From Clostridia bacterium (GTDB taxonomy: Bacteria > Bacillota > Clostridia > Christensenellales > Borkfalkiaceae): a stretch of DNA of 64,000 nt. The position numbers were made by a program, and so were the translations under genes. Below the pieces are notes generated by a model. It did not search any database. It was not told the origin of the DNA and saw only the letters and a program-made list of their open reading frames with translations. The stretch is taken from positions 1 to 64,000 of the forward strand of contig JAIEFR010000003.1 in NCBI GenBank assembly GCA_029066845.1, in the 5' to 3' direction. Every line of letters starts with the position of its first letter. The first letter of the stretch is position 1. This document shows, piece by piece, positions 1-64,000 of this stretch.

Positions 1-74
1 AACTACATTCGACTTGCATGTGTTAAGCACGCCGCCAGCGTTCATCCTGAGCCAGAATCAAACTCTTAAGTTTA
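1..74 (-). rRNA. 16S ribosomal RNA, 5' end only
   Basis: The reverse complement starts with the universal 16S 5' sequence (AGAGTTTGATTCTGGCTCAG, then the GATGAACGCTGGCGGCGTG block and the AACACATGCAAGTCGAA block). Transcription runs leftward out of the window, so only about the first 74 bases are present. The exact 5' end is set by analogy, about 8 bases before AGAGTTTGAT. Confidence 0.97.
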
Positions 75-291
75 ATTGTATAAAACACAAACCTTATATA
101 AGTTCGTGGCTCTATCTCGACTATTTGTAGTCAAATTATCTTTGCTGACTTTGCTTTGTGGTACTAATGTACTTCAAAGTTATTGACAGAAACTTTCTTA
201 TCAATTCGATAATAAAAATCGTTTCCTTCTATTCAATTTTTAAACTGCGTTACCGAACTTCCGTTCGGTGCTCATTTGCGAGAGCTTTTCT
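75..291 (-). other. rRNA operon leader
   Basis: Transcribed leader between the promoters and 16S on the minus strand. It contains a small perfect hairpin (CCGAAC/GTTCGG, 253-268) followed on the minus strand by TTTAAAAATTGAATAG, which resembles the boxA/antitermination region of Firmicutes rRNA leaders. The bases between the distal promoter and the next gene's promoter (about 424-620) hold nothing I can name. Confidence 0.6.
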
Positions 292-321
292 ATAGTAACA
301 TAGACGTTATTATAATGTCAA
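292..321 (-). promoter_or_regulatory. rrn promoter, proximal
   Basis: On the minus strand: TTGACA (316-321), an 18-base spacer and TACTAT (292-297). The bases just upstream (AATGC before TTGACA) are the same as in the distal promoter, as in tandem rRNA promoters. Confidence 0.75.
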
Positions 322-394
322 GCATTTTAAAAAACTTTTTTGGAAAATTTTGAATTATTTTTCCGCAAAAGTTCTATCTCGCGACAGCTCATAT

Positions 395-423
395 AAAATA
401 TCATATCATATAGAACCTGTCAA
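395..423 (-). promoter_or_regulatory. rrn promoter, distal
   Basis: On the minus strand: TTGACA (418-423), a 17-base spacer and TATTTT (395-400). It is preceded by the same AATGC as the proximal promoter, about 100 bp away. Confidence 0.7.
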
Positions 424-620
424 GCATTTTTTTACAAGTTTTTTCGCATATTTTGTAAAACGATAGATTGTATAATTTTTTGTTATTTATTCACATTGCC
501 ACACGTGCGCAAACGTTCCCTTTCCCTTTTCCTTATATTATATATAGTAGAATTTTGTCGAACTTTCGTACTTTATGCGGTCAGCCCGAAGCGTCCGCTT
601 TTATTTTTTATGCGCAAAAC

Positions 621-649
621 TTGCAAAAGCTAAAACAAATTATTATAAT
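621..649 (+). promoter_or_regulatory. Promoter of the leucine-rich-repeat lipoprotein
   Basis: TTGCAA (621-626), a 17-base spacer and TATAAT (644-649), 24 bases before the ATG. The short leader carries the ribosome site AGAGGA. Confidence 0.65.
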
Positions 650-673
650 AAGTAACGTAAGAGGAAAAAATCT

Positions 674-2785
674 ATGATAAAAAAACTGTTTGCGGCGCTA
701 ATTGCGGCTTTTGCAACAATTGCGGGCGCTTCCGCCCTGTCCGCCTGTTATTACGTAGAACCCGAATACCGTCCTTCTCCCCCTCCGCACACGGTGCATA
801 CTACCGCTTACGTTGAAGCGGTAGCTCCCACCTGCACCGAAAAGGGCAGCATAGCTTACTGGGAGTGTACTGTATGCGGCCAGAAATTTTCGGAAGAAGC
901 CGCGGAAAATACCGTTAAAGATATAACCGTAAAACCGTTGCCGCACGATTACGAAAACAGAAAATGCAATAATTGCGACGCTACACAACTCAGATACGAC
1001 GGCTACTATCACTCCGATTACGTTTCGGGCTTGTACGATACTTCGGCAACCGAGATTGTTATTCCCGCCTACGAGAACGGAAATCCCGTACGCGGCATCG
1101 ATAAAGCTGCTTTTATCAACTGCGAAAGCCTGACAAGCGTAACCTTTCCCGAAACGCTCGGTTCCATCTACGAAAGCGCGTTCGAAGGCTGCACCAATCT
1201 GACTGAAATCAATTTGCCCGAAAGAGTCAGCTATATCCAGAAACGGGCGTTTTGCAATTGCACGAATCTGAAAAGCATAACAATTCCCGGCGAAGTTGAC
1301 CGCATAGAACAGTCAATGTTTTCGGGCTGCGGCAATCTGACGGATATAACACTGCCCGACAGCGTTACCGAAATCAAAAATCTTGCATTCAACGGCTGCG
1401 CTTCGTTAACGGAAATAGCACTACCCGAAAATCTTGAAACCATAGGCGACTCAGCCTTTAACAATTGCAGCTCGCTAGTTCAAATCGTAATTCCCGACAA
1501 AACCGAAAATATCGGCATCTCCGCTTTCGGCAATTGTACTTCTCTGTCAAAAGCAGAACTGCCGGACGGCGCTCAAATCGACCAAGCCGCGTTCAGTAAT
1601 TGCGTCGCTCTGGAAAGCATAACTTTACCGAAATATCAGCAGTATATCCTATCGGACACGTTCAGCGGCTGCGAGAAGCTTAAAACCGTGACTTTTTCGG
1701 AGTATATATTATCTATTCACAGCAGAGCGTTCCTCGGGTGCAGTTCGTTAACCGACGTAACTATTCCCGAACGCGTTTCGGGTATCTGGACAGGCGCGTT
1801 CGAAGGGTGCGCCGCCCTTACGGAGATAACCATTCCCGACAGCGTGACTCACATCTATGACAGCGCATTCAAAAATTGTTCGGGCATAAAGACTCTGAAA
1901 GTTTCCGACAACGTCGAGTACATTGGTGACAGCGCGTTCTGCGGTTGCAACGCGCTTAAAAGCGTAACCATACCCGCAAGCCTTAACGAAATAAGCGAAT
2001 ACGCATTCTCTTACTGCACGGATATGACGGACGTCACTATTCCCGAAGGCATTACTACAATAGGCGAGCACGCGTTCTACGGGTGCGAAAGTTTAACCGA
2101 ATTAAATATACCCGACAGCGTAACGGATATAGAAAGCCTGGCGTTTGCCGCGTGCCACCGTCTGGCGACAGTCGTTTTGGGCAACAAGCTGAAAAGCATA
2201 GGCTCCGGCGCATTCAGTATGTGCGACGAGCTGAAGACGATAACAATACCAAAAAGCGTTACCAATCTCGGGGCAGATGCGTTTGCGCACTGCGGCAAGC
2301 TGGAGAGCATAGCCATTCCCAAAGGCATAACCGCAATCGCACGGCAAACCTTTTTCCTGTGCAAAAGTCTGACTAGCGTCACAATTCCCGACGGCGTTAC
2401 GGAAATTTGCGAAGGCGCGTTCTGGGGTTGCAGTTCGCTTAAAAGCGTAGTTTTACCGAACTCCGTCACCACCGTAGGCAGGCGGGCTTTCCTGGAATGT
2501 TATACCCTTAAAGATATAAGCGTTTCGGTCAATCTGAAAAGTATAGGAAGCGAAGCGTTTATGAACTGTTACAGACTTGCGGAAATAACCCTCCCGAGCA
2601 GCGTTGTTTCCATAGGTGACAGAGCGTTTGCGTATTGCGCGGATCTGACACGCATAACGTATAAAGGTAAAATATCACAGTGGAACGATATTGTAAAAGG
2701 CGATTCACCGTACGATCATTCGGGAGATTTTACGGTGGTATGCAACGACGGAAAGCTTGACAAGAACGGGGAACGGACAGAATAA
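674..2785 (+). CDS. BspA-type leucine-rich-repeat lipoprotein
   Basis: A 703-residue surface protein. The N-terminus is a lipoprotein signal peptide: MIKK, a hydrophobic stretch, then the lipobox LSAC with Cys near residue 25, so it should be lipid-anchored outside the membrane. Residues about 45-105 hold a cysteine-containing segment (PTCTEKGS...CTVCG...CNNCD) that recurs in clostridial surface proteins. From about residue 130 to 670 there are over 20 repeats of about 23 residues (pattern L-x-x-[IV]-[TVA]-[IL]-P-x-x-V-x-x-I-x-x-x-A-F-x-x-C), the TpLRR/BspA type (LRR_5). In this family the repeats mediate adhesion or protein binding; the ligand here is unknown. The start is supported by AGAGGA and a good promoter. 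It is monocistronic or leads into the small membrane protein. Confidence 0.9.
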   Translation: MIKKLFAALIAAFATIAGASALSACYYVEPEYRPSPPPHTVHTTAYVEAVAPTCTEKGSIAYWECTVCGQKFSEEAAENTVKDITVKPLPHDYENRKCNNCDATQLRYDGYYHSDYVSGLYDTSATEIVIPAYENGNPVRGIDKAAFINCESLTSVTFPETLGSIYESAFEGCTNLTEINLPERVSYIQKRAFCNCTNLKSITIPGEVDRIEQSMFSGCGNLTDITLPDSVTEIKNLAFNGCASLTEIALPENLETIGDSAFNNCSSLVQIVIPDKTENIGISAFGNCTSLSKAELPDGAQIDQAAFSNCVALESITLPKYQQYILSDTFSGCEKLKTVTFSEYILSIHSRAFLGCSSLTDVTIPERVSGIWTGAFEGCAALTEITIPDSVTHIYDSAFKNCSGIKTLKVSDNVEYIGDSAFCGCNALKSVTIPASLNEISEYAFSYCTDMTDVTIPEGITTIGEHAFYGCESLTELNIPDSVTDIESLAFAACHRLATVVLGNKLKSIGSGAFSMCDELKTITIPKSVTNLGADAFAHCGKLESIAIPKGITAIARQTFFLCKSLTSVTIPDGVTEICEGAFWGCSSLKSVVLPNSVTTVGRRAFLECYTLKDISVSVNLKSIGSEAFMNCYRLAEITLPSSVVSIGDRAFAYCADLTRITYKGKISQWNDIVKGDSPYDHSGDFTVVCNDGKLDKNGERTE

Positions 2786-2798
2786 GGTTTGAAAGTGC

Positions 2799-3104
2799 TT
2801 GCCAAACGGCAAGAAAGTATATATTATATATATTATGTATAAGATTTTGCGGATTATATGTTGCGTTATCAGCGCGGCAATTTTGGCGGCGTGCGTATTT
2901 CTGTTCGTATACCTCGGCACGTTCTGGGGCTTGATTTCCCTGCTGTGCGCGGCGATATTCTTTGCGCTTACCCTGCTCTTTAAAGGCTTGCAGGAAGATT
3001 ACGACAAGAAGCACCCCTATAACGACCCCGTCGAGCCCGTCCAACCGACGGAGCCCGCCACACCCGAAGTGCCAGACGAAAGCACGGACGACAAAACGGA
3101 ATAA
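2799..3104 (+). CDS. Small membrane protein with acidic Pro-rich tail
   Basis: A short protein of 89-101 residues that I do not recognise. Two close hydrophobic segments (about residues 15-34 and 38-60 of the long form) are followed by a charged, proline-rich tail (PVEPVQPTEPATPEVPDE), probably cytoplasmic or periplasm-facing. The start is uncertain: TTG at 2799 lies inside a hairpin (CTTGCC/GGCAAG), and ATG at 2835 has no clear ribosome site. It ends just before a strong terminator, which supports it being a real transcript. Confidence 0.5.
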   Translation: MPNGKKVYIIYIMYKILRIICCVISAAILAACVFLFVYLGTFWGLISLLCAAIFFALTLLFKGLQEDYDKKHPYNDPVEPVQPTEPATPEVPDESTDDKTE

Positions 3105-3118
3105 TCAAAAAAAACGAA

Positions 3119-3149
3119 GCCCCGCGGCGAAACGCCGCGGGGCTTTTTT
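3119..3149. terminator. Bidirectional terminator
   Basis: An 11-bp perfect stem (GCCCCGCGGCG / CGCCGCGGGGC), AAA loop, T6 on the plus side and an A-run on the other side. It serves the small membrane protein gene and convergent ftsY. Confidence 0.9.
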
Positions 3150-3161
3150 CATATTTGAAAA

Positions 3162-4058
3162 TCACAGAATGTTTTCTATAAAGTCTTCGGGGTCGAACAA
3201 TTCCAGGTCGTCGATTTTTTCGCCCACACCCGCAAATATAACGGGTATTTCCAGCTCGCCGCACAGCGAGATTACGAAGCCGCCCTTTGCCGAGCCGTCC
3301 AGCTTGGTCAGCACAATGCCGTCCAGCTCTACCGCGCCGTCGAACACCTCCGCCTGATTGTAGGCGTTGTTGCCCGTAGTCGCATCCAGAACGAGCAGCT
3401 TATAGAAATTGGCTGCGGGGTATTCCCTTGTCACCACGCGCGACATCTTTTTAAGCTCCTCCATAAGATTCGCCTTGACGTGCAGTCTGCCCGCGGTGTC
3501 TATAATTACTACGTCGGTGCCCCTCGCCTTTGCTGAAGAAAGCGCGTCGAAAACCACCGCCGAGGGGTCGGAGCCCTCCTCGTGCTTGACTATGCGCACC
3601 TTTGCTCTGTCCGCCCAGACCGAAAGCTGGTCGCTTGCCGCCGCGCGGAATGTATCCGCCGCAGCAACGGTAACGCTTTTGCCCTGGCGCAAGAAGTAGG
3701 AAGCAAGCTTGCCGACCGTAGTCGTCTTGCCCACGCCGTTCACGCCCACAAGCATAATGACCGCGGGGTACTGAATTTCGGGCACGGGGGCTTCCTCCAG
3801 CTTGTCCTGCAGAATATCCTTTAAGCAGGCAACTACGAAATCCTTGTCCTTAATCTTTTCCGCCTTGACTTCGGCGCGCAGCTCCTCCACCACGTCCGCC
3901 GCGGTGTTTACGGAAATATCCGAGCTAATCAGAATTTCTTCCAGCTCGTCGTAGAATTCGTCGCCTATCTTGTTCTTGGAAAACAGCGAACCCAGCGCGT
4001 CCGATAACGCCTTTTTGGTCTTTTTAAGCGCGTTTGCAAGTTTTGAAAAAATACCCAT
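3162..4058 (-). CDS. ftsY: Signal recognition particle receptor FtsY
   Basis: A 298-residue SRP GTPase that receives SRP-bound ribosomes at the membrane for co-translational insertion. The N domain helical bundle covers about residues 1-90. The G domain has G1 GVNGVGKTTT (about 105-114), DTFRAAASDQL, DTAGRLH and TKLDGSAKGG (about 258). The acidic A domain of enterobacterial FtsY is absent; only a short basic N-terminus is present, as usual in Firmicutes. ATG with GAGGGA upstream. It is the last gene of plsX-rnc-smc-ftsY, 46 bases after smc, and ends at a strong terminator. Confidence 0.97.
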   Translation of the reverse strand: MGIFSKLANALKKTKKALSDALGSLFSKNKIGDEFYDELEEILISSDISVNTAADVVEELRAEVKAEKIKDKDFVVACLKDILQDKLEEAPVPEIQYPAVIMLVGVNGVGKTTTVGKLASYFLRQGKSVTVAAADTFRAAASDQLSVWADRAKVRIVKHEEGSDPSAVVFDALSSAKARGTDVVIIDTAGRLHVKANLMEELKKMSRVVTREYPAANFYKLLVLDATTGNNAYNQAEVFDGAVELDGIVLTKLDGSAKGGFVISLCGELEIPVIFAGVGEKIDDLELFDPEDFIENIL

Positions 4059-4104
4059 ACAATCCCTCTGATTAGCAATTCACTTGACTTAGATGCAAGC
4101 CGAT

Positions 4105-7100
4105 TTACGAAACTGTATCGCCGCCGAGCCTGCTCTCAACCTCGGACAACTTGACAGAAACGATTTTGGAAACGCCCTTTTCTTCCATTGTAACGCCGAA
4201 AAGCACGTCCGCCTTTTCCATAGTGGGTTTACGGTGGGTGATTACGATGAACTGCGTCTGCGCGGCAAACTTCTTTAAATATGTTGCGTATCTGCCAACG
4301 TTCGCGTCGTCCAGCGCCGCTTCGATTTCGTCGAGCACGCAGAAGGGCATAGGGCGCATCTGAATGATTGCAAACAGAATTGCTATTGCCGTAAGCGCCT
4401 GCTCGCCGCCCGAAAGCAGTGAAATTTTTGCAAGGTTTTTGCCGGGAGGGCACGCGACTATTTCCACGCCCGCGTCAAGAGGGTCTTCGCAGTTGGTGTA
4501 ATCAAGCTGCAATTCCGCCCTGCCGCCGCCGAACAATTCCTTGAACGTGCGCTTGAAGTTTTCGTTGATGGTGTTGAAGCCCGCGTCGAAAATTTTAAGC
4601 ATTTCGCTGCGTATATCTTCCAGTGCGTGTTCAAGGTCGGCAATCGCCTTTTCGAGGTCCTGCCTCTCCTCGGTCATTCGCTGGTAGCGCGTGCTGACCG
4701 CCTCGTAATCCTCGATAGCCGTCGGGTTGACCGCGCCTATCATAGTAATCTGCCTCTTGCAGTTTATGATTACCGAAGAAGCCGCGCCCACGTCGAAGTT
4801 TTCAACCTTATACTTCAAGCAACCCTCGTAGTCCTCGTGGTACTCCTCCTCGATACGCTGCTGCAAAAATTCGAGGTCGGAATCTATCTTCTGCATAGCC
4901 ATTTCCTGGTTGTGCAGCTTGTTGTTTAAATCTTCCAAAAGCTCCGCGGTTTCGAAGCGCGATTTATCTATTTCGGCAACCCTGTCGTTGAGCTGCTTCT
5001 TGCTCTTTTCAACCTCGGCAATGCGCTCGTTGAGGTCGTCCAGCTTGACCTGCTCGTCCTTGGTGAGTGCGGCGCGCGCCGCCTTTTCGTTCCACTCGTC
5101 AAACTGTTTCTGCAATTCGGGCAGGAGTGTGCGCAGGTTGCCCACCCTCTCGATGAGCTCGGCTTTCTCCGCCTTGGTGCGCTCTGCGGAATCCATATTG
5201 GACTTCATCGCACTTTCCAGCGAAGCGATTTCCACCTGCAACGCGTTCAGGCGCGCCGCCTTGTCGTTGCGCTCCTTTACTATCTTATCGTTCTCCTCGC
5301 TCATCGAATCGATTTCGGAGGTAGCCTTTGTAGACTGCTCGGAAAGGGTGCTTGCGCCCTTGCTCGTCGAGGAATATTCGCTGTCCAATTCGGCAAGCTT
5401 TTCCTCCACCTGCGCCTTGGACTGTCTGTAAACGGAATATTCGCTCTCCTTGTCGGCAATGTTGAAGGTCAGGCTGGAAAGCTTTTCCTTTGCCGCCGCG
5501 AGTTCCAGACGCGCCTGCTGCAATTTGCCGTCCAGCGCCTCCCTCTCCTCGCGCGCCTTTTTCAACTCGCCCTCCGCTTCCGTGCGCTTGTTTTCGGCGG
5601 TTACGAGGGTGTTCTTCCTCTGCGCAATCTCGTCCTCGATTTCCTTAATCTTTCTTTCGTTAGCAAGAAGGTTTGCGGAATTCTCTCTGCGGCTGCCGCC
5701 CGTCATCGAACCGGACGTTGCGATTATATCGCCGTCCAGCGTGACTATCTTGAACGCGCGGGGATAGCGCCTTGCAATTACCGTTGCGCACGCAATGTCC
5801 TCGCACACGAGCGTGTTGCCCAGAAGGTTATGTATAACATTATCGTACTTTTTATCGTAGCGCACCAAATCGATGGCAAGTCCCACCGCGCCCCTCTCGC
5901 TGCACGCCGACCTAATCTGAGTCGATTCCAGTCTGGGACGGAGCGCGTCGATGGGCAGGAAAGTGACCTGACCCGCGCGGTTGGATTTCAAGTATTCGAT
6001 TAAGAACTGCGCGTCCTCTCTCGTTTCGGTTATGACGTTCTGCATTGCGCCGCCGAACGCCGTTTCAATCGCTATTTCATAGCCCTTGTCGCACGATACG
6101 ACGTCGGCTATAAGCCCCATTATGCGTGAGGAAAGCTTGGTGTTTTCCTTGGCGTCGGACATTAAACGCCTTACAGAATAGACGTAGCCCTCGAACCTGT
6201 CGCGCAATGCCGTATAGGTGAGCAGACTCTGTTGGAGCGAGGATATCTGCGCTTCACTGTCGTAAATCTTTCTGACCAGCGCCTGCACCTTGTCGTTTGC
6301 CGCGCTGACTGCCGCCGCCGCGTTTTCCATAAGCACGTTCTCGTCGCCCAGGTATGCGTTCAGGCTTTCCTGCGATTTCAACGTCTTGTCATACTCGGCT
6401 TTCAGCTTTTCGTGCTCTGCGCGCACGGTCTGCATCGCGTCGTCCATCTCGGCAAGCCTCTCTTTCAGAAGCTCCTTTTTAGCCGACAGCGAGCCTATGT
6501 TTTCCTTTATTTCCGAAAGGTCGCGGAAGGCGTCCATCACTCTCTTTCTGTGCTCGTTGGTTGACAGCTCGTAGCTTGCTATACTCTCGGTAAGTCTGAC
6601 TATATCCGCCTGCAGCTGTGCACAGGTTTCGCGCAACTTTTCTATTCTTTCGCCGTTCTTGCTGGCGTATTCCTCGCAGCGGCGTATGCCCTTATCGACG
6701 TCGCCTATACGCTTGGTGGCGAACACTATGTCGTCCTGAGCCTGCTGAAGCTTGTACTTGACGGCGTTTGCACGCTCCTTGAACACCTTGCTTTCGCCCG
6801 TGCTGCGCTCCAGTCCGACGGTATATTCCAGCCTCTCCTCGTTCAGCCTTTTCAGCTTGTCGTCCGCACCCGCCAAAAGCCCGCGGCACTTTTCGTATTC
6901 GGCAAGCAGCGAAGCCGCAAGCTCGGAATTATGCTTTATCTGCGAATTGATTTTGTTTATTCTCGCGTCAATCTTTTCACGCTCGCCCGCCGCGCCGTCG
7001 TGGCGGAATATGTAGGTATTGATTTCGTTAGAGCGCAGCGTTTCATACAGAGCGTTGTACTTTTTTGCGTTCTCCGCAGCCTTTGCAAGAGGGGTGAGCT

Positions 7101-7704
7101 GGCGCTCTACCTCCGCCATTCTCTGCGCGAACACGAACAGGTTATCCTTGGAATAGTTGAGCTTTCTTTCAGCCTCCGCCTTCCTGTCCTTGAAGACGAC
7201 TATGCCCGTCGCCTCCTCGAATATCGAACGCCTTTCCTCGGGACGGGAATTCATTATCTGCGCGATACGTCCCTGACCGATAATCGAATAACCTTCCTTA
7301 GCCGCGCCCGCACCGTGCAGCAGTCCGGTTAAAATCTTCATTCTGGAAGGCTGCTGATTGAGAAGGTATTCGCTGGTGCCGTCGCGGTAGAGCCTTCTTG
7401 TCATCTCTATCTCGTCCGCGTCGTAATCGAAAATGCGGTTGGTGTTGTCGAATGTTAAAGTGACCTCGCAGAAGGAAGTCTTTTTACGCTTTTCGGTACC
7501 GTTGAAGATGACGTCCATCATATTGGAACCGCGCATTACCTTTGCGGATTGCTCGCCCAGAACCCAGCGGATGGCGTCGGCAACGTTTGACTTGCCGCAC
7601 CCGTTGGGACCGACTATACAAGTAACGCCGTCGGTTAAGGGGATTTCCGTCTTGTCGGCAAAGGATTTGAAACCGATAAGCTTTATCTTTTTAAACTGTA
7701 CCAT
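4105..7704 (-). CDS. smc: Chromosome segregation ATPase SMC
   Basis: A 1199-residue condensin subunit, normal length for bacterial SMC. The N-terminal ATPase half has Walker A GPNGCGKSN (about residue 33) and the arginine/Q-loop region. Two long coiled coils (about 170-500 and 670-1020) flank a globular hinge (about 505-660, with GYEIAIETAFGGAMQNV). The C-terminal half has signature LSGGEQALTA (about 1095), Walker B FCVLDEIEAALDD and the D-loop. SMC forms a ring with ScpA/ScpB, not seen in this window, and compacts and separates sister chromosomes. The gene starts 1 base after the rnc stop, indicating translational coupling. Confidence 0.98.
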   Translation of the reverse strand: MVQFKKIKLIGFKSFADKTEIPLTDGVTCIVGPNGCGKSNVADAIRWVLGEQSAKVMRGSNMMDVIFNGTEKRKKTSFCEVTLTFDNTNRIFDYDADEIEMTRRLYRDGTSEYLLNQQPSRMKILTGLLHGAGAAKEGYSIIGQGRIAQIMNSRPEERRSIFEEATGIVVFKDRKAEAERKLNYSKDNLFVFAQRMAEVERQLTPLAKAAENAKKYNALYETLRSNEINTYIFRHDGAAGEREKIDARINKINSQIKHNSELAASLLAEYEKCRGLLAGADDKLKRLNEERLEYTVGLERSTGESKVFKERANAVKYKLQQAQDDIVFATKRIGDVDKGIRRCEEYASKNGERIEKLRETCAQLQADIVRLTESIASYELSTNEHRKRVMDAFRDLSEIKENIGSLSAKKELLKERLAEMDDAMQTVRAEHEKLKAEYDKTLKSQESLNAYLGDENVLMENAAAAVSAANDKVQALVRKIYDSEAQISSLQQSLLTYTALRDRFEGYVYSVRRLMSDAKENTKLSSRIMGLIADVVSCDKGYEIAIETAFGGAMQNVITETREDAQFLIEYLKSNRAGQVTFLPIDALRPRLESTQIRSACSERGAVGLAIDLVRYDKKYDNVIHNLLGNTLVCEDIACATVIARRYPRAFKIVTLDGDIIATSGSMTGGSRRENSANLLANERKIKEIEDEIAQRKNTLVTAENKRTEAEGELKKAREEREALDGKLQQARLELAAAKEKLSSLTFNIADKESEYSVYRQSKAQVEEKLAELDSEYSSTSKGASTLSEQSTKATSEIDSMSEENDKIVKERNDKAARLNALQVEIASLESAMKSNMDSAERTKAEKAELIERVGNLRTLLPELQKQFDEWNEKAARAALTKDEQVKLDDLNERIAEVEKSKKQLNDRVAEIDKSRFETAELLEDLNNKLHNQEMAMQKIDSDLEFLQQRIEEEYHEDYEGCLKYKVENFDVGAASSVIINCKRQITMIGAVNPTAIEDYEAVSTRYQRMTEERQDLEKAIADLEHALEDIRSEMLKIFDAGFNTINENFKRTFKELFGGGRAELQLDYTNCEDPLDAGVEIVACPPGKNLAKISLLSGGEQALTAIAILFAIIQMRPMPFCVLDEIEAALDDANVGRYATYLKKFAAQTQFIVITHRKPTMEKADVLFGVTMEEKGVSKIVSVKLSEVESRLGGDTVS

Positions 7705-7705
7705 T

Positions 7706-8335
7706 TTAACACCCTTTATTTAAGAATTCGTAAGCCGCTTTTGCCGCCTGTTTTTTTGCCGCCGCAAAGTTCGCACCCGAGCCCGAAAAGCTCTTTCCGC
7801 GCACGGTAACCGACACGGTGTGTTCGGGACTGCGCGCCGTACCGCCCAGCATTTTGCGGTATACGGGAAGCGGCTCCCTGTTGTCCTGCAACAGCTCCTG
7901 CACCATAGCCACGTAGTTGCGCGCGTTGGGCATAGGAGTCAGCGTAGAGAGCGCGAACTTTCTCGCCGCGTCCAGACCGCCGTCCAGATATATTGCCGCG
8001 GTAATCGCCTCGTACGCGCTGGGCACGGCTTTCTTGTTGCCGTTGTCGCCCTTGTCCTTTATTAACGCTTTGTCAAGTCCCAGTCTGACCGACACGGGGC
8101 GCAAAGCCTCGTCCGAAAGCATTTCCTGCTTCTTGCCCGTTATCTCGCCCTCGCTCGCATTTTCGCGGTAATACTTTTCCGCGACTATAAACGTGAGCAG
8201 CGCGTCGCCCAGACATTCCAGACTTTCGTTATTGAAATTCTGGTCGTACGACGAAAGCGTTAACGCCTTCTTTAAAAGCTGTTTATCCTTGAAGATATAG
8301 CCGCACGACCGTTCGATATTTTCGAAATCACTCAT
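7706..8335 (-). CDS. rnc: Ribonuclease III, unusual active site
   Basis: A 209-residue double-strand-specific endoribonuclease for rRNA and mRNA processing, slightly shorter than usual (about 225-230). The N-terminal RNase III domain has a variant signature, ESLECLGDALL (usual ERLEFLGDAVL), keeping the catalytic Glu and Asp. The second metal-binding motif reads PSAYEAITAAIYLD, where other RNase III enzymes have D-x-x-E; here the Asp is Ser and the Glu is kept. A double-stranded RNA-binding domain fills about residues 138-205. It overlaps the plsX stop by 4 bases (ATGA) and smc follows at once. The acpP gene often found between plsX and rnc is absent. Confidence 0.93.
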   Translation of the reverse strand: MSDFENIERSCGYIFKDKQLLKKALTLSSYDQNFNNESLECLGDALLTFIVAEKYYRENASEGEITGKKQEMLSDEALRPVSVRLGLDKALIKDKGDNGNKKAVPSAYEAITAAIYLDGGLDAARKFALSTLTPMPNARNYVAMVQELLQDNREPLPVYRKMLGGTARSPEHTVSVTVRGKSFSGSGANFAAAKKQAAKAAYEFLNKGC

Positions 8336-9363
8336 TGTTCTACCGGTATTATGTTGTCCAGATCGACCTTTGCCAACATATCCTCTACCTTGGGTATGAG
8401 CCCGTTACGGTAGATGGACAGCGCGTTTTTAATGGAGTTGGCAATCGCCACGGGCTTGGACGAGCCGTGACTTTTGACTACGACTTTTTTAAGCCCTAAA
8501 AGCAGCGCGCCGCCGTACTTGTCGAAGTCCAGTCCCTTTTTCATACGCTTGATTGCGCCGTGCATAAACATTGCGCCGATAAGCGACGAGGGCGACGACT
8601 TGAACTGCTTTTTCATTGTGGCAAGTATCATCTTTGCGCAACCCTCTATGGATTTGAGCGCGATATTACCCGAAAAACCATCCGCAACGACGACGTCCAC
8701 GTCGCCGTAATTTATAGCTCGCCCCTCCACGTTGCCGACGAAATTTATGCCCTGCATCTCGGAAAGATATTTGTAGGTTTCCTGACGGAGAGGGTCGCCC
8801 TTGTGCTCCTCCGTACCGTTGTTTAAAAGTCCCACCTTGGGGTTTACTTTATTGAAGCCCGCCTGCGCGTAAGCCGAAGCGAGCACCGCAAACTGGCAGA
8901 GCATTACGGGCTTGCACTCCGCGTTGGCGCCGCAGTCGCAAAGCAGCGTTACGCCGTTGTTCACGTTGGGTATAGCGGGGCAGAGCGCGGGGCGCTTTAT
9001 ACCCCTTATTCTGCCGAGTATCAGCTGACCGCCCGCAATGATTGCGCCCGTCGAGCCAGCCGATACCAGTCCGCATATATCGTCCTCTTTTTTGAGCATC
9101 CAGTAAGCCGCCATAAGCGACGACTGTTTGTTTCTGACCGCCTCGGTGGGAATATCGTTCATACCAATAACGTCGGGGCAGTCCACTATCTCCACGCGCG
9201 CGGTATCGTACTTGTGTTTGGCAAGCTCCGCCTTGATTTCGTTCTCCCTGCCCGTGATTATCAGGTAGAGATTTTTATCCTCTTTAAGCGCCTTTACCGC
9301 ACCTTCCACTATTGCCGCGGGCGCGTTGTCGCCGCCCATTCCGTCCAAAATCAACTTATCCAT
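8332..9363 (-). CDS. plsX: Phosphate acyltransferase PlsX
   Basis: A 343-residue soluble, membrane-associated enzyme that converts acyl-ACP to acyl phosphate, the donor used by PlsY in phospholipid synthesis. Typical family features are the N-terminal DGMGGDNAPAAIVEG, the glycine-rich SAGSTGAIIAGG (about residue 105) and NYGDVDVVVADGFSGNIALK. Length is normal. It is the first gene of plsX-rnc-smc-ftsY, with its own promoter; the ribosome site AGGA is about 12 bases from ATG, a little far. Confidence 0.97.
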   Translation of the reverse strand: MDKLILDGMGGDNAPAAIVEGAVKALKEDKNLYLIITGRENEIKAELAKHKYDTARVEIVDCPDVIGMNDIPTEAVRNKQSSLMAAYWMLKKEDDICGLVSAGSTGAIIAGGQLILGRIRGIKRPALCPAIPNVNNGVTLLCDCGANAECKPVMLCQFAVLASAYAQAGFNKVNPKVGLLNNGTEEHKGDPLRQETYKYLSEMQGINFVGNVEGRAINYGDVDVVVADGFSGNIALKSIEGCAKMILATMKKQFKSSPSSLIGAMFMHGAIKRMKKGLDFDKYGGALLLGLKKVVVKSHGSSKPVAIANSIKNALSIYRNGLIPKVEDMLAKVDLDNIIPVEQ

Positions 9364-9401
9364 TACAAACGATTTTCCTCGGGATAAAAACTTACCGTTT
9401 A

Positions 9402-9430
9402 ATTATAGCATATTCCCCGAAAAAAAACAA
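9402..9430 (-). promoter_or_regulatory. plsX operon promoter
   Basis: On the minus strand: TTGTTT (9425-9430), a 17-base spacer and TATAAT (9402-9407), about 40 bases before the plsX ATG. It should drive plsX-rnc-smc-ftsY. Confidence 0.6.
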
Positions 9431-9455
9431 TTATATAATACGGAATAATTAAAAT

Positions 9456-10745
9456 TTATTCGCCGTCCGACGGCTGCATTTCCTGCGTATCCGCGGGCTG
9501 TTGCGCCTGCTGAATGACGTCGGCAACAGCGGGGTACTTGTCCTTGCGGATAAGCTCGCTTATCTCCTCGCCGTCGCGCTGTCTTATAAGATAGCCCTCG
9601 CTCTCCGTTCCCTCTCTGCCGTAGCTTACAATCTTATCCTCGTCGCCCTGCACGACGACGGGTTCGGGGCGCGGCAGACTTGCGGTCACCTTGGACGAGA
9701 AGGAATAGCTGTAACCGTCTTCCTCGCCGTAAACCGTACAGCAGACCGAGTTCAAAGTGCAGTTGACGCGGATATATATCGGGGTTTTGCGGTTGTTTTT
9801 AAATTTTAAATCGAAATAATTGCCGCTTACCATAGCGTCGCGCGAGGGCGCAACGTAGGAAACCTGCAGGCTGTGCGGGTGGTATTCAACTATGCCCAGC
9901 CCCGACAGCAGCGCGGCGTTGTACAGCGTGGTGGAAACCTGGCACACGCCGCCGCCCACGCCCAGAACGAACTTGCCGTTTTCGATTATTTTTGCCGACT
10001 TAAAGCCGTTTTCCTGAGTGCGCGCGCCCACCGTTTGGTTGAACGAAAACACGCCGCCGCCCTCTATCACCGTGCCGTTAATTTTCTGCGCGGCAAGGCG
10101 GATATTGGACGACCTGTCGGTATTGTCCGCGTCGAAATAGGTTGTAAAGGAATAGAGCCTGCGAGTGCGCGCCTTGACGTCGTCCACCGATTCAGTCCTC
10201 GTAATATCGCGAGTACATATGCGCACGTCTTGAAAATCACCGTTCAGCGAGGAGGAAATATCGTCCAACAGTTTTGCCTTGTCGCACTCCACGCCGTCCG
10301 AACCTTGAAAGTAAGTAAACGCTTCGCCCGCGGTATTGAATACGGCGTAAGGCTCCACGACGGGGCGCGAAAAGTCGGCGCAGATATTGGTTACAATCTC
10401 CTCCGCGCCGTTCAGAAAATAGTGCACGGGCGCAGTATATTCGCCGCTCTTTTTTATGGCAAGCAGCGTATCGGTAAAGCCGTCCTTAAAATCAATTTCG
10501 GGATATGAATACTCGTACACGCGTTCATCGGCGCATATGCGCAATCGTTTTTGTTTTAAATCCTCCTCCACACCCTTCCTGAGCGCGGACTTCGCCGCGT
10601 TTATCGTCATTCCGCCTACGTCCGTGCCGTTGACCGTCACGCCGCGCGGAAGCCTGCCCGTAAAGCCGCAGCACAAAAATAATGCGCTTGCAATAAATAC
10701 AAGCGCAGTAAAAATTTTTAAAGTTTTAACAAGACTTTTTTTCAA
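9456..10745 (-). CDS. VanW-family envelope protein with G5 domain
   Basis: A 429-residue exported or membrane-anchored protein. There is one N-terminal hydrophobic segment (residues 8-28). A peptidoglycan-binding-like domain follows (about 38-130, starting VNGTDVGGMT), then the VanW domain (about 200-340, with GGGVFSFNQTVG and GVGGGVCQVSTTLY), then a C-terminal G5-like domain and an acidic Gln-rich tail. The family is common in Clostridia and linked to cell-wall functions; its reaction is not established, and a VanW domain does not by itself mean vancomycin resistance. The start is TTG (MKKSL), overlapping the stop of the PHP gene by 4 bases. Confidence 0.9.
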   Translation of the reverse strand: MKKSLVKTLKIFTALVFIASALFLCCGFTGRLPRGVTVNGTDVGGMTINAAKSALRKGVEEDLKQKRLRICADERVYEYSYPEIDFKDGFTDTLLAIKKSGEYTAPVHYFLNGAEEIVTNICADFSRPVVEPYAVFNTAGEAFTYFQGSDGVECDKAKLLDDISSSLNGDFQDVRICTRDITRTESVDDVKARTRRLYSFTTYFDADNTDRSSNIRLAAQKINGTVIEGGGVFSFNQTVGARTQENGFKSAKIIENGKFVLGVGGGVCQVSTTLYNAALLSGLGIVEYHPHSLQVSYVAPSRDAMVSGNYFDLKFKNNRKTPIYIRVNCTLNSVCCTVYGEEDGYSYSFSSKVTASLPRPEPVVVQGDEDKIVSYGREGTESEGYLIRQRDGEEISELIRKDKYPAVADVIQQAQQPADTQEMQPSDGE

Positions 10746-11575
10746 ATTATTTTAAGTGCGGAAAGCAGCTTGTCGTCGGGATAGAACGCAGGCTCGCCCA
10801 CGCGCCTGTTGCCCTCGGCATAGTGCGTATCCGAACCGCCCGTTACAAGCAGACCGTATTTTTCCGCAAGCTCCTTATAGTACTGCGTTTCCTTAGCAGT
10901 ATGCCCCGAATAGACCGCTTCTATGCCTGAAAGTCCGCAGGGTAGGAGCCGCTCTATAAGCTTTTGCACGCCCTCTTTGTCGAGGGATATTCTGCCCGGG
11001 TGGGCAAGCGAGCACACGCCGCCGCAGGACGAAATGAGTTCGGCGGTTTCCTCTGGTGAAGGTCTGCCCACGCACGAAAAGCCGGGCTTGCCGTAACCGA
11101 GATAGCGCGCATAAAAATCGAAGGGCGAGCGCGCGTAGCCCTTTCTTGCTCCCGCGGTTGCAATGTACATACCGTGCAGCGGCGAAAGCTTACTCTTCCG
11201 TTCCCTTATAACCTCGCCGTAGCTTAGGCGAACGCCAGCCGCCGAAAGTTTTTTCAGAACGTCGAAGGCGCGCTCCTCCGCGCCGTCGTAAAGCTTCTTG
11301 TGAAAGCGCACGTATTTTTCGCAGCCGCAGTCCATACCGTAGCCGAGAATATGCACCTTTATATTATTGTCGTAGGCTGAAACTTCCTCGCCGTCAACCG
11401 CTATTATGTCCGATGCAAGCGCAAGCTTTTTAACCTCGCCGCGCGCGTTGGCATTGTCGTGGTCGGTCACCGAAATAAGCCCCACGCCCGCACGCCTTGC
11501 CGCCGCGATTACGTCCGCGGGTGACTGGGCGCCGTCCGAATAGTAGGTGTGAACGTGCATATCCGCCCGAATCAT
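10742..11575 (-). CDS. PHP-domain metal-dependent phosphoesterase
   Basis: A 277-residue PHP (polymerase and histidinol phosphatase) domain protein of the YciV/RnaAM-like group. Metal-binding motifs are HVHTYYSDG (residues about 7-15), TDHDN (about 37-41), a glycine-rich middle, SLAHPGR and GGSDTHYAEG. Relatives act on 3',5'-nucleoside bisphosphates or 5' ends of short RNAs; the substrate here cannot be told from sequence. It overlaps recF by 4 bases (ATGA) and vanW by 4, so the three are translationally coupled. The first ATG directly touches AGGAG, so the ATG five codons on may be used. Confidence 0.9.
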   Translation of the reverse strand: MIRADMHVHTYYSDGAQSPADVIAAARRAGVGLISVTDHDNANARGEVKKLALASDIIAVDGEEVSAYDNNIKVHILGYGMDCGCEKYVRFHKKLYDGAEERAFDVLKKLSAAGVRLSYGEVIRERKSKLSPLHGMYIATAGARKGYARSPFDFYARYLGYGKPGFSCVGRPSPEETAELISSCGGVCSLAHPGRISLDKEGVQKLIERLLPCGLSGIEAVYSGHTAKETQYYKELAEKYGLLVTGGSDTHYAEGNRRVGEPAFYPDDKLLSALKII

Positions 11576-12657
11576 CTCCTGACCGCGCCCCCTTCAATCA
11601 TTATCTTATTTACTTCCTTGCCGTACAGCACGCGCTCTGCGTGGGTGCAGGTTATTATGGTCTGCAAACCGTCCGTGCGCCCGACAAGCTTTTTGCGCCT
11701 GGGCAAATCCAGCTCGCTCATAACGTCGTCTAAAATGAGAACGGGATAGTCGCCGCACGCCTGCTTGAAAACGTTTACCTCGGCAAGCTTTATTGCAAGC
11801 GCGGCGGTACGCGTCTGCCCCTGCGAGGCAAAGTTTTTGGCGTCCGCTCCGTTTATTATTATGTCGAGGTCGTCGCGGTGCGGTCCGCTTGCGGTATACC
11901 CCAGGCGTATGTCGCGGTCGTAGTTATTCGAAAGCTCGTCGAACAGCCGCTTTTCCAATTCCTCCGCCCCGCCCTTGTATTTCTTTTCGGGGCAGACGAC
12001 AAGCTCCTCCTGACCGTCGGTGAGATAGGCGTGCGCCTCGGCGGCAAGGGGGGCAAGCTTTTCAACGTAGTCCGCCCTGCTGCTTGCAACCACCGCGCCG
12101 TACTTGCACAATTGTGCATCCCACACGGGGAGCGTGTCGTACACCGTATCCAGATCCCTGCTCTTTAAAAGATTGTTGCGCTGTTCCAGAATTTTGTTGT
12201 ACCTCGAAAGCGCGACGAAATAGGAACGCGAAAGCTGGGAAATGGACAAATTCAAAAAACGCCGTCTTTCGTCGGGGCCGTCCTGGATAAGGCGCAGTTC
12301 CTGCGGCGAAAAGAACACCGCAAATACGTTGCCCATTAAATCGGCGTTGCGCGTAATCTTGTTGCCGTTTATTTTTACCTCGCGCCCGCTTTCGGTTATG
12401 CGCGCGGAAATTTCCACCTCGCCGTAACGTCCCTGGCAGGTGCAGGAAATATTTGCAACCTGCTCGCCGCTCCTAATCAGCTGTTTTTCGCGGCGGGTGC
12501 GCGGCGAAGTGCCCGTGCAGAGGTAAAAAACCGCCTCCGCACAGTTGGTCTTGCCCTGCGCGTTTTTGCCGAAGAGCACATTAAGACCGGAAGAAAATTC
12601 GAATTTTTCCTCGCCGTAATTTCTGAAATTTTTCAAAACCAGATTTTTTATATACAT
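11572..12657 (-). CDS. recF: DNA replication and repair protein RecF
   Basis: A 361-residue SMC-like ATPase without long coiled coils that helps load RecA at single-strand gaps. Walker A GKNAQGKTN (about residue 34), the long central domain, signature region FASQGQTRTAALAIKLAE (about 285-302) and Walker B YPVLILDDVMSELD (about 315) are all present. Length is typical. It is divergent from dnaA rather than downstream of dnaA-dnaN as in most Firmicutes. It heads the recF-PHP-vanW operon. No clear ribosome site precedes the ATG. Confidence 0.97.
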   Translation of the reverse strand: MYIKNLVLKNFRNYGEEKFEFSSGLNVLFGKNAQGKTNCAEAVFYLCTGTSPRTRREKQLIRSGEQVANISCTCQGRYGEVEISARITESGREVKINGNKITRNADLMGNVFAVFFSPQELRLIQDGPDERRRFLNLSISQLSRSYFVALSRYNKILEQRNNLLKSRDLDTVYDTLPVWDAQLCKYGAVVASSRADYVEKLAPLAAEAHAYLTDGQEELVVCPEKKYKGGAEELEKRLFDELSNNYDRDIRLGYTASGPHRDDLDIIINGADAKNFASQGQTRTAALAIKLAEVNVFKQACGDYPVLILDDVMSELDLPRRKKLVGRTDGLQTIITCTHAERVLYGKEVNKIMIEGGAVRR

Positions 12658-12799
12658 TTTACTTTAAAAAATACTTTATTTCGAAACGATTTTGGTATAT
12701 AATGAAAAGTGTCGCAAGGCGCACTTGTATTTCAAAGCACTCAACTATTTATAATTATAGCAGAAATATTAAGAAAACTCAAAGAAAAAAAGGTAAATT
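12658..12799. promoter_or_regulatory. recF-dnaA divergent promoter region
   Basis: A 142-base AT-rich spacer. TATAAT occurs at 12698-12703 (with TG just upstream, extended -10 type) and 12750-12755 on the plus strand, either of which could serve dnaA. I looked for TTATNCACA-type DnaA boxes on both strands and saw none, so I do not call an origin here. Confidence 0.5.
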
Positions 12800-14149
12800 A
12801 TGGCGGATACTTCAAACCTTGACTTTATCTATCAACCCATCAAGGAAAAAATGCAGGAAACGATAACCCACATAACCTTTCTCACGTACATCGACAAGCT
12901 GGTGCCCGTGGAAATCGACGGGCGTTATATCGTGCTTGAAACGCTGACGGAAAATTTTGCGCAGTATATTACCAAAAACCTTTCCGAAAAAATGCGCGAC
13001 GCGATTATCAAAGCCAACGTGGGCGTTTCCGACTTCCGCCTTGTAGTAAAGGGCAGCCGCAGCTACGCATACGAATCGACTAGCGAGGAGCACGGTTACA
13101 ATCCCCCCAACAATCTGAACAAACGCTTTACCTTCGACAGCTTCGTCGCGGGCAATAACCTGTTCGCCTTCGAGGCGGCTAAAAACGTTGCCGACGACCC
13201 CGCGGGCGTCTACAACCCCCTGTTCATTTACGGCGGCACGGGCTTGGGCAAGACACACTTAATTCAGGCGATTGCCAACCAGATTATTGCCGAAAAGCCC
13301 AACCTTAAAGTCGTGTACGCCACCTGCGAGCAGTTTGTAAACGAAATTATCGATACGATGTTCGCTTCCAAGGGTCCCGACGCACGCGAAAAGAGCAACA
13401 GGTTAAGACAGCACTACCGCAGCGCGGACGTCCTCATTATCGACGACATACAGTTTATTGCCAACAAAAAGGCCGTTCAGGAAGAATTCTTCCATACCTT
13501 TAACGAACTGGTTTCGCGCGGCAAGCAGATAGTTATAACTTCCGACCAGCCCCCCAAGGAGCTGACCGCGCTGGAAGAAAGACTGAGAACACGCTTCTCG
13601 GGCGGGCTTGTGTTCGACGTAATGCCGCCCAACCTGGAAACCAAAATTGCAATATTGAAGAAGAAGGCTTTCGAAAAGAAGTGCATAGTACCCGACGACG
13701 TGCTCTCCTTCCTCGCTCAGGATTCTGGCGACGACGTGAGGACGCTTGAAGGCAGGCTTACCAAGGTAATATTCGCAAGCAAACTGCACGAAACGCCCAT
13801 AACCGTAGCCCTTGCAAAGAGTGCGCTGAACGAAGCCGTATCCGAGGGCGGCACGGAGGAGATTACCCCCGCAAGCGTAATAAACGCCGTTACCGGTTTT
13901 TACGGAGTTACCAAGAACGAGCTTATTGGCAAGTGCAAGAAAAAGGAGCTTGTACTGCCCAGGCAGGTTTGTTGCTATCTTATGTGCGAGCTTCTGTCCC
14001 TCCCCCTTATGTCGATAGGTAAGGAGCTGGGCGATAGAAACCACACCACCATCCTCTACTCGCGCGACAAGGTTGAAAGTATGATTGCCGTAAGCGACAA
14101 GATGGCGAAAGACATCGACGACATTAAAAACATTATCCTGAAAAAGTGA
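12800..14149 (+). CDS. dnaA: Chromosomal replication initiator DnaA
   Basis: A 449-residue AAA+ ATPase that binds DnaA boxes and opens the origin. Domain I is about residues 1-80 and a short linker follows. The AAA+ core has Walker A GGTGLGKTH (about 145), Walker B VLIIDDIQFI (about 211) and sensor regions. The C-terminal DNA-binding domain IV has the family motif near residue 415 (GDRNHTTILYSRDKVE). AAGG lies just upstream of ATG. It is followed by a hairpin and mnmG; dnaN is not adjacent. Confidence 0.98.
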   Translation: MADTSNLDFIYQPIKEKMQETITHITFLTYIDKLVPVEIDGRYIVLETLTENFAQYITKNLSEKMRDAIIKANVGVSDFRLVVKGSRSYAYESTSEEHGYNPPNNLNKRFTFDSFVAGNNLFAFEAAKNVADDPAGVYNPLFIYGGTGLGKTHLIQAIANQIIAEKPNLKVVYATCEQFVNEIIDTMFASKGPDAREKSNRLRQHYRSADVLIIDDIQFIANKKAVQEEFFHTFNELVSRGKQIVITSDQPPKELTALEERLRTRFSGGLVFDVMPPNLETKIAILKKKAFEKKCIVPDDVLSFLAQDSGDDVRTLEGRLTKVIFASKLHETPITVALAKSALNEAVSEGGTEEITPASVINAVTGFYGVTKNELIGKCKKKELVLPRQVCCYLMCELLSLPLMSIGKELGDRNHTTILYSRDKVESMIAVSDKMAKDIDDIKNIILKK

Positions 14150-14155
14150 TTTTGA

Positions 14156-14182
14156 ACGCCCGCTTCGGCGGGCGTAAATTTT
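14156..14182 (+). terminator. Hairpin between dnaA and mnmG
   Basis: An 8-bp stem ACGCCCGC/GCGGGCGT with a TTCG loop, then AAATTTTT. Likely a full or partial terminator after dnaA. It lies only 14 bases before the mnmG ATG. Confidence 0.7.
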
Positions 14183-14189
14183 TAGCATT

Positions 14190-16052
14190 ATGAAAGAATT
14201 CTCTCTTGGCAAATACGACGCCGCAGTGGTCGGCGCGGGACACGCGGGATGCGAAGCCGCGCTTGCCCTTGCGCGCACGGGACTTAAAACCGCGGTGCTC
14301 ACGTTAAATCTCGACGCTATTGCCTTTATGGCGTGCAACCCCTCTATCGGCGGCACGGCTAAGGGTCATCTCGTGCGCGAAATCGACGCGCTGGGCGGAG
14401 AGATGGGCGTGAACGCAGACGCCACCGCTCTGCAGATTAAAATGCTCAACGTCGGCAAGGGAGCGGCGGTGCAGTCGCTGCGGTGCCAGTCGGACAAGAA
14501 CGCCTACCACGCACGGATGAAGAGCGTGCTGGAAAACACCGAGAACCTCAGAATTATTCAGGGCGAGGTTGCGGAAATAATAGTCGAGGACGGCAAGGTT
14601 GCGGGGCTTAAAACGACCTACGGCGGAGTTATAAACTGCCGTGCCGTAGTGCTTGCCACGGGCGTGTATTTAAACGCGCAGACCATCACGGGCGACGTAA
14701 TTAAAAAGAGCGGACCGAACGGCTTTTCCGCCGCCGACGCGCTGACTCAAAACCTGATTGATTTGGGCTTTACCGTGCGCCGCTTCAAGACGGGCACCCC
14801 CGCCAGAGTGGACTTCCGCACGATAGATTTAAGCAAATTGACCCCCCAGTATGGCGAAAACAACGTGGGACCGTTCTCATTTATCACGCAGAATCCCCCC
14901 GAAAACAAAATGCCGTGCTACCTGGGCTATACCAACCTTGCTACCCACAAGGTCATTCTGGACAACCTGGACCGTTCACCCCTCTACAACGGCACAATAG
15001 AATCGACGGGTCCGAGATACTGCCCCTCCATCGAAACCAAGGTGGTGCGCTTTGCCGACAAGGAAAGGCACCAGATATTTATAGAGCCCGAGGGCGCTGA
15101 CACGCTGGAAGCGTACGTTCAGGGAATGTCCTCCTCCCTCCCCCACGACATTCAGATAGAGATGTACCACACGGTAGAGGGCTTGGAACACGCCGACATT
15201 ATGCGCTTTGCCTACGCCATAGAATACGACTGTATAGATACGCTGGACGTCTACCCCACCCTTGAATTCAAAAAGGTGCAGGGGCTTTACACCGCGGGGC
15301 AGATTAACGGCACCTCCGGCTATGAGGAAGCGGCGGCGCAGGGACTTATTGCGGGACTGAACGCAAGCTTGAAGCTGCGCGGAATGCCTCCCCTCGTCCT
15401 CGGCCGCGACGAGGCGTATATAGGCGTGCTTATAGACGATCTTGTAACCAAGGGCACGGAAGAGCCTTACAGAATGATGACCTCGCGTGCGGAATATAGG
15501 ATAGAATTGCGGCAGGACAACGCCGACTTCCGACTCACGCAAAAGGGGTACGATAGCGGACTTGTGACCGAGGAGAGATATGCAATATATCTCAAACGCA
15601 AGGAGCAATATGAAGCCGCCGTGCAATATCTGGAGCACACTTCCTTTACGCCCGACAGAACGCAGGAGCTTTTGGAAGAATACGGCTTTTCGAGAGCGGC
15701 AGGCTCGCTTTCGATAGCCGACCTTATAAGGCGCGGAATACCCCTCGACAAAATAAGCGCGGCAACAGGCGAGACAGGCTTTGCGCGCGACGTGGCAGAA
15801 TCCGCCGAAATCTTTATACGCTACGAGGGTTATTTAAAGAAGAATGCGGAGCAGATTGCCCGCGCGAAAAAGTACGAGGACAAGCTTTTGAGCGAGGATA
15901 TAGACTACTCCAAAATCGAAGGTCTGCGGCTGGAAGCCAGGGAAAAGCTGAACAAGATAAAGCCGCGCTCACTGGGTCAGGCTTCGCGTATTTCGGGCGT
16001 TAACCCCGCGGATATTGCCGTATTAACCGTTTGGCTGTCGCTTAAAAAGTGA
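14190..16052 (+). CDS. mnmG: tRNA uridine-5-carboxymethylaminomethyl enzyme MnmG
   Basis: A 620-residue FAD enzyme which, with MnmE, modifies the wobble uridine (cmnm5U34) of several tRNAs. The N-terminal Rossmann motif is VVGAGHAGCEAALALA (about residues 11-26). CNPSIGGTAKGHLVREIDAL is the GidA signature near 52. The C-terminal part (about 500-620) has the helical MnmE-binding domain and ends in NPADIAVLTVWL. Length is typical. No ribosome site is seen between the dnaA hairpin and the ATG. The dnaA neighbourhood is common for this gene, but mnmE is not in the window. Confidence 0.97.
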   Translation: MKEFSLGKYDAAVVGAGHAGCEAALALARTGLKTAVLTLNLDAIAFMACNPSIGGTAKGHLVREIDALGGEMGVNADATALQIKMLNVGKGAAVQSLRCQSDKNAYHARMKSVLENTENLRIIQGEVAEIIVEDGKVAGLKTTYGGVINCRAVVLATGVYLNAQTITGDVIKKSGPNGFSAADALTQNLIDLGFTVRRFKTGTPARVDFRTIDLSKLTPQYGENNVGPFSFITQNPPENKMPCYLGYTNLATHKVILDNLDRSPLYNGTIESTGPRYCPSIETKVVRFADKERHQIFIEPEGADTLEAYVQGMSSSLPHDIQIEMYHTVEGLEHADIMRFAYAIEYDCIDTLDVYPTLEFKKVQGLYTAGQINGTSGYEEAAAQGLIAGLNASLKLRGMPPLVLGRDEAYIGVLIDDLVTKGTEEPYRMMTSRAEYRIELRQDNADFRLTQKGYDSGLVTEERYAIYLKRKEQYEAAVQYLEHTSFTPDRTQELLEEYGFSRAAGSLSIADLIRRGIPLDKISAATGETGFARDVAESAEIFIRYEGYLKKNAEQIARAKKYEDKLLSEDIDYSKIEGLRLEAREKLNKIKPRSLGQASRISGVNPADIAVLTVWLSLKK

Positions 16053-16123
16053 AAGTATAATAAACAACAAAATAAACCACACACAGACAAATTGCGCGCG
16101 CGCACGCATTATATAATGCGGTT

Positions 16124-18397
16124 ATGCACGTTAAACTCAACTTCAAAACCGTATCAATGTACGCAATATACGCCCTTGCCCTGATAGCACTCAACTATGC
16201 GTTGCCCAAAGTGCCGTTCGGGCTGGGGCTGTGTTTTTCTATGCTGGTATGCGGCACCAACATAATAGCCGCGCCCGTACTGTACGCCCTTTCGTCCATA
16301 GTGACGCTGGACTGGATAACAATGCTTTTAAGCCTTTTCGAGTGCGGCTTTCTTACGGCGATTACCTTTATCTACAGAAGGACGCGCCGAAAAATCCGCT
16401 TCGAGAGCATAATATACATACTCCTCTCCCTCGCGCCCTTTATCGCCTTTTCGCGCTGGCAGGGCATCGACAACCTTTATATTACAAGCAACCCCTACGT
16501 ATTGAAGTCGATTGCCGCGCTTGCCGTAACCGTGTTCACCTTTTTCGCATTCCGCTGTGTGCACTCGCTTCTGTTCCGCCTTTACAGATGCAAGCTGCGC
16601 GCCGACGAGCTGATATGCATTTCGGTGGTATGTATAGTGGCAGGCGTGGGAATCTGCAATCTTGCGGGGATATACGCCTACATATGCATTGGCGCGGGCG
16701 TGACGGCGTTTGCCGTGCGGCTGACAAAAAGTCCCGCCGCCGTAATAGTCGCCTGCGTGCTCTCCGCCCCCTGCGCGATAGTAGGGCTGAATTTTCAACA
16801 CGTGACGGCGTTTGTGATAATTGCTATAATCGCCCTCGCGTTTGCCGAGCTGGGCAGATTCGCACCCGTAGTCGCCGCGCTTGCGGGAGGCGCGGGCTAT
16901 CTGTACCTCACGGGGGCGTTCACGCAGGGCGTAGCCTCCGCGGTTATATACGCGCTCATACTCGTTCTCTGCTGCATACTCCCCGTTCTGCCGCCGCAGA
17001 AGAGCGTGGAAAATATGCGTAACCTATTGGCGGTTAAAAAGGTTCTTCCGCGCACAGACGAGGAACGCTATAAGGAATACGTATCCGAAAAGCTTTACAG
17101 AATGAGCGAGGTCTTCCGCGAAATAGAGAGCGCGTTCGTCGCGCTTGACGACGGTCCCGACGACGGCGCAATGAAAAAGCGTATGCTTGCCGAAACCAAG
17201 CAGAGTATGTGCGCGGGCTGCAAAAAGAAGGACGCCTGCTCTCACACAAAAGTCTACCGCGGCTTTTCCTCCCTCATCGAAGCGGGTTGCTTAAAGGGCA
17301 AGGTAAGCTTTGTGGACTTATCTTCCGACATAACGCTCAATTGCAGCGACCCCGCCAACCTTATAGAAACGGTCAACCACCTGTTATACGAATACCGCAA
17401 GATGACGCTGGAAGCGGAGAACGCAAAGAGCGGACGCAAGCTGCTTGCGGGACAGGCGCGGGGCATTGCCGAAGTGCTTAAAGGGCGCGCCGTGGAGTTC
17501 TGCCGCGAGAGCGACGACTTTTCCGCAATGGAAAAGAAGATTGGCGACACCCTTGCCGCAAACGGCGTTTCCTGCCCCGAAATACGTATGCGCGGACAGG
17601 CAAACAAGGAAATCAGTCTGACGGTTGTGGACTGCAAAAACTTCAACCCCGTAAAGAAGACCGTTGAGAGTGTGACGGGCTTGAAGCTTATGCTTAAGGA
17701 CAAGACGGTGTACGACGGACAGAAGACCGCATACCTCTTGGTTGAACCGCCCAAGTACGACGCGGCGTTCGGCGTGGCGTTTGCCGTTAAGGACAACGAG
17801 CGCGTTTCGGGCGACACACACTCCGTAATAAAGATTAACGAGCACTCATTTTTAATGGCGCTGTCCGACGGTATGGGAAGCGGCGAATACGCGCGCAAGG
17901 TATCCACCACCGCCATTTCGCTCATAGAAGCTTTCTACCGCTCCGAAATTCCCACGGACATCGTGCTTGACACCATAAACAAACTGCTGTGCTTTAACCG
18001 CGACGAACGCTTTACCTGCATAGACGCCGCCGCAATAGACTTGAACACGCTGACCGCCTCCTTTATAAAGATAGGCTCGCCCGTCGGCATAATCGTGAGA
18101 AAGGGCGAAATCAAGGTGCTGGAAAGCCACTCTCTCCCCCTGGGAATTCTGGACAGTCTGCACCCCACCACCTGCAAGGAACAGCTGAAAAACAACGATA
18201 TAGTCACCTTTATGAGCGACGGCGTGACCTCGGCGTTCAACGGCGTTTCCGACCTGTACGACTTTTTGCAGACCTTAAAGCCGCTCAATCCGCAGAACCT
18301 TGCGGAAAAAATTCTTGCCGCCGCAAAAGAGCGCGTGCAGGGCACTCCCGACGATATGACAGTGCTTTGCGTGCGCATATTCAAGCGGCAAGTGTAA
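16124..18397 (+). CDS. spoIIE: Stage II sporulation protein E (SpoIIE phosphatase)
   Basis: A 757-residue membrane phosphatase that dephosphorylates SpoIIAA and so activates sigma-F in the forespore. Residues about 10-300 contain about ten hydrophobic segments. A linker with CAGCKKKDACSH (about 365-376) follows, the conserved cysteine motif of the family. The C-terminal PP2C-type domain (about 545-750) has MALSDGMGSGEYA and VTFMSDGVTSAF with the metal-binding aspartates. Length is slightly below B. subtilis SpoIIE. TATAAT at 16112-16117 lies only 6 bases before the ATG and no ribosome site is visible, so the start or the mRNA may be unusual. Confidence 0.96.
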   Translation: MHVKLNFKTVSMYAIYALALIALNYALPKVPFGLGLCFSMLVCGTNIIAAPVLYALSSIVTLDWITMLLSLFECGFLTAITFIYRRTRRKIRFESIIYILLSLAPFIAFSRWQGIDNLYITSNPYVLKSIAALAVTVFTFFAFRCVHSLLFRLYRCKLRADELICISVVCIVAGVGICNLAGIYAYICIGAGVTAFAVRLTKSPAAVIVACVLSAPCAIVGLNFQHVTAFVIIAIIALAFAELGRFAPVVAALAGGAGYLYLTGAFTQGVASAVIYALILVLCCILPVLPPQKSVENMRNLLAVKKVLPRTDEERYKEYVSEKLYRMSEVFREIESAFVALDDGPDDGAMKKRMLAETKQSMCAGCKKKDACSHTKVYRGFSSLIEAGCLKGKVSFVDLSSDITLNCSDPANLIETVNHLLYEYRKMTLEAENAKSGRKLLAGQARGIAEVLKGRAVEFCRESDDFSAMEKKIGDTLAANGVSCPEIRMRGQANKEISLTVVDCKNFNPVKKTVESVTGLKLMLKDKTVYDGQKTAYLLVEPPKYDAAFGVAFAVKDNERVSGDTHSVIKINEHSFLMALSDGMGSGEYARKVSTTAISLIEAFYRSEIPTDIVLDTINKLLCFNRDERFTCIDAAAIDLNTLTASFIKIGSPVGIIVRKGEIKVLESHSLPLGILDSLHPTTCKEQLKNNDIVTFMSDGVTSAFNGVSDLYDFLQTLKPLNPQNLAEKILAAAKERVQGTPDDMTVLCVRIFKRQV

Positions 18398-18412
18398 ATT
18401 GACAGAGCACAC

Positions 18413-18446
18413 AAAAAGCCCCGGGCACATTAGCTCGGGGCTTTCA
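18413..18446. terminator. Bidirectional terminator spoIIE/malQ
   Basis: A 12-bp stem with one mismatch, AAAGCCCCGGGC / GCTCGGGGCTTT (18415-18444), A-run on one side and TTTT nearby on the other, between convergent genes. Confidence 0.85.
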
Positions 18447-18458
18447 AAATTTTAAAAT

Positions 18459-19967
18459 TTAATTTCTGCCGCTGTCCTTTATGAGCTTCTTCAACTCCGC
18501 CATTGCGTTGCGGCCGGGCATTGCGGTCAGGCGGAAACGCCAGTTGCCGGAAGCTGTGGAAGGCACGTTCATACGCGCGGAATTATCCAGGCACAGTATA
18601 TCCTGAACGGGCAACACCGTAAGGTACGACTTCGAGTGAGCCGCGCATACGCACAATGCTTTTACCGCGTCCTCCCTGGTAACTACGGGCTCGTATGCGC
18701 CCTCGCCCTTGACGGCGGCGCGGAGCTGTTTTCTGAAATCCTTAAACTGCTCGTCGTCCATAGCCTGCACAAAACCCAGGGCTGTGTCGTTGTCGTGCGT
18801 GCCCGTATACGTTACGGAGTTTTCCACTATATTTGCGGGCAGGTAGGCGTTTTCCTCGGTGCCGTCGAAAGCGAACATCAGAACGTTCATACCGGGGAAG
18901 CCGCACGATTCGCGCAGTTCCACTACGCCCTCGTCCACAACGCCCAGATCCTCGGCGATTATTTCAACGTTGCCCAGTCTCTTTTCAACCTCTTTGAAAA
19001 GCTCTGCGGAGGGACCTTCCTCCCACTCGCCCGAAACGGCGTTGTAGGCGTCCGCGGGAATTGCATAGTAACGGTCGAATCCGCGGAAGTGGTCTATGCG
19101 GATAACGTCATACATTTCCTTGGCTTTTTCAATGCGCTCGAGCCACCAGTCGTAGTTTTCGGCGCGCATTGCGTCCCAGTTATACAGGGGATTGCCCCAG
19201 AGCTGACCGTGCTTTGAAAAATAATCGGGGGGAACGCCCGCCACCTTTACGGGCTTCAAATCCTCGTCCAGCTGGAACAGCTCCGAACGCGCCCATATGT
19301 CGGACGAATCGTATGCGACGTACAGCGGAATATCGCCTATAATCTTTATGCCCTTGGAGTTGGCGTATTCTTTAAGCTTGCTCCACTGCAACTTGAACTG
19401 ATACTGCAGAAACAGCCAGAAGCAGTATTCAGAGCGGTAAACGGCGTTACGGAATTCGTAAACCGCAAGATGCTCCTTATACTTATACGCGTCGGGGAAG
19501 TGATTGAACGTGCCGCCGTAGCGCGCCTTTAACGACATAAACAGCGCATAGTCCTCGAATTCACCGCTCTCGATGAATTCGATAAACTTCTCGTCGCGTA
19601 TGTTGTAACGCGCATATGCGCGCCTCAACAGCGCGTATCTCTTTTCGTAGAGCTCCGCATAGTCAATATCGCCCGCGGGCATTTTTGCGCTTTCAAGCTC
19701 CTCGTCGTCCAGCAGTCCCTGCTTCTTCAGATCGACGATGTCGATGAAATAGGGGTTACCCGAAGAACAGCAAACCGACTGATAGGGCGAATCGCCGTAG
19801 CCCGTCTGCTGCAGGGGCAAAATCTGCCAGTACTTGACGTTGCTCTTTTTCAAGAGGTCAACGAACTCGTAAGCTTCCTTGCCGAGCGAACCTATGCCGT
19901 ACTCGTTGGGTAACGAGGATATGTGACACAGTACGCCTAAGCCTCTTTGTCTTTCATTTTCCGCCAT
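18459..19967 (-). CDS. malQ: 4-alpha-glucanotransferase (amylomaltase, GH77)
   Basis: A 502-residue cytoplasmic enzyme that transfers alpha-1,4-glucan segments between maltodextrins. GH77 features are HISSLPNEYGIGS near the N-terminus, GDIPLYVAYDSSD (about residue 213), the nucleophile region VIRIDHFRGF, the acid/base region IIAEDLGVV and YTGTHDNDT. Length is normal. It is the last gene of purA-dapF-pyrG-dapL-malQ, 4 bases from dapL, and ends at a terminator. A glycogen or starch enzyme at the end of an amino-acid and nucleotide gene run is not an obvious functional fit. Confidence 0.96.
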   Translation of the reverse strand: MAENERQRGLGVLCHISSLPNEYGIGSLGKEAYEFVDLLKKSNVKYWQILPLQQTGYGDSPYQSVCCSSGNPYFIDIVDLKKQGLLDDEELESAKMPAGDIDYAELYEKRYALLRRAYARYNIRDEKFIEFIESGEFEDYALFMSLKARYGGTFNHFPDAYKYKEHLAVYEFRNAVYRSEYCFWLFLQYQFKLQWSKLKEYANSKGIKIIGDIPLYVAYDSSDIWARSELFQLDEDLKPVKVAGVPPDYFSKHGQLWGNPLYNWDAMRAENYDWWLERIEKAKEMYDVIRIDHFRGFDRYYAIPADAYNAVSGEWEEGPSAELFKEVEKRLGNVEIIAEDLGVVDEGVVELRESCGFPGMNVLMFAFDGTEENAYLPANIVENSVTYTGTHDNDTALGFVQAMDDEQFKDFRKQLRAAVKGEGAYEPVVTREDAVKALCVCAAHSKSYLTVLPVQDILCLDNSARMNVPSTASGNWRFRLTAMPGRNAMAELKKLIKDSGRN

Positions 19968-19971
19968 AAAT

Positions 19972-21156
19972 TTATACCGTTAAAAGTTTTTTTATCCTTT
20001 CTACTGCTTCTTGGGTGGTTTCTTCGCTTCCAAACGCCGTAAGACGGAAAAAGCCTTCGCCGTTCTTGCCGAAGCCCGCACCAGGGGTGCCGACGACCTG
20101 CGCGTTGTTTAAAAGATAATCGAAGAATTCCCAGCTGCCCATACCGTTAGGACACTTCAGCCAGATATAGGGGGAATTTTTGCCGCCCGTGTACCAAATG
20201 CCCAGCTCGTCCATACAGCCGGCAATCTTTGCGGCGTTGCGCTGGTATACGGCAAGATTCTGTTTAATCTGTTTGCGTCCGTCGGGGGTAAACACCGCCG
20301 CCGCGCCGCGCTGGATTATGTAGGGCACGCCGTTGAATTTGGTTGCCTGCCTTCTGAACCACATCTTGTTTGCCGAATATCCGTCCCTTGCAAGTGCGTG
20401 GGGAATTACCGTATAGCCGCAGCGCGTGCCGGTAAAGCCCGCCGTCTTGGAAAGCGAGCACAGCTCGATGGCGCACTTCTTCGCTTCCTTGACAAGATAG
20501 ATAGAACGCGCCGCGCTCTTATCCGTGATAAAGCTTTCATATGCCGCGTCGTACAGAATGACCGCATTCTTTGCAAGCGCGTATTTAACCCACTCTTCGA
20601 GCTGCGCAACCGAATAAGCCGCGCCCGTGGGGTTGTTGGGCGAGCATATGTAGATGACGTCCGCGTCCACGTTGTAGTCGGGCATAGGCAAAAAGCCGTT
20701 GCTCTCGTTGGCGTCCGCAAAGATTATGTTGCGCCCCGCCATTACGTTGGTATCCACGTATACGGGATATACGGGGTCGGGAATGAGAATGGTGTTGTTC
20801 TTTGCGAATATGTCGAGTATGTTGCCCAGATCGCTCTTCGCGCCGTCCGAAACGAAAATTTCGTCGGCGTCAAGTTCCACGTCCATCTCGTCGTAATAGC
20901 TTCTTATGCACTCGCGCAAAAAGCCGTAGCCTTCGTATGGACCGTAGCCGCGGAAGGTTTCCTTTTTTGCCATATCGTCCACCGCTCCGTGCAGAGCCGC
21001 GATTACAGCGGGTGCAAGCGGCAGGGTTACGTCGCCTATACCGAGCTTTAAAACCTTTTTGTCGGGGTTGGCGGCGGCATATTTACTTGCTCTGTCCGCA
21101 ACCTCCGCAAACAGATAATTTTCGGCTATGTTTTTAAAATCGGAATTGAAATTCAT
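19972..21156 (-). CDS. dapL: LL-diaminopimelate aminotransferase
   Basis: A 394-residue PLP enzyme of aminotransferase fold type I. It converts tetrahydrodipicolinate directly to LL-diaminopimelate, the short DapL route to meso-DAP and lysine. Diagnostic motifs are SDGAKSDLGN (about residue 105), SPNNPTGAAY (about 172) and the PLP lysine in SLSKTAGFTGTRCGY (about 233). Length is close to the 400-410 of the family. dapF lies in the same operon and supplies the next step. This route occurs in Clostridia, plants and Chlamydia. Confidence 0.95.
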   Translation of the reverse strand: MNFNSDFKNIAENYLFAEVADRASKYAAANPDKKVLKLGIGDVTLPLAPAVIAALHGAVDDMAKKETFRGYGPYEGYGFLRECIRSYYDEMDVELDADEIFVSDGAKSDLGNILDIFAKNNTILIPDPVYPVYVDTNVMAGRNIIFADANESNGFLPMPDYNVDADVIYICSPNNPTGAAYSVAQLEEWVKYALAKNAVILYDAAYESFITDKSAARSIYLVKEAKKCAIELCSLSKTAGFTGTRCGYTVIPHALARDGYSANKMWFRRQATKFNGVPYIIQRGAAAVFTPDGRKQIKQNLAVYQRNAAKIAGCMDELGIWYTGGKNSPYIWLKCPNGMGSWEFFDYLLNNAQVVGTPGAGFGKNGEGFFRLTAFGSEETTQEAVERIKKLLTV

Positions 21157-21169
21157 TTTTTTTATTTCC

Positions 21170-22771
21170 TTATTTCGACTGTGAATATTTCACAGATTCT
21201 TTAATGAACTCGCGGAATATAGGGTGCGCCGACTGGGGACGCGACTTGAACTCGGGATGGAACTGCACGCCGATAAAGAAGTCAAGCGAGGGAATTTCCA
21301 CAGCCTCGACAAGGGTGCCGTCGGGCGAGGTGCCCGCAATCTTCATACCCGCATTTTCAATCTCCGCGCGGTAGTCGTTGTTGAATTCGTATCTGTGGCG
21401 GTGGCGTTCGGAAACGTTGTCCTCGCCGTAGGACGTCTTCATAATATCGCCGATAACCTTGCAGGGGTACGCGCCGAGGCGCATCGTGCCGCCCATCTTC
21501 ACGCCGTACTGGTCGGGCATAAGGTCGATTACGGGGTGCTTGGAATCGGGGTTGAACTCCGAAGAATGTGCGTCCTTATAGCCGAGCACGTTGCGCGCGT
21601 ACTCGATAACCGCCGTCTGCATACCAAGGCATATGCCGAAATAGGGCAGGTTGTGTTTGCGCGAATATTCTGCGCAGATAAGCATACCTTCCACGCCGCG
21701 CGTGCCGAAGCCGCCGGGAACTATTATGCCGTCCACACCGCCGAGGACCTCGTCCTCGTTCTTGTGCGTGAGCGTTTCGGTATCCACCCACTTGATTTCA
21801 ACCTTTGCGCCGTTTTCGTAGCCTGCGTGCGCCAGAGCTTCCGCAACCGAAAGATATGCGTCGTGCAGCTGAACGTACTTGCCGCACAACGCGATTTTAA
21901 CCGTCTTGTCGCGCCCGTTTATTCTTTCAATCATCTTGTTCCACTCGGTTAAATCGATTACTCGGGGGTCAAGCTTCAGACGCTTGCAGACGATTTCGGA
22001 AAAGTGGCTCTTTTCCAGCATTATGGGGCACTGATAGAGCACGGGCATCGTAAGGTTTTCGATACAACACTCGGGCTCCACGTTGCAGAACATTGCAATC
22101 TTGTCGCGGACGTCCTTGGGCATAGGCGCGTCCACGCGGGGAATGATTATGTCGGGATTGATACCCATACCCTGCAACTCCTTGACGGAGTGCTGGGTGG
22201 GCTTGGACTTGAATTCTTCCGAACCCGAAATGTAGGGAACGAGCGTAACGTGGATAAAGCAGCAGTTGTCCCTGCCCACCTCGCGCGCAACCTGACGGAT
22301 AGCCTCGATAAAGGGCTGGCTTTCGATGTCGCCTATGGTACCGCCTATTTCGGTTATAACGACGTCCGCCTTGGTGGTCTTGCCCACGTTGTAAATGAAC
22401 GACTTAATCTCGTTTGTGATGTGCGGAATAATCTGGACGGTCTGTCCGAGGTACTCGCCGTTTCTCTCCTTGTTGAGAACGTTCCAGTAAACCTTGCCCG
22501 TGGTAAGGTTGGAGTACTTGTTCAGATTTTCGTCAATGAACCTTTCGTAGTGACCGAGGTCGAGGTCGGTTTCCGCGCCGTCGTCGGTGACGAAAACTTC
22601 GCCGTGCTGAAAGGGGCTCATCGTGCCGGGGTCGATATTGATATAGGGGTCGAGCTTCTGCGAAGCAACCTTGTAGCCCCTGCACTTTAAAAGCCTGCCG
22701 AGCGATGCCGCTGTAATGCCCTTACCCAAGCCCGAAACTACGCCGCCCGTAACGAAAATGTACTTTGTCAT
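21170..22771 (-). CDS. pyrG: CTP synthase
   Basis: A 533-residue glutamine-dependent enzyme making CTP from UTP and ATP. The N-terminal synthetase domain starts [18 protein letters not shown]. The C-terminal class I glutamine amidotransferase domain has the Cys nucleophile in GICLGMQ and the His-Glu pair in QFHPEF. An in-frame extension upstream to 22909 exists, but the ATG at 22771 has a good ribosome site (CCGGAG) and gives the normal family start, so I use it. dapL follows 13 bases on; a terminator separates it from dapF, so it may be transcribed separately. Confidence 0.97.
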
Positions 22772-22827
22772 AACTTTATCTCCGGTTAATTTACAACTGT
22801 AAGTATAATATAATTTATTGTAACATA

Positions 22828-22862
22828 AAAGCGGCGTAATTGCAAGATTATGCCGCTTTAAA
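22828..22862 (-). terminator. Possible terminator after dapF
   Basis: On the minus strand, stem AAAGCGGC/GCCGCTTT with an inner ATAAT/ATTAC pairing, followed by TTTTATG. It would end or attenuate purA-dapF before pyrG. Confidence 0.6.
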
Positions 22863-22880
22863 TTTATATAAATTTTTGCC

Positions 22881-23723
22881 TTAAATCTCCACTTCTCCCG
22901 TGAAGGCAAGCGTTGCGCTCCCTTCCATATATACCGTGGTATCCGTGTACGTTATGGTGAGGTCGCCGCCGCGCAGATGAACGGTAACAGGTGCGTTCAT
23001 ATCCGCATATCCGTTGAGTACCGCCGCAACCGCAACCGCGCACGCGCCCGTGCCGCACGCCCACGTTTCGCCGCTGCCGCGCTCCCACACGCGCATAGTC
23101 AGCTCGTTGCGCCCGTCCACGCGCACGAATTCGGTGTTTATCCTTTCGGGGAAGAGCGCGTTGTTTTCGAACAGCGACCCCACCTTTTCCAGCTCGATTT
23201 TATAGGGGTCGGCAACAAAGGTCACGCAGTGCGGATTGCCCATCGAAACGAGGGTAATTTCATACTTCCCGCCCCACACCGTCATAGGATATGCAACTAT
23301 CTTTTCGCCGCTGAGCGTAGAGGGAATTTTGTCCGCCTGCAGAATTGCCGCGCCCATATCCACCTTTGCCGAAGCGACTTTGCCGTTTTTATCGAATTTG
23401 AAGTCAAGCGTCTTAACGCCCGAAAGCGTTTCAATCGTGCAACGCTCACCCTTGACGTAGCCGAGGTCGTGCGCAAGCTTGCCCACGCACCTTATGCCGT
23501 TGCCGCACATCTTTCCTTCCGAGCCGTCGGCGTTGAACATCGCCATTCTGCAATCGGCAATCTGTGAGGGGCACAGCAAAATAATGCCGTCGCCGCCTAT
23601 CGAAAAATGTCTGTCCGAAAGGCGCACCGCCAACTCCTCAACGTTTTCAAGCGGCTCCTTCATACAGTCGAAATATATGTAGTCGTTGCCTATTCCGTGC
23701 AACTTGTAAAACTTTCTCGTCAT
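22881..23723 (-). CDS. dapF: Diaminopimelate epimerase
   Basis: A 280-residue PLP-independent epimerase converting LL- to meso-diaminopimelate for peptidoglycan and lysine. Both catalytic cysteines are visible: GNGIRCVGK (about residue 76) and [10 protein letters not shown] (about 221). The N-terminus [17 protein letters not shown] matches the family. It lies 4 bases after purA and works one step after the dapL product of the same cluster. Confidence 0.97.
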
Positions 23724-23727
23724 AATA

Positions 23728-25011
23728 TCAGTCGGGCATTACGATGCACGCGTTTCTTTCCGCGCCGACAGACACGTACTTGATTTTGCAGTTGCATAAT
23801 TTTTCAAGCAGGTGTATGTAGTCCAAAGCTTCCTTGGGCAGCTCCTCCGCCGTGCGGCACTTGGAAATATCGCAGTGCCAGCCCTTGACTTTTTCGAACA
23901 CGGGCTTACACTCGTCCAGCACGTCGGTGAAGGGGAAATCGTCCAAAATTTTGCCGTTGAGCTCGTAGTGGGTGCAGATTTCTATTTCCTCGTAATCGTC
24001 CAGAATATCCAGCTTGGTCAGCGCGATTTCGTCCGCGCCCTGGCACATAATGCCGTACTTGGAAGCAACCACGTCAAAGGGTCCCACCCTTCTCGGTCTG
24101 CCCGTAGCCGCGCCGTACTCGCCGCCCAGCTCGCGCAGTCTTTCCGCCTTTTTGCCGAAGTACTCGCAGGTGAAAGGACCTGCGCCCACACAGCTGGAAT
24201 AAGCCTTCATAATGCCTATGGAATTGTTCAGCTTCAGGTTGGGCACGCCCGCACCGATGGGCGCATATGCGGCTATGGTTGACGACGACGAAGTATAGGG
24301 AACTATGCCGTAGTCAATGTCGCGGAGCGCGCCGAGCTGCGCTTCGAACATAATCTTCTTGCCCTCGGCGTTCATTTTGTTGAGGTATATTCCCGTGTCG
24401 ATGATATACTCCTGCAAAGGCTTGCCGTACGTTTCGAAATACTTAATCATATCGTCCACCTTAACGGGGTCGAAGCCGTAAGCCTTAATAGTCATATTCT
24501 TCCACGCAACGATGTCGGGGAGGCGCTTATACAGAAGCGAAAGGTTTAAAAGCTCGCCCATACGGAAAGCTTTTTTCATATACTTGTCGGCGTAAACGGG
24601 GGCTATGCCGCGGCGCGTGGAACCGTAGGGTTTGCCCGTCGCCTTGGTCAGTCTGTCCTCCTCCATAACGTCCTGCAAAACGTTGTAGGGCATAGTGATT
24701 ATCGCCTTGTCGCTTATTTTAAGGTTATCGGGCGTAATCTTTATGCCGGCTTTGCGCAGTCTGTCCATCTCCTCGCAGAGGTGCTTTATATCGATAACCA
24801 TTCCGCAGCCCAGAACGTTTACCACTTCCTCGCGCAGGATACCTGAGGGAAGCAGATTTAATATGAATTTGCCCTTGTCGTTTATAACGGTGTGACCCGC
24901 GTTGTTGCCGCCCTGATAACGGCAGACCACGTCGAAATCACGGGACAAAAGGTCAACCATTCTGCCCTTGCCTTCGTCACCCCAGTTGATACCGCAAATA
25001 CTAGTAAGCAT
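23728..25011 (-). CDS. purA: Adenylosuccinate synthetase
   Basis: A 427-residue GTP-dependent enzyme joining IMP and aspartate, the first committed step to AMP. Motifs are GDEGKGRMVD (P-loop-like, near residue 10), GGNNAGHTV, GTTRRGI-like GSTRRGIAPVYADK and GRPRRVGPFD. An upstream TTG at 25029 is in frame, but GAGAGG ends 9 bases before the ATG at 25011, which also gives the normal N-terminus. It is preceded by a ~220-base structured leader and a near-consensus promoter, so expression is probably controlled in the leader. It heads purA-dapF(-pyrG-dapL-malQ). Confidence 0.96.
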   Translation of the reverse strand: MLTSICGINWGDEGKGRMVDLLSRDFDVVCRYQGGNNAGHTVINDKGKFILNLLPSGILREEVVNVLGCGMVIDIKHLCEEMDRLRKAGIKITPDNLKISDKAIITMPYNVLQDVMEEDRLTKATGKPYGSTRRGIAPVYADKYMKKAFRMGELLNLSLLYKRLPDIVAWKNMTIKAYGFDPVKVDDMIKYFETYGKPLQEYIIDTGIYLNKMNAEGKKIMFEAQLGALRDIDYGIVPYTSSSSTIAAYAPIGAGVPNLKLNNSIGIMKAYSSCVGAGPFTCEYFGKKAERLRELGGEYGAATGRPRRVGPFDVVASKYGIMCQGADEIALTKLDILDDYEEIEICTHYELNGKILDDFPFTDVLDECKPVFEKVKGWHCDISKCRTAEELPKEALDYIHLLEKLCNCKIKYVSVGAERNACIVMPD

Positions 25012-25060
25012 CTCTAACCTCTCTCGCAAAAATCTTCCGCTTGGGGCGCGAAATCTTTTC

Positions 25061-25157
25061 TGCGAATTTTAGGGCGTTGCCCTCGCCGCACGATAAGTTT
25101 TAGCCCTCAATTATAAGAAATCGTGCGGCTTCACCTACCGAGGCGAAAGTATTCGCA
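25061..25157 (-). ncRNA. Candidate cis-regulatory RNA in the purA leader
   Basis: On the minus strand this 97-base segment folds by eye into a four-way junction. P1 is TGCGAAT/ATTCGCA (25151-25157 with 25061-25067). P2 is TTCGCCT-CGGT-AGGTGAA (25130-25147, one G-U). P3 is a perfect 10-bp stem GCCGCACGAT/ATCGTGCGGC (25085-25129) with a 25-base loop. P4 is AGGGC-AAC-GCCCT (25071-25083). The helices abut with 0-3 unpaired bases. The P3 loop contains AGGGC, which could pair with the 3' side of P4. Downstream, before purA, TTTCGC/GCGGAA followed by GATTTTT can act as a terminator, and P1's GCGAA could also pair with its 5' arm. I match it to no riboswitch class with confidence. Confidence 0.55.
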
Positions 25158-25238
25158 AATTGGGTCGCGCTGCGCAAAAGCGTGGTTTTGCTTGCTACGT
25201 TTTTTTATTTTAAGAATATAAATTATTCTTACCTTTCA

Positions 25239-25267
25239 ATTATAAAATAAACGGCGTGTATAGTCAA
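25239..25267 (-). promoter_or_regulatory. purA promoter
   Basis: On the minus strand: TTGACT (25262-25267), a 17-base spacer and TATAAT (25239-25244). It predicts a leader of about 220 bases before the purA ATG. Confidence 0.8.
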
Positions 25268-25270
25268 GTT

Positions 25271-25302
25271 AAAACGCGGTGCGTAAGTAAGCACCGCGTT
25301 AA
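25271..25302 (-). terminator. Terminator after the DUF805 gene
   Basis: A 10-bp perfect stem AACGCGGTGC/GCACCGCGTT, 8-base loop, then TTTTAA on the minus strand. It immediately follows the DUF805 stop and precedes the purA promoter. Confidence 0.75.
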
Positions 25303-25305
25303 AAA

Positions 25306-25683
25306 TTATTTTTTGTACCTGACGGGCACGCCGGGACGGGTGACCAGATAGATATACCAGATATAGCCTATCACGGGAATAAACAGCACGAAGATATAAA
25401 AGCCGCTTTTGCCTATGTCGTGCATACGGCGGATAATAAGCGTAATCGAAGGCCACAGCTCCACCACGCAGAACAGCCCGAACAAAATCATCATAATTAT
25501 GCTGAAATTGTTTATCATAGGCGTAAAGCAAGTAAGGCTGACTATAAGCAATGCAAGCAAAGCAAGCATTATAAGGGCGTTGCCCAGCACTCCCCACCAG
25601 AATTCACTGCGCGAGGTGCAGCCGCGGAAGTCGAAAGCTCTCGTCCAGAACAATTTGAAACCTTTTGATAAATTCATAAACAT
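25306..25683 (-). CDS. DUF805 family membrane protein
   Basis: A 125-residue inner-membrane protein of the DUF805 family, function unknown. Family signs are the N-terminal F-x-G-R-x-S/R-R-x-E-[FY]-W pattern (FRGCTSRSEFWW, about residues 19-30) and the motif RRMHDIGKSGFY (about 84-95). Hydrophobic segments lie at about 33-52, 58-78 and 95-115. It stands alone between the glnA terminator and the purA promoter. No clear ribosome site; ATG at 25683 or 25677. Confidence 0.85.
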   Translation of the reverse strand: MFMNLSKGFKLFWTRAFDFRGCTSRSEFWWGVLGNALIMLALLALLIVSLTCFTPMINNFSIIMMILFGLFCVVELWPSITLIIRRMHDIGKSGFYIFVLFIPVIGYIWYIYLVTRPGVPVRYKK

Positions 25684-25699
25684 AGTATGAACTTATAAA

Positions 25700-25740
25700 A
25701 ACAAAAAATGCGCCCCGCGGCGTTTTGCCGCGGGGCGCAC
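25700..25740 (-). terminator. glnA terminator
   Basis: A 13-bp perfect stem TGCGCCCCGCGGC/GCCGCGGGGCGCA (25709-25739) with a short T-rich loop. On the minus strand it is followed by TTTTTTG. Confidence 0.88.
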
Positions 25741-25750
25741 TCTTATATCC

Positions 25751-27835
25751 TTAATTATTGACACTGTACAGCATATCAAAATATGTCGGGTACGGCCAGT
25801 ATTCCGACGAAGTCAACGTTTCCATCTTGTCAACGCGGGCGCGGATATCCTCCATTACGGGAATAATCTTGTGCGCCATTGCCTGCGACGCCGCGCGGAC
25901 GTCCGAAAGGTTAATGGCTTTAAGCTCGCCCTCGAGCTTTTCACACAGCGTGCACACCTCGTCGTTGAGAGTCGAAAGCGTGGTTACAGTCTGCTTTTCG
26001 CCCTTGCAGGGAAGTTCCTCGTTTACGGAAAGCTTTGCCGCAATATTGGTACAGAGGTTTGCAACGTAGTCCGAAACGGCGGGCACTATATCCCTCTTTG
26101 CCATTTCCAGCATAGTCAGCGCCTCGATATTGATAATCTTGACGTAGTTTTCAAGCTGAATATCCGCGCGCGCAATCGCCTCGCCCTTGGTGTAAACGCC
26201 CTGACGGACGAATACCGAAATGTTGTCCTCCTCGAAGCACACGGGCACTGCGTCGGCGGTGTTCTTGTGATTTAAAAGTCCGCGCCTTTCCGCCTCGTGC
26301 TCCCAGTCGGGACCGTAGCCGTCCTCGTTGAAGATTATGCGGTAGTGCGCTTTAAGCTCGCGCGAAATAATCTTGTTTGCCGCCTTCTCTATATCCTTCG
26401 TGCCTTCCAGCTCGTCGGCAAATTTTGCGAAGGCGTCGGCAACTATGGTATTTAAAACTATATTCGCGTCCGACACGTTTGCCTGCGAGCCGACCATACG
26501 GAACTCGAACTTATTGCCCGTAAACGCGAACGGCGACGTTCTGTTTCTGTCGGTGGCGTCCTTGGGGAATATGGGGCTTTCGGGAACGCCTATGCTGCCC
26601 TTTTCCGCCTTGACGGGCACGTAATTTTCGCCCTTTACGATAGCGTTTACAAGCGCGCCCAGCTGGTCGCCCAGATATACCGAAATGATTGCGGGGGGCG
26701 CTTCGTTAGCGCCCAGACGGTGGTCGTTGCCCGCCGTTGCAACCGACGCCCTTAAAATGCCCTGATAGTCGTCAACCGCCTTGATAACCGCCGCAAGCAC
26801 AAGCTTGAACAGCGTGTTTTCTTCGGGCTTGTCGCCGGGATTTAAAAGGTTGAAGCCGTCGTCCGTAGATACCGACCAGTTGTTGTGCTTGCCCGAACCG
26901 TTTATACCCTCGAAAGGCTTTTCGTGCAGAAGGCACGCCAGGTGATGCTTCTGCGCGACTTTCTTCATAATTTCCATAGTAAGCATATTCGCGTCTACGG
27001 CGATATTTGCCGTGCCGAATACGGGAGCCATTTCGTGCTGGGCGGGCGCAACCTCGTTGTGCTTGGTCTTGGATAAAACGCCGTAGCTCCACAGCTCCTT
27101 GTCGAGGTCGTGCATAAAGTCAACGATGCGCGGCTTCAACATTCCGTAGTAGTGGTCCTCAAGCTCCTGTCCGCGCGATACGGGCGCGCCGAACAGCGTT
27201 CTGCCGCACAGGCGCAAATCCTTGCGGCGCATATACTCTTCCTCGTCGATAAGGAAATATTCCTGCTCGGGTCCCACCGTGGTGGATACCTTTTTGCACT
27301 CCCTGCCGAACAGCGCAAGTATGCGCTTTGCCTGCTTATCGATTGCGTTCATCGAGCGCAGAAGGGGCGACTTTTTGTCCAGCGTTTCACCCGTGTAGGA
27401 TACGAATACGGTGGGTATGTAGAGCGTACCCTCCTTTACGAATGCGGGCGACGTGGGGTCCCACGCGGTGTAGCCGCGCGCCATATATGTCACGCGCGAG
27501 CCGCCCGAAGGAAAGCTGGAAGCGTCAGCCTCGCCAACCGTCAGGCTCTTGCCCGTCAGGCGCATTATAACCTTATCCCCCTCGGGTTCTATAAAGCTGT
27601 CGTGCTTTTCGGCGGTCAGCCCGGTAAGCGGCTGGAACCAGTGCGTGTAGTGGGTCGCGCCCTTGGATACCGCCCACTTTTTCATTGCCGAGGCAACCGT
27701 GCCCGCAATGGAAGTATCGAGGCGCTTGCCCGCGTCGATGGTTGCGCGCAAAGCCTTGTAAACTTCGCTGGGCAAAGTCTCCTTTTGCACCTGGTCGTTG
27801 AATACGTTTTCGCCGAACATTTCAGGCAAATTCAT
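25751..27835 (-). CDS. glnN: Glutamine synthetase type III
   Basis: A 694-residue type III enzyme making glutamine from glutamate, ammonia and ATP, dodecameric in the family. The length (about 700, against 440-470 for type I) and the motifs are diagnostic: N-terminal MNLPEMFGENVFND, HYTHWFQPLTG, EKPFEGINGSGKHNNWS (substrate/ATP region, about residues 314-330) and AGNDHRLGANEAPPAI (about 372). Ribosome site GAGAGG before ATG. It has its own near-consensus promoter and strong terminator, so is monocistronic. Type III enzymes are typical of Bacteroidetes, cyanobacteria and some Clostridia. Confidence 0.97.
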   Translation of the reverse strand: MNLPEMFGENVFNDQVQKETLPSEVYKALRATIDAGKRLDTSIAGTVASAMKKWAVSKGATHYTHWFQPLTGLTAEKHDSFIEPEGDKVIMRLTGKSLTVGEADASSFPSGGSRVTYMARGYTAWDPTSPAFVKEGTLYIPTVFVSYTGETLDKKSPLLRSMNAIDKQAKRILALFGRECKKVSTTVGPEQEYFLIDEEEYMRRKDLRLCGRTLFGAPVSRGQELEDHYYGMLKPRIVDFMHDLDKELWSYGVLSKTKHNEVAPAQHEMAPVFGTANIAVDANMLTMEIMKKVAQKHHLACLLHEKPFEGINGSGKHNNWSVSTDDGFNLLNPGDKPEENTLFKLVLAAVIKAVDDYQGILRASVATAGNDHRLGANEAPPAIISVYLGDQLGALVNAIVKGENYVPVKAEKGSIGVPESPIFPKDATDRNRTSPFAFTGNKFEFRMVGSQANVSDANIVLNTIVADAFAKFADELEGTKDIEKAANKIISRELKAHYRIIFNEDGYGPDWEHEAERRGLLNHKNTADAVPVCFEEDNISVFVRQGVYTKGEAIARADIQLENYVKIINIEALTMLEMAKRDIVPAVSDYVANLCTNIAAKLSVNEELPCKGEKQTVTTLSTLNDEVCTLCEKLEGELKAINLSDVRAASQAMAHKIIPVMEDIRARVDKMETLTSSEYWPYPTYFDMLYSVNN

Positions 27836-27865
27836 AAAATACCTCTCTCGTTGAATTATAGTAAA

Positions 27866-27894
27866 ATTATATCTTTTTATCGTGCGGTTGTCAA
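27866..27894 (-). promoter_or_regulatory. Glutamine synthetase promoter
   Basis: On the minus strand: TTGACA (27889-27894), a 17-base spacer and TATAAT (27866-27871), matching the sigma-A consensus in both hexamers. Confidence 0.85.
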
Positions 27895-27937
27895 CAAATA
27901 AGCTCTCACAAGTTTTTATGCCGAATATAAGTCGGGC

Positions 27938-29251
27938 TTATTCTTCGGGAAGCCCTCCGTCGTCGAACCTTGCAGGCTTTATGAGGTGCGTGCCCTTGAC
28001 GTCGTTGTGCATCTCGGTCGGATCCTCCGCAACTATACCGCGCTGAACGGCGGCATAGCCGTGCTTTTTGCGTATTTCGTCCACGCAGCGTTCGGCGCGC
28101 TCGCGCTTGGCGTAATTGCCCGCGGTTTCGTCAAAGGTCAGCTGTGAAGCCCCCTTGTCGAACCCCGACACGGTAACGCCCAACGCGCGCACCGCAAACG
28201 GCGGAGAAAATTTCTGATTGAACAGCTCGAACGCGTGATTTGCAATCTCCTCGCACAGGCAGGTATGGCGCACCTTTTTCTGTACCTGATAACCATTGAG
28301 CTGACTGTCGCGCACCCACAGATGCACCGTGTCCGCAAGTCCCAGCCCCGACTCTCGCAAACGCGCAGCAACGCTTTCCGAAAGCACGAACAACGTGCGC
28401 TTGACGTCGTTTAAAGAGGTCAGATCCTTCGGGCAGGTCATAGAGTTGCCTATCGATTTCAGCTCCCTGTCGTCGTCCATAGCGCGCACGGGCGACTCGT
28501 CCTCTCCGCGCGCGTATGTCAGCAAAGTCTGCCCGAACTTGCCCAGCGCCTTGAATATGCGCCCGTCGTCCGCTTCGGCAAGCTTGCCTATCGTCGTGTA
28601 TCCCATCGCGCACAGCTTTGCGCCCGTCGCGCCGCCCACCATCAAAAGCTCGTTCACGGGCAGCCCGAAAATTACGTTTTTGTAGTTGGAAACGGATATG
28701 ACCGAGGTGCCGTCCGGCTTCTTTAAATCGGAGCCGAGCTTTGCGTAAATTTTGTTGAACGAAACGCCCACCGAAACGGTCAGCCCCAGCTCGCTCTTTA
28801 CGGCGTTGCGTATAGTGTCGCCTATAAAGCGCAGATAGCCGTCCGAAAACCTCTTTTCGCCGTTCACTTCCACGTACATATCACCGTCGTAAGCGGGAAA
28901 AATTTTAGTCGATTTCGTGACGTCCAGCCAGCACTCGTCAATGCCGTAGCTCTCTATCAAATCGGTATAACGCGCATAGATTGCTTTAACCTTGCGCGAG
29001 TATTGCATATACAACTGAAAGTGCGGGCGCACTACTATAAGGGCGGGGCATTTGCGCCTTGCCTGCCATACGGTGTCGCCCGTCTTTATGCCCGCTTTTT
29101 TGGCTTGCTCGCTCTTTGCAAGCACTATTCCCCTGCGCTCCTCCTCGTTGCCGCATACGGCTACGGGCTTGCCTTCGAGCTCGGGGTTTAATATGCGCTC
29201 CACGGAAGCATAAAAATTATTCAGGTCGGAATGCAGCACTATTCTTTCCAT
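27938..29251 (-). CDS. dinB: Y-family DNA polymerase IV
   Basis: A 437-residue translesion polymerase. The N-terminal palm has SDLNNFYASVE (metal Asp, residues about 8-18). The second catalytic acidic pair is in SYGIDECWLDVT (about 103-114), a variant of the usual SIDEAYLD. A helix-hairpin-helix region (about 185-215) and little-finger domain (about 240-360) follow, then a charged C-terminal tail. Y-family enzymes are usually damage-inducible; I see no clear LexA box upstream. It is monocistronic, with the glutamine synthetase promoter directly downstream. The 437 residues exceed the 350-400 of typical DinB, owing to the tail. Confidence 0.92.
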   Translation of the reverse strand: MERIVLHSDLNNFYASVERILNPELEGKPVAVCGNEEERRGIVLAKSEQAKKAGIKTGDTVWQARRKCPALIVVRPHFQLYMQYSRKVKAIYARYTDLIESYGIDECWLDVTKSTKIFPAYDGDMYVEVNGEKRFSDGYLRFIGDTIRNAVKSELGLTVSVGVSFNKIYAKLGSDLKKPDGTSVISVSNYKNVIFGLPVNELLMVGGATGAKLCAMGYTTIGKLAEADDGRIFKALGKFGQTLLTYARGEDESPVRAMDDDRELKSIGNSMTCPKDLTSLNDVKRTLFVLSESVAARLRESGLGLADTVHLWVRDSQLNGYQVQKKVRHTCLCEEIANHAFELFNQKFSPPFAVRALGVTVSGFDKGASQLTFDETAGNYAKRERAERCVDEIRKKHGYAAVQRGIVAEDPTEMHNDVKGTHLIKPARFDDGGLPEE

Positions 29252-29308
29252 ATCAATTATTATACCATACCGCGCACAAAATTAAAGCATAAAATCACTC
29301 AAAATGTA

Positions 29309-29336
29309 TTGATATTTTTTTGCAACGGGCTATAAT
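29309..29336 (+). promoter_or_regulatory. Ferritin promoter
   Basis: TTGATA (29309-29314), a 16-base spacer and TATAAT (29331-29336), followed by the ribosome site TTGGAGG. Confidence 0.8.
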
Positions 29337-29368
29337 TAAGTACGAATAAATTTTGGAGGCAAAAAACA

Positions 29369-29887
29369 ATGATTGACAAGAAAATTGCAGAGCTTATCAA
29401 CGACCAGGTAAACAAGGAATTATATTCCGCATACCTCTACCTTGATTTTGCGAATTATTACGAAGCCGAGGGCTTGGACGGCTTTGCCCACTGGTATCAG
29501 ATTCAGGCGCAGGAAGAGCGCGACCACGCAATGATGATGCGCAGGTATCTTATAGACAACGGCGTGCGCGTTACCTTTGACGCAATTGCAAAGCCCGACA
29601 AGGCAATGAAAAAGCACGACGACCCTCTGCACTACGGATACGAGCACGAGCAGTACGTAACCTCGCTCATCAACGACATCTACGCCGCAGCGTTCAAAAT
29701 CAACGACTTCAAGACTATGCAGTTCCTCGACTGGTTCATTAAGGAGCAGGGCGAAGAGGAAAAGAACGCCGAAGATATGCTGAGGAAGTTCGAGCTTTTC
29801 GGTCACGACGCCAAGGGCTTGTACTCGCTCAACCAGGAGCTTGCCGCAAGAGTTTATACCGCAAGCACCACCGGCCCCGCAATGTGA
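29369..29887 (+). CDS. ftnA: Ferritin
   Basis: A 172-residue four-helix non-haem ferritin that oxidises and stores iron in a 24-mer. Ferroxidase residues are visible in NKELYSAYLYL (Glu, about 17), EERDHAMMM (Glu and His, about 50-53) and FIKEQGEEEKNA (about 127). No haem-binding bacterioferritin pattern is evident. The start is supported by GGAGG nine bases upstream and a good promoter. It is monocistronic, ending at a strong bidirectional terminator. Confidence 0.95.
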   Translation: MIDKKIAELINDQVNKELYSAYLYLDFANYYEAEGLDGFAHWYQIQAQEERDHAMMMRRYLIDNGVRVTFDAIAKPDKAMKKHDDPLHYGYEHEQYVTSLINDIYAAAFKINDFKTMQFLDWFIKEQGEEEKNAEDMLRKFELFGHDAKGLYSLNQELAARVYTASTTGPAM

Positions 29888-29917
29888 GGCGTGTCCCCAA
29901 TTTAATCTATGCAAAAC

Positions 29918-29952
29918 AAAAGCGCCAGCGCACAATGTGCGCTGGCGCTTTT
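29918..29952. terminator. Bidirectional terminator ferritin/aroA
   Basis: A 16-bp perfect stem AAAAGCGCCAGCGCAC / GTGCGCTGGCGCTTTT with a 3-base loop, between convergent genes. Confidence 0.92.
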
Positions 29953-29955
29953 CTC

Positions 29956-31179
29956 TTACTTCGTCAATGCTTCGCAAACTTCGTCCAGCCGTTCGAAAAA
30001 TTCCTTGAAAGTCTTGGAACACACTTCGGCGTTTTTAATTGTTATTCCGTCAACGCGCAAGCCCGCAACCGCAAACGCCATAGCCACGCGGTGGTCGCCG
30101 AACGTTTCAATCTCCGCGCCGTGCACTTCCTTGCACGGGTAAATCTTCACGCCGTCCTCCCGCTCCTCGCAAGTCACTCCCATTGCGGTAAGGTTACGCA
30201 CAATCGCGTTTATTCTGTCGCACTCCTGCCCGCGGATATGCGCAACGCCCGTAATTTCCGTAGGGCTTGAAAGGAAGGGCGCGATTGCCGCAAGCGTAAG
30301 CGCCTGGTCGGAAAAAGCAGACATATCCACCCTGCCGCCGTCGAAATTCTTTAAAAGATTTATAAGCTTAATATCGCCCTGCACGGTGTGCGGCATAATG
30401 CCCGAAACCTTTATGTCCGTGCCAAGAATTTTATTTGCCGCATAGAAATAGCTCGCCGCCGAAACGTCCGGCTCTATGTCGTACTTTTTAGCAGAATAGC
30501 CGCCGTCCACGGTATATACGCCGCCCTCTTCCCCGACGGTCACGCCGAACGACCACATCATATCCAGAGTCATATTGACGTAGTCCATTCCGTGGTTGCC
30601 CTCGACGGCGATTTTGAAGGGCTTGTCCGCAAGCACGCCAGCCATCAGCAGAGCGGATAAAAACTGACTGCTCTTGGTAACGTCCACGCGCACGCAGTCC
30701 TCAGGCGAGCGCGTTCCGCGGATTGTAAACGGAAAACAGTTTTCCTCGCCGTGGAATTCAAACTGCGCGCCCGCACTTTTAAGCGCGCCGATAAGCGCCG
30801 CCTGGGGTCGCTTTTGCATCTGTTCGGACGAGGTCAGCTTGAACTCCCCCTCGCAAAAGGCGAGCATTGCCGTTATAAACCTTGCCGCCGTGCCCGCGCT
30901 GCCCACGTAAACCTCGCCGCTCTTAACGGGAAGCCTGCCGCCGCAGCCGCGCACTTTGACCGTAGTGCCCTCAACGCTCACGCCGATGCCCAGCGCCTTG
31001 ACGGCGTTTAAAAAGGTTGCGCAGTCGTTTGAGAGCTGCGCGCCGTAAAGCGTGCTTTCGCCCTCCGCCAGCGCAGCAATAAGCAACGCGCGCGCCGTAA
31101 TGCTCTTCGAGCCGGGCACACGCACCGCCGCACTCTTATTCCTGATTTTTCCGTAAATGCTTTTTACTCTGTAATCCAT
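29956..31179 (-). CDS. aroA: 3-phosphoshikimate 1-carboxyvinyltransferase (EPSP synthase)
   Basis: A 407-residue shikimate-pathway enzyme joining shikimate-3-phosphate and PEP. Family motifs are PGSKSITARALLIAALAEG near the N-terminus (usually PGDKSIxxR), GSAGTAARF (about residue 93), the catalytic Asp region and FGDHRVAMAFAVAGL (about 361). It is the last gene of rnj-trmR-trhP-aroA, 2 bases after trhP. No other aro genes lie nearby. Placement beside trhP is notable because the TrhP reaction depends on prephenate, made downstream of this pathway. Confidence 0.96.
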   Translation of the reverse strand: MDYRVKSIYGKIRNKSAAVRVPGSKSITARALLIAALAEGESTLYGAQLSNDCATFLNAVKALGIGVSVEGTTVKVRGCGGRLPVKSGEVYVGSAGTAARFITAMLAFCEGEFKLTSSEQMQKRPQAALIGALKSAGAQFEFHGEENCFPFTIRGTRSPEDCVRVDVTKSSQFLSALLMAGVLADKPFKIAVEGNHGMDYVNMTLDMMWSFGVTVGEEGGVYTVDGGYSAKKYDIEPDVSAASYFYAANKILGTDIKVSGIMPHTVQGDIKLINLLKNFDGGRVDMSAFSDQALTLAAIAPFLSSPTEITGVAHIRGQECDRINAIVRNLTAMGVTCEEREDGVKIYPCKEVHGAEIETFGDHRVAMAFAVAGLRVDGITIKNAEVCSKTFKEFFERLDEVCEALTK

Positions 31180-31181
31180 AG

Positions 31182-32375
31182 TTATTTCCTGCGCCTTAAA
31201 ATGTCGCCCGCCGAGAGGTCATAGGGGCAGTTTATCGTATAGTGTTCCTGTACCAGCTTGCAGTCGTCCGTATCCTCGCCCGCGCTGTTTTTTGCGCTTT
31301 CCACCTTAAACGCCTTGCCGAAATTGCCGGTAGGCGAAAGCACTTCCAGAGTATCTCCCACTTTAAACCTACCGCGCATTTCTACGGTTGCAACCCCGTT
31401 GCCGCCCGCAAGCACGTTGGCGATATAGTCGCAGTCGCCCTTTGCCTGGCTGTCCGTGTAGTTGACTGTCGCGTGGTTTTCGCCCAGCATATACGCGGTG
31501 GTGTAGTCGCGGTGCGCGGCGGTGGTCAGCTCGCGCTCGATAACCCCGTTGTAGCCGCCGTCCAGACACCTGCGGTAGGCGTTTATTACGGTTGCAAGGT
31601 AATATTCGCTCTTCATACGCCCTTCGATTTTAAAGGAGCAAACGCCCGCCTCCGCCATCTCTTTGAGGTGTGCGGACATATTCAGATCCTTGCTGTTGAA
31701 AATGTACGTGCCGCGCTCGTCCTCTTCCAGCGCAAGCTCGCCGCTCTCAGCGCCCAGGTCGTGCTTCTTTACGGTGTAGTTCCACCTGCACGCCTGCACG
31801 CATTCGCCGCGGTTGGAAGGTCTGCCCGAAAGGTAGTCGGACAGCAAACACCTGCCCGAATAGGAAATGCACATTGCACCGTGCACGAACGCTTCCAGCT
31901 CGATGTCGGGTACGAAGTCGTGAATTTCCTTTATTTCGTCAAGCGAGAGCTCGCGCGCCAGAATCGCACGCGCCGCGCCCTGTTCCTTCCAGAATTTTAC
32001 GGCGTATTTGTTGGTGAGGTTGGCTTGCGTTGAGATATGCACGGCAAGGTCGGGGGCCGCCTTTTTTGCCGCGTAGAAGACGCCGCTGTCCGAAATTATA
32101 GCCGCGTCCACGCCTATTTGGTTTATGTATTTAAAGTAGTCCGAAAGCGCGGAAAAATCTGCGTTGCGCGCAAAGATATTTGCGGTTACGTACACCTTTT
32201 TGCCGAGAGAGTGCGCAAGATTGACCGCGTTTTTAAGTTCGTCCGCGTCGAAATTATCGGCGAACGAGCGCAGTGAAAACGCCTTGCCGCCTATATAAGC
32301 CGCGTCCGCTCCGAAGTAAAACGCCGTTTTAAGTTTTGAAAAACCGCCCGCAGGCGCAAGCAATTCAACCTTCAT
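31182..32375 (-). CDS. trhP: U32 family protein, likely tRNA U34 hydroxylase TrhP
   Basis: A 397-residue U32 'peptidase' family protein. The N-terminus VELLAPAGGFSKLKTAFYFG and the cysteine-rich segment GRCLLSDYLSGRPSNRGEC (about residues 175-193), then QACRW, are family hallmarks; the cysteines probably bind an iron-sulfur cluster. Several members once called peptidases are now known as RNA hydroxylases. TrhP makes 5-hydroxyuridine at tRNA position 34 using prephenate. The next gene upstream is a TrmR-like methyltransferase that acts on that product (compare B. subtilis yrrM-yrrN-yrrO), supporting this call over a peptidase. A small beta-barrel-like C-terminus is present. Confidence 0.85.
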   Translation of the reverse strand: MKVELLAPAGGFSKLKTAFYFGADAAYIGGKAFSLRSFADNFDADELKNAVNLAHSLGKKVYVTANIFARNADFSALSDYFKYINQIGVDAAIISDSGVFYAAKKAAPDLAVHISTQANLTNKYAVKFWKEQGAARAILARELSLDEIKEIHDFVPDIELEAFVHGAMCISYSGRCLLSDYLSGRPSNRGECVQACRWNYTVKKHDLGAESGELALEEDERGTYIFNSKDLNMSAHLKEMAEAGVCSFKIEGRMKSEYYLATVINAYRRCLDGGYNGVIERELTTAAHRDYTTAYMLGENHATVNYTDSQAKGDCDYIANVLAGGNGVATVEMRGRFKVGDTLEVLSPTGNFGKAFKVESAKNSAGEDTDDCKLVQEHYTINCPYDLSAGDILRRRK

Positions 32376-32385
32376 TTGTTCACCT

Positions 32386-33057
32386 TTATTTTTTTACGCT
32401 GAGCGCAACACCGTTGCCGACGTCCACAACGATTGTATATAATTCGTCGTCGTTCGTCACGGCGGTAATATATTCGCGGATATGTTGGACAAGCATTTTG
32501 CGCTTTTTGGGCGTTTCGCGCTCGCCGTTCACCCAGCCGTATAAGAGCACGTCGTCGGCAAAAAGCGTGCCGCCCTTACTCAAAAGCCGCTTTAACTGCG
32601 GCAGATATTTTACGTACTGAACCTTGGGTCCGTCCAGAAAAATAAAATCGTATTGCCCTTCGAGAGCGGGGAGCACCTCCGCCGCGTCGCCGCGGATAAC
32701 GGTTGCCCTGTCACTCATATGCGCCTCGGCGAAATTATCCTCCGCCTCTGTCGCAAAATCGGGATTGAACTCGATAGTTGTCAGATGCGCCGCGGGACAT
32801 TGTTCCAGCATACATATGCCCGAAACGCCAACCGCCGTGCCGATTTCCAGAATGTTTTTCGGCTTTGCCATAAGTGCGCAGGTGCAAAGATACGCAAGCG
32901 TTTCGTCGGACGATACGGGAATACCGCGCCCGAACGCCTTTTTACGTATTTCCCGCACGAATTCGGAAAAGCCGAACTTGTTTAAGCTTATAGTCCTGCT
33001 CTCCCTCTCGGGCGTGCTGGTATCGTTATGCGCGTAGTCAAATTTATTTTCGTTCAT
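32386..33057 (-). CDS. trmR: O-methyltransferase, likely tRNA 5-hydroxyuridine methyltransferase TrmR
   Basis: A 223-residue class I SAM-dependent methyltransferase of the Methyltransf_3 (catechol O-methyltransferase-like) family. The SAM motif is ILEIGTAVGVSG (about residues 69-80). An acidic residue follows strand 2 (TTIEFNPD), and the metal/substrate motif is YDFIFLDGPKVQYVKYL (about 136-152). The position directly before a U32 gene matches B. subtilis yrrM (trmR), whose product turns ho5U34 into mo5U34 in tRNA. Second of four genes in rnj-trmR-trhP-aroA, 5 bases after rnj. Confidence 0.87.
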   Translation of the reverse strand: MNENKFDYAHNDTSTPERESRTISLNKFGFSEFVREIRKKAFGRGIPVSSDETLAYLCTCALMAKPKNILEIGTAVGVSGICMLEQCPAAHLTTIEFNPDFATEAEDNFAEAHMSDRATVIRGDAAEVLPALEGQYDFIFLDGPKVQYVKYLPQLKRLLSKGGTLFADDVLLYGWVNGERETPKKRKMLVQHIREYITAVTNDDELYTIVVDVGNGVALSVKK

Positions 33058-33062
33058 ATGCG

Positions 33063-34952
33063 TTAAAGCTCAACCACCACGGGCACCACCATCGGCGATT
33101 GCTTGGTTTTCTTCTGCAAGTAGTTGCGGAGCGATTTTTTGATAATGCGCTTCAACTCGTCCACCGTGCCCGTCGATAAATCGTAGCCCTCTATTGCGCG
33201 GTTTATCACCTCGCGCATTTCCTTGTTGTAGTCGTGGTGGAAATCGAACACGAAGCCGCGCGAATTGATTGCGGGCTCGCCAATAACCTCTCCGCCCGAA
33301 ACGGCTACGGAAACGATGAACAGTCCCTCCGCGGCAAGCTGACGTCTGTCCTGCATAACAACGGAAGCCTTCTCGTCCTCGATGCCCTCGCCGTCGATAA
33401 GGCGGGAGCCCGCGGGTACGTCCGCAAGCCTCTTTATATACTTGCTTGTCACTTCCAGACAGTTGCCGATGTCGGCAAGGAAAATATTGCGCTCGTTCAT
33501 ACCCAGGCTCTGCGCAAGCTGCGAGTGCTTTTTAAGATGTCTGTATTCGCCGTGCACGGGCACGAAAAATCTGGGCTTTAAAAGGGTGTGCATAATTTTA
33601 TGCTCTTCCCTGCACGCGTGCCCCGAAACGTGAATATTTTCCAGGCTCTCGTACACGACGTCCGCGCCCAGATGATAGAGCTTGTTTATTACTCCGTAAA
33701 TGCCCCTCTCGTTGCCGGGGATGGGCGAAGCGGAAATAATTATCGTGTCGTTTGCACCCACGGTAATTGCGGGGTTTTCGCCGTTGGACATACGCGTAAG
33801 CGCGCTCATCGGCTCGCCCTGGCTGCCCGTGCAGACGATAATCACCTCGTCGTCACGCAGATTTTTTGTCTTGGAAATATCGATTAAAACGCCGTCGGGG
33901 AAGGACATTTCGCCTATCTTTTCAGCCGCCTCCACAACGTTGAGCATACTCCTGCCGTTGAGAGCGACCTTCCGCCTATACTTGACCGCCAAGTCTATAA
34001 TCTGCTGCAATCTGTGCACGTTGGAAGCAAAGGTTGCTATTATTATGCGGCGCGTCAGATTTTCGGCAAACAGCCTGTCCAGGGTCTGCCCTACCACCGT
34101 TTCGCTCATAGTGAAGCCGGGGCGTTCGATATTGGTGCTTTCCCCCATATACAGAAGCACGCCCTTGCTGCCTATGTCGGCGATGGATTTCAGATCTATC
34201 GGCTCGCCCGCAACGGGCGTCAGGTCAATCTTGTAGTCGCCGCTGTGGAAGATTACGCCCTGCGGCGTGTGTATGCACAGCGCAACCGCGCCCGCAATGG
34301 AGTGGTTGACGTTGATAAAATCGACCTTGAAGCAACCCGCCTGATAGCTCTCGCCCGGGGCGATTACCCTCTCCTTGACGTCGTTCAGACGGTGCTCCCT
34401 GAGCTTGTTGTCCACCAGCGCAAGCGTAAGCTTGGTTGCCACGACGGGTACGTTGACCTCCTTTAAAAGGTAGGGAACGCCGCCTATGTGGTCCTCGTGT
34501 CCGTGGGTTAAAAACAGTGCGCGCAATTTCTTTCTGTTTTCCACCAGATAGGTTATATCGGGCGCAACCAGATCGATGCCGGGGTTTTCCTCGGTGGGGA
34601 AGATTATGCCTGCGTCGATTATTATAATATCGTCGCCGCATTCCAGCGCGGTCATATTTTTGCCTATCTCACCCACGCCGCCCAAAAATACTATTCTAAC
34701 CGCGTTTTTGGGTGACTTGCCCTCCTTGCGCGGCTTTTCGCCCTTGGGTCTGCGCGCGGGCTTGGGCTGCCGTTCTGTCTGATTTTCGGCAAGCTTTATA
34801 TCGTTTTTCTTCTTTTTGCCGCCCTGCTTTGCGCCCTGTTCCTTAAAGGGCTTTTCCTGCGGCTTGCGGCGACGCGAACGGGTATTGCCCGCGGCGACGT
34901 TCTTTTCGCGCGGCTTTTTTGTCCCGCGCTCGTTTACAGTTTCTCTTTCCAT
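33063..34952 (-). CDS. rnj: Ribonuclease J
   Basis: A 629-residue metallo-beta-lactamase/beta-CASP RNase with 5'-3' exo- and endonuclease activity, central to mRNA decay in Firmicutes. Zn motif HGHEDHIGG (about residue 152), the beta-CASP domain with GSQGEPMSAL and VSGHACREE, FVPVHGEYRHL and the C-terminal domain are present. It has an extra N-terminus of about 85 residues rich in Lys, Arg and Gln, ahead of the usual start (VRIVFLGGVGEIGKN). That tail may bind RNA; about 555 residues is the family norm. It heads rnj-trmR-trhP-aroA. Confidence 0.96.
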   Translation of the reverse strand: MERETVNERGTKKPREKNVAAGNTRSRRRKPQEKPFKEQGAKQGGKKKKNDIKLAENQTERQPKPARRPKGEKPRKEGKSPKNAVRIVFLGGVGEIGKNMTALECGDDIIIIDAGIIFPTEENPGIDLVAPDITYLVENRKKLRALFLTHGHEDHIGGVPYLLKEVNVPVVATKLTLALVDNKLREHRLNDVKERVIAPGESYQAGCFKVDFINVNHSIAGAVALCIHTPQGVIFHSGDYKIDLTPVAGEPIDLKSIADIGSKGVLLYMGESTNIERPGFTMSETVVGQTLDRLFAENLTRRIIIATFASNVHRLQQIIDLAVKYRRKVALNGRSMLNVVEAAEKIGEMSFPDGVLIDISKTKNLRDDEVIIVCTGSQGEPMSALTRMSNGENPAITVGANDTIIISASPIPGNERGIYGVINKLYHLGADVVYESLENIHVSGHACREEHKIMHTLLKPRFFVPVHGEYRHLKKHSQLAQSLGMNERNIFLADIGNCLEVTSKYIKRLADVPAGSRLIDGEGIEDEKASVVMQDRRQLAAEGLFIVSVAVSGGEVIGEPAINSRGFVFDFHHDYNKEMREVINRAIEGYDLSTGTVDELKRIIKKSLRNYLQKKTKQSPMVVPVVVEL

Positions 34953-35004
34953 TAAAAATTTTCCTTGAATTTGCTTAGCGCAAGCGCGTAAGGCTTTGCG
35001 TTAA

Positions 35005-35040
35005 TTTAAAAGGGGGTCTTGAATTTCAACCCCCTTCTTT
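35005..35040 (-). terminator. Terminator after the repeat protein
   Basis: Stem AGGGGGT/ACCCCCT with inner TTGAA/TTCAA, followed on the minus strand by TTTTAAATT. Confidence 0.75.
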
Positions 35041-35077
35041 AATCTTTTGTATGATAAAATTGTCGGTTAAAAGACGG

Positions 35078-37894
35078 TTAAGATTTACGAACGTCTTTTA
35101 CAAGCCCGTCTTCTATAAGTTCTTCGATAGTTTCGTAAGGATACATCGCCGCGTAGTCGCGCTCCGCAATAACGTGCTTTTCGCCGTTACGCTTTGCAAG
35201 CATTTCGTCGATAAGTCTTATAGCCTTCTTAACGCCCAGCTGGCTCTTGATTTTTACCATCATAGGCGTACCGTGCATAGACTTGTTGTCCGAAACGTCG
35301 GCGTGGTGGTAAACCGAGGTGGCGTACTCGTCGGGATCGAGAGCAAGATACAGGCACAGCGTCTTGCCGCGGATTTTAAATCTTGCAATGGTCTCTCTGC
35401 CCTTATTGAAACGCTCTGCCGCCCAGGCAACGTTGGAGTTTACTTTCTTATAGGAAAGCAGAGCCGTCTTTACCTGACCGTAGTAAGCCTTCTGGTCGTC
35501 CGTTCCCTGAATAATTCTTGCGATGAACGAACGGTTGTACTTCATCATATTGGCGAAGTCTATGCCGCCGAAGCCGCCTTCCATACCGTCGGGCATAATT
35601 TCGTCGTCGGCAAGGTTCTCGTCGATTTCTTCCACAAGCTCCTCTATCTGGTCGGGCTCTTCCTCGGCTTCCTCTTCCTCCTCGACGGGTTCGGGTTCTT
35701 CCTCGGGCTGCTCCTCGACTACGGGCTCTTCCTCGACAACCTCTTCAACGGGTTCTTCGACAACCTCTTCCTCAACAACTTCCTCTTCGGCTTCTTCCTC
35801 GCCGACAAGGTCGCTTACGGTTACGAGCTCTTCCTCGACAACCTCTTCCTCTTCTTCCTCGACTTCTTCAACCGCTTCCGCAGCCGCCGTTTCCGCAACG
35901 CCCGCCGCAACGACGATGCCGCTCAACAGCATTTCCTTGATTTCGGCAACGTCCTCGTCAATCTTGTCGAAGCGCTTGCCGTATTCTTCCTTAATCTCTT
36001 CAACATCGCCGTCGAACTTATCCAGACGCTTGCCGTACTCTTCTTCAAGCTTGGCGTAACGCTCGTCGTTCTCCTTGGTAATCTCTTCGGAAATACTCTC
36101 GGTGATGCGGTTGAGTCCTTCCTCGTCGATTACTATGTCGTAGTCGTTGTTCTCCTGGCTTTCCACAATTCTCTCGGAAACGGAGTCCGCAATTCCTTCG
36201 TTGTCGATAACCAGCTTTTCGCTTACGGAATTCGCAATGCTCTCGCTGTCGATGACGGGGGTCGAGGGCAGGGCGGGAATTATGCCGGCAATTACCTTAT
36301 CGGCAATATCCGCGCTGTCGATTTCGGGCATATAGTTGGAAAGCACCGCAGCCGCCTTGTCCGCAAGCAAGTCCTCGTTGATGTCGGCGTTGACCGAAAG
36401 CTTTTCGGAGATAGCTCTTGCAAGCTCGTCGGTATCGATTTCCTCTCCCGAACCGGAGGACATAAACGCGGGGTTGAGCTTTTCCGCTACGGCTGCCGCA
36501 ATGACGTCGTAGTCGAGCTTGCTCTCCACTGCCTTTGCAAGCGAATCGCAGCCGTCGTCGTCAACGGTAATTTCAAACTGCTCGGGCGAGATAGAGCCCA
36601 CGCGCTTTGCAACGCAGTCGGCGATTTCGTCCGAATCGATTGCGCCGGACAGATTCTTGACAACCGCGTCGGCAATGAGCTCGTCGGAAAGCGAGAAGTT
36701 GAGGCGCGCCGCAATACCTTCCGCAAGCGCCTCCTCGTCGAGATTGGCTTCGACTGCGGCGGGGGTCGCCTCTGCCGTGTCCTCTCTCAGTCGCTCCGCA
36801 ACCGCTTCCGCAATCTTTTCCTCGCTCAGGGCGGGCTCGGTGTGGTATGCGGGAATTACAATCTTGTCCGCAACCTTTCTGGAAAGCTCCTCCACGTCGA
36901 GGTCAACGGGCTCGGAACTGCTGACCGTCTGGGGTATTATAATCTGCTCCGCAACGCGCGCCGCTATATAATCCGCGGACACGGGCTCCTGAACCGAAAC
37001 GGCTTCGGCAACCTTTGCTGCAAGCAGGTCGTAGTCGATTTCCGCCTGAACGGATACGGGCTCCGCTTCCACGGGCTCCGCCGCGGCAACAGCCGTTTCC
37101 GCCGCCGCGATGTTGAACGTGGGCGCGGGCATCTTCTGCGCTATCCTGTCTGCGATAGCGTCGTAATCGAATTCCTCGGCAACCGCCTGGGGAATAAACA
37201 TTTTCTTGGCTACCGAATAGCCAAGCTCTTCATAATCTATATTGACAGCGGGCATCTTGCCGGTAACTTCCTTGGCAAGCTTGTCGTAGTCGATTTCCTC
37301 GGTGACAGCCTGGGGAATGTACATTCTCTTGGCAACCGCATAGCCGAGCTCGTCGTAGTCGATATTGACGGGCGACGCAGCAACCGCCGCGGGTGCTGCT
37401 GCAAGCGAATTGATTTTTTCGGCGAGTGCCTCCGCGTCGAAGTCCTCCAGACCGTTGTCGGGAATGATAATCTTTGCCGCAACGCGGGAAGCCAGGTCGT
37501 CCACGTCGAACTCGACGGGATTGTTGACAACCTGTGTGACGACGGGTGCGGGCTCGCCTTCGCTTGACGAAGCGACGACAGGCTCGGGCATCTTAGCCGC
37601 AATCTGTTCGGGCAGCTTGTTGATGAGCTTGGACAGCGTTGTGTACAAACCCTCTATCTGCATCGAAACGCAGGAAATTTCCAGTTTGAGCTGCTCGTGC
37701 TCGTCGGCAAGCTTCTTGATAACGTCACCGTCTATTACGGCGGTAGTCGTTGTAGGAGCCGCTGCCGCGTCCTTCTCCTTTTTCTGAGCCGCGATGCGGG
37801 ATTCCAGCGAACCGATCCTTCTGTTAATCTGGTCCAACTTTGTAAGTATGACGTCCGCCTTTGTCATTTCCCTTCCGCTTCTGGTATCACTCAT
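35078..37894 (-). CDS. Large acidic repeat protein with conserved C-terminal domain
   Basis: A 938-residue protein of unknown function with no signal peptide or membrane segment. The N-terminal coiled coil (about 10-100) is followed by about 20 imperfect repeats up to about residue 560, pattern [IL]-D-x-[DE]-x-[IL]-A-x-x-[VI]-[AS]-x-[KR]-[IL], several followed by [IV]-I-P. A charged coiled-coil segment (about 575-625, EEYGKRLDK and EEYGKRFDK) follows, then a Glu/Val-rich acidic stretch (about 650-760). The C-terminal domain (about 785-938, with IRGKTLCLYLALDP and HGTPMMVKIKS) resembles hypothetical proteins I recall from other Clostridia. The ATG at 37894 is preferred for its AAGGAG; an upstream in-frame ATG at 37942 lacks one. 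It may be structural; I assign no function. Confidence 0.85.
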   Translation of the reverse strand: MSDTRSGREMTKADVILTKLDQINRRIGSLESRIAAQKKEKDAAAAPTTTTAVIDGDVIKKLADEHEQLKLEISCVSMQIEGLYTTLSKLINKLPEQIAAKMPEPVVASSSEGEPAPVVTQVVNNPVEFDVDDLASRVAAKIIIPDNGLEDFDAEALAEKINSLAAAPAAVAASPVNIDYDELGYAVAKRMYIPQAVTEEIDYDKLAKEVTGKMPAVNIDYEELGYSVAKKMFIPQAVAEEFDYDAIADRIAQKMPAPTFNIAAAETAVAAAEPVEAEPVSVQAEIDYDLLAAKVAEAVSVQEPVSADYIAARVAEQIIIPQTVSSSEPVDLDVEELSRKVADKIVIPAYHTEPALSEEKIAEAVAERLREDTAEATPAAVEANLDEEALAEGIAARLNFSLSDELIADAVVKNLSGAIDSDEIADCVAKRVGSISPEQFEITVDDDGCDSLAKAVESKLDYDVIAAAVAEKLNPAFMSSGSGEEIDTDELARAISEKLSVNADINEDLLADKAAAVLSNYMPEIDSADIADKVIAGIIPALPSTPVIDSESIANSVSEKLVIDNEGIADSVSERIVESQENNDYDIVIDEEGLNRITESISEEITKENDERYAKLEEEYGKRLDKFDGDVEEIKEEYGKRFDKIDEDVAEIKEMLLSGIVVAAGVAETAAAEAVEEVEEEEEEVVEEELVTVSDLVGEEEAEEEVVEEEVVEEPVEEVVEEEPVVEEQPEEEPEPVEEEEEAEEEPDQIEELVEEIDENLADDEIMPDGMEGGFGGIDFANMMKYNRSFIARIIQGTDDQKAYYGQVKTALLSYKKVNSNVAWAAERFNKGRETIARFKIRGKTLCLYLALDPDEYATSVYHHADVSDNKSMHGTPMMVKIKSQLGVKKAIRLIDEMLAKRNGEKHVIAERDYAAMYPYETIEELIEDGLVKDVRKS

Positions 37895-38269
37895 TTTTAA
37901 CTCCTTCGCAAAACGCTTAATTGCGGTATATGTGCGCACCAATTACCATATATAAGATACGTACTCGACATTTAGTTTACACCAAAATTACGCAATTGTA
38001 AATATAATTAAAGAATTTTTTTGGCTTTTTTTAAGAAATTTTTTCCAAAAAAGCCGTAATAATGCAGAGCCGCGGCGCACTCCGCCGCTTAAATTTTGAT
38101 ACTATCAACGATTTTGCCCTCAAAACGCTTGTATATTTTTGCGCAATAGTGTATAATAATCCCAATTTATACAAAATCACGCCTATTTGCGGTTAAAAAT
38201 ACGGATTTTATTCATTTTTATGCAAATATGCGAATAAAAACAGTAAATTTTTTCAGAGAGGTTTTATAA
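37895..38269. promoter_or_regulatory. Divergent intergenic region with serC promoter
   Basis: 375 AT-rich bases. On the plus strand TTGTAT (38129-38134), a 17-base spacer and TATAAT (38152-38157) form the serC promoter, giving a leader of about 105 bases that ends in the ribosome site AGAGAGG. I see no T-box or other known element there. A small hairpin GCGGCG/CGCCGC lies near 38075-38091. The repeat protein's own promoter must lie near 37925-37985 but has no clear hexamers. Confidence 0.6.
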
Positions 38270-39343
38270 ATGAGAGTTTACAATTTTGCGGCAGGTCCTT
38301 CTACCCTGCCCCTGGAAGTGCTTAAAAAGGCGCAGGCGGAATTTCTGGACTTTGCCGGAACAGGTATGTCCGTAACCGAAATTTCCCACCGCGACAAGGC
38401 TTACGAAGCCGTAGTCAAAGAGGCGGAAGCGCTCACGAGAGAGCTTTTGAACGTGCCCGACGACTACGCGGTCATCTTCGTGCAGGGCGGCGCAAGCACG
38501 CAGTTTGCGGCTATTCCCCTCAACCTTATGCACAACGGCGTTGCCGACTACATCGTGACGGGCAACTTCGCAAAAAAGGCGTGGCAGGAAGGTCAGATTT
38601 ACGGCGTAGCCAACAAGATCGGCGACAGCTCCGACAAGACCTACACCTACATCCCCGACGTAGACAAACTCAACTACACCGAGGGCGCGGACTACGTGCA
38701 CATTACTTCCAACAACACCATTTTCGGCTCGCGCTATTCCAAATTCCCCAAGTGCAAGGCTCCGCTGGTTGCGGATATGTCCTCCGAGATTTTCTCCCGC
38801 GAGGTAAACGTTGCGGACTTCGGCGTAATTTACGCAGGCGCGCAGAAAAACCTTGCGCCCGCGGGCGTTACCATAGTAATAGCAAAGCGCAGCCTTATAG
38901 AAAACCCGCTTAAAATCTGCCCCACGATGCTCAAATGGAAGGTGCAGGACGAAAACGGCTCGCTTTACAACACCCCTCCCGCATTCTCCATCTATATGGC
39001 TAACCTTGTGTTGAAAAACCTGAAAGAAAAGGGCGGCGTAAAGGCGATGCGCGAGCAGAACGATTACAAGGCAAAGCTTTTATACGACTTCATCGACAAC
39101 TCCAAGCTGTACAAGAACAACGTCGTGCCCGAGTTCCGTTCGGTTATGAACGTGCCCTTCGTTACGGGCAGCGAGGAGCTGGACGCCAAGTTCGTTGCCG
39201 AGGCAAAGAAGGCGGGGCTCGTATCGCTTAAAGGTCACAGAATCGTCGGCGGTATGAGAGCTTCCATCTACAACGCAATGCCCGTAGAGGGCGTCAAGGC
39301 GCTCATTGAATTTATGAAGAAATTCGAAAAGGAGAATGCGTAA
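38270..39343 (+). CDS. serC: Phosphoserine aminotransferase
   Basis: A 357-residue PLP enzyme making 3-phosphoserine from 3-phosphohydroxypyruvate and glutamate. The N-terminus is FAAGPSTLPLEVLKKAQ, followed by IFVQGGASTQFA (about residue 70). The PLP lysine sits in YAGAQKNLAPAGVT (about 188), and a C-terminal GHRIVGGMRASIYNA contacts substrate. Length is typical. Its stop overlaps the serA ATG (TAATG), so the two steps of serine synthesis are translationally coupled. Its promoter and AGAGAGG ribosome site are clear. Confidence 0.97.
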   Translation: MRVYNFAAGPSTLPLEVLKKAQAEFLDFAGTGMSVTEISHRDKAYEAVVKEAEALTRELLNVPDDYAVIFVQGGASTQFAAIPLNLMHNGVADYIVTGNFAKKAWQEGQIYGVANKIGDSSDKTYTYIPDVDKLNYTEGADYVHITSNNTIFGSRYSKFPKCKAPLVADMSSEIFSREVNVADFGVIYAGAQKNLAPAGVTIVIAKRSLIENPLKICPTMLKWKVQDENGSLYNTPPAFSIYMANLVLKNLKEKGGVKAMREQNDYKAKLLYDFIDNSKLYKNNVVPEFRSVMNVPFVTGSEELDAKFVAEAKKAGLVSLKGHRIVGGMRASIYNAMPVEGVKALIEFMKKFEKENA

Positions 39344-40500
39344 TGGCTGACATTCTGAAATTAAACGCAATATCCCCCCTTGCGGACGGCATATTCGCAG
39401 GCTGTAATTACAGCGATAAAATTGAAAACCCCGACGGCATAATGGTGCGTTCGGCGGCTATGGCGGACTATGCGGTGGGCGACAAGCTGATTGCGGTTGC
39501 GCGCGCGGGCGCAGGCACCAACAACATCCCCGTTGCCGACTACACGACCAAGGGCATAGTGGTATTCAACACCCCGGGCGCAAACGCCAACGCCGTGAAG
39601 GAGCTGGTAATCTGCGAATTATTCCTTGGCGGCAGAAAGATTTGCGACGCTATCGACTGGGTTAAAACCCTTAAAAACGAGGGCGACAACGTGGGCAAGC
39701 TTGTAGAAAAGGGCAAGTCCTCCTTCGTCGGCGGCGAGATTACGGGAAAGACGCTGGGCGTAATAGGTCTGGGCGCGATAGGCATTGCCGTTGCTAACGC
39801 GGCGTACGCGCTTGGTATGAACGTAGTCGGCTGCGACCCCTTCCTCTCCACCGCCAACGCGCTGATGCTCAACCCCGCGGTAAAGGTGGTTGCAACGCGC
39901 GAGGAGCTTTACAAGTGCGCGGACTACATTTCCGTGCACGTTCCCCTCACTCCCGACACCAAGGGAATGTTCAACGCGGCGACCATTTCGACGCTTAAGG
40001 ACGGCGCGGTGCTTATAAACAATTCGCGCGGCGAGCTAGTTGACGACGACGCGGTGATTGCCGCACTCGAAAGCGGAAAGCTTGCAAGATACATAACCGA
40101 CTTCCCCACGGCGAAGCTCATCGGCGTTAAAAACGCGGTGTGCGTGCCCCACCTGGGCGCGAGCACTCCCGAAGCCGAGGACAACTGCGCGCTTATGGCG
40201 GCAAAGCAGCTTGTCGATTATATAGATAACGGAAATATCGTCAACAGCGTGAACTATCCCGCTGTCAGCGCACCCAGAGAGGGCACGGCGAGGATCTGCG
40301 TGCACCACAGAAACGTTGCCAATATGATAGCGCAGTTTACCGCCGCGGTATCTTCGGCAGGACTGAATATCGAGAATATGACCGATAAGTCCAAGGGCGA
40401 CTACGCTTACTGCATTATCGACGTAAACGGTACCCCCGCCCCCGCACTTGCAAAGAGCATTGCCGCAATCGACGGCGTTGTGAGGGTGAGAGTTATTTAA
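39343..40500 (+). CDS. serA: D-3-phosphoglycerate dehydrogenase (short ACT form)
   Basis: A 385-residue NAD-dependent dehydrogenase for the first step of serine synthesis. The Rossmann motif is GVIGLGAIGIAVANAA (about residue 147). The catalytic Arg lies in NSRGELVDDDAV (about 226) and the catalytic His in VPHLGASTPEAE (about 268). A C-terminal ACT-like domain (about 315-385) probably binds serine for feedback control. It lacks the extra intervening domain of long SerA forms. Coupled to serC by a TAATG overlap. Confidence 0.95.
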   Translation: MADILKLNAISPLADGIFAGCNYSDKIENPDGIMVRSAAMADYAVGDKLIAVARAGAGTNNIPVADYTTKGIVVFNTPGANANAVKELVICELFLGGRKICDAIDWVKTLKNEGDNVGKLVEKGKSSFVGGEITGKTLGVIGLGAIGIAVANAAYALGMNVVGCDPFLSTANALMLNPAVKVVATREELYKCADYISVHVPLTPDTKGMFNAATISTLKDGAVLINNSRGELVDDDAVIAALESGKLARYITDFPTAKLIGVKNAVCVPHLGASTPEAEDNCALMAAKQLVDYIDNGNIVNSVNYPAVSAPREGTARICVHHRNVANMIAQFTAAVSSAGLNIENMTDKSKGDYAYCIIDVNGTPAPALAKSIAAIDGVVRVRVI

Positions 40501-40530
40501 GCAAACCCTTAACTGAATAGAAAATGAAAT

Positions 40531-40568
40531 CTCCGTACATAATGATAAAAAAGCATTACGTGCGGAGG
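40531..40568 (+). promoter_or_regulatory. Hairpin covering the ribosome site of the small protein
   Basis: CTCCGTACATAATG (40531-40544) pairs with CATTACGTGCGGAG (40554-40567) with two mismatches and a 9-base loop. The 3' arm contains the ribosome site GGAGG (40564-40568) of the 53-residue gene, so folding would hide it. On the DNA it could also be a weak terminator for serA, but there is no strong T-run. Confidence 0.55.
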
Positions 40569-40577
40569 TTATTTTTT

Positions 40578-40739
40578 ATGTCCAAACCCAAGAAAAAGAT
40601 AAGAAAACTGACTGACGAGCAGTACAACGAATATATTGCTACGCTGAAAAACAACGCCGCCTTATACTCGGCGGACGGAAGCGTATTCGTTCCGCCCGAA
40701 ATAGATAAGCCCAAATCCAAAGACAAAAAAGGTGAGTAA
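40578..40739 (+). CDS. Small Lys-rich hypothetical protein
   Basis: A 53-residue soluble protein, very basic at both ends (MSKPKKKIRKLTDEQYNEYI...KPKSKDKKGE), with a central helix and a V-x-V-P-P-E segment. I do not recognise its function. The start at 40578 is chosen because GGAGG lies ten bases upstream; the longer in-frame version from 40524 lacks a ribosome site. It follows serA by 77 bases. Translation may be controlled by the hairpin over its ribosome site. Confidence 0.65.
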   Translation: MSKPKKKIRKLTDEQYNEYIATLKNNAALYSADGSVFVPPEIDKPKSKDKKGE

Positions 40740-40754
40740 GCGGCGTGTCGCCGC

Positions 40755-40785
40755 AGCCGAGTCCTTTAATTGCTCGGCTTTAATC
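40755..40785 (+). terminator. Probable terminator after the small protein
   Basis: A 7-bp stem AGCCGAG/CTCGGCT (40755-40779), 11-base loop, followed by TTAAT. Weak T-run. Confidence 0.5.
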
Positions 40786-40806
40786 AAGCCCATCACAGCA
40801 AATCGA

Positions 40807-40842
40807 AAAGCGCCGCGCGGTTATGCGCGGCGCTTATTTCTA
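40807..40842. terminator. Terminator next to spoIVA
   Basis: An 11-bp perfect stem AAGCGCCGCGC/GCGCGGCGCTT (40808-40835) with TTATTTC on the plus side and TTTTCG on the minus side. It ends spoIVA and backs up the upstream plus-strand terminator. Confidence 0.8.
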
Positions 40843-40855
40843 TTTAATTTTCACC

Positions 40856-42328
40856 TTATAAAAGAATACAGATAACTCCGCCTCTGCCTTCGTTTACTAT
40901 TCGCGTTATCGTCTTGCGCATTTTGTTGCGGGTTTCATCCTGCATCGCGGTCACCTTGCCGTCCAACCCTTCCTTTACCATACTGCGCAGCGACTTGCCG
41001 AACAGCGCGGTGTTCCAGGTGCCCTGGGGGTCGGTTTCGAAGCCGCTCATTATGCCGTTAACCATATCCTCGCTCTGTGAAGCGTGCCCCATAATCGGGC
41101 TGACCTCTCCGCTGACGTCCACCTTTACCACGTGGTAGCTGGGAGCGGTTGCGCGCAGCTTTATGCCCATATTGCCGCCCTGCTTGATAACCTTGGGTTT
41201 ATCCAGGCTCAGATCGTCGTCCGCGGGGCAAACAATGCCGTAACCGGTCATCTTTGCGCACTCGAATGCGTCCTTAACCTTATCGTAGTTGCGCTTTGCC
41301 TCCGAAGCCGCGGCAACGTACTGCATCAGCGCGCCCTCGCCCGAGATGTCCTCGCCCGAAATTTCGGAGAGCATATCGAAGAGTACGCCGTCCTGCAAGC
41401 CCACTTCCACGGTAGCCTTGCCCGTTGCAAGCGAAAGACTGATTGAAACGTCGCTCTTCCAGTACTTGCTGCCCTCGAAAGCGTCGTCGAAGAGCGAGCA
41501 CTCGCGCATTACGTTCACCTTTTCGCAGGTTGTGCGCACCGCGGACAAAAGCTCCGAAATTGCAGAGCTGTCAACGGGCATAACGCGTATCCAGTCGGGA
41601 ATTTTAACGTCCACGCTGGTAACGGGGAATTCGAACAGCACGGTGCGCAGGAGCGCGCACAGTTCGTCAACCGTAGCCGTTTCGCAGTTGATTGCCACCA
41701 CGGGGCTTTCATACTTATTCTCCAATTCCTGCCTCAACGCCCTGACGCCCGCATTCGTGGGGTCGGCGCAGTTGAGTACTATAACGAAAGGTTTGCCTAT
41801 ACTCTTAAGCTCGGAAACGGTGCGCTCTTCGGCTGCTATATAGCCCTCGCGCCCTATTCCCGTAACCGTGCCGTCGCAGGTCACGCACAGCCCTATGGTC
41901 GAGTGGTCGCGTATAACCTTCTGCGTGCCGATAGCCGCCGCCTCGGTAAAGGGTATGGGATTGTCGCTCCACATAGTGTTGACTAAGCGGGGCGCACCCT
42001 CCTCCTCGAAGCCCGAAGCGCCCTCTACCGCGAAGCCTACGCAGTCGATTAAGCGAACGTTCGCCTCGGCGTTGTCAACCGTCACCTTTACCGCCTTTGC
42101 GGGAATAAATTTCGGCTCGGTGGTCATAACCGTTCTGCCCGCAGCAGACTGCGGAAGCTCGTCAACCATCTCCGACAGCCTGTCGCCGTCCGCGTGGGGC
42201 AGCACGAGTTCGGTCATAAACCTCTTTATAAGCGTAGATTTACCCGTACGCACGGGACCCACCACGCCTATGTAAATCTCTCCGCCGCTCCTGATTGCTA
42301 TATCCTTATAAATATCGCTGTCAAACAT
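40856..42328 (-). CDS. spoIVA: Stage IV sporulation protein A
   Basis: A 490-residue ATPase that polymerises on the forespore membrane as the base of the spore coat; B. subtilis SpoIVA is 492. Motifs include MFDSDIYKDIAIRSGG at the start, Walker A VGPVRTGKSTLIKRFM (about residues 24-39), VRLIDCVGF (Walker B region) and the C-terminal GVICILL-type end. In-frame sequence extends to 42394, but ATG at 42328 has CGGAGG upstream and matches the known N-terminus. It would be made under sigma-E in the mother cell; I could not pick out a convincing sigma-E promoter. Confidence 0.97.
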   Translation of the reverse strand: MFDSDIYKDIAIRSGGEIYIGVVGPVRTGKSTLIKRFMTELVLPHADGDRLSEMVDELPQSAAGRTVMTTEPKFIPAKAVKVTVDNAEANVRLIDCVGFAVEGASGFEEEGAPRLVNTMWSDNPIPFTEAAAIGTQKVIRDHSTIGLCVTCDGTVTGIGREGYIAAEERTVSELKSIGKPFVIVLNCADPTNAGVRALRQELENKYESPVVAINCETATVDELCALLRTVLFEFPVTSVDVKIPDWIRVMPVDSSAISELLSAVRTTCEKVNVMRECSLFDDAFEGSKYWKSDVSISLSLATGKATVEVGLQDGVLFDMLSEISGEDISGEGALMQYVAAASEAKRNYDKVKDAFECAKMTGYGIVCPADDDLSLDKPKVIKQGGNMGIKLRATAPSYHVVKVDVSGEVSPIMGHASQSEDMVNGIMSGFETDPQGTWNTALFGKSLRSMVKEGLDGKVTAMQDETRNKMRKTITRIVNEGRGGVICILL

Positions 42329-42486
42329 ATTTTGCCTCCGCTTGATTTTTAAAAACTTTTCCGTTACGTTTAATATCATATTACCCCCTCGCATTTTTTA
42401 TGCCTGTATATCGTTGCGTTATTTTTACGGCGGTGATAAAATAAAACTACTTTAATAAAATGCAGTTTATTTTGCGAGGTGAAAAA

Positions 42487-45400
42487 TTGGAAAACGCGGA
42501 AGAAACAAAAGCGGTTACGCCGGAAAACCCCAACTATAAAATGTTGGAAATTAAAAACGTAACCAAAATTTACAGGACCAAGGGCGGCGTTGAAACGCGC
42601 GCGCTCGACGACGTGAGCATTTCGTTCGGACAGACGGGACTTGTTTTCCTTCTGGGTAAATCGGGCTCTGGTAAATCCACCCTCCTGAACGTCAGCGGCG
42701 GTCTGGACGAGCCGACGAGCGGCGAAGTTATCGTCAAGGGCAAGAGCTCAAAGGAATTTACCGGCTCCGACTTCGACAGCTACCGCAACACCTTCGTCGG
42801 GTTTATCTTTCAGGAATACAACATATTAGACGAATTCAACGTTGAGGACAACATTGCGCTCGCTCTGGAATTGCAGGGCAAGCCCAAGGACAGGGAAAAG
42901 ATTAACGCGCTGCTGCGCGACGTGGAGCTGGAAGCTTACGCCAAGCGCAAGCCCAACACCCTTTCGGGCGGACAGAAGCAGCGTATCGCAATCGCGCGCG
43001 CACTCGTAAAGGAACCGCAGATTATTATGGCGGACGAGCCGACGGGCGCACTCGATTCGGCGACGGGCAAGCAGGTTTTCGACACGCTTAAAAAGCTTTC
43101 TCAAACGCGCCTTGTAATCGTCGTTTCGCACGACAGGGAGTTTGCGGAAATTTACGGCGACAGAATAGTCGAGCTTAAAGACGGCAAAATCATTTCGGAC
43201 GTAACCAAGTCGCACGTGCCTCCCGAGCAGCTTGACGACAACGTCTGCGTTATAGGCGGCAACACCCTCTCCATAAAGAGCGGCAGCACGCTTACCGCAA
43301 AAAATATGAAGACCATTCAGGACTTCATCAAAAAGACCGAAGGCGACGTTATCATAACCAACGGCGCAAGCGAGATTGCCAACTTTAAAAAGTCCAACAG
43401 AATGTCCGAAAGCGGCTCTACCGAAACATTCGGCGAAACCAAAGCGGACGCGCTTGCCGACAAGCAGTACACAAAGGAAGAAAGCAAGCTTATCCGTTCC
43501 CGCCTGCCTGCGGCTAAGGCGATAAGGATAGGCGCATCGGGACTCAAATTAAAGCCCATACGACTTATATTCACCATCTTCCTTGCGTGCATAGCGTTCA
43601 CTATGTTCGGACTGTTCTCCACGCTTATGACCTACAACGGCAAGGAGGTTGCGGCAAAGTCGTTTGCGGACAGCGGCTACGATTACATAAACGTTTCCAA
43701 AAAGTACAGGTCGGAAGTGACCTATCAGTACTACGGCGAGGAAGCGGACAGCTACTACTCCTACAACTCCGCAAACTTTACCGAAGCCGAAGTCAACGCG
43801 CTTACGAAAGAGTACGGCTCCGCCACCTACGGATACTTCTCCCCCAACTCGTCCGTAACCATAAATAACTTTACGCTTAACAGCAACAGTAACCCCAACG
43901 ACTATTACACCAGGAATATCAGCAAATTCGCCTACGTTAATGAAGGCAACAAGCTGCGCACGACAATTACGGGAACGTATCCCGCAAATGCGGAAGAAAT
44001 ATGTATTTCCTCCTTTATGGTTGAAGCTTTCAAAAGCCAGGGCGCGGCTTTCAAGCTGGTTACGCTTGACGAAAACGGAAAAATAAACAATTACGCGACC
44101 GCCGACGGCGTGACCATAAATTCCGAGCAGGACGTAATAGGCAAATATCTTGTGCTCAGTTTACGCCAGCGTGAAAAAGCGTTTAAGATTACCGGCGTTT
44201 TCCAGAGCGGCGAGGTTGACGGTAAATACGCCGAATTAAAGGGCAACGAGCCTGTAAACGACTATATGCTTATCTACACCTTCGCGGAGTATATGAACGT
44301 GGAAAGTCTGCACAAGCTTGCCCTCGTGTCCGAAGATTTCTACGGCGAGTATGAGGATTTATTCGAATCCTCGTCAAACCAAGTTTTCTTCTTCCAACAG
44401 TTCAATCAACTCGAAAGGGGCGGTTTGTTCTACGTCGAGCCTGACTATGAATTCGACGAAGAAACGGGCGAATTCGTAGTACGCCCCGACGATGAGAACG
44501 ATTTGAACTCTGCCGCAAAAGCCTCCCCGTACTGGTGGGACGGCGGCCCCGATAACGGCAGACAACTTTCAAGCTACGTGAGAGCTTACAGCAACGACGA
44601 GCCGATGAGAATTTGTTTCTTCGACAAGAACAAAACCACTCTTGCCGACGACGAAATGATTGTAAACGTGTCAATACTCAACCAGATACCCAAGGTTGAA
44701 ATAAACGTAAAAACCGATATTATGGCAAAGGTAAAGAGCGGCGAAATTGCGGGCTTCGAACCCGATTCCGAGGAAGGCACACCCGAATACAATTACGAGC
44801 TGTATTGGTTTACCAACAACTACTACAACGAACATTTCGACGCGTCTACCCTCTACCAGAAATATTATTCCGGATATTACGATAACTACGAAAATAACGA
44901 GCGCGTATATTTAAAGAAAAGGGAAAGACAGCAGGCTCTCGAACAGCTTATCGAATTGCTGACGGACAATATCAAGTCCTTCGATTTGCAGACGTACGTG
45001 GGCAACGTGAACAGCTTCGATATGAAGGTTGTCGGCTTCTTTGTCAACAATTACCACGAGCCGGATATGGGCGTATACCTGACGCAGTCGTTTATCGATG
45101 CCAACCTGCAGATTGTCGTGGACAACTACACCTCCTCCTCAACGACCAACTACGTACATTCGGACGACGAAAAGTATTCGGGCGTTATGGTGGAATACGA
45201 CGGCACTATGGGCACGTTCAGAAAGCTTGCCGAGCACGTTGGCATTGACAACGCCGACGAGCACGACGTATTTTTCAATATCGAAAACTCGCTTTACGAT
45301 ATGATTGAAACGGCAAACGAATTTGCCGAAATGCTTTCAACCGTATTCCTGTGGGTAGGCGTCGTGTTTGCGGTATTCGCTTCGCTCCTTCTGTTCAACT

Positions 45401-45738
45401 TCGTATCGGTATCCATTGCCAACAAGCGCAAGGAAATAGGTATCCTGCGTGCGGTCGGCGCAAGGGGCGTTGACGTCTTTAAGATATTCTTCGCCGAATC
45501 GGGCATTATCGTGGGCATATGCACCCTGCTTTCCCTGGTGGGCACGATTGCCGTATGTACGGTACTCAACACCGTTTTGAGGACGCAGATAGGAATAAGC
45601 ATATCGCTGTTCGTGTTCGGCATATTGTCGGTGGTAATAATGGTTGCAATCGCGCTGGTGGTTGCGTTCGTATCCACCTTCCTGCCCGTGTTCTTCGCGG
45701 CACGCAAAAAGCCCGTTGACTCGATAAGGGCACTGTAA
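42487..45738 (+). CDS. ABC transporter, ATPase fused to FtsX-type permease
   Basis: A ~1083-residue fusion. The MacB/LolD-like ATPase (about 20-240) has Walker A GKSGSGKSTLL, signature LSGGQKQRIAIARAL and Walker B IIMADEPTGALD. A linker of about 115 residues leads to one membrane segment (LIFTIFLACIAFTMFGLF, about 355). A Tyr/Asn-rich outside domain of about 560 residues follows, then three membrane segments (FtsX/MacB permease: RKEIGILRAVGARG, ending AARKKPVDSIRAL). MacB-type machines couple ATP use to movement of an outside domain rather than transport through a pore; the substrate here is unknown. TTG at 42487 follows GAGGTG; an ATG at 42460 is in frame but lacks a ribosome site. Confidence 0.88.
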   Translation: MENAEETKAVTPENPNYKMLEIKNVTKIYRTKGGVETRALDDVSISFGQTGLVFLLGKSGSGKSTLLNVSGGLDEPTSGEVIVKGKSSKEFTGSDFDSYRNTFVGFIFQEYNILDEFNVEDNIALALELQGKPKDREKINALLRDVELEAYAKRKPNTLSGGQKQRIAIARALVKEPQIIMADEPTGALDSATGKQVFDTLKKLSQTRLVIVVSHDREFAEIYGDRIVELKDGKIISDVTKSHVPPEQLDDNVCVIGGNTLSIKSGSTLTAKNMKTIQDFIKKTEGDVIITNGASEIANFKKSNRMSESGSTETFGETKADALADKQYTKEESKLIRSRLPAAKAIRIGASGLKLKPIRLIFTIFLACIAFTMFGLFSTLMTYNGKEVAAKSFADSGYDYINVSKKYRSEVTYQYYGEEADSYYSYNSANFTEAEVNALTKEYGSATYGYFSPNSSVTINNFTLNSNSNPNDYYTRNISKFAYVNEGNKLRTTITGTYPANAEEICISSFMVEAFKSQGAAFKLVTLDENGKINNYATADGVTINSEQDVIGKYLVLSLRQREKAFKITGVFQSGEVDGKYAELKGNEPVNDYMLIYTFAEYMNVESLHKLALVSEDFYGEYEDLFESSSNQVFFFQQFNQLERGGLFYVEPDYEFDEETGEFVVRPDDENDLNSAAKASPYWWDGGPDNGRQLSSYVRAYSNDEPMRICFFDKNKTTLADDEMIVNVSILNQIPKVEINVKTDIMAKVKSGEIAGFEPDSEEGTPEYNYELYWFTNNYYNEHFDASTLYQKYYSGYYDNYENNERVYLKKRERQQALEQLIELLTDNIKSFDLQTYVGNVNSFDMKVVGFFVNNYHEPDMGVYLTQSFIDANLQIVVDNYTSSSTTNYVHSDDEKYSGVMVEYDGTMGTFRKLAEHVGIDNADEHDVFFNIENSLYDMIETANEFAEMLSTVFLWVGVVFAVFASLLLFNFVSVSIANKRKEIGILRAVGARGVDVFKIFFAESGIIVGICTLLSLVGTIAVCTVLNTVLRTQIGISISLFVFGILSVVIMVAIALVVAFVSTFLPVFFAARKKPVDSIRAL

Positions 45739-45752
45739 TAAAAATCAAAACA

Positions 45753-45785
45753 AAACGCCCGTGCGCACAATGCGCACGGGCGTTT
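45753..45785. terminator. Bidirectional terminator ABC/ATP-grasp
   Basis: A 15-bp perfect stem AAACGCCCGTGCGCA / TGCGCACGGGCGTTT, 3-base loop, between convergent genes. Confidence 0.9.
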
Positions 45786-45856
45786 AGATTTGTAGTGACG
45801 AGTTTTTATCCGCGCAAGCACTTAAAGGACTTGGCTGCGGCGCCACGCCGCGCCGC

Positions 45857-47047
45857 TTACTGTCTTTCGGCAACCATTTCGGCAAAGAACTCGTCCAGCT
45901 CCGCCTGCGTTTTGAAGTTGGCGATATACATAGTGTCGCCCATAGCACCCGAAAGCGCGCGCGGCACCCTGCCCACTATCTTCAGGTTATTGTGGAATTT
46001 ATCGCGTATATCCTGCTCGCGGAAGACGTAGTGTCTGCCGTCGCGCCTGCCTGCAAACGCGCAGAAATATCTTTCGCCCGTCTGCAAATCGGATTTATCG
46101 TATGCAATCATATCCGCCCATATCTTGTAGACGTCGGTAGAGTTTGCGTAGTTCATCATATCGGGTGATATGCCGCCCGACGGGCGCATATTTACTTCCA
46201 GCGCAACGACCTCGCCCTTCTTGCCTATATGCTGGTCGCAGGTCAGACGGAAGAATTCGAAGTGCACGAAACGGCTCTTTACACCGAACGCCTTCAACAC
46301 CTTGCGCCCCGCGGCTTTAACGTCGTCGAAGGGCTTATTGAGAATATAGAAAAGCGACGTGTCGTTGGTGGTAACGACGTCCATAAGCGACAGCGGCGTC
46401 ACATTGCCAGTCTCGAATATAGGCTCGCCCTGGCTGTTGACTATCGCGTCGTAGGAGTTGACCTCCGCCTGAATATACTCCTCCATTATATAGGAAACGG
46501 GGTACTTAGTCTGGAAGAACCTTTTAAGTTCGTCGTCGTTACTTAACTTGTGCGTATCGTTTGCGCCCACGCCGTTGTCGGGCTTGACGATTACGGGATA
46601 GCCCACTTCTTCAATGAACTTTTTGCACGTCTTTTCGTCGGTTGCAATGCAGTGGCGCGCAACCTTTATGCCTGCCTTTTTGTAGTAGGTCTTCATCTCC
46701 GACTTGAACTTAACCTTGGGCATTTCGTCGATATGGAAGCCCGAAGTTATGTTGAAATCGGTGCGCAGCTTTGCGTCCTGTTCAAGCCAGTATTCGTTGT
46801 TGCTCTCCAGCCAATCAATCTTTCCGTAGCGGAAGGAAAAGAACGCAACCGCGCGGTAAACCTCGTCGTAATTTTCCAGCGAGGAAACCTTGTAGTATTC
46901 CGTAAGGCTTGCCCTCAGCTCGTTGGAAAGCTCGAAATATTCGCTGTCGCCTATGCCCAGAACGTTGAAGCCGTTGTTTTTAAGCTCCCTGCAAAAGCGC
47001 CAGTACGTATCGGGGAAGTTGGGTGAAATAAAGATAAAGTTATTCAT
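45857..47047 (-). CDS. ATP-grasp superfamily ligase
   Basis: A 396-residue ATP-grasp protein of the carbamoyl-phosphate-synthetase-like/carboxylate-amine ligase type. The pre-ATP-grasp N-terminus is FIFISPNFPDTYWRFC. The ATP-binding segment is YPVIVKPDNGVGANDT (about residues 151-166), with YIMEEYIQAEVNSYDAI, and the metal/catalytic motif is ALEVNMRPSGGISPD (about 287-301). Such enzymes join a carboxylate, via acyl phosphate, to an amine or thiol; the substrate cannot be read from sequence. It is the last gene of the GH3-hydrolase-esterase-ligase set, 106 bases after the esterase. Confidence 0.85.
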   Translation of the reverse strand: MNNFIFISPNFPDTYWRFCRELKNNGFNVLGIGDSEYFELSNELRASLTEYYKVSSLENYDEVYRAVAFFSFRYGKIDWLESNNEYWLEQDAKLRTDFNITSGFHIDEMPKVKFKSEMKTYYKKAGIKVARHCIATDEKTCKKFIEEVGYPVIVKPDNGVGANDTHKLSNDDELKRFFQTKYPVSYIMEEYIQAEVNSYDAIVNSQGEPIFETGNVTPLSLMDVVTTNDTSLFYILNKPFDDVKAAGRKVLKAFGVKSRFVHFEFFRLTCDQHIGKKGEVVALEVNMRPSGGISPDMMNYANSTDVYKIWADMIAYDKSDLQTGERYFCAFAGRRDGRHYVFREQDIRDKFHNNLKIVGRVPRALSGAMGDTMYIANFKTQAELDEFFAEMVAERQ

Positions 47048-47153
47048 TTTAGTATGTCCTTACACCGCAGTGCCTGCGGTTTATTTTACCGTTAAAAAAG
47101 TGTTTTTGTGCGTTTGCCCGCCGCATATGCCGAGGTTAATGCGTTTTTGTGCG

Positions 47154-47906
47154 TTAAAAACCCAGCGTTTTCATAAAGAAAGGTATTTCCTTTTCCCAGG
47201 AAGCTTCGCTGTGCGTGCCGCCCAAAACGACGCGCGCCGTTACCGCAACTCCCTTTTCGCAGAGCAGCGCGAACGTGTCGCCGAACAGCCTGCGCTGGGG
47301 GGAATGGTTTTTAAATTCCTTTGTTCCGTAGTCTGTGAAAAGCACGCAGTCGGAAGCAAATTTCGCCTTTGAGATGAAGTCGGGAATTTCGCCGTTCTGC
47401 ACCCACAGGCTGGGCGAGAGCGCCGCCCCGCGCGAGAAATATTTCCCGTACTTCGCAAGCGCATAGAGGGTCATAAGTCCGCCCATAGAGCTGCCCGCAA
47501 TAAAGGTGTTGCCCCTGTCGGGCAGGGTGCGGAACTCTCCGTCCACCCAACCCTTGAAGTCGGAAACAAGCCAGTCCATATACTTCTTGCCGCGCCCCGT
47601 AATCTTCTGTCCGTGGAAGTCAAACGTCACGGGCGAGTACTCCGAAAGGCGCATATTGCCCTCGTGGTTGCACTCCACCGCCGCAACAATCAGCGGCGTG
47701 CGCGTGTTGTCCAGATATTCTTCAAGCCCCCAGCACTTGCCGAAGGTCGCCTCCTCGTCGGTAAACAGGTTGTGCCCGTCGAACATATACAGAACGGGAT
47801 AGCGCGTATCCTCGTCCTCATCGTAGCCAACGGGTAAATAGACGTAAGCGCACCTTTGCTTTTCGCCCGTGATGGACGGAATTTTAATTTGCCTGCGCAC
47901 TACCAT
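47154..47906 (-). CDS. Esterase-family alpha/beta hydrolase
   Basis: A 250-residue cytoplasmic protein of the putative esterase family (esterase D / enterochelin esterase-like, PF00756 type). It has YPVLYMFDGHNLF (about residue 38), the nucleophile motif AGSSMGGLMTLYA (about 137) and a late His in GGTHSEASW. No signal peptide. In-frame sequence extends to 47963, but the ATG at 47906 overlaps the stop of the preceding hydrolase (TAATG), pointing to coupled translation. Substrates in this family include acyl-glycerols, S-formylglutathione and siderophore esters; none can be chosen here. Confidence 0.87.
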   Translation of the reverse strand: MVVRRQIKIPSITGEKQRCAYVYLPVGYDEDEDTRYPVLYMFDGHNLFTDEEATFGKCWGLEEYLDNTRTPLIVAAVECNHEGNMRLSEYSPVTFDFHGQKITGRGKKYMDWLVSDFKGWVDGEFRTLPDRGNTFIAGSSMGGLMTLYALAKYGKYFSRGAALSPSLWVQNGEIPDFISKAKFASDCVLFTDYGTKEFKNHSPQRRLFGDTFALLCEKGVAVTARVVLGGTHSEASWEKEIPFFMKTLGF

Positions 47907-48823
47907 TATTTTATTTCGTCCTTTAAAAAGCCCGCAATATCCTCGAAGAGCTGAGGCGCGCACACGTCGTTTACTATTTCGTGGCGGCAGCCGCGGTATA
48001 ATGTCATAGAGACATCCTTGCCGTATTTAAGCATCTTGTTGCAGAACTTCTCCACGCCCTTGCCGTAATCGCCCACGGGGTCGTCCGCGCCCGCAACTAC
48101 GAACACGGGCAGAGTATCGGGCACCGCCTTCATTGTTGAAGCCTTGCACGCCTCGTGAATGATACTGAACAAACCGTAGAAGGCGTTGCACGTAAAGGGC
48201 ACTCCGCACAGCGGGTCGGCGATGTAGTTGTCCACGTTTTCGGGATTTGCGCTCAGCCAGTCGAAAGCCGTGCGCTTTTCAAACTTTTTGTTGTACGAAC
48301 CGAAGGCGGTATTATCTATAAACTTGCTGCGGTAACGCCAGCCCTTGAACAGCGCAACCAGCTTTGTTATAAACTTTGCGCTGCCCGTTGTCGCCTTGCT
48401 CTTGAAGCCCGTACCCATAACTATTGCGCCGGCAAGCTCTTTGCCGTACAGCGAGATATACTTGCGGCAGAAAAACGAACCCATAGAATGACCCATAACG
48501 AAATAGGGCAGACCGGGATGCTTTTCCTTTACTATTTCGGTGAGCGCGCGTATGTCTTTCAGCACCGCGGCGTAGCCCTTCTGCTCCGCAAAATAGCCGA
48601 GGTCCTCCTCGCCGCAAACCGACTTGCCGTGACCCAAATGGTCCTCCGCGCAGACGGTTATTCCCAGCCCCGTGAGATATTCGGCAAGCGGCGCGTAACG
48701 CTCGGCGTATTCCGCCATACCGTGAATAATCTGTAAAACGGCTTTCGGCTCGCCCTCGGCCTGCCATATGCAGGCGTGAATATTAGTCTTTCCGTCGGAA
48801 GAAGGATAATATATTTCTTGCAT
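47906..48823 (-). CDS. Lysophospholipase/monoacylglycerol lipase-like hydrolase
   Basis: A 305-residue serine hydrolase of the Hydrolase_4 (serine aminopeptidase S33) family. The oxyanion region is LQIIHGMAEYAERY (about residue 31), the nucleophile elbow VMGHSMGSFFC (about 108), the acid VFVVAGADDPVGD (about 246) and the catalytic His YRGCRHEIVND (about 283). Cytoplasmic, no signal peptide. Second gene of the GH3 cluster, 66 bases after the glycosidase and overlapping the next hydrolase by one base. Confidence 0.9.
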   Translation of the reverse strand: MQEIYYPSSDGKTNIHACIWQAEGEPKAVLQIIHGMAEYAERYAPLAEYLTGLGITVCAEDHLGHGKSVCGEEDLGYFAEQKGYAAVLKDIRALTEIVKEKHPGLPYFVMGHSMGSFFCRKYISLYGKELAGAIVMGTGFKSKATTGSAKFITKLVALFKGWRYRSKFIDNTAFGSYNKKFEKRTAFDWLSANPENVDNYIADPLCGVPFTCNAFYGLFSIIHEACKASTMKAVPDTLPVFVVAGADDPVGDYGKGVEKFCNKMLKYGKDVSMTLYRGCRHEIVNDVCAPQLFEDIAGFLKDEIK

Positions 48824-48889
48824 ATAAACTCCTGAACAGCATTTTCGTATTTCAAAAAAATTATAGCACTACGGCGTGCGTAAAGCAAG

Positions 48890-51220
48890 CTATTTTTTTG
48901 TGAGGATTTTGCGCAGTCCCTTAAAGAAGTGCCCGTCGCAGGCAAGCAGGAAGCCCTGCGCCTGAGCGGCGTTGAAATTCATAAATTGCAACAGCGACCT
49001 TAAGCACAGCCATTCGAACACGACCGACTTGATTTTGTCCTTCGAATGTCTGCTCACCTTTGCGATTACGCCGAACACTTTTGCAACCAACCCCTTGCAA
49101 TAAATGAGGTCGGCAACCTGCATATCCATACTTGCTTGCAGTCGTCCCTTTTTGGGCGCAACATACTGCTCGTCGGGGGATATGTGGCTTTCAAAGTACT
49201 CTTTATAGCTCAGTTTTACGCCCTGCCCGTCCGCAAACACACAGCCCTCGGGCAGATTATCCTTGGTTATTTCCACACTGCCCGCAAACAACGCGTGCGC
49301 GCTGTTATCGTTTAAAGTCACGTCGTAAACGCCGCCCGCTTCGAAACGGCGCTTCTCCGTATTCCATACGCGGAAGGAGTATTCGTCGAAATCTAGGCTG
49401 ATCTTCCTGCTCTCTCCCGCCTGCAAAAACACCTTCTTGAAAAGCTTGAGCTCGTAGGGCGCAACCTGCAAATTTGCCCTGGGCGCGCGGATATAAACCT
49501 GCGCAACCGTCGCGCCCGCAACGCTGCCCGTATTGGTTACGGTAAAGCGCACGCCGCGCCTGTCAACTTCAAAGTCCGAATATCCGAACGTCGTATACGA
49601 AAGACCGTAGCCAAACGGATATTTGACGGGAACGCCGAACGAGTTGAAATACTTATAGCCGACGTATATACCCTCGGCGTAGTCGCTCTTTAAAGGGCTC
49701 CGCGAATACACTTCGGCGCAAGACTCGTCACCCTCCTTCAAGGGATATGTTTCGGCAAGCCTGCCCGACGGATTGACCTCGCCCGTGAGCGCGCGCACAA
49801 CAGCCCTTGCTCCGCTCTGTCCGCCGAGATGTGCTAAAAGCAGCGCATCCGCGTGAACGTCCCAGTCTGTTAGCACCGCGCTTCCGCAAGACAGCACGAC
49901 AACAATTTTTCTGCCGAGCTTTGCCAGCTTTTTGATAAGCTCAATCTGGTTTTCGTTAATTGAAAGCTCGGTTCTGTCGCATCCCTCGGACTCCTTGTTT
50001 TCGTCCAGTCCCAGGCACAGAACGACGGTGTCCGCACGCCTTGCAAGACGGACGGCGCGCCTTATTCTTTCACTGCTCCTTCCGCCCGCACGCTTAAACC
50101 CGCGCGCAAAACCTATAAATTTCAGGGGGGATTTTTTTATTGCCCCCAGTATATTGTCAAGCGAAGTGGGCACTATCTGCGAAGACCCCGCCCCCTGATA
50201 GCGCGGCGTCTTTGCAAAGTCGCCTATAACCGCAACCCTTTCGCCGCTACTAAGCGGCAGCGCGGCGTTATTGTTCTTTAAAAGCACCAGGCTCTCCGCG
50301 GCTACCCTTGCGGCAAATTCGGCGTGTTCCTCCTTATCGAAGGGCTTGTTTTCTATGCGCTGCGCACCGTCGGCAAAGCGTGCAATGCGCTCCACGCAGT
50401 CGTCCACCGTACTCTCTTCAAGCTCGCCGCTCTTTACGGCGTCGATGACTTCGGCGGCGGAAATGGCGCAGAACGGCATTTCGAGGTCAGCGCCCGCTTT
50501 AAGCGCCTTCACCCTTCCGCGGCTGCCGCCCCAGTCGGAAACGACCAGCCCGTCAAACCCCCACTCCGTGCGTAAAACGTCGGTCAGGAGATAGCGGCTC
50601 TGATTACAGTACTCGCCGTTCAGTCTGTTATAAGCGGACATAACCGCGCCCGCCTTGCCCTCCTTTACGGCAATTTCGAAGCCCGTTAAATAGGTTTCCC
50701 TGAGGGTCTGTTCGTCCACGCGGCTGTCGCAGTACATACGCGCGTATTCCCTGCTGTTCACCGCAAAATGCTTTACGCACGCCGTCACGCCCGTGCTCTG
50801 TATTCCGCGGACGTACGCCGCGGCAATCTTACCCGAAAGATAGCTATCCTCCGAAAAGTATTCGAAATTTCTGCCGCACAGCGGACTGCGCTTGATATTC
50901 AGTCCGGGGCCCAGCACCATTGCAACGCCGAAGGAAGCCGCCTCGCGCGCTATGCGTTCGCCCAGCTCCTCGCAGAGTTCCTCGTCAAACGAGCACGCAA
51001 CCGCGGACGACGTGGGGAAACACGTTGCGGGAAACGAACCGCCCAGTCCCAGGTGATTGGGACGCTTTGCCTGCACGCGCATACCGTTGGGTCCGTCGGC
51101 AAGCTTAACGGCGGGCAAACCGATTTGCCTGCACTCCGCAGTGTGCCAGAATCCGCCGCCCGTCAACAGCTCCGCTTTAACCTCTATATCCAGTTGTGCT
51201 ATCTTCTCTTTATCCGTCAT
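48890..51220 (-). CDS. Glycoside hydrolase family 3 beta-glucosidase-like
   Basis: A 776-residue cytoplasmic GH3 enzyme, most like beta-glucosidases. The N-terminal barrel has ADGPNGMRV (about residue 41), VKHFAVNSRE (about 149) and the nucleophile Asp in GLVVSDWGGSRG (about 229). The second domain carries AVIGDFAKTPRYQGAGSS. A fibronectin III-like domain follows (about 575-650), then a helical tail of about 100 residues beyond the usual end (reaching ACDGHFFKGLRKIL). There is no signal peptide, so the substrate must be imported. First gene of the four-gene minus-strand cluster. Confidence 0.93.
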   Translation of the reverse strand: MTDKEKIAQLDIEVKAELLTGGGFWHTAECRQIGLPAVKLADGPNGMRVQAKRPNHLGLGGSFPATCFPTSSAVACSFDEELCEELGERIAREAASFGVAMVLGPGLNIKRSPLCGRNFEYFSEDSYLSGKIAAAYVRGIQSTGVTACVKHFAVNSREYARMYCDSRVDEQTLRETYLTGFEIAVKEGKAGAVMSAYNRLNGEYCNQSRYLLTDVLRTEWGFDGLVVSDWGGSRGRVKALKAGADLEMPFCAISAAEVIDAVKSGELEESTVDDCVERIARFADGAQRIENKPFDKEEHAEFAARVAAESLVLLKNNNAALPLSSGERVAVIGDFAKTPRYQGAGSSQIVPTSLDNILGAIKKSPLKFIGFARGFKRAGGRSSERIRRAVRLARRADTVVLCLGLDENKESEGCDRTELSINENQIELIKKLAKLGRKIVVVLSCGSAVLTDWDVHADALLLAHLGGQSGARAVVRALTGEVNPSGRLAETYPLKEGDESCAEVYSRSPLKSDYAEGIYVGYKYFNSFGVPVKYPFGYGLSYTTFGYSDFEVDRRGVRFTVTNTGSVAGATVAQVYIRAPRANLQVAPYELKLFKKVFLQAGESRKISLDFDEYSFRVWNTEKRRFEAGGVYDVTLNDNSAHALFAGSVEITKDNLPEGCVFADGQGVKLSYKEYFESHISPDEQYVAPKKGRLQASMDMQVADLIYCKGLVAKVFGVIAKVSRHSKDKIKSVVFEWLCLRSLLQFMNFNAAQAQGFLLACDGHFFKGLRKILTKK

Positions 51221-51361
51221 AAAATATACCGCTTTTTATTCTATCACCCGCCGCAAATTTTTGCAACGAAAAATAAAAGGCATATTATGCTAATAAATGA
51301 ATAATTATTTATGATTAAACACCGATTTTGCATAAATATTAAATAATATGCACAAATACCG

Positions 51362-51390
51362 TTGACAAATTTATAAAAAACGCATATAAT
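51362..51390 (+). promoter_or_regulatory. trpB2 promoter
   Basis: TTGACA (51362-51367), a 17-base spacer and TATAAT (51385-51390), matching consensus in both hexamers. Confidence 0.88.
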
Positions 51391-51406
51391 ATCGACAATT
51401 ACTTAT

Positions 51407-51437
51407 AAACCGCGGCAATAAAAATTCAGCGCGGTTT
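51407..51437 (+). promoter_or_regulatory. Leader hairpin before trpB2
   Basis: An 8-bp perfect stem AAACCGCG/CGCGGTTT with a 15-base loop, starting near the predicted transcript start and ending just before AAGGAGG. It leaves the ribosome site free, so it may stabilise the mRNA or mark a binding site. Confidence 0.45.
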
Positions 51438-51454
51438 AAGGAGGCTGAACGACC

Positions 51455-52804
51455 GTGAAAGACGTTCCTTACAAAGTATACTTAACCGAAGCGGAGATGC
51501 CCGAAAAGTGGCTGAACATAAAGGCTTTTATGAAAGACAAGCCCGCTCCGCTCATAAATCCCGCGACAAAACAGCCCTGCACCAAGGAAGAGCTTTGCAA
51601 TGTCTTCTGCGAAGAGCTTGCCGAGCAGGAATTGAACTCGACGGACGAATATATAGACATACCCAAGCCTATAAGCGACTTTTACAAGCTGTACAGACCC
51701 AGCCCCTTAATCCGCGCATACGGTCTGGAAGAATACCTCGGCACTCCCGCGGAGATATATTATAAGTTCGAGGGCAACAACACCTCCGGCTCGCATAAAC
51801 TCAACTCGGCGGCGGCGCAGATTTACTACGCCAAAAAGCAGGGGCTTAAAGCGGTTACCACCGAAACTGGCGCGGGTCAGTGGGGCACCGCGCTTGCAAT
51901 GGCGGGCGCGCACTTCGGTATGCCCGTACACGTCTATATGGTTAAGGTATCCTACGAGCAGAAGCCTTTCAGGCGCAACGTTATGAACGTCTACGGCGCA
52001 AACGTCGTCGCCTCTCCCTCCGAAACAACCGAGGCGGGCAGAAGAATTCTGAAGGAGCACCCCGGCACCAACGGCTCGCTGGGTTGCGCCATTTCCGAAG
52101 CGGTCGAGGCGGCTGTATCCGACCCCGAGCACAAGACGCGCTACGTTCTCGGCTCGGTGCTCGACCAGGTGCTTCTGCACCAGTCTGTAATCGGTCTGGA
52201 AACCAAGACTGCGCTTGACAAGATAGGCAGAAAGCCCGACGTTATTGTCGGCTGTGCTGGCGGCGGTTCCAACCTGGGCGGGCTTATCGCGCCATTCATT
52301 GCCGAAAAACTGCAGGGCAAGTCCAACCCGCGCATTATCGCCGTGGAGCCCGCAAGCTGTCCTTCGTTCACGCGCGGCACCTACCGCTACGACTTCTGCG
52401 ACACGGGCAAGATCTGTCCGCAGGCGAAGATGTACACTCTGGGCTGCGACTTTATTCCCAGCGCCAACCACGCGGGCGGACTGAGATACCACGGTATGAG
52501 CCCCGTGCTCTCCAAGCTGTACGACGACAAATATATGGAGGCGAAATCCTACACTCAGACGGAAGTTTTCGAAGCGGCGGTCACCTTTGCAAAAATCGAG
52601 GGCACGCTTCCCGCACCCGAATCTTCGCACGCAATCAAGGGCGCAATCGACGCCGCTCTGGAATGCAAGAAGACGGGTGAAAAGAAGGTTATCGTGTTCG
52701 GACTTACCGGCACGGGCTACTTCGATTTGAAGGCGTACGACGAATTTTTGAGCGGCAAAATGAGCGACCATATCCCCACTGACAGCGAGATAGGTTTGAA
52801 ATAA
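51455..52804 (+). CDS. Tryptophan synthase beta chain-like protein (TrpB2 type)
   Basis: A 449-residue PLP enzyme of fold type II, TrpB2 branch (longer than TrpB1 at about 400). The PLP lysine lies in NNTSGSHKLNSAAAQ (about residue 115), ETGAGQWGTALA follows, and the phosphate loop is CAGGGSNLGG (about 268). GTG start with AAGGAGG upstream. TrpB2 enzymes condense indole (or accept other indole/serine chemistry) without TrpA. No other trp genes are in the window, which fits an indole-salvage role. Its promoter is near consensus; a strong terminator follows. Confidence 0.93.
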   Translation: MKDVPYKVYLTEAEMPEKWLNIKAFMKDKPAPLINPATKQPCTKEELCNVFCEELAEQELNSTDEYIDIPKPISDFYKLYRPSPLIRAYGLEEYLGTPAEIYYKFEGNNTSGSHKLNSAAAQIYYAKKQGLKAVTTETGAGQWGTALAMAGAHFGMPVHVYMVKVSYEQKPFRRNVMNVYGANVVASPSETTEAGRRILKEHPGTNGSLGCAISEAVEAAVSDPEHKTRYVLGSVLDQVLLHQSVIGLETKTALDKIGRKPDVIVGCAGGGSNLGGLIAPFIAEKLQGKSNPRIIAVEPASCPSFTRGTYRYDFCDTGKICPQAKMYTLGCDFIPSANHAGGLRYHGMSPVLSKLYDDKYMEAKSYTQTEVFEAAVTFAKIEGTLPAPESSHAIKGAIDAALECKKTGEKKVIVFGLTGTGYFDLKAYDEFLSGKMSDHIPTDSEIGLK

Positions 52805-52822
52805 CCGTATAATAAAAGCAGG

Positions 52823-52859
52823 GCGCCCGCGCAACGGAAAAACCGTTGCGCGGGCGCTT
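52823..52859. terminator. Bidirectional terminator trpB2/alcohol dehydrogenase
   Basis: A 15-bp perfect stem GCGCCCGCGCAACGG / CCGTTGCGCGGGCGC, 5-base A loop, between convergent genes. Confidence 0.88.
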
Positions 52860-52885
52860 ATCTTTGCCATATTACGACCTGTTTT

Positions 52886-54052
52886 TTACAGACTTGCTTT
52901 CAATATTTGTTTTATTTCAGCCTTATCCAGCACCTTGTAGCCGCCGTCCATAATGAGCGTGCTTTCCACTATTCCGTCCAGCATTTGCTCGGTTGCGCCC
53001 AGGTCGGTTATGTTCATAACAAGTCCGGTCTTCTTCATCCACTTCTCCATTTCGGACAAGCCTTCCGAAGCGACCTGCTCGTCGCTCTTACCATCGCTCT
53101 TTACGTTCCACACGTTTACCGCGTAACGCGCAAACTTCTTCAAGCCGTAGGGCATAATGTGGCGGTAATAGGGCATAGACACGGCGGCAAGCGTCATACC
53201 GTGCGTGGCGTCGGTGTGCGCCGCAACCGCCTGCCCGAGCATATGCACCATCCAGTCGGTCGCCTTGCCCTTGGCAACCAGCGTGTTCAACGCCCAAGTC
53301 GCAATCCACATAATGTTGCTCCTCGCTTCGTAGTCGGTGGGGTTCTGTACGGCGATGTCCGCGCTGTGTATCAGAGAGCGCAGCAACCCCTCCATTATAT
53401 AGTCGCTGGTGTTGTCGTCCGTGCCCGAAAAGTACTGCTCGAGTATGTGCGACATTATGTCGTAGATGCCCGAAATCATCTGATACTTGGGCAGCGTGTA
53501 GGTGAATTCGGGATTGAGTACCGAGAACTTGGGAAAGACCTTTTCGCCGAATACGTGACCTATTTTAAGCTTCTGCGCGTGGTTGGTTATTACCGAGCCG
53601 CCGTTCATTTCGCTGCCCGTTCCCACCATCGTAAGCACACAGCCGACGGGCACTATGTCGCAGGTAACGTCCTCAAAGCGGATAAAATATTTATCCCACG
53701 CGTCCTCGTTGCAGTTGACCGAAACGGAAACGGCTTTTGCATAGTCGCACACAGAGCCGCCTCCCACCGCCAGAATAAGGTCGGCTTTCGCCGCCCTCGC
53801 GCGCGCAATGCCCTCGTTTAGCTTGTCCGCCGTGGGGTTGGGCATAACGCCCGCGTCCTCGAAAACGCTCTTGCCGTTCGCCTTTAAAATCGCAACTACC
53901 TTGTCGTAGATGCCGTTCTTCTTTATCGAGCCGCCGCCGTAAACCAGCAGCACGTTTTTTCCGTACTTGGGCAGTTCTTGGTTGAGTCCATCCAGCGCGT
54001 CCTTGCCGAAGTACAGCTTCGTGGGATTGCAGTATGTAAAATTGCCTAACAT
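52886..54052 (-). CDS. Iron-containing alcohol dehydrogenase (butanol dehydrogenase-like)
   Basis: A 388-residue family III alcohol dehydrogenase, most like NAD(P)H-dependent butanol/aldehyde reductases (BdhA/YqhD group). The nucleotide-binding motif is GGGSVCDYAKA (about residues 92-102). Metal ligands lie in YDIMSHILEQYF (about 197-208), WMVHMLGQAVAAHTDATHG (about 263-281). ATG at 54052 has AAGGAG upstream; the in-frame ATG at 54073 does not. It is monocistronic with its own promoter and probably reduces aldehydes during fermentation. Confidence 0.93.
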   Translation of the reverse strand: MLGNFTYCNPTKLYFGKDALDGLNQELPKYGKNVLLVYGGGSIKKNGIYDKVVAILKANGKSVFEDAGVMPNPTADKLNEGIARARAAKADLILAVGGGSVCDYAKAVSVSVNCNEDAWDKYFIRFEDVTCDIVPVGCVLTMVGTGSEMNGGSVITNHAQKLKIGHVFGEKVFPKFSVLNPEFTYTLPKYQMISGIYDIMSHILEQYFSGTDDNTSDYIMEGLLRSLIHSADIAVQNPTDYEARSNIMWIATWALNTLVAKGKATDWMVHMLGQAVAAHTDATHGMTLAAVSMPYYRHIMPYGLKKFARYAVNVWNVKSDGKSDEQVASEGLSEMEKWMKKTGLVMNITDLGATEQMLDGIVESTLIMDGGYKVLDKAEIKQILKASL

Positions 54053-54090
54053 ATGTATCTCCTTTATAAGCATTATTTTTTTACGGTATT

Positions 54091-54119
54091 ATTGTATTAC
54101 CCGCAAGGCGATATGTCAA
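54091..54119 (-). promoter_or_regulatory. Alcohol dehydrogenase promoter
   Basis: On the minus strand: TTGACA (54114-54119), a 17-base spacer and TACAAT (54091-54096). Confidence 0.78.
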
Positions 54120-54166
54120 CCCCGATAAAAATTTTCGGATAAAATAAAAAACGCACGCAAAAACGC

Positions 54167-54195
54167 TTGAAATTTTGCGCAACGTCCTATATAAT
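54167..54195 (+). promoter_or_regulatory. tRNA-Gln promoter
   Basis: TTGAAA (54167-54172), a 17-base spacer and TATAAT (54190-54195), 20 bases before the tRNA. Confidence 0.75.
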
Positions 54196-54214
54196 GAATG
54201 AGTAAATTGAATAT

Positions 54215-54289
54215 TGGGGTGTCGCCAAGCGGTAAGGCAACGGACTCTGACTCCGTCATTCGTTGGTTCAAATCCAGCTACCCCAGCCA
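54215..54289 (+). tRNA. tRNA-Gln (anticodon CUG)
   Basis: A 75-base cloverleaf including encoded CCA. Acceptor TGGGGTG pairs with TACCCCA (G-U at the last pair), discriminator G. The anticodon arm ACGGA-CTCTGAC-TCCGT gives anticodon CTG, reading CAG. The T arm has GGTTCAAATCC. It is a single-gene unit with its own promoter and terminator and stands at the edge of an AT-rich island, a common integration position. Confidence 0.96.
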
Positions 54290-54292
54290 ATA

Positions 54293-54333
54293 AAAACCCT
54301 GATTTGAACGGCTTGTTCAATTCAGGTTTTTTT
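54293..54333 (+). terminator. tRNA-Gln terminator
   Basis: AAAACCCTGATTTGAAC pairs with GTTCAATTCAGGTTTTTT (one bulge), ending in a run of seven T, directly after CCA. Confidence 0.85.
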
Positions 54334-54365
54334 AAATTATGTCAGTGCTAAAACAGCGAGCCGAC

Positions 54366-54853
54366 TTATATCAAGACCAGCACACGCCGTGTAGCCATTC
54401 CGCCGATTAAGGCGGTCTGATTGTCATAAGATTACCTCCGAAATATATTGATATCTGTCACCCAATATGGTGTGGTAACCTAAAAAAGCGCGCAAAAAAG
54501 CCGCTGATACTTTCAACGTAATCACCGACTTCTAACCGCGTTTAGCAACTTCTGATTGCCCTATGGTGGTTAGCCATTCTATTGAGTTTGCATAGTAAAA
54601 GTTAGTTCAAAAACACTCCTTGCTTATAGATAAAAATTGTAGCACAAAAAAGCCCTACCTCGCACAGCATAAACTGCTACAGTATACAAGCTCTGACTCT
54701 CAAAAAACTGCGCAAGATGCTCGGCAAGCCTCGCTTGCCAAGAGAGAAGCGGACTGACTTCTCTTCGTTACTTAATTGTTATACCGCTCAAAATATAAGC
54801 GGAATACTTCACTCGGTATATCTTTATTCTATCATAGATATTTTTAATATCAA
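54366..54853 (-). other. Orphan structured leader with two mini-ORFs
   Basis: Minus strand. A promoter-like TTGATA (54848-54853), 16-base spacer and TAGAAT (54826-54831) opens a ~460-base stretch rich in hairpins (GGCAAGC/GCTTGCC, AGAGAAG/CTTCTCT, ATTCCGCT/AGCGGTAT). It ends in GGAGG (54435-54439) followed by a 6-codon ORF, MTIRPP (54407-54427), whose stop lies in the hairpin CCGCC/GGCGG. A second ORF, MATRRVLVLI (54366-54398), follows. The layout resembles attenuation leaders upstream of inducible or mobile genes, but no gene follows before the tRNA terminator. Probably the remains of a mobile element or lost gene. Confidence 0.45.
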
Positions 54854-54874
54854 GGCAGTAGGTCACATAAAAAT

Positions 54875-55621
54875 CTAGATTAAATCTTCACGATTCATAT
54901 CATTAAAAGAAATCGATATTTTATCTACTTTGTATAATCTAGAATTTATTGCTTCGCAATCATCCGGATAAAAGAATACGATATTATCGCCTTCTGGTAA
55001 CAAAGAACTTTCGAAAATAACGCCCTCAAATCCCATGTTAATAAATTGTCCTGCTAAATATTGAGTAAACCAATATTTATGCCCAGCATAATGAGGTCTT
55101 GAAAACTCTATTGATATCTGTTTCAAAAGGGTAGCAAGTACTTCATTTTCACGCAATCTTCGTGATGTGCTTTTTCTTAAATCCGCAAAGCAAAGCTCTC
55201 TTCTTGTAACAAATTCGGCAATAGAAATTATTTCACGTTTTATCGGTCGTAATTCATAAATTACCGTCTTAGGATCATTACAAGTATAAAGGAAAGAGAT
55301 ACCATTGCAATTAAGTCTACCTTCTATAGCAAGCGCGTTAGGCGGCGCACCAGACTTATCTTTGCCATATCCTTGAAATATCTTTTCATCAGACTTTACA
55401 AACGCTAAATATTCTTCATCGGTTGTTATAACATCTCCAAAATTGAATATTCTACCTCTAAAGAAAGATTGCCCTTCGCGTATATGAATAGAATATAAAT
55501 CTATATTACTATCTAATACTGATAACAAAGGACTTTTGATATCAAACCTATTAAAAGTATTAACAATCCTCTTCCATTCATAGAAATTGGCACGAACTTG
55601 TTTTCTTAATTCTCTATCCAT
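54875..55621 (-). CDS. RES-domain protein
   Basis: A 248-residue protein with a RES domain (about 45-225), named for conserved Arg, Glu and Ser. Visible family features are the early arginine region (FFRGRIFNFG), EGRLNCNGISFLYTCNDPKT followed by YELRP, and the late GFEGVIFESSLLPEGDNIV. RES proteins in toxin-antitoxin pairs degrade NAD+; larger RES proteins also occur in defence islands. No partner antitoxin (Xre-like) lies beside it here, so a toxin role is only possible. ATG with AAGGA; own consensus promoter about 100 bases upstream. Confidence 0.8.
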   Translation of the reverse strand: MDRELRKQVRANFYEWKRIVNTFNRFDIKSPLLSVLDSNIDLYSIHIREGQSFFRGRIFNFGDVITTDEEYLAFVKSDEKIFQGYGKDKSGAPPNALAIEGRLNCNGISFLYTCNDPKTVIYELRPIKREIISIAEFVTRRELCFADLRKSTSRRLRENEVLATLLKQISIEFSRPHYAGHKYWFTQYLAGQFINMGFEGVIFESSLLPEGDNIVFFYPDDCEAINSRLYKVDKISISFNDMNREDLI

Positions 55622-55720
55622 TAATTTTTATCCTTAGTTATTTTACTGATTATTCTACTAAAGCAACTTTCATTAAATCATTAGCGGAAAACCTGGGACA
55701 CTTCGCCAGATACACTTTTT

Positions 55721-55770
55721 ATTATAACATAATTGATTTCATTGTCAAGCATTTGCAAACAAATGTTTGC
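55721..55770 (-). promoter_or_regulatory. RES-gene promoter with upstream operator-like palindrome
   Basis: On the minus strand: TTGACA (55743-55748), a 16-base spacer and TATAAT (55721-55726). Just upstream of the -35 lies the inverted repeat GCAAACA-AA-TGTTTGC (55755-55770), a likely binding site for a regulator. Nothing else is seen in 55622-55720 beyond the leader and ribosome site. Confidence 0.75.
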
Positions 55771-55807
55771 GATTTTTGTTTTCCAACTTATTCTTTGGTC
55801 AAATTCA

Positions 55808-55840
55808 AAAAGAGGAACAGCCCCGTCTGCTCCTCTTTGT
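55808..55840 (-). terminator. Terminator, probably of the methyltransferase/DGQHR transcript
   Basis: Stem AAAGAGGA/TCCTCTTT with inner CAG/CTG, followed by TTTTTG on the minus strand. It lies 355 bases past the DGQHR stop, with the small plus-strand ORF in between. Confidence 0.6.
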
Positions 55841-55966
55841 ATTTACTAAAAGCTGTTGTTCTCGCAAATTTCTTTTTTATTTAGTTTAAAACTCGACAAT
55901 AATTAACTATTTATGCCAGTAATTACTTAATTTAATAATTTACAATATATGTAGAGGCGTTAAAAG

Positions 55967-56194
55967 ATGAATCAATTATATGTGTTTTTACTGTCAGGCA
56001 TAAGCTTTTATGCTACTGGCTCACTAAGTGACGAAGATATCAATAAAATAAATGTCCTATCTCACTCATTTATGAACAGCCTCCCTAGAGAACCAGATGA
56101 AACAATTTTTAATTCATTCATTGAAGAAATATTGATAAAATATAAAATCCGCCTAAATCCTATTAAAATTAACTATGTGTTTCGATTCATATAG
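55967..56194 (+). CDS. Small hypothetical protein
   Basis: A 75-residue open frame with a mildly hydrophobic N-terminus (MNQLYVFLLSGISFYATG) and a Lys/Ile-rich remainder. A weak ribosome site (AGAGG) lies 10 bases upstream. It is convergent with the DGQHR gene, its stop adjoining that gene's stop. I do not recognise it. In AT-rich DNA a frame of this size can arise by chance, and the DGQHR transcript's terminator appears to lie beyond it, so it may not be real. Confidence 0.35.
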   Translation: MNQLYVFLLSGISFYATGSLSDEDINKINVLSHSFMNSLPREPDETIFNSFIEEILIKYKIRLNPIKINYVFRFI

Positions 56195-57922
56195 TTATTC
56201 TTCTATTTCAAAAACATCCTTTAATATTTTTGTAGAAAATTTATGATATTGGCTAGATGTGTAAGGAAAATTTTCATTTGAAAAATCAAACTGCCAATTT
56301 TTAAATTTTTCATTATAAAATTCGAAATCTTTTATTCCGTTATATTTTAATTGCCTTGTTAGAGCAATAATGAAGCCATTTAACGAAATGACTGAAAGCA
56401 ACTTAGACTTTTCATCTTCCCAATACATTTTAAAGTTCTTTTTTATTGCGGAAAAATACTGATTAATTATATCGGCGCAAAACTTAACATAATCGTTTAA
56501 AGCAGTATCATCTGCTTTCATCAATAGATATTGATCTCCATTCCAATAGTTAATCAAGCTGTTCCTCCCTTCTGAAGGATCAACAGTAACTAAATAACGT
56601 AAAGCAAATTTTACTATTGATGCAGTTTTGATTTTTGCTTTGTCAAGAGAAGATATCTGTAAAAGCCTTTGGAATACACCAAATCTATTGAGCCTTTCTA
56701 TTACAAATTGAGCAATACTTTCGCTATCAAGAGGATTCTGGATACGTTTAATTTGAAGCAAAACATTTTGTGGAACTGCTTTGGTATTAGAATTAATATC
56801 TAAGAATATATCGCTTTGTATTTTTGCCCGTTGTTCTGAAGAAAGCCCTTTGGGGGAAATTAGTCCGGTAACAAGCAAATGAAGCTTAGGTCTCAAACTC
56901 GCAATTGTTCTTTCTTGCTTACTGTCTACACCGCTCTTATAATGTGCATATACTCTATGTTGTCCATCGATTATACAAATACTATTCATTTCTTTTGGAA
57001 TTATCAACTTGCAGTTTTCTTCTAAACTTGCTATTTGATCTATTGTTTGAAAATTTCCTGCGGCGTCCTGAAAAGAAACGTTATCTGGCAAAGCAACAAT
57101 AATATTATTATAAAAGGCTTCTCCTTTTCTCTCAAGAAATTCTCTTATCTTTTTAATTTTGCTTTTTTCAATCAACCGTTGATAAAGCCAAATTGAATCA
57201 CTCCAGTTATCCTTTCTGAGGACATAACAAGTACTTAGCAAATCCTCTGCCGACATCATAAATGAAACCAGCCTCACACCATTTTTAATACCTGTAAATT
57301 CTCTAGGATAGATTATAGGAGCCTTTATTGTGGCTGCTTCTGTAGAACTTGAAACAAACCCAATTTGATCGTTGTTTAATTCTAAAAATCTGAAGATTTC
57401 ATAAATTGCAGAGCGTTTAATACAACCCACTATCCATTTAAAGTAATTAAGTGTTTTAGGTTGCACAAAAATTAAATTACTAAATAAATTATAATCGTTA
57501 TCATTTAAATCAAGCTCGTCGCGAGGAATATATAGGCAAAATAATTTTATCCGATTAAAATCATATTTATTGAGCAATTCAGCTTTATCTGGAAAAGTTT
57601 CTTTTAAAAAAGTTAAAAATGTCGATAAATTTTGCTTTATTGAGCCAAAGGCTTCATTTTTCGTTCTTATGTGATCTCGATCGTTTTTAGCAATAGTATC
57701 TTCACATAATATCCAGATATTTTCGTAAATGAACATGGAGTCTACTTCAACTGCCCTATATCCCACATTAGCTTCTTTCCCGCCTGTCGATAAATATGTA
57801 AATCCAGCATCGGTAAAAATCTTAAATATTTTATTTTTCAAAACTCGCTTTTCACGTTTCTGAGCTTGCTCACGCTTTTGCTCTTCAGTCAATATTTTCT
57901 TCTTACGTTTAGCTTTCTTCAT
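56195..57922 (-). CDS. DGQHR-domain protein with nuclease-like N-terminus
   Basis: A 575-residue protein. The central motif SICIIDGQHRVYAHYKSG (about residues 315-332) defines the DGQHR family (DndB-like, ParB/sulfiredoxin-related fold). DndB regulates DNA phosphorothioation; related DGQ motifs occur in restriction enzymes of the DUF262 type. The lysine-rich N-terminus (1-30) is followed by EVDSMFIYENIWILCEDT (about 58-75), which recalls a PD-(D/E)XK nuclease core (E-x-D...E-x-T) but with Thr where Lys is usual. The start lies inside the methyltransferase gene (14-base overlap, AAGGAG upstream), so the two are co-translated. Likely the effector or regulator of that methyltransferase. Confidence 0.8.
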   Translation of the reverse strand: MKKAKRKKKILTEEQKREQAQKREKRVLKNKIFKIFTDAGFTYLSTGGKEANVGYRAVEVDSMFIYENIWILCEDTIAKNDRDHIRTKNEAFGSIKQNLSTFLTFLKETFPDKAELLNKYDFNRIKLFCLYIPRDELDLNDNDYNLFSNLIFVQPKTLNYFKWIVGCIKRSAIYEIFRFLELNNDQIGFVSSSTEAATIKAPIIYPREFTGIKNGVRLVSFMMSAEDLLSTCYVLRKDNWSDSIWLYQRLIEKSKIKKIREFLERKGEAFYNNIIVALPDNVSFQDAAGNFQTIDQIASLEENCKLIIPKEMNSICIIDGQHRVYAHYKSGVDSKQERTIASLRPKLHLLVTGLISPKGLSSEQRAKIQSDIFLDINSNTKAVPQNVLLQIKRIQNPLDSESIAQFVIERLNRFGVFQRLLQISSLDKAKIKTASIVKFALRYLVTVDPSEGRNSLINYWNGDQYLLMKADDTALNDYVKFCADIINQYFSAIKKNFKMYWEDEKSKLLSVISLNGFIIALTRQLKYNGIKDFEFYNEKFKNWQFDFSNENFPYTSSQYHKFSTKILKDVFEIEE

Positions 57923-58823
57923 ATTTCTTTCTCCTTGCTAAAGCAAATTCTTCCGGCAATTTTGCTACTGCCATATTTTTATCTGGAACCATAGAAGGTT
58001 TATCTTGTCTAAATTTAATAATTCCTTCTTTTGCCTCTTTTATTCGTTTTTCAGCGACCGCAAAATATTCTTTTTGAATTTCACATCCAATAAAATATTT
58101 CCTTTCTAATACAGCAGCTACGCCTGTTGTTCCCACTCCCATAAATGGATCTAAAACGACTCCATTTTCAGGAGCTAACGCTTTTATTAATCTTTGAGGA
58201 ATAGCGACAGGGAATTGGCAAGGATGAATAGTTTTTTCTATATGATTCGCTTTAACATTGGGTATTTCCCATACATCTGAAGGGTTTTTGCCCAACGGAT
58301 TTCCACTTAGCTGCCCTTTATTTTCACCTTTATAATGACGTTTACCAGGATACTTTTGAGGCACACGAACTTCATCTAAATTAAATGAATACTTGTTACC
58401 TTTGGTAAACCATAAAATAGTTTCGTGACGCCCACTAAATCGCATCGTACTATTCAATCCATGACCAAAAGTCCATATAATTCTATTTCTTAAAATTAAT
58501 GGATTAGACTGTTGATTACTTTTTGAGGTAAATAAATCGTAAATGATATAATCCAAAGGAATTATACTTGAATCAGTAACATGATAACCGATCTGCCAGC
58601 ATATGCTCCCGCCGACCTTTAAAATCCTATAAATTTCATCAAAAATTACTTCATGATGCATTTTAAAAGTTCTTATATCATCTTTAGGATTTTCATAAGC
58701 CTTTTTCATACAATAGGGTGGAGAAGTTATAATTAAATCTACCGATTCACTCTCTAAAGTTTTCAAACGCTCAATGCAATCACCATTAAACAACTCACAA
58801 ACATTATTTAATTCCAAAGCCAT
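57909..58823 (-). CDS. DNA methyltransferase, beta-class N4-cytosine/N6-adenine type
   Basis: A 304-residue SAM-dependent DNA amino-methyltransferase. The catalytic motif IV, IITSPPYCMKK (about residues 31-41), comes before the SAM-binding motif I, VVLDPFMGVGTTGVAA (about 218-233), which is the beta-class order. TSPPY is frequent in N4-cytosine enzymes, so m4C is slightly favoured over m6A. It has a GDCIERL start region and ILKVGGSICWQIG. The target site cannot be predicted. It overlaps the downstream DGQHR gene by 14 bases, and its promoter carries a perfect palindrome, suggesting auto- or controller regulation. Confidence 0.92.
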   Translation of the reverse strand: MALELNNVCELFNGDCIERLKTLESESVDLIITSPPYCMKKAYENPKDDIRTFKMHHEVIFDEIYRILKVGGSICWQIGYHVTDSSIIPLDYIIYDLFTSKSNQQSNPLILRNRIIWTFGHGLNSTMRFSGRHETILWFTKGNKYSFNLDEVRVPQKYPGKRHYKGENKGQLSGNPLGKNPSDVWEIPNVKANHIEKTIHPCQFPVAIPQRLIKALAPENGVVLDPFMGVGTTGVAAVLERKYFIGCEIQKEYFAVAEKRIKEAKEGIIKFRQDKPSMVPDKNMAVAKLPEEFALARRKKYEES

Positions 58824-58854
58824 TGCTGTTATCCTTTGTTAATAATTTAATTAA

Positions 58855-58888
58855 ATTATATAATACTTGCATTTTTTCAGCAAGTATT
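58855..58888 (-). promoter_or_regulatory. Methyltransferase promoter overlapped by a perfect palindrome
   Basis: On the minus strand: TTGCTG (58878-58883), a 17-base spacer and TATAAT (58855-58860). The inverted repeat AATACTTGC (58862-58870) / GCAAGTATT (58880-58888), 9 bp each with a 9-base gap, covers the spacer and the -35, so a bound dimer would block RNA polymerase. Confidence 0.72.
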
Positions 58889-59232
58889 CATAGCAAAAAT
58901 TTCGATTAATTCAATTTTATAATTTAAATCCCTATATTCATATAGATAAACTAATGAATTAAAATGTTATAAACTTTTTACCTGAATTATACATAGGCGA
59001 ATTTGATTTTTATCATAGTGGAACAGCTTTAATACTACCCTATTGAGTAATCAATCTCGTCCATTCTGCTAAATTGCGAAACGCGGATATTCATTTACTA
59101 TTATCTACGCCCTGCTATACGTCTTCAAGCAAAAGCAGCTTTTCATAAAATGATTTGTCATTGTAGATAAGTGATTTGGATATTATCCTCATTCAGGTAA
59201 TACTTAATATATTTGCTTGTTCTACTGCGAAC
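58889..59232. pseudogene. Intergenic stretch with probable gene remnants
   Basis: 344 AT-rich bases without an intact gene. On the minus strand, reading from hsdR's stop, one frame gives KYIKYYLNEDNIQITYL and, after a frame change, YNDKSFYEKLLLLEDV followed by a stop. Near 59045-59090 another frame gives RNLAEWTRLIT. These protein-like pieces separated by stops and shifts look like decayed coding DNA. I cannot name the parent genes. Confidence 0.35.
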
Positions 59233-62200
59233 TTATCCTATCCCAAAAAATCTTTCGAAGAATGCTTGCAATTTGTCTATGATTGTTTGTTTCTTTTTAG
59301 TTCTGTCCCCACTTCCGAATCTTGAAATGGGCGGCATTATTTTATCGATATCTGTGCCTGTGGTTTTAATTTGTCCGTCTCTGAAAGAGTTTTCAATATA
59401 CTTGCGTGTTTCGTCGGGCTTCAAATTTTCCTGAGCTATGATTTCTAATAGTTGCTTTTCTTTCTGCGCCGAAACGTATTCGCGCCATTCAATCATTACG
59501 TCCGAAACATCATTGACCCCATTGATAAAGTTCTCTATCAATGCCTTTTTGCTACGAAGTTCAGGACTTGCATCAATAGCTTTTTGAATAGTTATGAGTA
59601 CTTCTTTATCTTGACAATGTGTGTCGTGATATTTCTGAACAAGCAACAGAATATAATCAATATTTATTTCAATTTGCTTAATAAGCTCTAATTCAAAAAC
59701 GACATCGTCAGTGATATCTTCTTTTTCACCACTTTCACGTCGAGCTTTCCATTCATCGCGCAAGTCCTGATATCTGCTGAGATAATCTTGCAAATCTCGT
59801 TCCGAAAGAATTTCGTTACCGGCAAACTCGTCAAACGAGGTCAATAGATTACGCATACGAAGAATTGCACCGAATAGAACAATAAAATCTTTCTGATTTT
59901 TCTCTCCCGTAATACGCTCTTCAGCAAGCGGGAATAAGGTAGTTAACTCATCTATTAAATCAACATAGCCTTTTTTATAATTACCTTTTGCATCCGTATA
60001 GCCGAAATAGTAGTCTTTATAGCCACGCATAATGACTATACCGCCTGCTTCTTTATCCCCGAAAACTGAAATAGCATCGTCTGTGCGCTTTTGCAAGTTA
60101 CGGAAGCAAACTATATTACCGAATGTTTTAATTGAGTTCAAAATTCGATTAGTTCGTGAATATGCTTGAACTAATCCGTGCATTTTAAGATTTTTATCAA
60201 CCCACAGCGCATTAAGCGTTGTTGCATCAAATCCCGTCAAAAACATATTGACAACGATAAGCAAATCAATTTCTTTGTTTTTCATGCGTAGCGAAATGTC
60301 TTTATAATAATTTGGGAATTTCTCGCTCGAAGTGTCGTAATTCGTGTCAAAAATTTTGTTATATTCGTCTATCGCATTGTCCAGGAACTCTCTTGAAGAA
60401 CTGTCAAGCCCGTTGGTATCGTCCGAATTTTCCTCACCGAGCAACCCGTCCTCCTCTTCCTCGTTTTGCGCAAAACTGTAAATAGTCGCAATCCTAATCG
60501 CTTTTTCAGGATGCTCCTTCATTTGCTTTTTAAACTCGGTATAATAAGCCTTTGCTGCCTCAATTGACGAAACCGCAAAGATTGAGTTAAACCCTTTAGT
60601 ATGAACGGGCGCTTTCAACTCAGTAATTTCATTACCGCCCCTAGCTTTTACAACCTCATTGATATTGGTAAGCTTACTAAACAGATAAGCCCTCTCATCA
60701 CGCTTAGTTTTTTGGTTGAAATGTTCAAGGATATAGCTAACTACACCAGAAATTCTTTCCGGCTTCATGAAAGCTTTTTCCCTGTCAATATCTCTTACTT
60801 CTTTGTCGTCAATGTCAGGTTCTTTATCAAGAGTTCTTATGAAATCCACACGGAAAGGCAAGACATTTTTATCATTAATCGCATTGACAATCGTATAAAT
60901 ATGTAGCTTGTCCCCAAATGCCTGCTCTGTCGTTTGTAACTTAGGATTTTTAGATGCCCCAGAATTAACTGCAAAAATCGGCGTACCCGTAAAACCAAAC
61001 AAATGATACTTCTTAAAATAATTAGTAATCATTGTGTGCATATCGCCGAACTGACTGCGATGGCACTCATCAAAGATAATTACAATGTGTTTATCGGCAA
61101 CAGGATGACCAGCGTTCTTTTTTACAAAAATGCTGAGCTTTTGAATAGTTGTAATAATGATTTTGCTATTATTATCTTCTAACTGCCTCTTTAAAATCGC
61201 AGTTGACGTATTACCGTTTGCCGCACCCTTTTCAAAACGATCATATTCCTTCATCGTCTGATAGTCTAAGTCTTTCCTATCGACAACAAACAAAACTTTA
61301 TCAATATAATCAAGCTCAGTGGCAAGCTGCGCCGTCTTAAAAGAGGTAAGCGTTTTCCCGCTTCCCGTAGTATGCCAAATATAGCCGCCTCCGGCTACAG
61401 TGCCGTACTTCTTATAATTGTTAGCTACCTCAATTCTGTTGATAATGCGTTCAGTAGCAACAATCTGATAAGGCCGCATTACGAGCAGCATCTTTTCCGA
61501 TGTGAACACGCAATACTTCGTTAAAATATTTAGTATAACATGCTTAGCGAAAAACGTTTTCGTAAAGTCAATCAGATCGGGAATTATCTTATTGTTCCCG
61601 TCCGCCCAAAATGATGTAAATTCAAAGCTGTTACTTGTCTTGCCCTTTTTGTTTGACGAATTGCCTTCTTTGATATGATTCCAACGAGTCGTATTGGAAT
61701 AATACTTCGTATGAGTACCGTTAGATATAACGAAAATCTGAACGTATTCGAACAATCCAGAAGCCGCCCAAAAAGATTCACGTTGATAACGGTTAATCTG
61801 ATTAAACGCTTCGCGGATGGCAACACCTCTACGCTTTAACTCTATATGTATTAAAGGCAGACCGTTTACTAAAATAGTGACATCGTAGCGGTTTTTATAA
61901 CTGCCGCTATCTTCCGAATATTGATTGATTACTTGTAATTTATTATTGTGAATATCCTTTTTATCGATTAACAGAATATTCTTTGTTTCACCGTTATCTC
62001 TATGTAATATCTGAACGTGGTCATCTTGTATTCGCCTTGTCTTTTCAACAATTCCGTCGTTCTGACCTGCAATACAGCTATTGAAAAACTGTTTCCACTC
62101 ACTATCGGTGAAAACGTAATTATTTAACTCTTCCAGCTTTTTACGAAGATTGGAAATGAGTTCGGCTTCCTTATGAATAGGTAAATATTCATAGCTCATA

Positions 62201-62334
62201 TCCCCGAGCAACTTTATAAATTCTCTTTCGAGTTCAGCTTCGCTTTGATATGCTTCCGAACGCTTTGCCTCGGGCTTATATTCAGATACGACTGTACATT
62301 CACTGCTCTGTACCACGACGTTAAAATAACTCAT
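59233..62334 (-). CDS. hsdR: Type I restriction enzyme R subunit HsdR
   Basis: A 1033-residue motor-nuclease of a type I restriction system. The N-terminal PD-(D/E)XK nuclease has YDVTILVNGLPLIHIELKRRG (Asp...Glu-x-Lys, about residues 150-170). The SF2 motor has Walker A HTTGSGKTLTS (about 325), the DEAD-type motif IIFDECHRSQFG, GFTGTP and the later helicase motifs (VNMFLTGFDAT). The helical C-terminus (about 850-1020) contacts the methyltransferase core. The second ATG (62334) is chosen because AAGGA lies 12 bases before it. It overlaps the membrane-protein gene by 14 bases. No inactivating mutation is seen. Confidence 0.95.
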   Translation of the reverse strand: MSYFNVVVQSSECTVVSEYKPEAKRSEAYQSEAELEREFIKLLGDMSYEYLPIHKEAELISNLRKKLEELNNYVFTDSEWKQFFNSCIAGQNDGIVEKTRRIQDDHVQILHRDNGETKNILLIDKKDIHNNKLQVINQYSEDSGSYKNRYDVTILVNGLPLIHIELKRRGVAIREAFNQINRYQRESFWAASGLFEYVQIFVISNGTHTKYYSNTTRWNHIKEGNSSNKKGKTSNSFEFTSFWADGNNKIIPDLIDFTKTFFAKHVILNILTKYCVFTSEKMLLVMRPYQIVATERIINRIEVANNYKKYGTVAGGGYIWHTTGSGKTLTSFKTAQLATELDYIDKVLFVVDRKDLDYQTMKEYDRFEKGAANGNTSTAILKRQLEDNNSKIIITTIQKLSIFVKKNAGHPVADKHIVIIFDECHRSQFGDMHTMITNYFKKYHLFGFTGTPIFAVNSGASKNPKLQTTEQAFGDKLHIYTIVNAINDKNVLPFRVDFIRTLDKEPDIDDKEVRDIDREKAFMKPERISGVVSYILEHFNQKTKRDERAYLFSKLTNINEVVKARGGNEITELKAPVHTKGFNSIFAVSSIEAAKAYYTEFKKQMKEHPEKAIRIATIYSFAQNEEEEDGLLGEENSDDTNGLDSSSREFLDNAIDEYNKIFDTNYDTSSEKFPNYYKDISLRMKNKEIDLLIVVNMFLTGFDATTLNALWVDKNLKMHGLVQAYSRTNRILNSIKTFGNIVCFRNLQKRTDDAISVFGDKEAGGIVIMRGYKDYYFGYTDAKGNYKKGYVDLIDELTTLFPLAEERITGEKNQKDFIVLFGAILRMRNLLTSFDEFAGNEILSERDLQDYLSRYQDLRDEWKARRESGEKEDITDDVVFELELIKQIEINIDYILLLVQKYHDTHCQDKEVLITIQKAIDASPELRSKKALIENFINGVNDVSDVMIEWREYVSAQKEKQLLEIIAQENLKPDETRKYIENSFRDGQIKTTGTDIDKIMPPISRFGSGDRTKKKQTIIDKLQAFFERFFGIG

Positions 62335-62983
62335 ATATGACATCCTTTAATAACGCAATTATAGCTATCGTAGCAGAAATAAATGATATTACAATTGAAA
62401 TTTTTGAATTATGAGATGCAAGTATATTTAAAATAAAATTATCGTCTTTAATATATGTAGCTTCATAATAAGCAAGTCTATTTCTTAATGCAAACAAGAA
62501 TAAACAAATCGAAAAAATAAACAGTAATAATCCTATATACCAAGGTATTAAATTCAAAACGAGCAACGTAACAGTACCTGCCACAATAAATAAAGAAAAA
62601 ATTAAATATGTGAGTCCCACAAACAGGTAGTTATTTGACAGCTCCATATTCAAAGAAGTGGAAATCATCTTATGCCCTCTTATTTTTTTAGAAGGCATAA
62701 ATAATAATTTTAAGCCACATATAAGTCCATTTAATCCACTCAAAAATTCTGCAAAAATACTTTTTGATTTTGAATAATCTTTATAACCGATTTCTTCTCT
62801 CCACTTTTGTCTTTCTTGCTCTAGCTTATCCTTCTCATTTTGCTTTCTTTGTTCTTCTGCTTGCAATAAAGCATTAGCAATTATATTTTGCAATTCTTCT
62901 GGCGTAATTTGTAGGAAAGTATTATTTGAAGTTTGCTTTTTAGGTGTCACTTGTTGTTTCACCCTTGTCTTTTTCTTTGGCAT
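62321..62983 (-). CDS. Membrane protein inside the type I restriction operon
   Basis: A 220-residue protein of unknown function. A basic N-terminus (MPKKKTRVKQQVTPKK) leads to a charged coiled coil (about 30-65, Gln/Glu/Lys-rich). Two adjacent membrane segments follow (about 117-138 and 143-167), then a third hydrophobic stretch near the C-terminus (about 193-214). It lies 14 bases after the hsdS end with its own ribosome site (AAAAGGA) and overlaps hsdR by 14 bases, so it is co-transcribed and probably coupled. Such an insert is unusual for hsd loci, which normally hold only hsdM, hsdS and hsdR, or occasionally toxins or RloABC genes. Confidence 0.8.
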   Translation of the reverse strand: MPKKKTRVKQQVTPKKQTSNNTFLQITPEELQNIIANALLQAEEQRKQNEKDKLEQERQKWREEIGYKDYSKSKSIFAEFLSGLNGLICGLKLLFMPSKKIRGHKMISTSLNMELSNNYLFVGLTYLIFSLFIVAGTVTLLVLNLIPWYIGLLLFIFSICLFLFALRNRLAYYEATYIKDDNFILNILASHNSKISIVISFISATIAIIALLKDVIYELF

Positions 62984-62997
62984 TAAGTCCTTTTCTC

Positions 62998-63540
62998 CTA
63001 AAATTTTAAAAGTTTATCTCTATAATATTCGTACTGTTTCTGTCTTGCTTCGATTTCAGCAGGTAAGCCTTCTGAAATATCGTTACAAAGCTTTTCAAAT
63101 CTATCCAAAATCTCGATAATATGTTGTTGATCTTTGATTGGGGGCAAGGAAAATTCGTATTTCAATATTTCGTATTTATTGCCTCGAGGCATCTTCGCTC
63201 CCTTTGAATGTTGCATATCAAAAGCAAAAAATTTATCGGAAGACAAAACATAGTACAGGAACTTCGGCAAAACAAAATCAATATTTGCTTGAATGACAAG
63301 GACATCACCATTTGTTCCACCGGCACAATCGGCTATCCATATTTTCTTTAAATATGGTCTAATGTTACCAACCAATGTATCTCCAGACTTAAAGACTATA
63401 CAACGTCCTTCGGTTGGTACATAAGACGATGCTTCCTTACCACGACGTTCTGGCAACAAATTATCAACACCAACATAATTTTCGGCATTGAGAATTTTCG
63501 CTTCAATTCTTTCCGTTGAATATTTTGCAACATCGCCCAA
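62998..63540 (-). CDS. hsdS: HsdS C-terminal half (second target-recognition domain)
   Basis: This 180-residue frame holds target-recognition domain 2 and the second conserved region of a type I specificity subunit. It begins GDVAKYSTERIEAK, has GDTLVGNIRPYLKKIW and LPKFLYYVLSSDKF, then LPPIKDQQHIIEILDRFE and GLPAEIEARQKQYEYYRDKL. It lies in a different frame from the N-terminal half; the frame is open upstream through the AGAC repeat (to about 63650). The apparent TTG start at 63540 has no good ribosome site, so as written it is probably not translated. A change in repeat number would fuse it to the first half. Confidence 0.8.
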   Translation of the reverse strand: MGDVAKYSTERIEAKILNAENYVGVDNLLPERRGKEASSYVPTEGRCIVFKSGDTLVGNIRPYLKKIWIADCAGGTNGDVLVIQANIDFVLPKFLYYVLSSDKFFAFDMQHSKGAKMPRGNKYEILKYEFSLPPIKDQQHIIEILDRFEKLCNDISEGLPAEIEARQKQYEYYRDKLLKF

Positions 63541-63581
63541 ACGAACAAACGCAAAACCGAAGACATATTGATATAGCCTAA

Positions 63582-64000
63582 TTAGGGCGTCTGTCTGTCT
63601 GTCTGTCTGTCTGTCTGATAGATTGTAGTCGAACTCAAATCGAAGGTCAACAGTTTATCACGATAATATTCATATTGTTGCTGTCTTTTTTCAATTTCTG
63701 CCGGCAAACCTATCCCTAAATCCGAACATATCGCGTCGAAATTTTCAAGAACGTTAACGATTCGTTCTTGCACATCAAGCGGCGGTAAAGGAAACTCAAA
63801 GTTATTAAACTTTTTCATATCTACTGAAGCAAAACTACCTTGATTTAAATTATTTTTACAATACTCATCAAGCAAATAACAATAGTAGAATAAAAATTTA
63901 ATATTGTACTTCTGTTTAAATTCATCCTTCAACATTAAATATGTAAATCTTTGATTCGCCAAAGATTCGCATGTTATCAATGCATGCTCTCCAATAGTTG
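63582..64000 (-). CDS. hsdS: HsdS N-terminal half, truncated by repeat-induced frame (5' end outside window)
   Basis: The open frame enters from the right edge without a start codon and ends at 63582, 138 codons later. It carries the end of target-recognition domain 1 (LANQRFTYLMLKDEF, KFLFYYCYLLDEYCK) and the central conserved region LPPLDVQERIVNVLENFD, then GLPAEIEKRQQQYEYYRDKL. That region closely matches the C-terminal region of the second half, as expected for duplicated HsdS arms. It then runs into QTDRQTDRQTP and a stop in the AGAC repeat. A half HsdS with one recognition domain can sometimes dimerise and still direct methylation in other systems. hsdM presumably lies further right. 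Confidence 0.85.
   Translation of the reverse strand, partial: TIGEHALITCESLANQRFTYLMLKDEFKQKYNIKFLFYYCYLLDEYCKNNLNQGSFASVDMKKFNNFEFPLPPLDVQERIVNVLENFDAICSDLGIGLPAEIEKRQQQYEYYRDKLLTFDLSSTTIYQTDRQTDRQTP
63589..63616 (-). repeat. Tetranucleotide repeat (AGAC)7 within hsdS
   Basis: Seven perfect GTCT units on the plus strand (AGAC on the coding strand), followed by one more G, at the junction of the two HsdS halves. It encodes T-D-R-Q in each three units. With n units the upstream frame reaches the second half only when n leaves remainder 2 on division by 3 (5, 8, 11). Seven units give ...TDRQTP-stop and six give RPN-stop. Confidence 0.93.

Follow-up and report, generated by a model that had tools for sequence, protein, structure and literature searches.

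At the type I restriction-modification locus of this Clostridia bacterium, a short AGAC repeat probably acts as a slipped-strand switch (probability about 0.72). With seven units, as assembled, the gene encodes an unfused two-TRD HsdS of the EcoR124 type, whereas five, eight or eleven units would fuse a third target recognition domain (TRD) to it, which would likely change or add methylated motifs. In the proposed mechanism, replication slippage, which we infer for the strain in question, would alter the number of units; two of the three registers would yield the ordinary two-TRD HsdS and one register the three-TRD HsdS. The latter would work with HsdM through alternative pairs of TRDs, by analogy with JHP1422 of Helicobacter pylori, and it is because of this precedent of different TRD pairs that the fused state is expected to change or add motifs. 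The initial annotation had likewise proposed a slippage switch, and part of this stands: the tract is placed so that its length decides the fusion of a TRD, and relatives are found in both frames. The proposed alternation between half and full HsdS does not hold, the predicted states being two and three TRDs.

The window, that is, the whole 64,000-nt stretch of DNA that was analysed, ends within hsdS. The tract consists of seven perfect AGAC units at positions 63589-63616 on the minus strand, as first described. It is the sole tetranucleotide array of at least four copies in the window, and none of 100 dinucleotide-preserving shuffles contained such a tract. In the whole 1.56-Mb genome, (AGAC)4 is present at one place, which is this tract (the four rows returned are overlapping registers of it). 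It lies 24 nt behind CR2, the second HsdS conserved region, of the C-terminal type (GLPAEIEKRQQQYEYYRDKLLTF; 63639-63788, minus strand), as located with the conserved-region HMM. The window holds the 3' part of hsdS (63582-64000, minus strand), but on the full contig the ORF that ends at the tract runs from an ATG at position 64793, beyond the window, to position 63582 and encodes 403 aa. A whole-genome profile search found three Methylase_S domains, all at the hsdS locus. Two are in the frame of the 403-aa ORF (64281-64757 and 63687-64205), whereas the third, with 51.3 bits, lies past the tract (63046-63552, minus strand) and is out of the hsdS frame at seven units. Given these positions, two before and one after the repeat, the 403-aa ORF corresponds to a whole HsdS, and the tract parts HsdS from a third TRD. 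The view that two halves of hsdS are joined at the tract was therefore an effect of the window cutting the gene; the contig beyond it shows a complete upstream HsdS and rules out a half versus full HsdS at this locus.

Phase counting gave the same result as in the initial annotation. With 5, 8 or 11 units the upstream ORF enters the frame of the downstream TRD, whereas 6 or 7 units lead to an early stop, seven units giving the ORF end ...QTDRQTP and six units another short tail. In the in-frame reading the tract encodes TDRQ repeats and is followed by the linker ALIRLYQYVFG in the TRD3 frame (63556-63588, minus strand), which in relatives has the conserved form L-I-R/K-L-x-Q-Y-V-F/Y-G and the DNA of which carries stops in both other frames. 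The TRD3 frame is free of stops over 196 codons, and CR3, the third conserved region, also of the C-terminal type by the same HMM, has a stop codon at its end (62998-63147, minus strand). Independent translation of TRD3 in the window appears weak: between 10 codons before and 30 codons after the linker start, the lone start codon is a TTG without a Shine-Dalgarno-like motif. A start codon with such a motif is found near the linker in 3 of 16 loci.

The surrounding genes are those of a complete type I system. HsdM, HsdS and HsdR are encoded together, as in the relatives of EcoR124 (type IC), and the full-length hsdM (525 aa) and hsdR (1036 aa, EcoR124_C type; 59233-62343, minus strand, downstream in the same operon direction) score far above curated cut-offs (TIGR00497, 703.6 bits against 242.75; TIGR00348, 558.1 against 284.55; PF12008 EcoR124_C, 237.7 against 23.1). 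HsdS itself contains two PF01420 stretches. A 220-aa ORF between TRD3 and hsdR (62321-62983, minus strand) matches no family in Pfam, NCBIfam or PADLOC, and neither do two ORFs of 215 and 273 aa between hsdM and hsdS (contig positions 64786-66326). Further downstream of hsdR, on the same strand, a DGQHR-domain protein (TIGR03187, 99 bits, with a weak likeness to DpdB/DndB) is encoded beside an N6/N4 DNA methylase (PF01555) at 56195-58823, and a RES-domain protein (PF08808) at 54875-55621.

The seven-unit product closely resembles the EcoR124 specificity subunit. It aligns with EcoR124II HsdS (404 aa) from residues 103-387 to 106-399, through the C-terminal conserved region. The AlphaFold model (pLDDT 87.1, pTM 0.62) superposes on the EcoR124 chain of PDB 7bst with TM-scores of 0.76/0.79 and an rmsd of 3.8 Å over 393 columns. 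Among solved structures, EcoR124I/II HsdS is the nearest in sequence to the two-TRD product, and the match in fold extends over the whole length; the 404-aa EcoR124 chain has neither a third TRD nor a slippage tract. By alignment and by model, the seven-unit product is a canonical, complete two-TRD HsdS in the EcoR124 arrangement. It is predicted to give a bipartite motif, contrary to the earlier expectation of no motif or a palindromic half-site motif. The initial annotation had further compared the tract with the TAEL repeats that set the spacing of the EcoR124 target. However, the TAEL-like repeats of this protein (AELTAELTA) are located in the central conserved region, between TRD1 and TRD2, about 650 bases upstream of the tract, where they align on the TAEL repeats of EcoR124II. 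The tail that holds the tract peptide (residues 390-403) has a pLDDT below 50 and is predicted to be disordered. We therefore rejected TDRQ as a TAEL-like spacer helix, since such repeats lie elsewhere, in the central helix, and together with the canonical nature of the seven-unit product this removes both the half-HsdS and the spacer readings here.

No polypeptide with three TRDs is encoded at the window's seven units; four related loci (L019, L061, L076 and L085) encode one. The model of the natural fused L019 protein (pLDDT 81.6, pTM 0.63) contains three TRD folds and a long central helix (147-185). A second helix (396-413) takes in the linker, and the tract peptide (384-400) is modelled with low confidence. 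Overall, the fused model matches known HsdS poorly (TM 0.26/0.41 to 7bst); its whole-chain structure matches are flexible, with an rmsd near 20 Å or more.

To place the tract among its relatives, the 80 best loci by HsdM similarity (L015-L094, to which the junction and layout counts refer) were collected in an HsdM scan, and hsdS was found with a conserved-region HMM made for this analysis. Most of these loci belong to Clostridia-type bacteria. They share ancestry, so the counts do not correspond to independent events, and two pairs, L011/L016 and L012/L019, each seem to represent one locus encountered twice. In 74 of the 80 loci a conserved region of hsdS could be read, and in 33 of these 74 a conserved region is followed within 90 nt by a short repeat, the distance being 22-27 nt in most cases. 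Such a repeat is thus not unusual among these loci, contrary to the initial annotation. In 941,355 bases, 27 of 29 tetranucleotide arrays of at least four copies sit at a junction of a conserved region and a TRD, and the remaining two belong to the same junction of L016; the other kinds of arrays away from junctions are six homopolymers of 9-15 and one heptamer. In L016 (11724-11924), a single hsdS junction carries several arrays in a row (CAGA5, ACAG5, A15, TAGA5, ACAG7) and is out of the third-TRD frame. Six junction units were observed: mostly GACA, but also AAGC (L035), ACGAGCA (L073), AC (L036, L077), AG (L075, L078) and poly-G (L041, L051). The position is conserved although the repeat unit varies, which suggests selection on the switch point itself, as far as can be judged from such comparisons.

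In 24 of the 33 loci the tract is situated behind the second conserved region: 12 have a tetranucleotide repeat and the third region on the contig, in 10 the contig ends in the tract or within 20 bases of it, and L073 and L075 have other units. The other nine have it behind the first conserved region, as in the half/full layout of NgoAV. L086, with conserved-region hits overlapping in different frames, and L025, with masked bases, are included in the overall counts but stand outside the 12 clean two-plus-one loci. Counting the repeat in related genomes, as the initial annotation advised, showed that hsdS homologues elsewhere do carry it, with 4 to 35 units and in both frames; L040 and L053 have only two or three units and look fixed. 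Among the 13 complete tetranucleotide two-plus-one loci, the window included, the third TRD is in frame in four (L019, L061, L076, L085) and out of frame in nine, the in-frame share being near one third.

Fused and truncated alleles are also found in protein databases. The natural fused L019 protein and the window HsdS served as queries, and for each the best 120 of about 8,000 scored proteins were evaluated. By the same HMM, three conserved regions are present in 86 of the 120 proteins listed for L019 and in 45 of the 117 new ones listed for the window HsdS, which makes 131 of 237, or 132 with the query. Of the latter, 117 were aligned (alignment A1), leaving out 12 apparent near-duplicates, one partial sequence and two entries named Streptococcus suis; a second alignment (A2) comprises the window protein and 64 listed two-region proteins. 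A repeat-type peptide, in some cases a single unit, occupies the second junction in 117 of the 132 three-region proteins and is absent from 15. The peptides are TDRQ (46), ERERE (29), SRAEQ (17), TERNG (11), KQAS (6) and others (8), and 92 of the 132 proteins have the strict linker motif. The DNA units behind SRAEQ, TERNG and TEQNR are deduced from the peptide period alone; the 5-nt unit AGCAG, guessed for SRAEQ, was found in 2 of 291 genomes, and in neither of them did the place examined adjoin a conserved region of hsdS. Five three-TRD proteins (P0102 and P0111, both named Streptococcus suis, P0056, P0079 and P0163) have a related linker (LLQWVFG, LLTWVFG and the like) and no junction repeat peptide, and from their sequences may perhaps be fixed three-TRD forms.

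The stretch from TRD1 to CR2 is 100% identical over 403 aa in fused proteins with differing repeat numbers (P0021, P0022) and in a truncated one (P0053), and the same holds over 399 aa for P0012 (fused) and P0055 (truncated). Variation in tract length is thus seen between near-identical alleles of other relatives and between loci, the window organism being known from one assembly. Among the matches listed, the nearest protein to the window HsdS besides itself is 76% identical. P0152 is a natural fused counterpart with the TRD2 and TRD3 classes of the window, its TRD3 being 72% identical.

The DNA behind the tract looks under purifying selection, even where it is out of frame, as judged from substitution patterns. 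For the 11-codon linker in 16 loci, pS is 0.59 and pN 0.195, and the rates of change at the three codon positions are 0.19, 0.22 and 0.45, the highest being at the third. In 13 pairs of TRD3 with more than 50% identity, pN/pS ranges from 0.07 to 0.48, also with one or both members out of frame; it is 0.31 for the window and L075 and 0.19 for L048 and L040. In both off-frames a stop is reached promptly, on average after 2.8 codons and in 31 of 32 cases within 10, whereas in a simple control with out-of-frame readings begun inside TRD3 the mean is 12.9 codons, and 0 of 20,000 resamples were as low as the off-frames. Owing to these prompt stops, proteins in the off-state end cleanly. Of the 132 TRD3 modules, 118 have a relative of at least 50% identity that occupies the first or second TRD position in another HsdS, which marks TRD3 as a recognition domain and not a tail. 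The TRD3 class of the window was not found at positions 1 or 2 in the compared set and occurs at position 3 only (P0152 with 72%, P0086 with 59% and P0153 with 35% identity). Within the family, this TRD3 is matched at E 1e-20 in 6 of 301 genomes, the window's included.

Other explanations of the tract were considered. Fusion of a third TRD could jam the two-TRD ring and leave the fused protein without activity, in which case the tract would do no more than turn the system off. The loss of the canonical match in the fused model, the TM-score to 7bst being 0.41 against 0.79 for the two-TRD protein when normalised to the target, leaves room for such a blocked protein, but the pTM of this model is just 0.63. 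We regard this reading as unlikely, because selection appears to act on the linker and TRD3, most TRD3 modules are related to TRDs in working positions of other HsdS, an active three-TRD HsdS is described for H. pylori (PMC3936762), and a bare stop would suffice to shut the system off. Less probable still is that the third TRD is a spare for TRD swapping by recombination between CR2 and CR3 and that the tract is incidental. Shuffling of TRDs between hsdS genes is well known, as stated in PMC7394358, and there are proteins that combine the same two TRDs with different third TRDs (P0009, P0021) or have the same two TRDs without a tract and with a CR3-like tail (P0117 beside P0087 and P0092). However, CR2 and CR3 of the window share at most nine identical bases in a row, for which reason their recombination was rejected here, and a silent cassette would leave the fixed-position repeats of six units, the conserved linker and the natural fused proteins unexplained. 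Shuffling by inversion of hsdS was also rejected: L004, the stretch of the contig from 62001 to 82000, has within L004:300-6000 no inverted pair longer than 25 nt (72% identity), and the best one, 20 nt at 90%, forms a hairpin whose loop is 1 nt.

Two further explanations are very improbable, and equally so. The locus could be an ordinary hsdS followed by a decaying third TRD, the tract having no role; indeed, there are just seven units, out of frame, no variation is seen in the window strain with its one assembly, and genome G304 of the same genus retains the tract and the linker but not the TRD. Against this, the window's TRD3 is stop-free over its whole frame and has a low pN/pS with L075, and the layout recurs in many relatives. 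Alternatively, the number of units may be an assembly error, the real population being fused or mixed. In 10 of the 80 relatives the contig ends in the tract behind CR2 or within 20 bases of it (11 with L083, where the tract is behind CR1), which indicates that assemblers break at such repeats. Yet a tract of 28 bases is small enough to lie inside a short read, other assemblies show the same layout in different frames, and a mixed population would itself support the switch.

Repeat-switched hsdS genes and three-TRD HsdS proteins are known separately, according to the descriptions of NgoAV and JHP1422. In NgoAV of Neisseria gonorrhoeae, a slippage tract in the type I hsdS sets the fusion of a downstream TRD ORF, and the motif changes from GCAN8TGC to GCAN7STCA (PMC9577141; also PMC7394358). 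As described in PMC9577141, the tract is a poly-G between TRD1 and TRD2, and the product changes from a 208-aa half S to a 410-aa full S. The window locus is similar in that, by frame arithmetic and by the presence of relatives in both frames, the tract length decides fusion with a downstream TRD ORF. It differs in that its tract is a tetranucleotide repeat behind an S subunit already complete with two TRDs, to which a third would be added, whereas the unfused NgoAV product, as described there, is a half S. More generally, hsdS genes with simple sequence repeats amount to 7.9%, and slippage-repeat hsdS form a known class that includes commensals, according to PMC7394358.

The precedent for the fused state comes from JHP1422/JHP1423 of H. 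pylori J99, where a three-TRD HsdS, a single S subunit, recognises two motifs through different TRD pairs, as PMC3936762 reports: TRD1 with TRD3 gives AAGN6TAAAG, and TRD2 with TRD3 gives AAGN5CTT. The paper also notes that three TRDs are predicted for several S subunits listed in REBASE, and its passages on JHP1422 describe no repeat switch. Following this account, TRD2 and TRD3 of JHP1422 are identical, whereas the three TRDs of the window differ and the third one is attached or not by a repeat tract. The paper also covers the type IIG enzyme JHP1272 of H. pylori, in which frame changes decide on an extra C-terminal domain and the specificity changes; by its description JHP1272 is a single-chain type IIG enzyme with homopolymer tracts, whereas the window encodes a type I S subunit. 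A search of titles and abstract openings, a set outside which the repeat survey of Atack et al. (FASEB J 2020) lies, found no paper on a repeat-switched three-TRD HsdS.

At roughly even odds, the window locus would be one member of a widespread and repeatedly invented class of type I phasevarions. In such a class, a hypermutable junction would toggle between two and three TRDs, so that one polypeptide would pass from a single motif to two or three simultaneously, the off-frames would be built for a clean stop and the third TRD would be a swappable cassette. The units seen as DNA at the junction between two and three TRDs are GACA, AAGC, ACGAGCA and AG, and more kinds are seen as peptides. If the three-TRD state is active, these bacteria would have a simple and reversible means of gaining a further restriction-modification specificity instead of exchanging one, and how a three-TRD HsdS picks its pair would become a testable structural question. 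For annotation, an hsdS ORF that appears 'half' or 'broken' may, if a short repeat lies next to it, be a switched cassette, and hsdS repeats are a recurrent point at which assemblies break and contigs end.

GACA tracts are also found away from hsdS. In the class-wide sample, (GACA)6 is present in 9 of 291 genomes, and in five of these nine, the window's included, it lies beside hsdS at the first places examined. Of 93 genomes from the genus, six carry the tract, and hsdS conserved regions adjoin it in four of the six, again with the window's. One of the loci from the genus, L095 (genome G304; 1367-1606), keeps an 18-unit tract and the conserved linker LIKLLQYVYGYAFVRL, the TRD behind being gone; a contig end lies just upstream of the tract. 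In another, L099 (genome G209; 502-1572 to about 1907), a gene that encodes an EcoRI-type adenine methyltransferase (PF13651, 498 bits) has a six-unit GACA tract at its 3' end, and past the tract two more partial copies of the C-terminal part of the methylase are present in short ORFs. Judging from this arrangement, L099 is perhaps a second repeat switch, one that would swap the methylase C-terminus.
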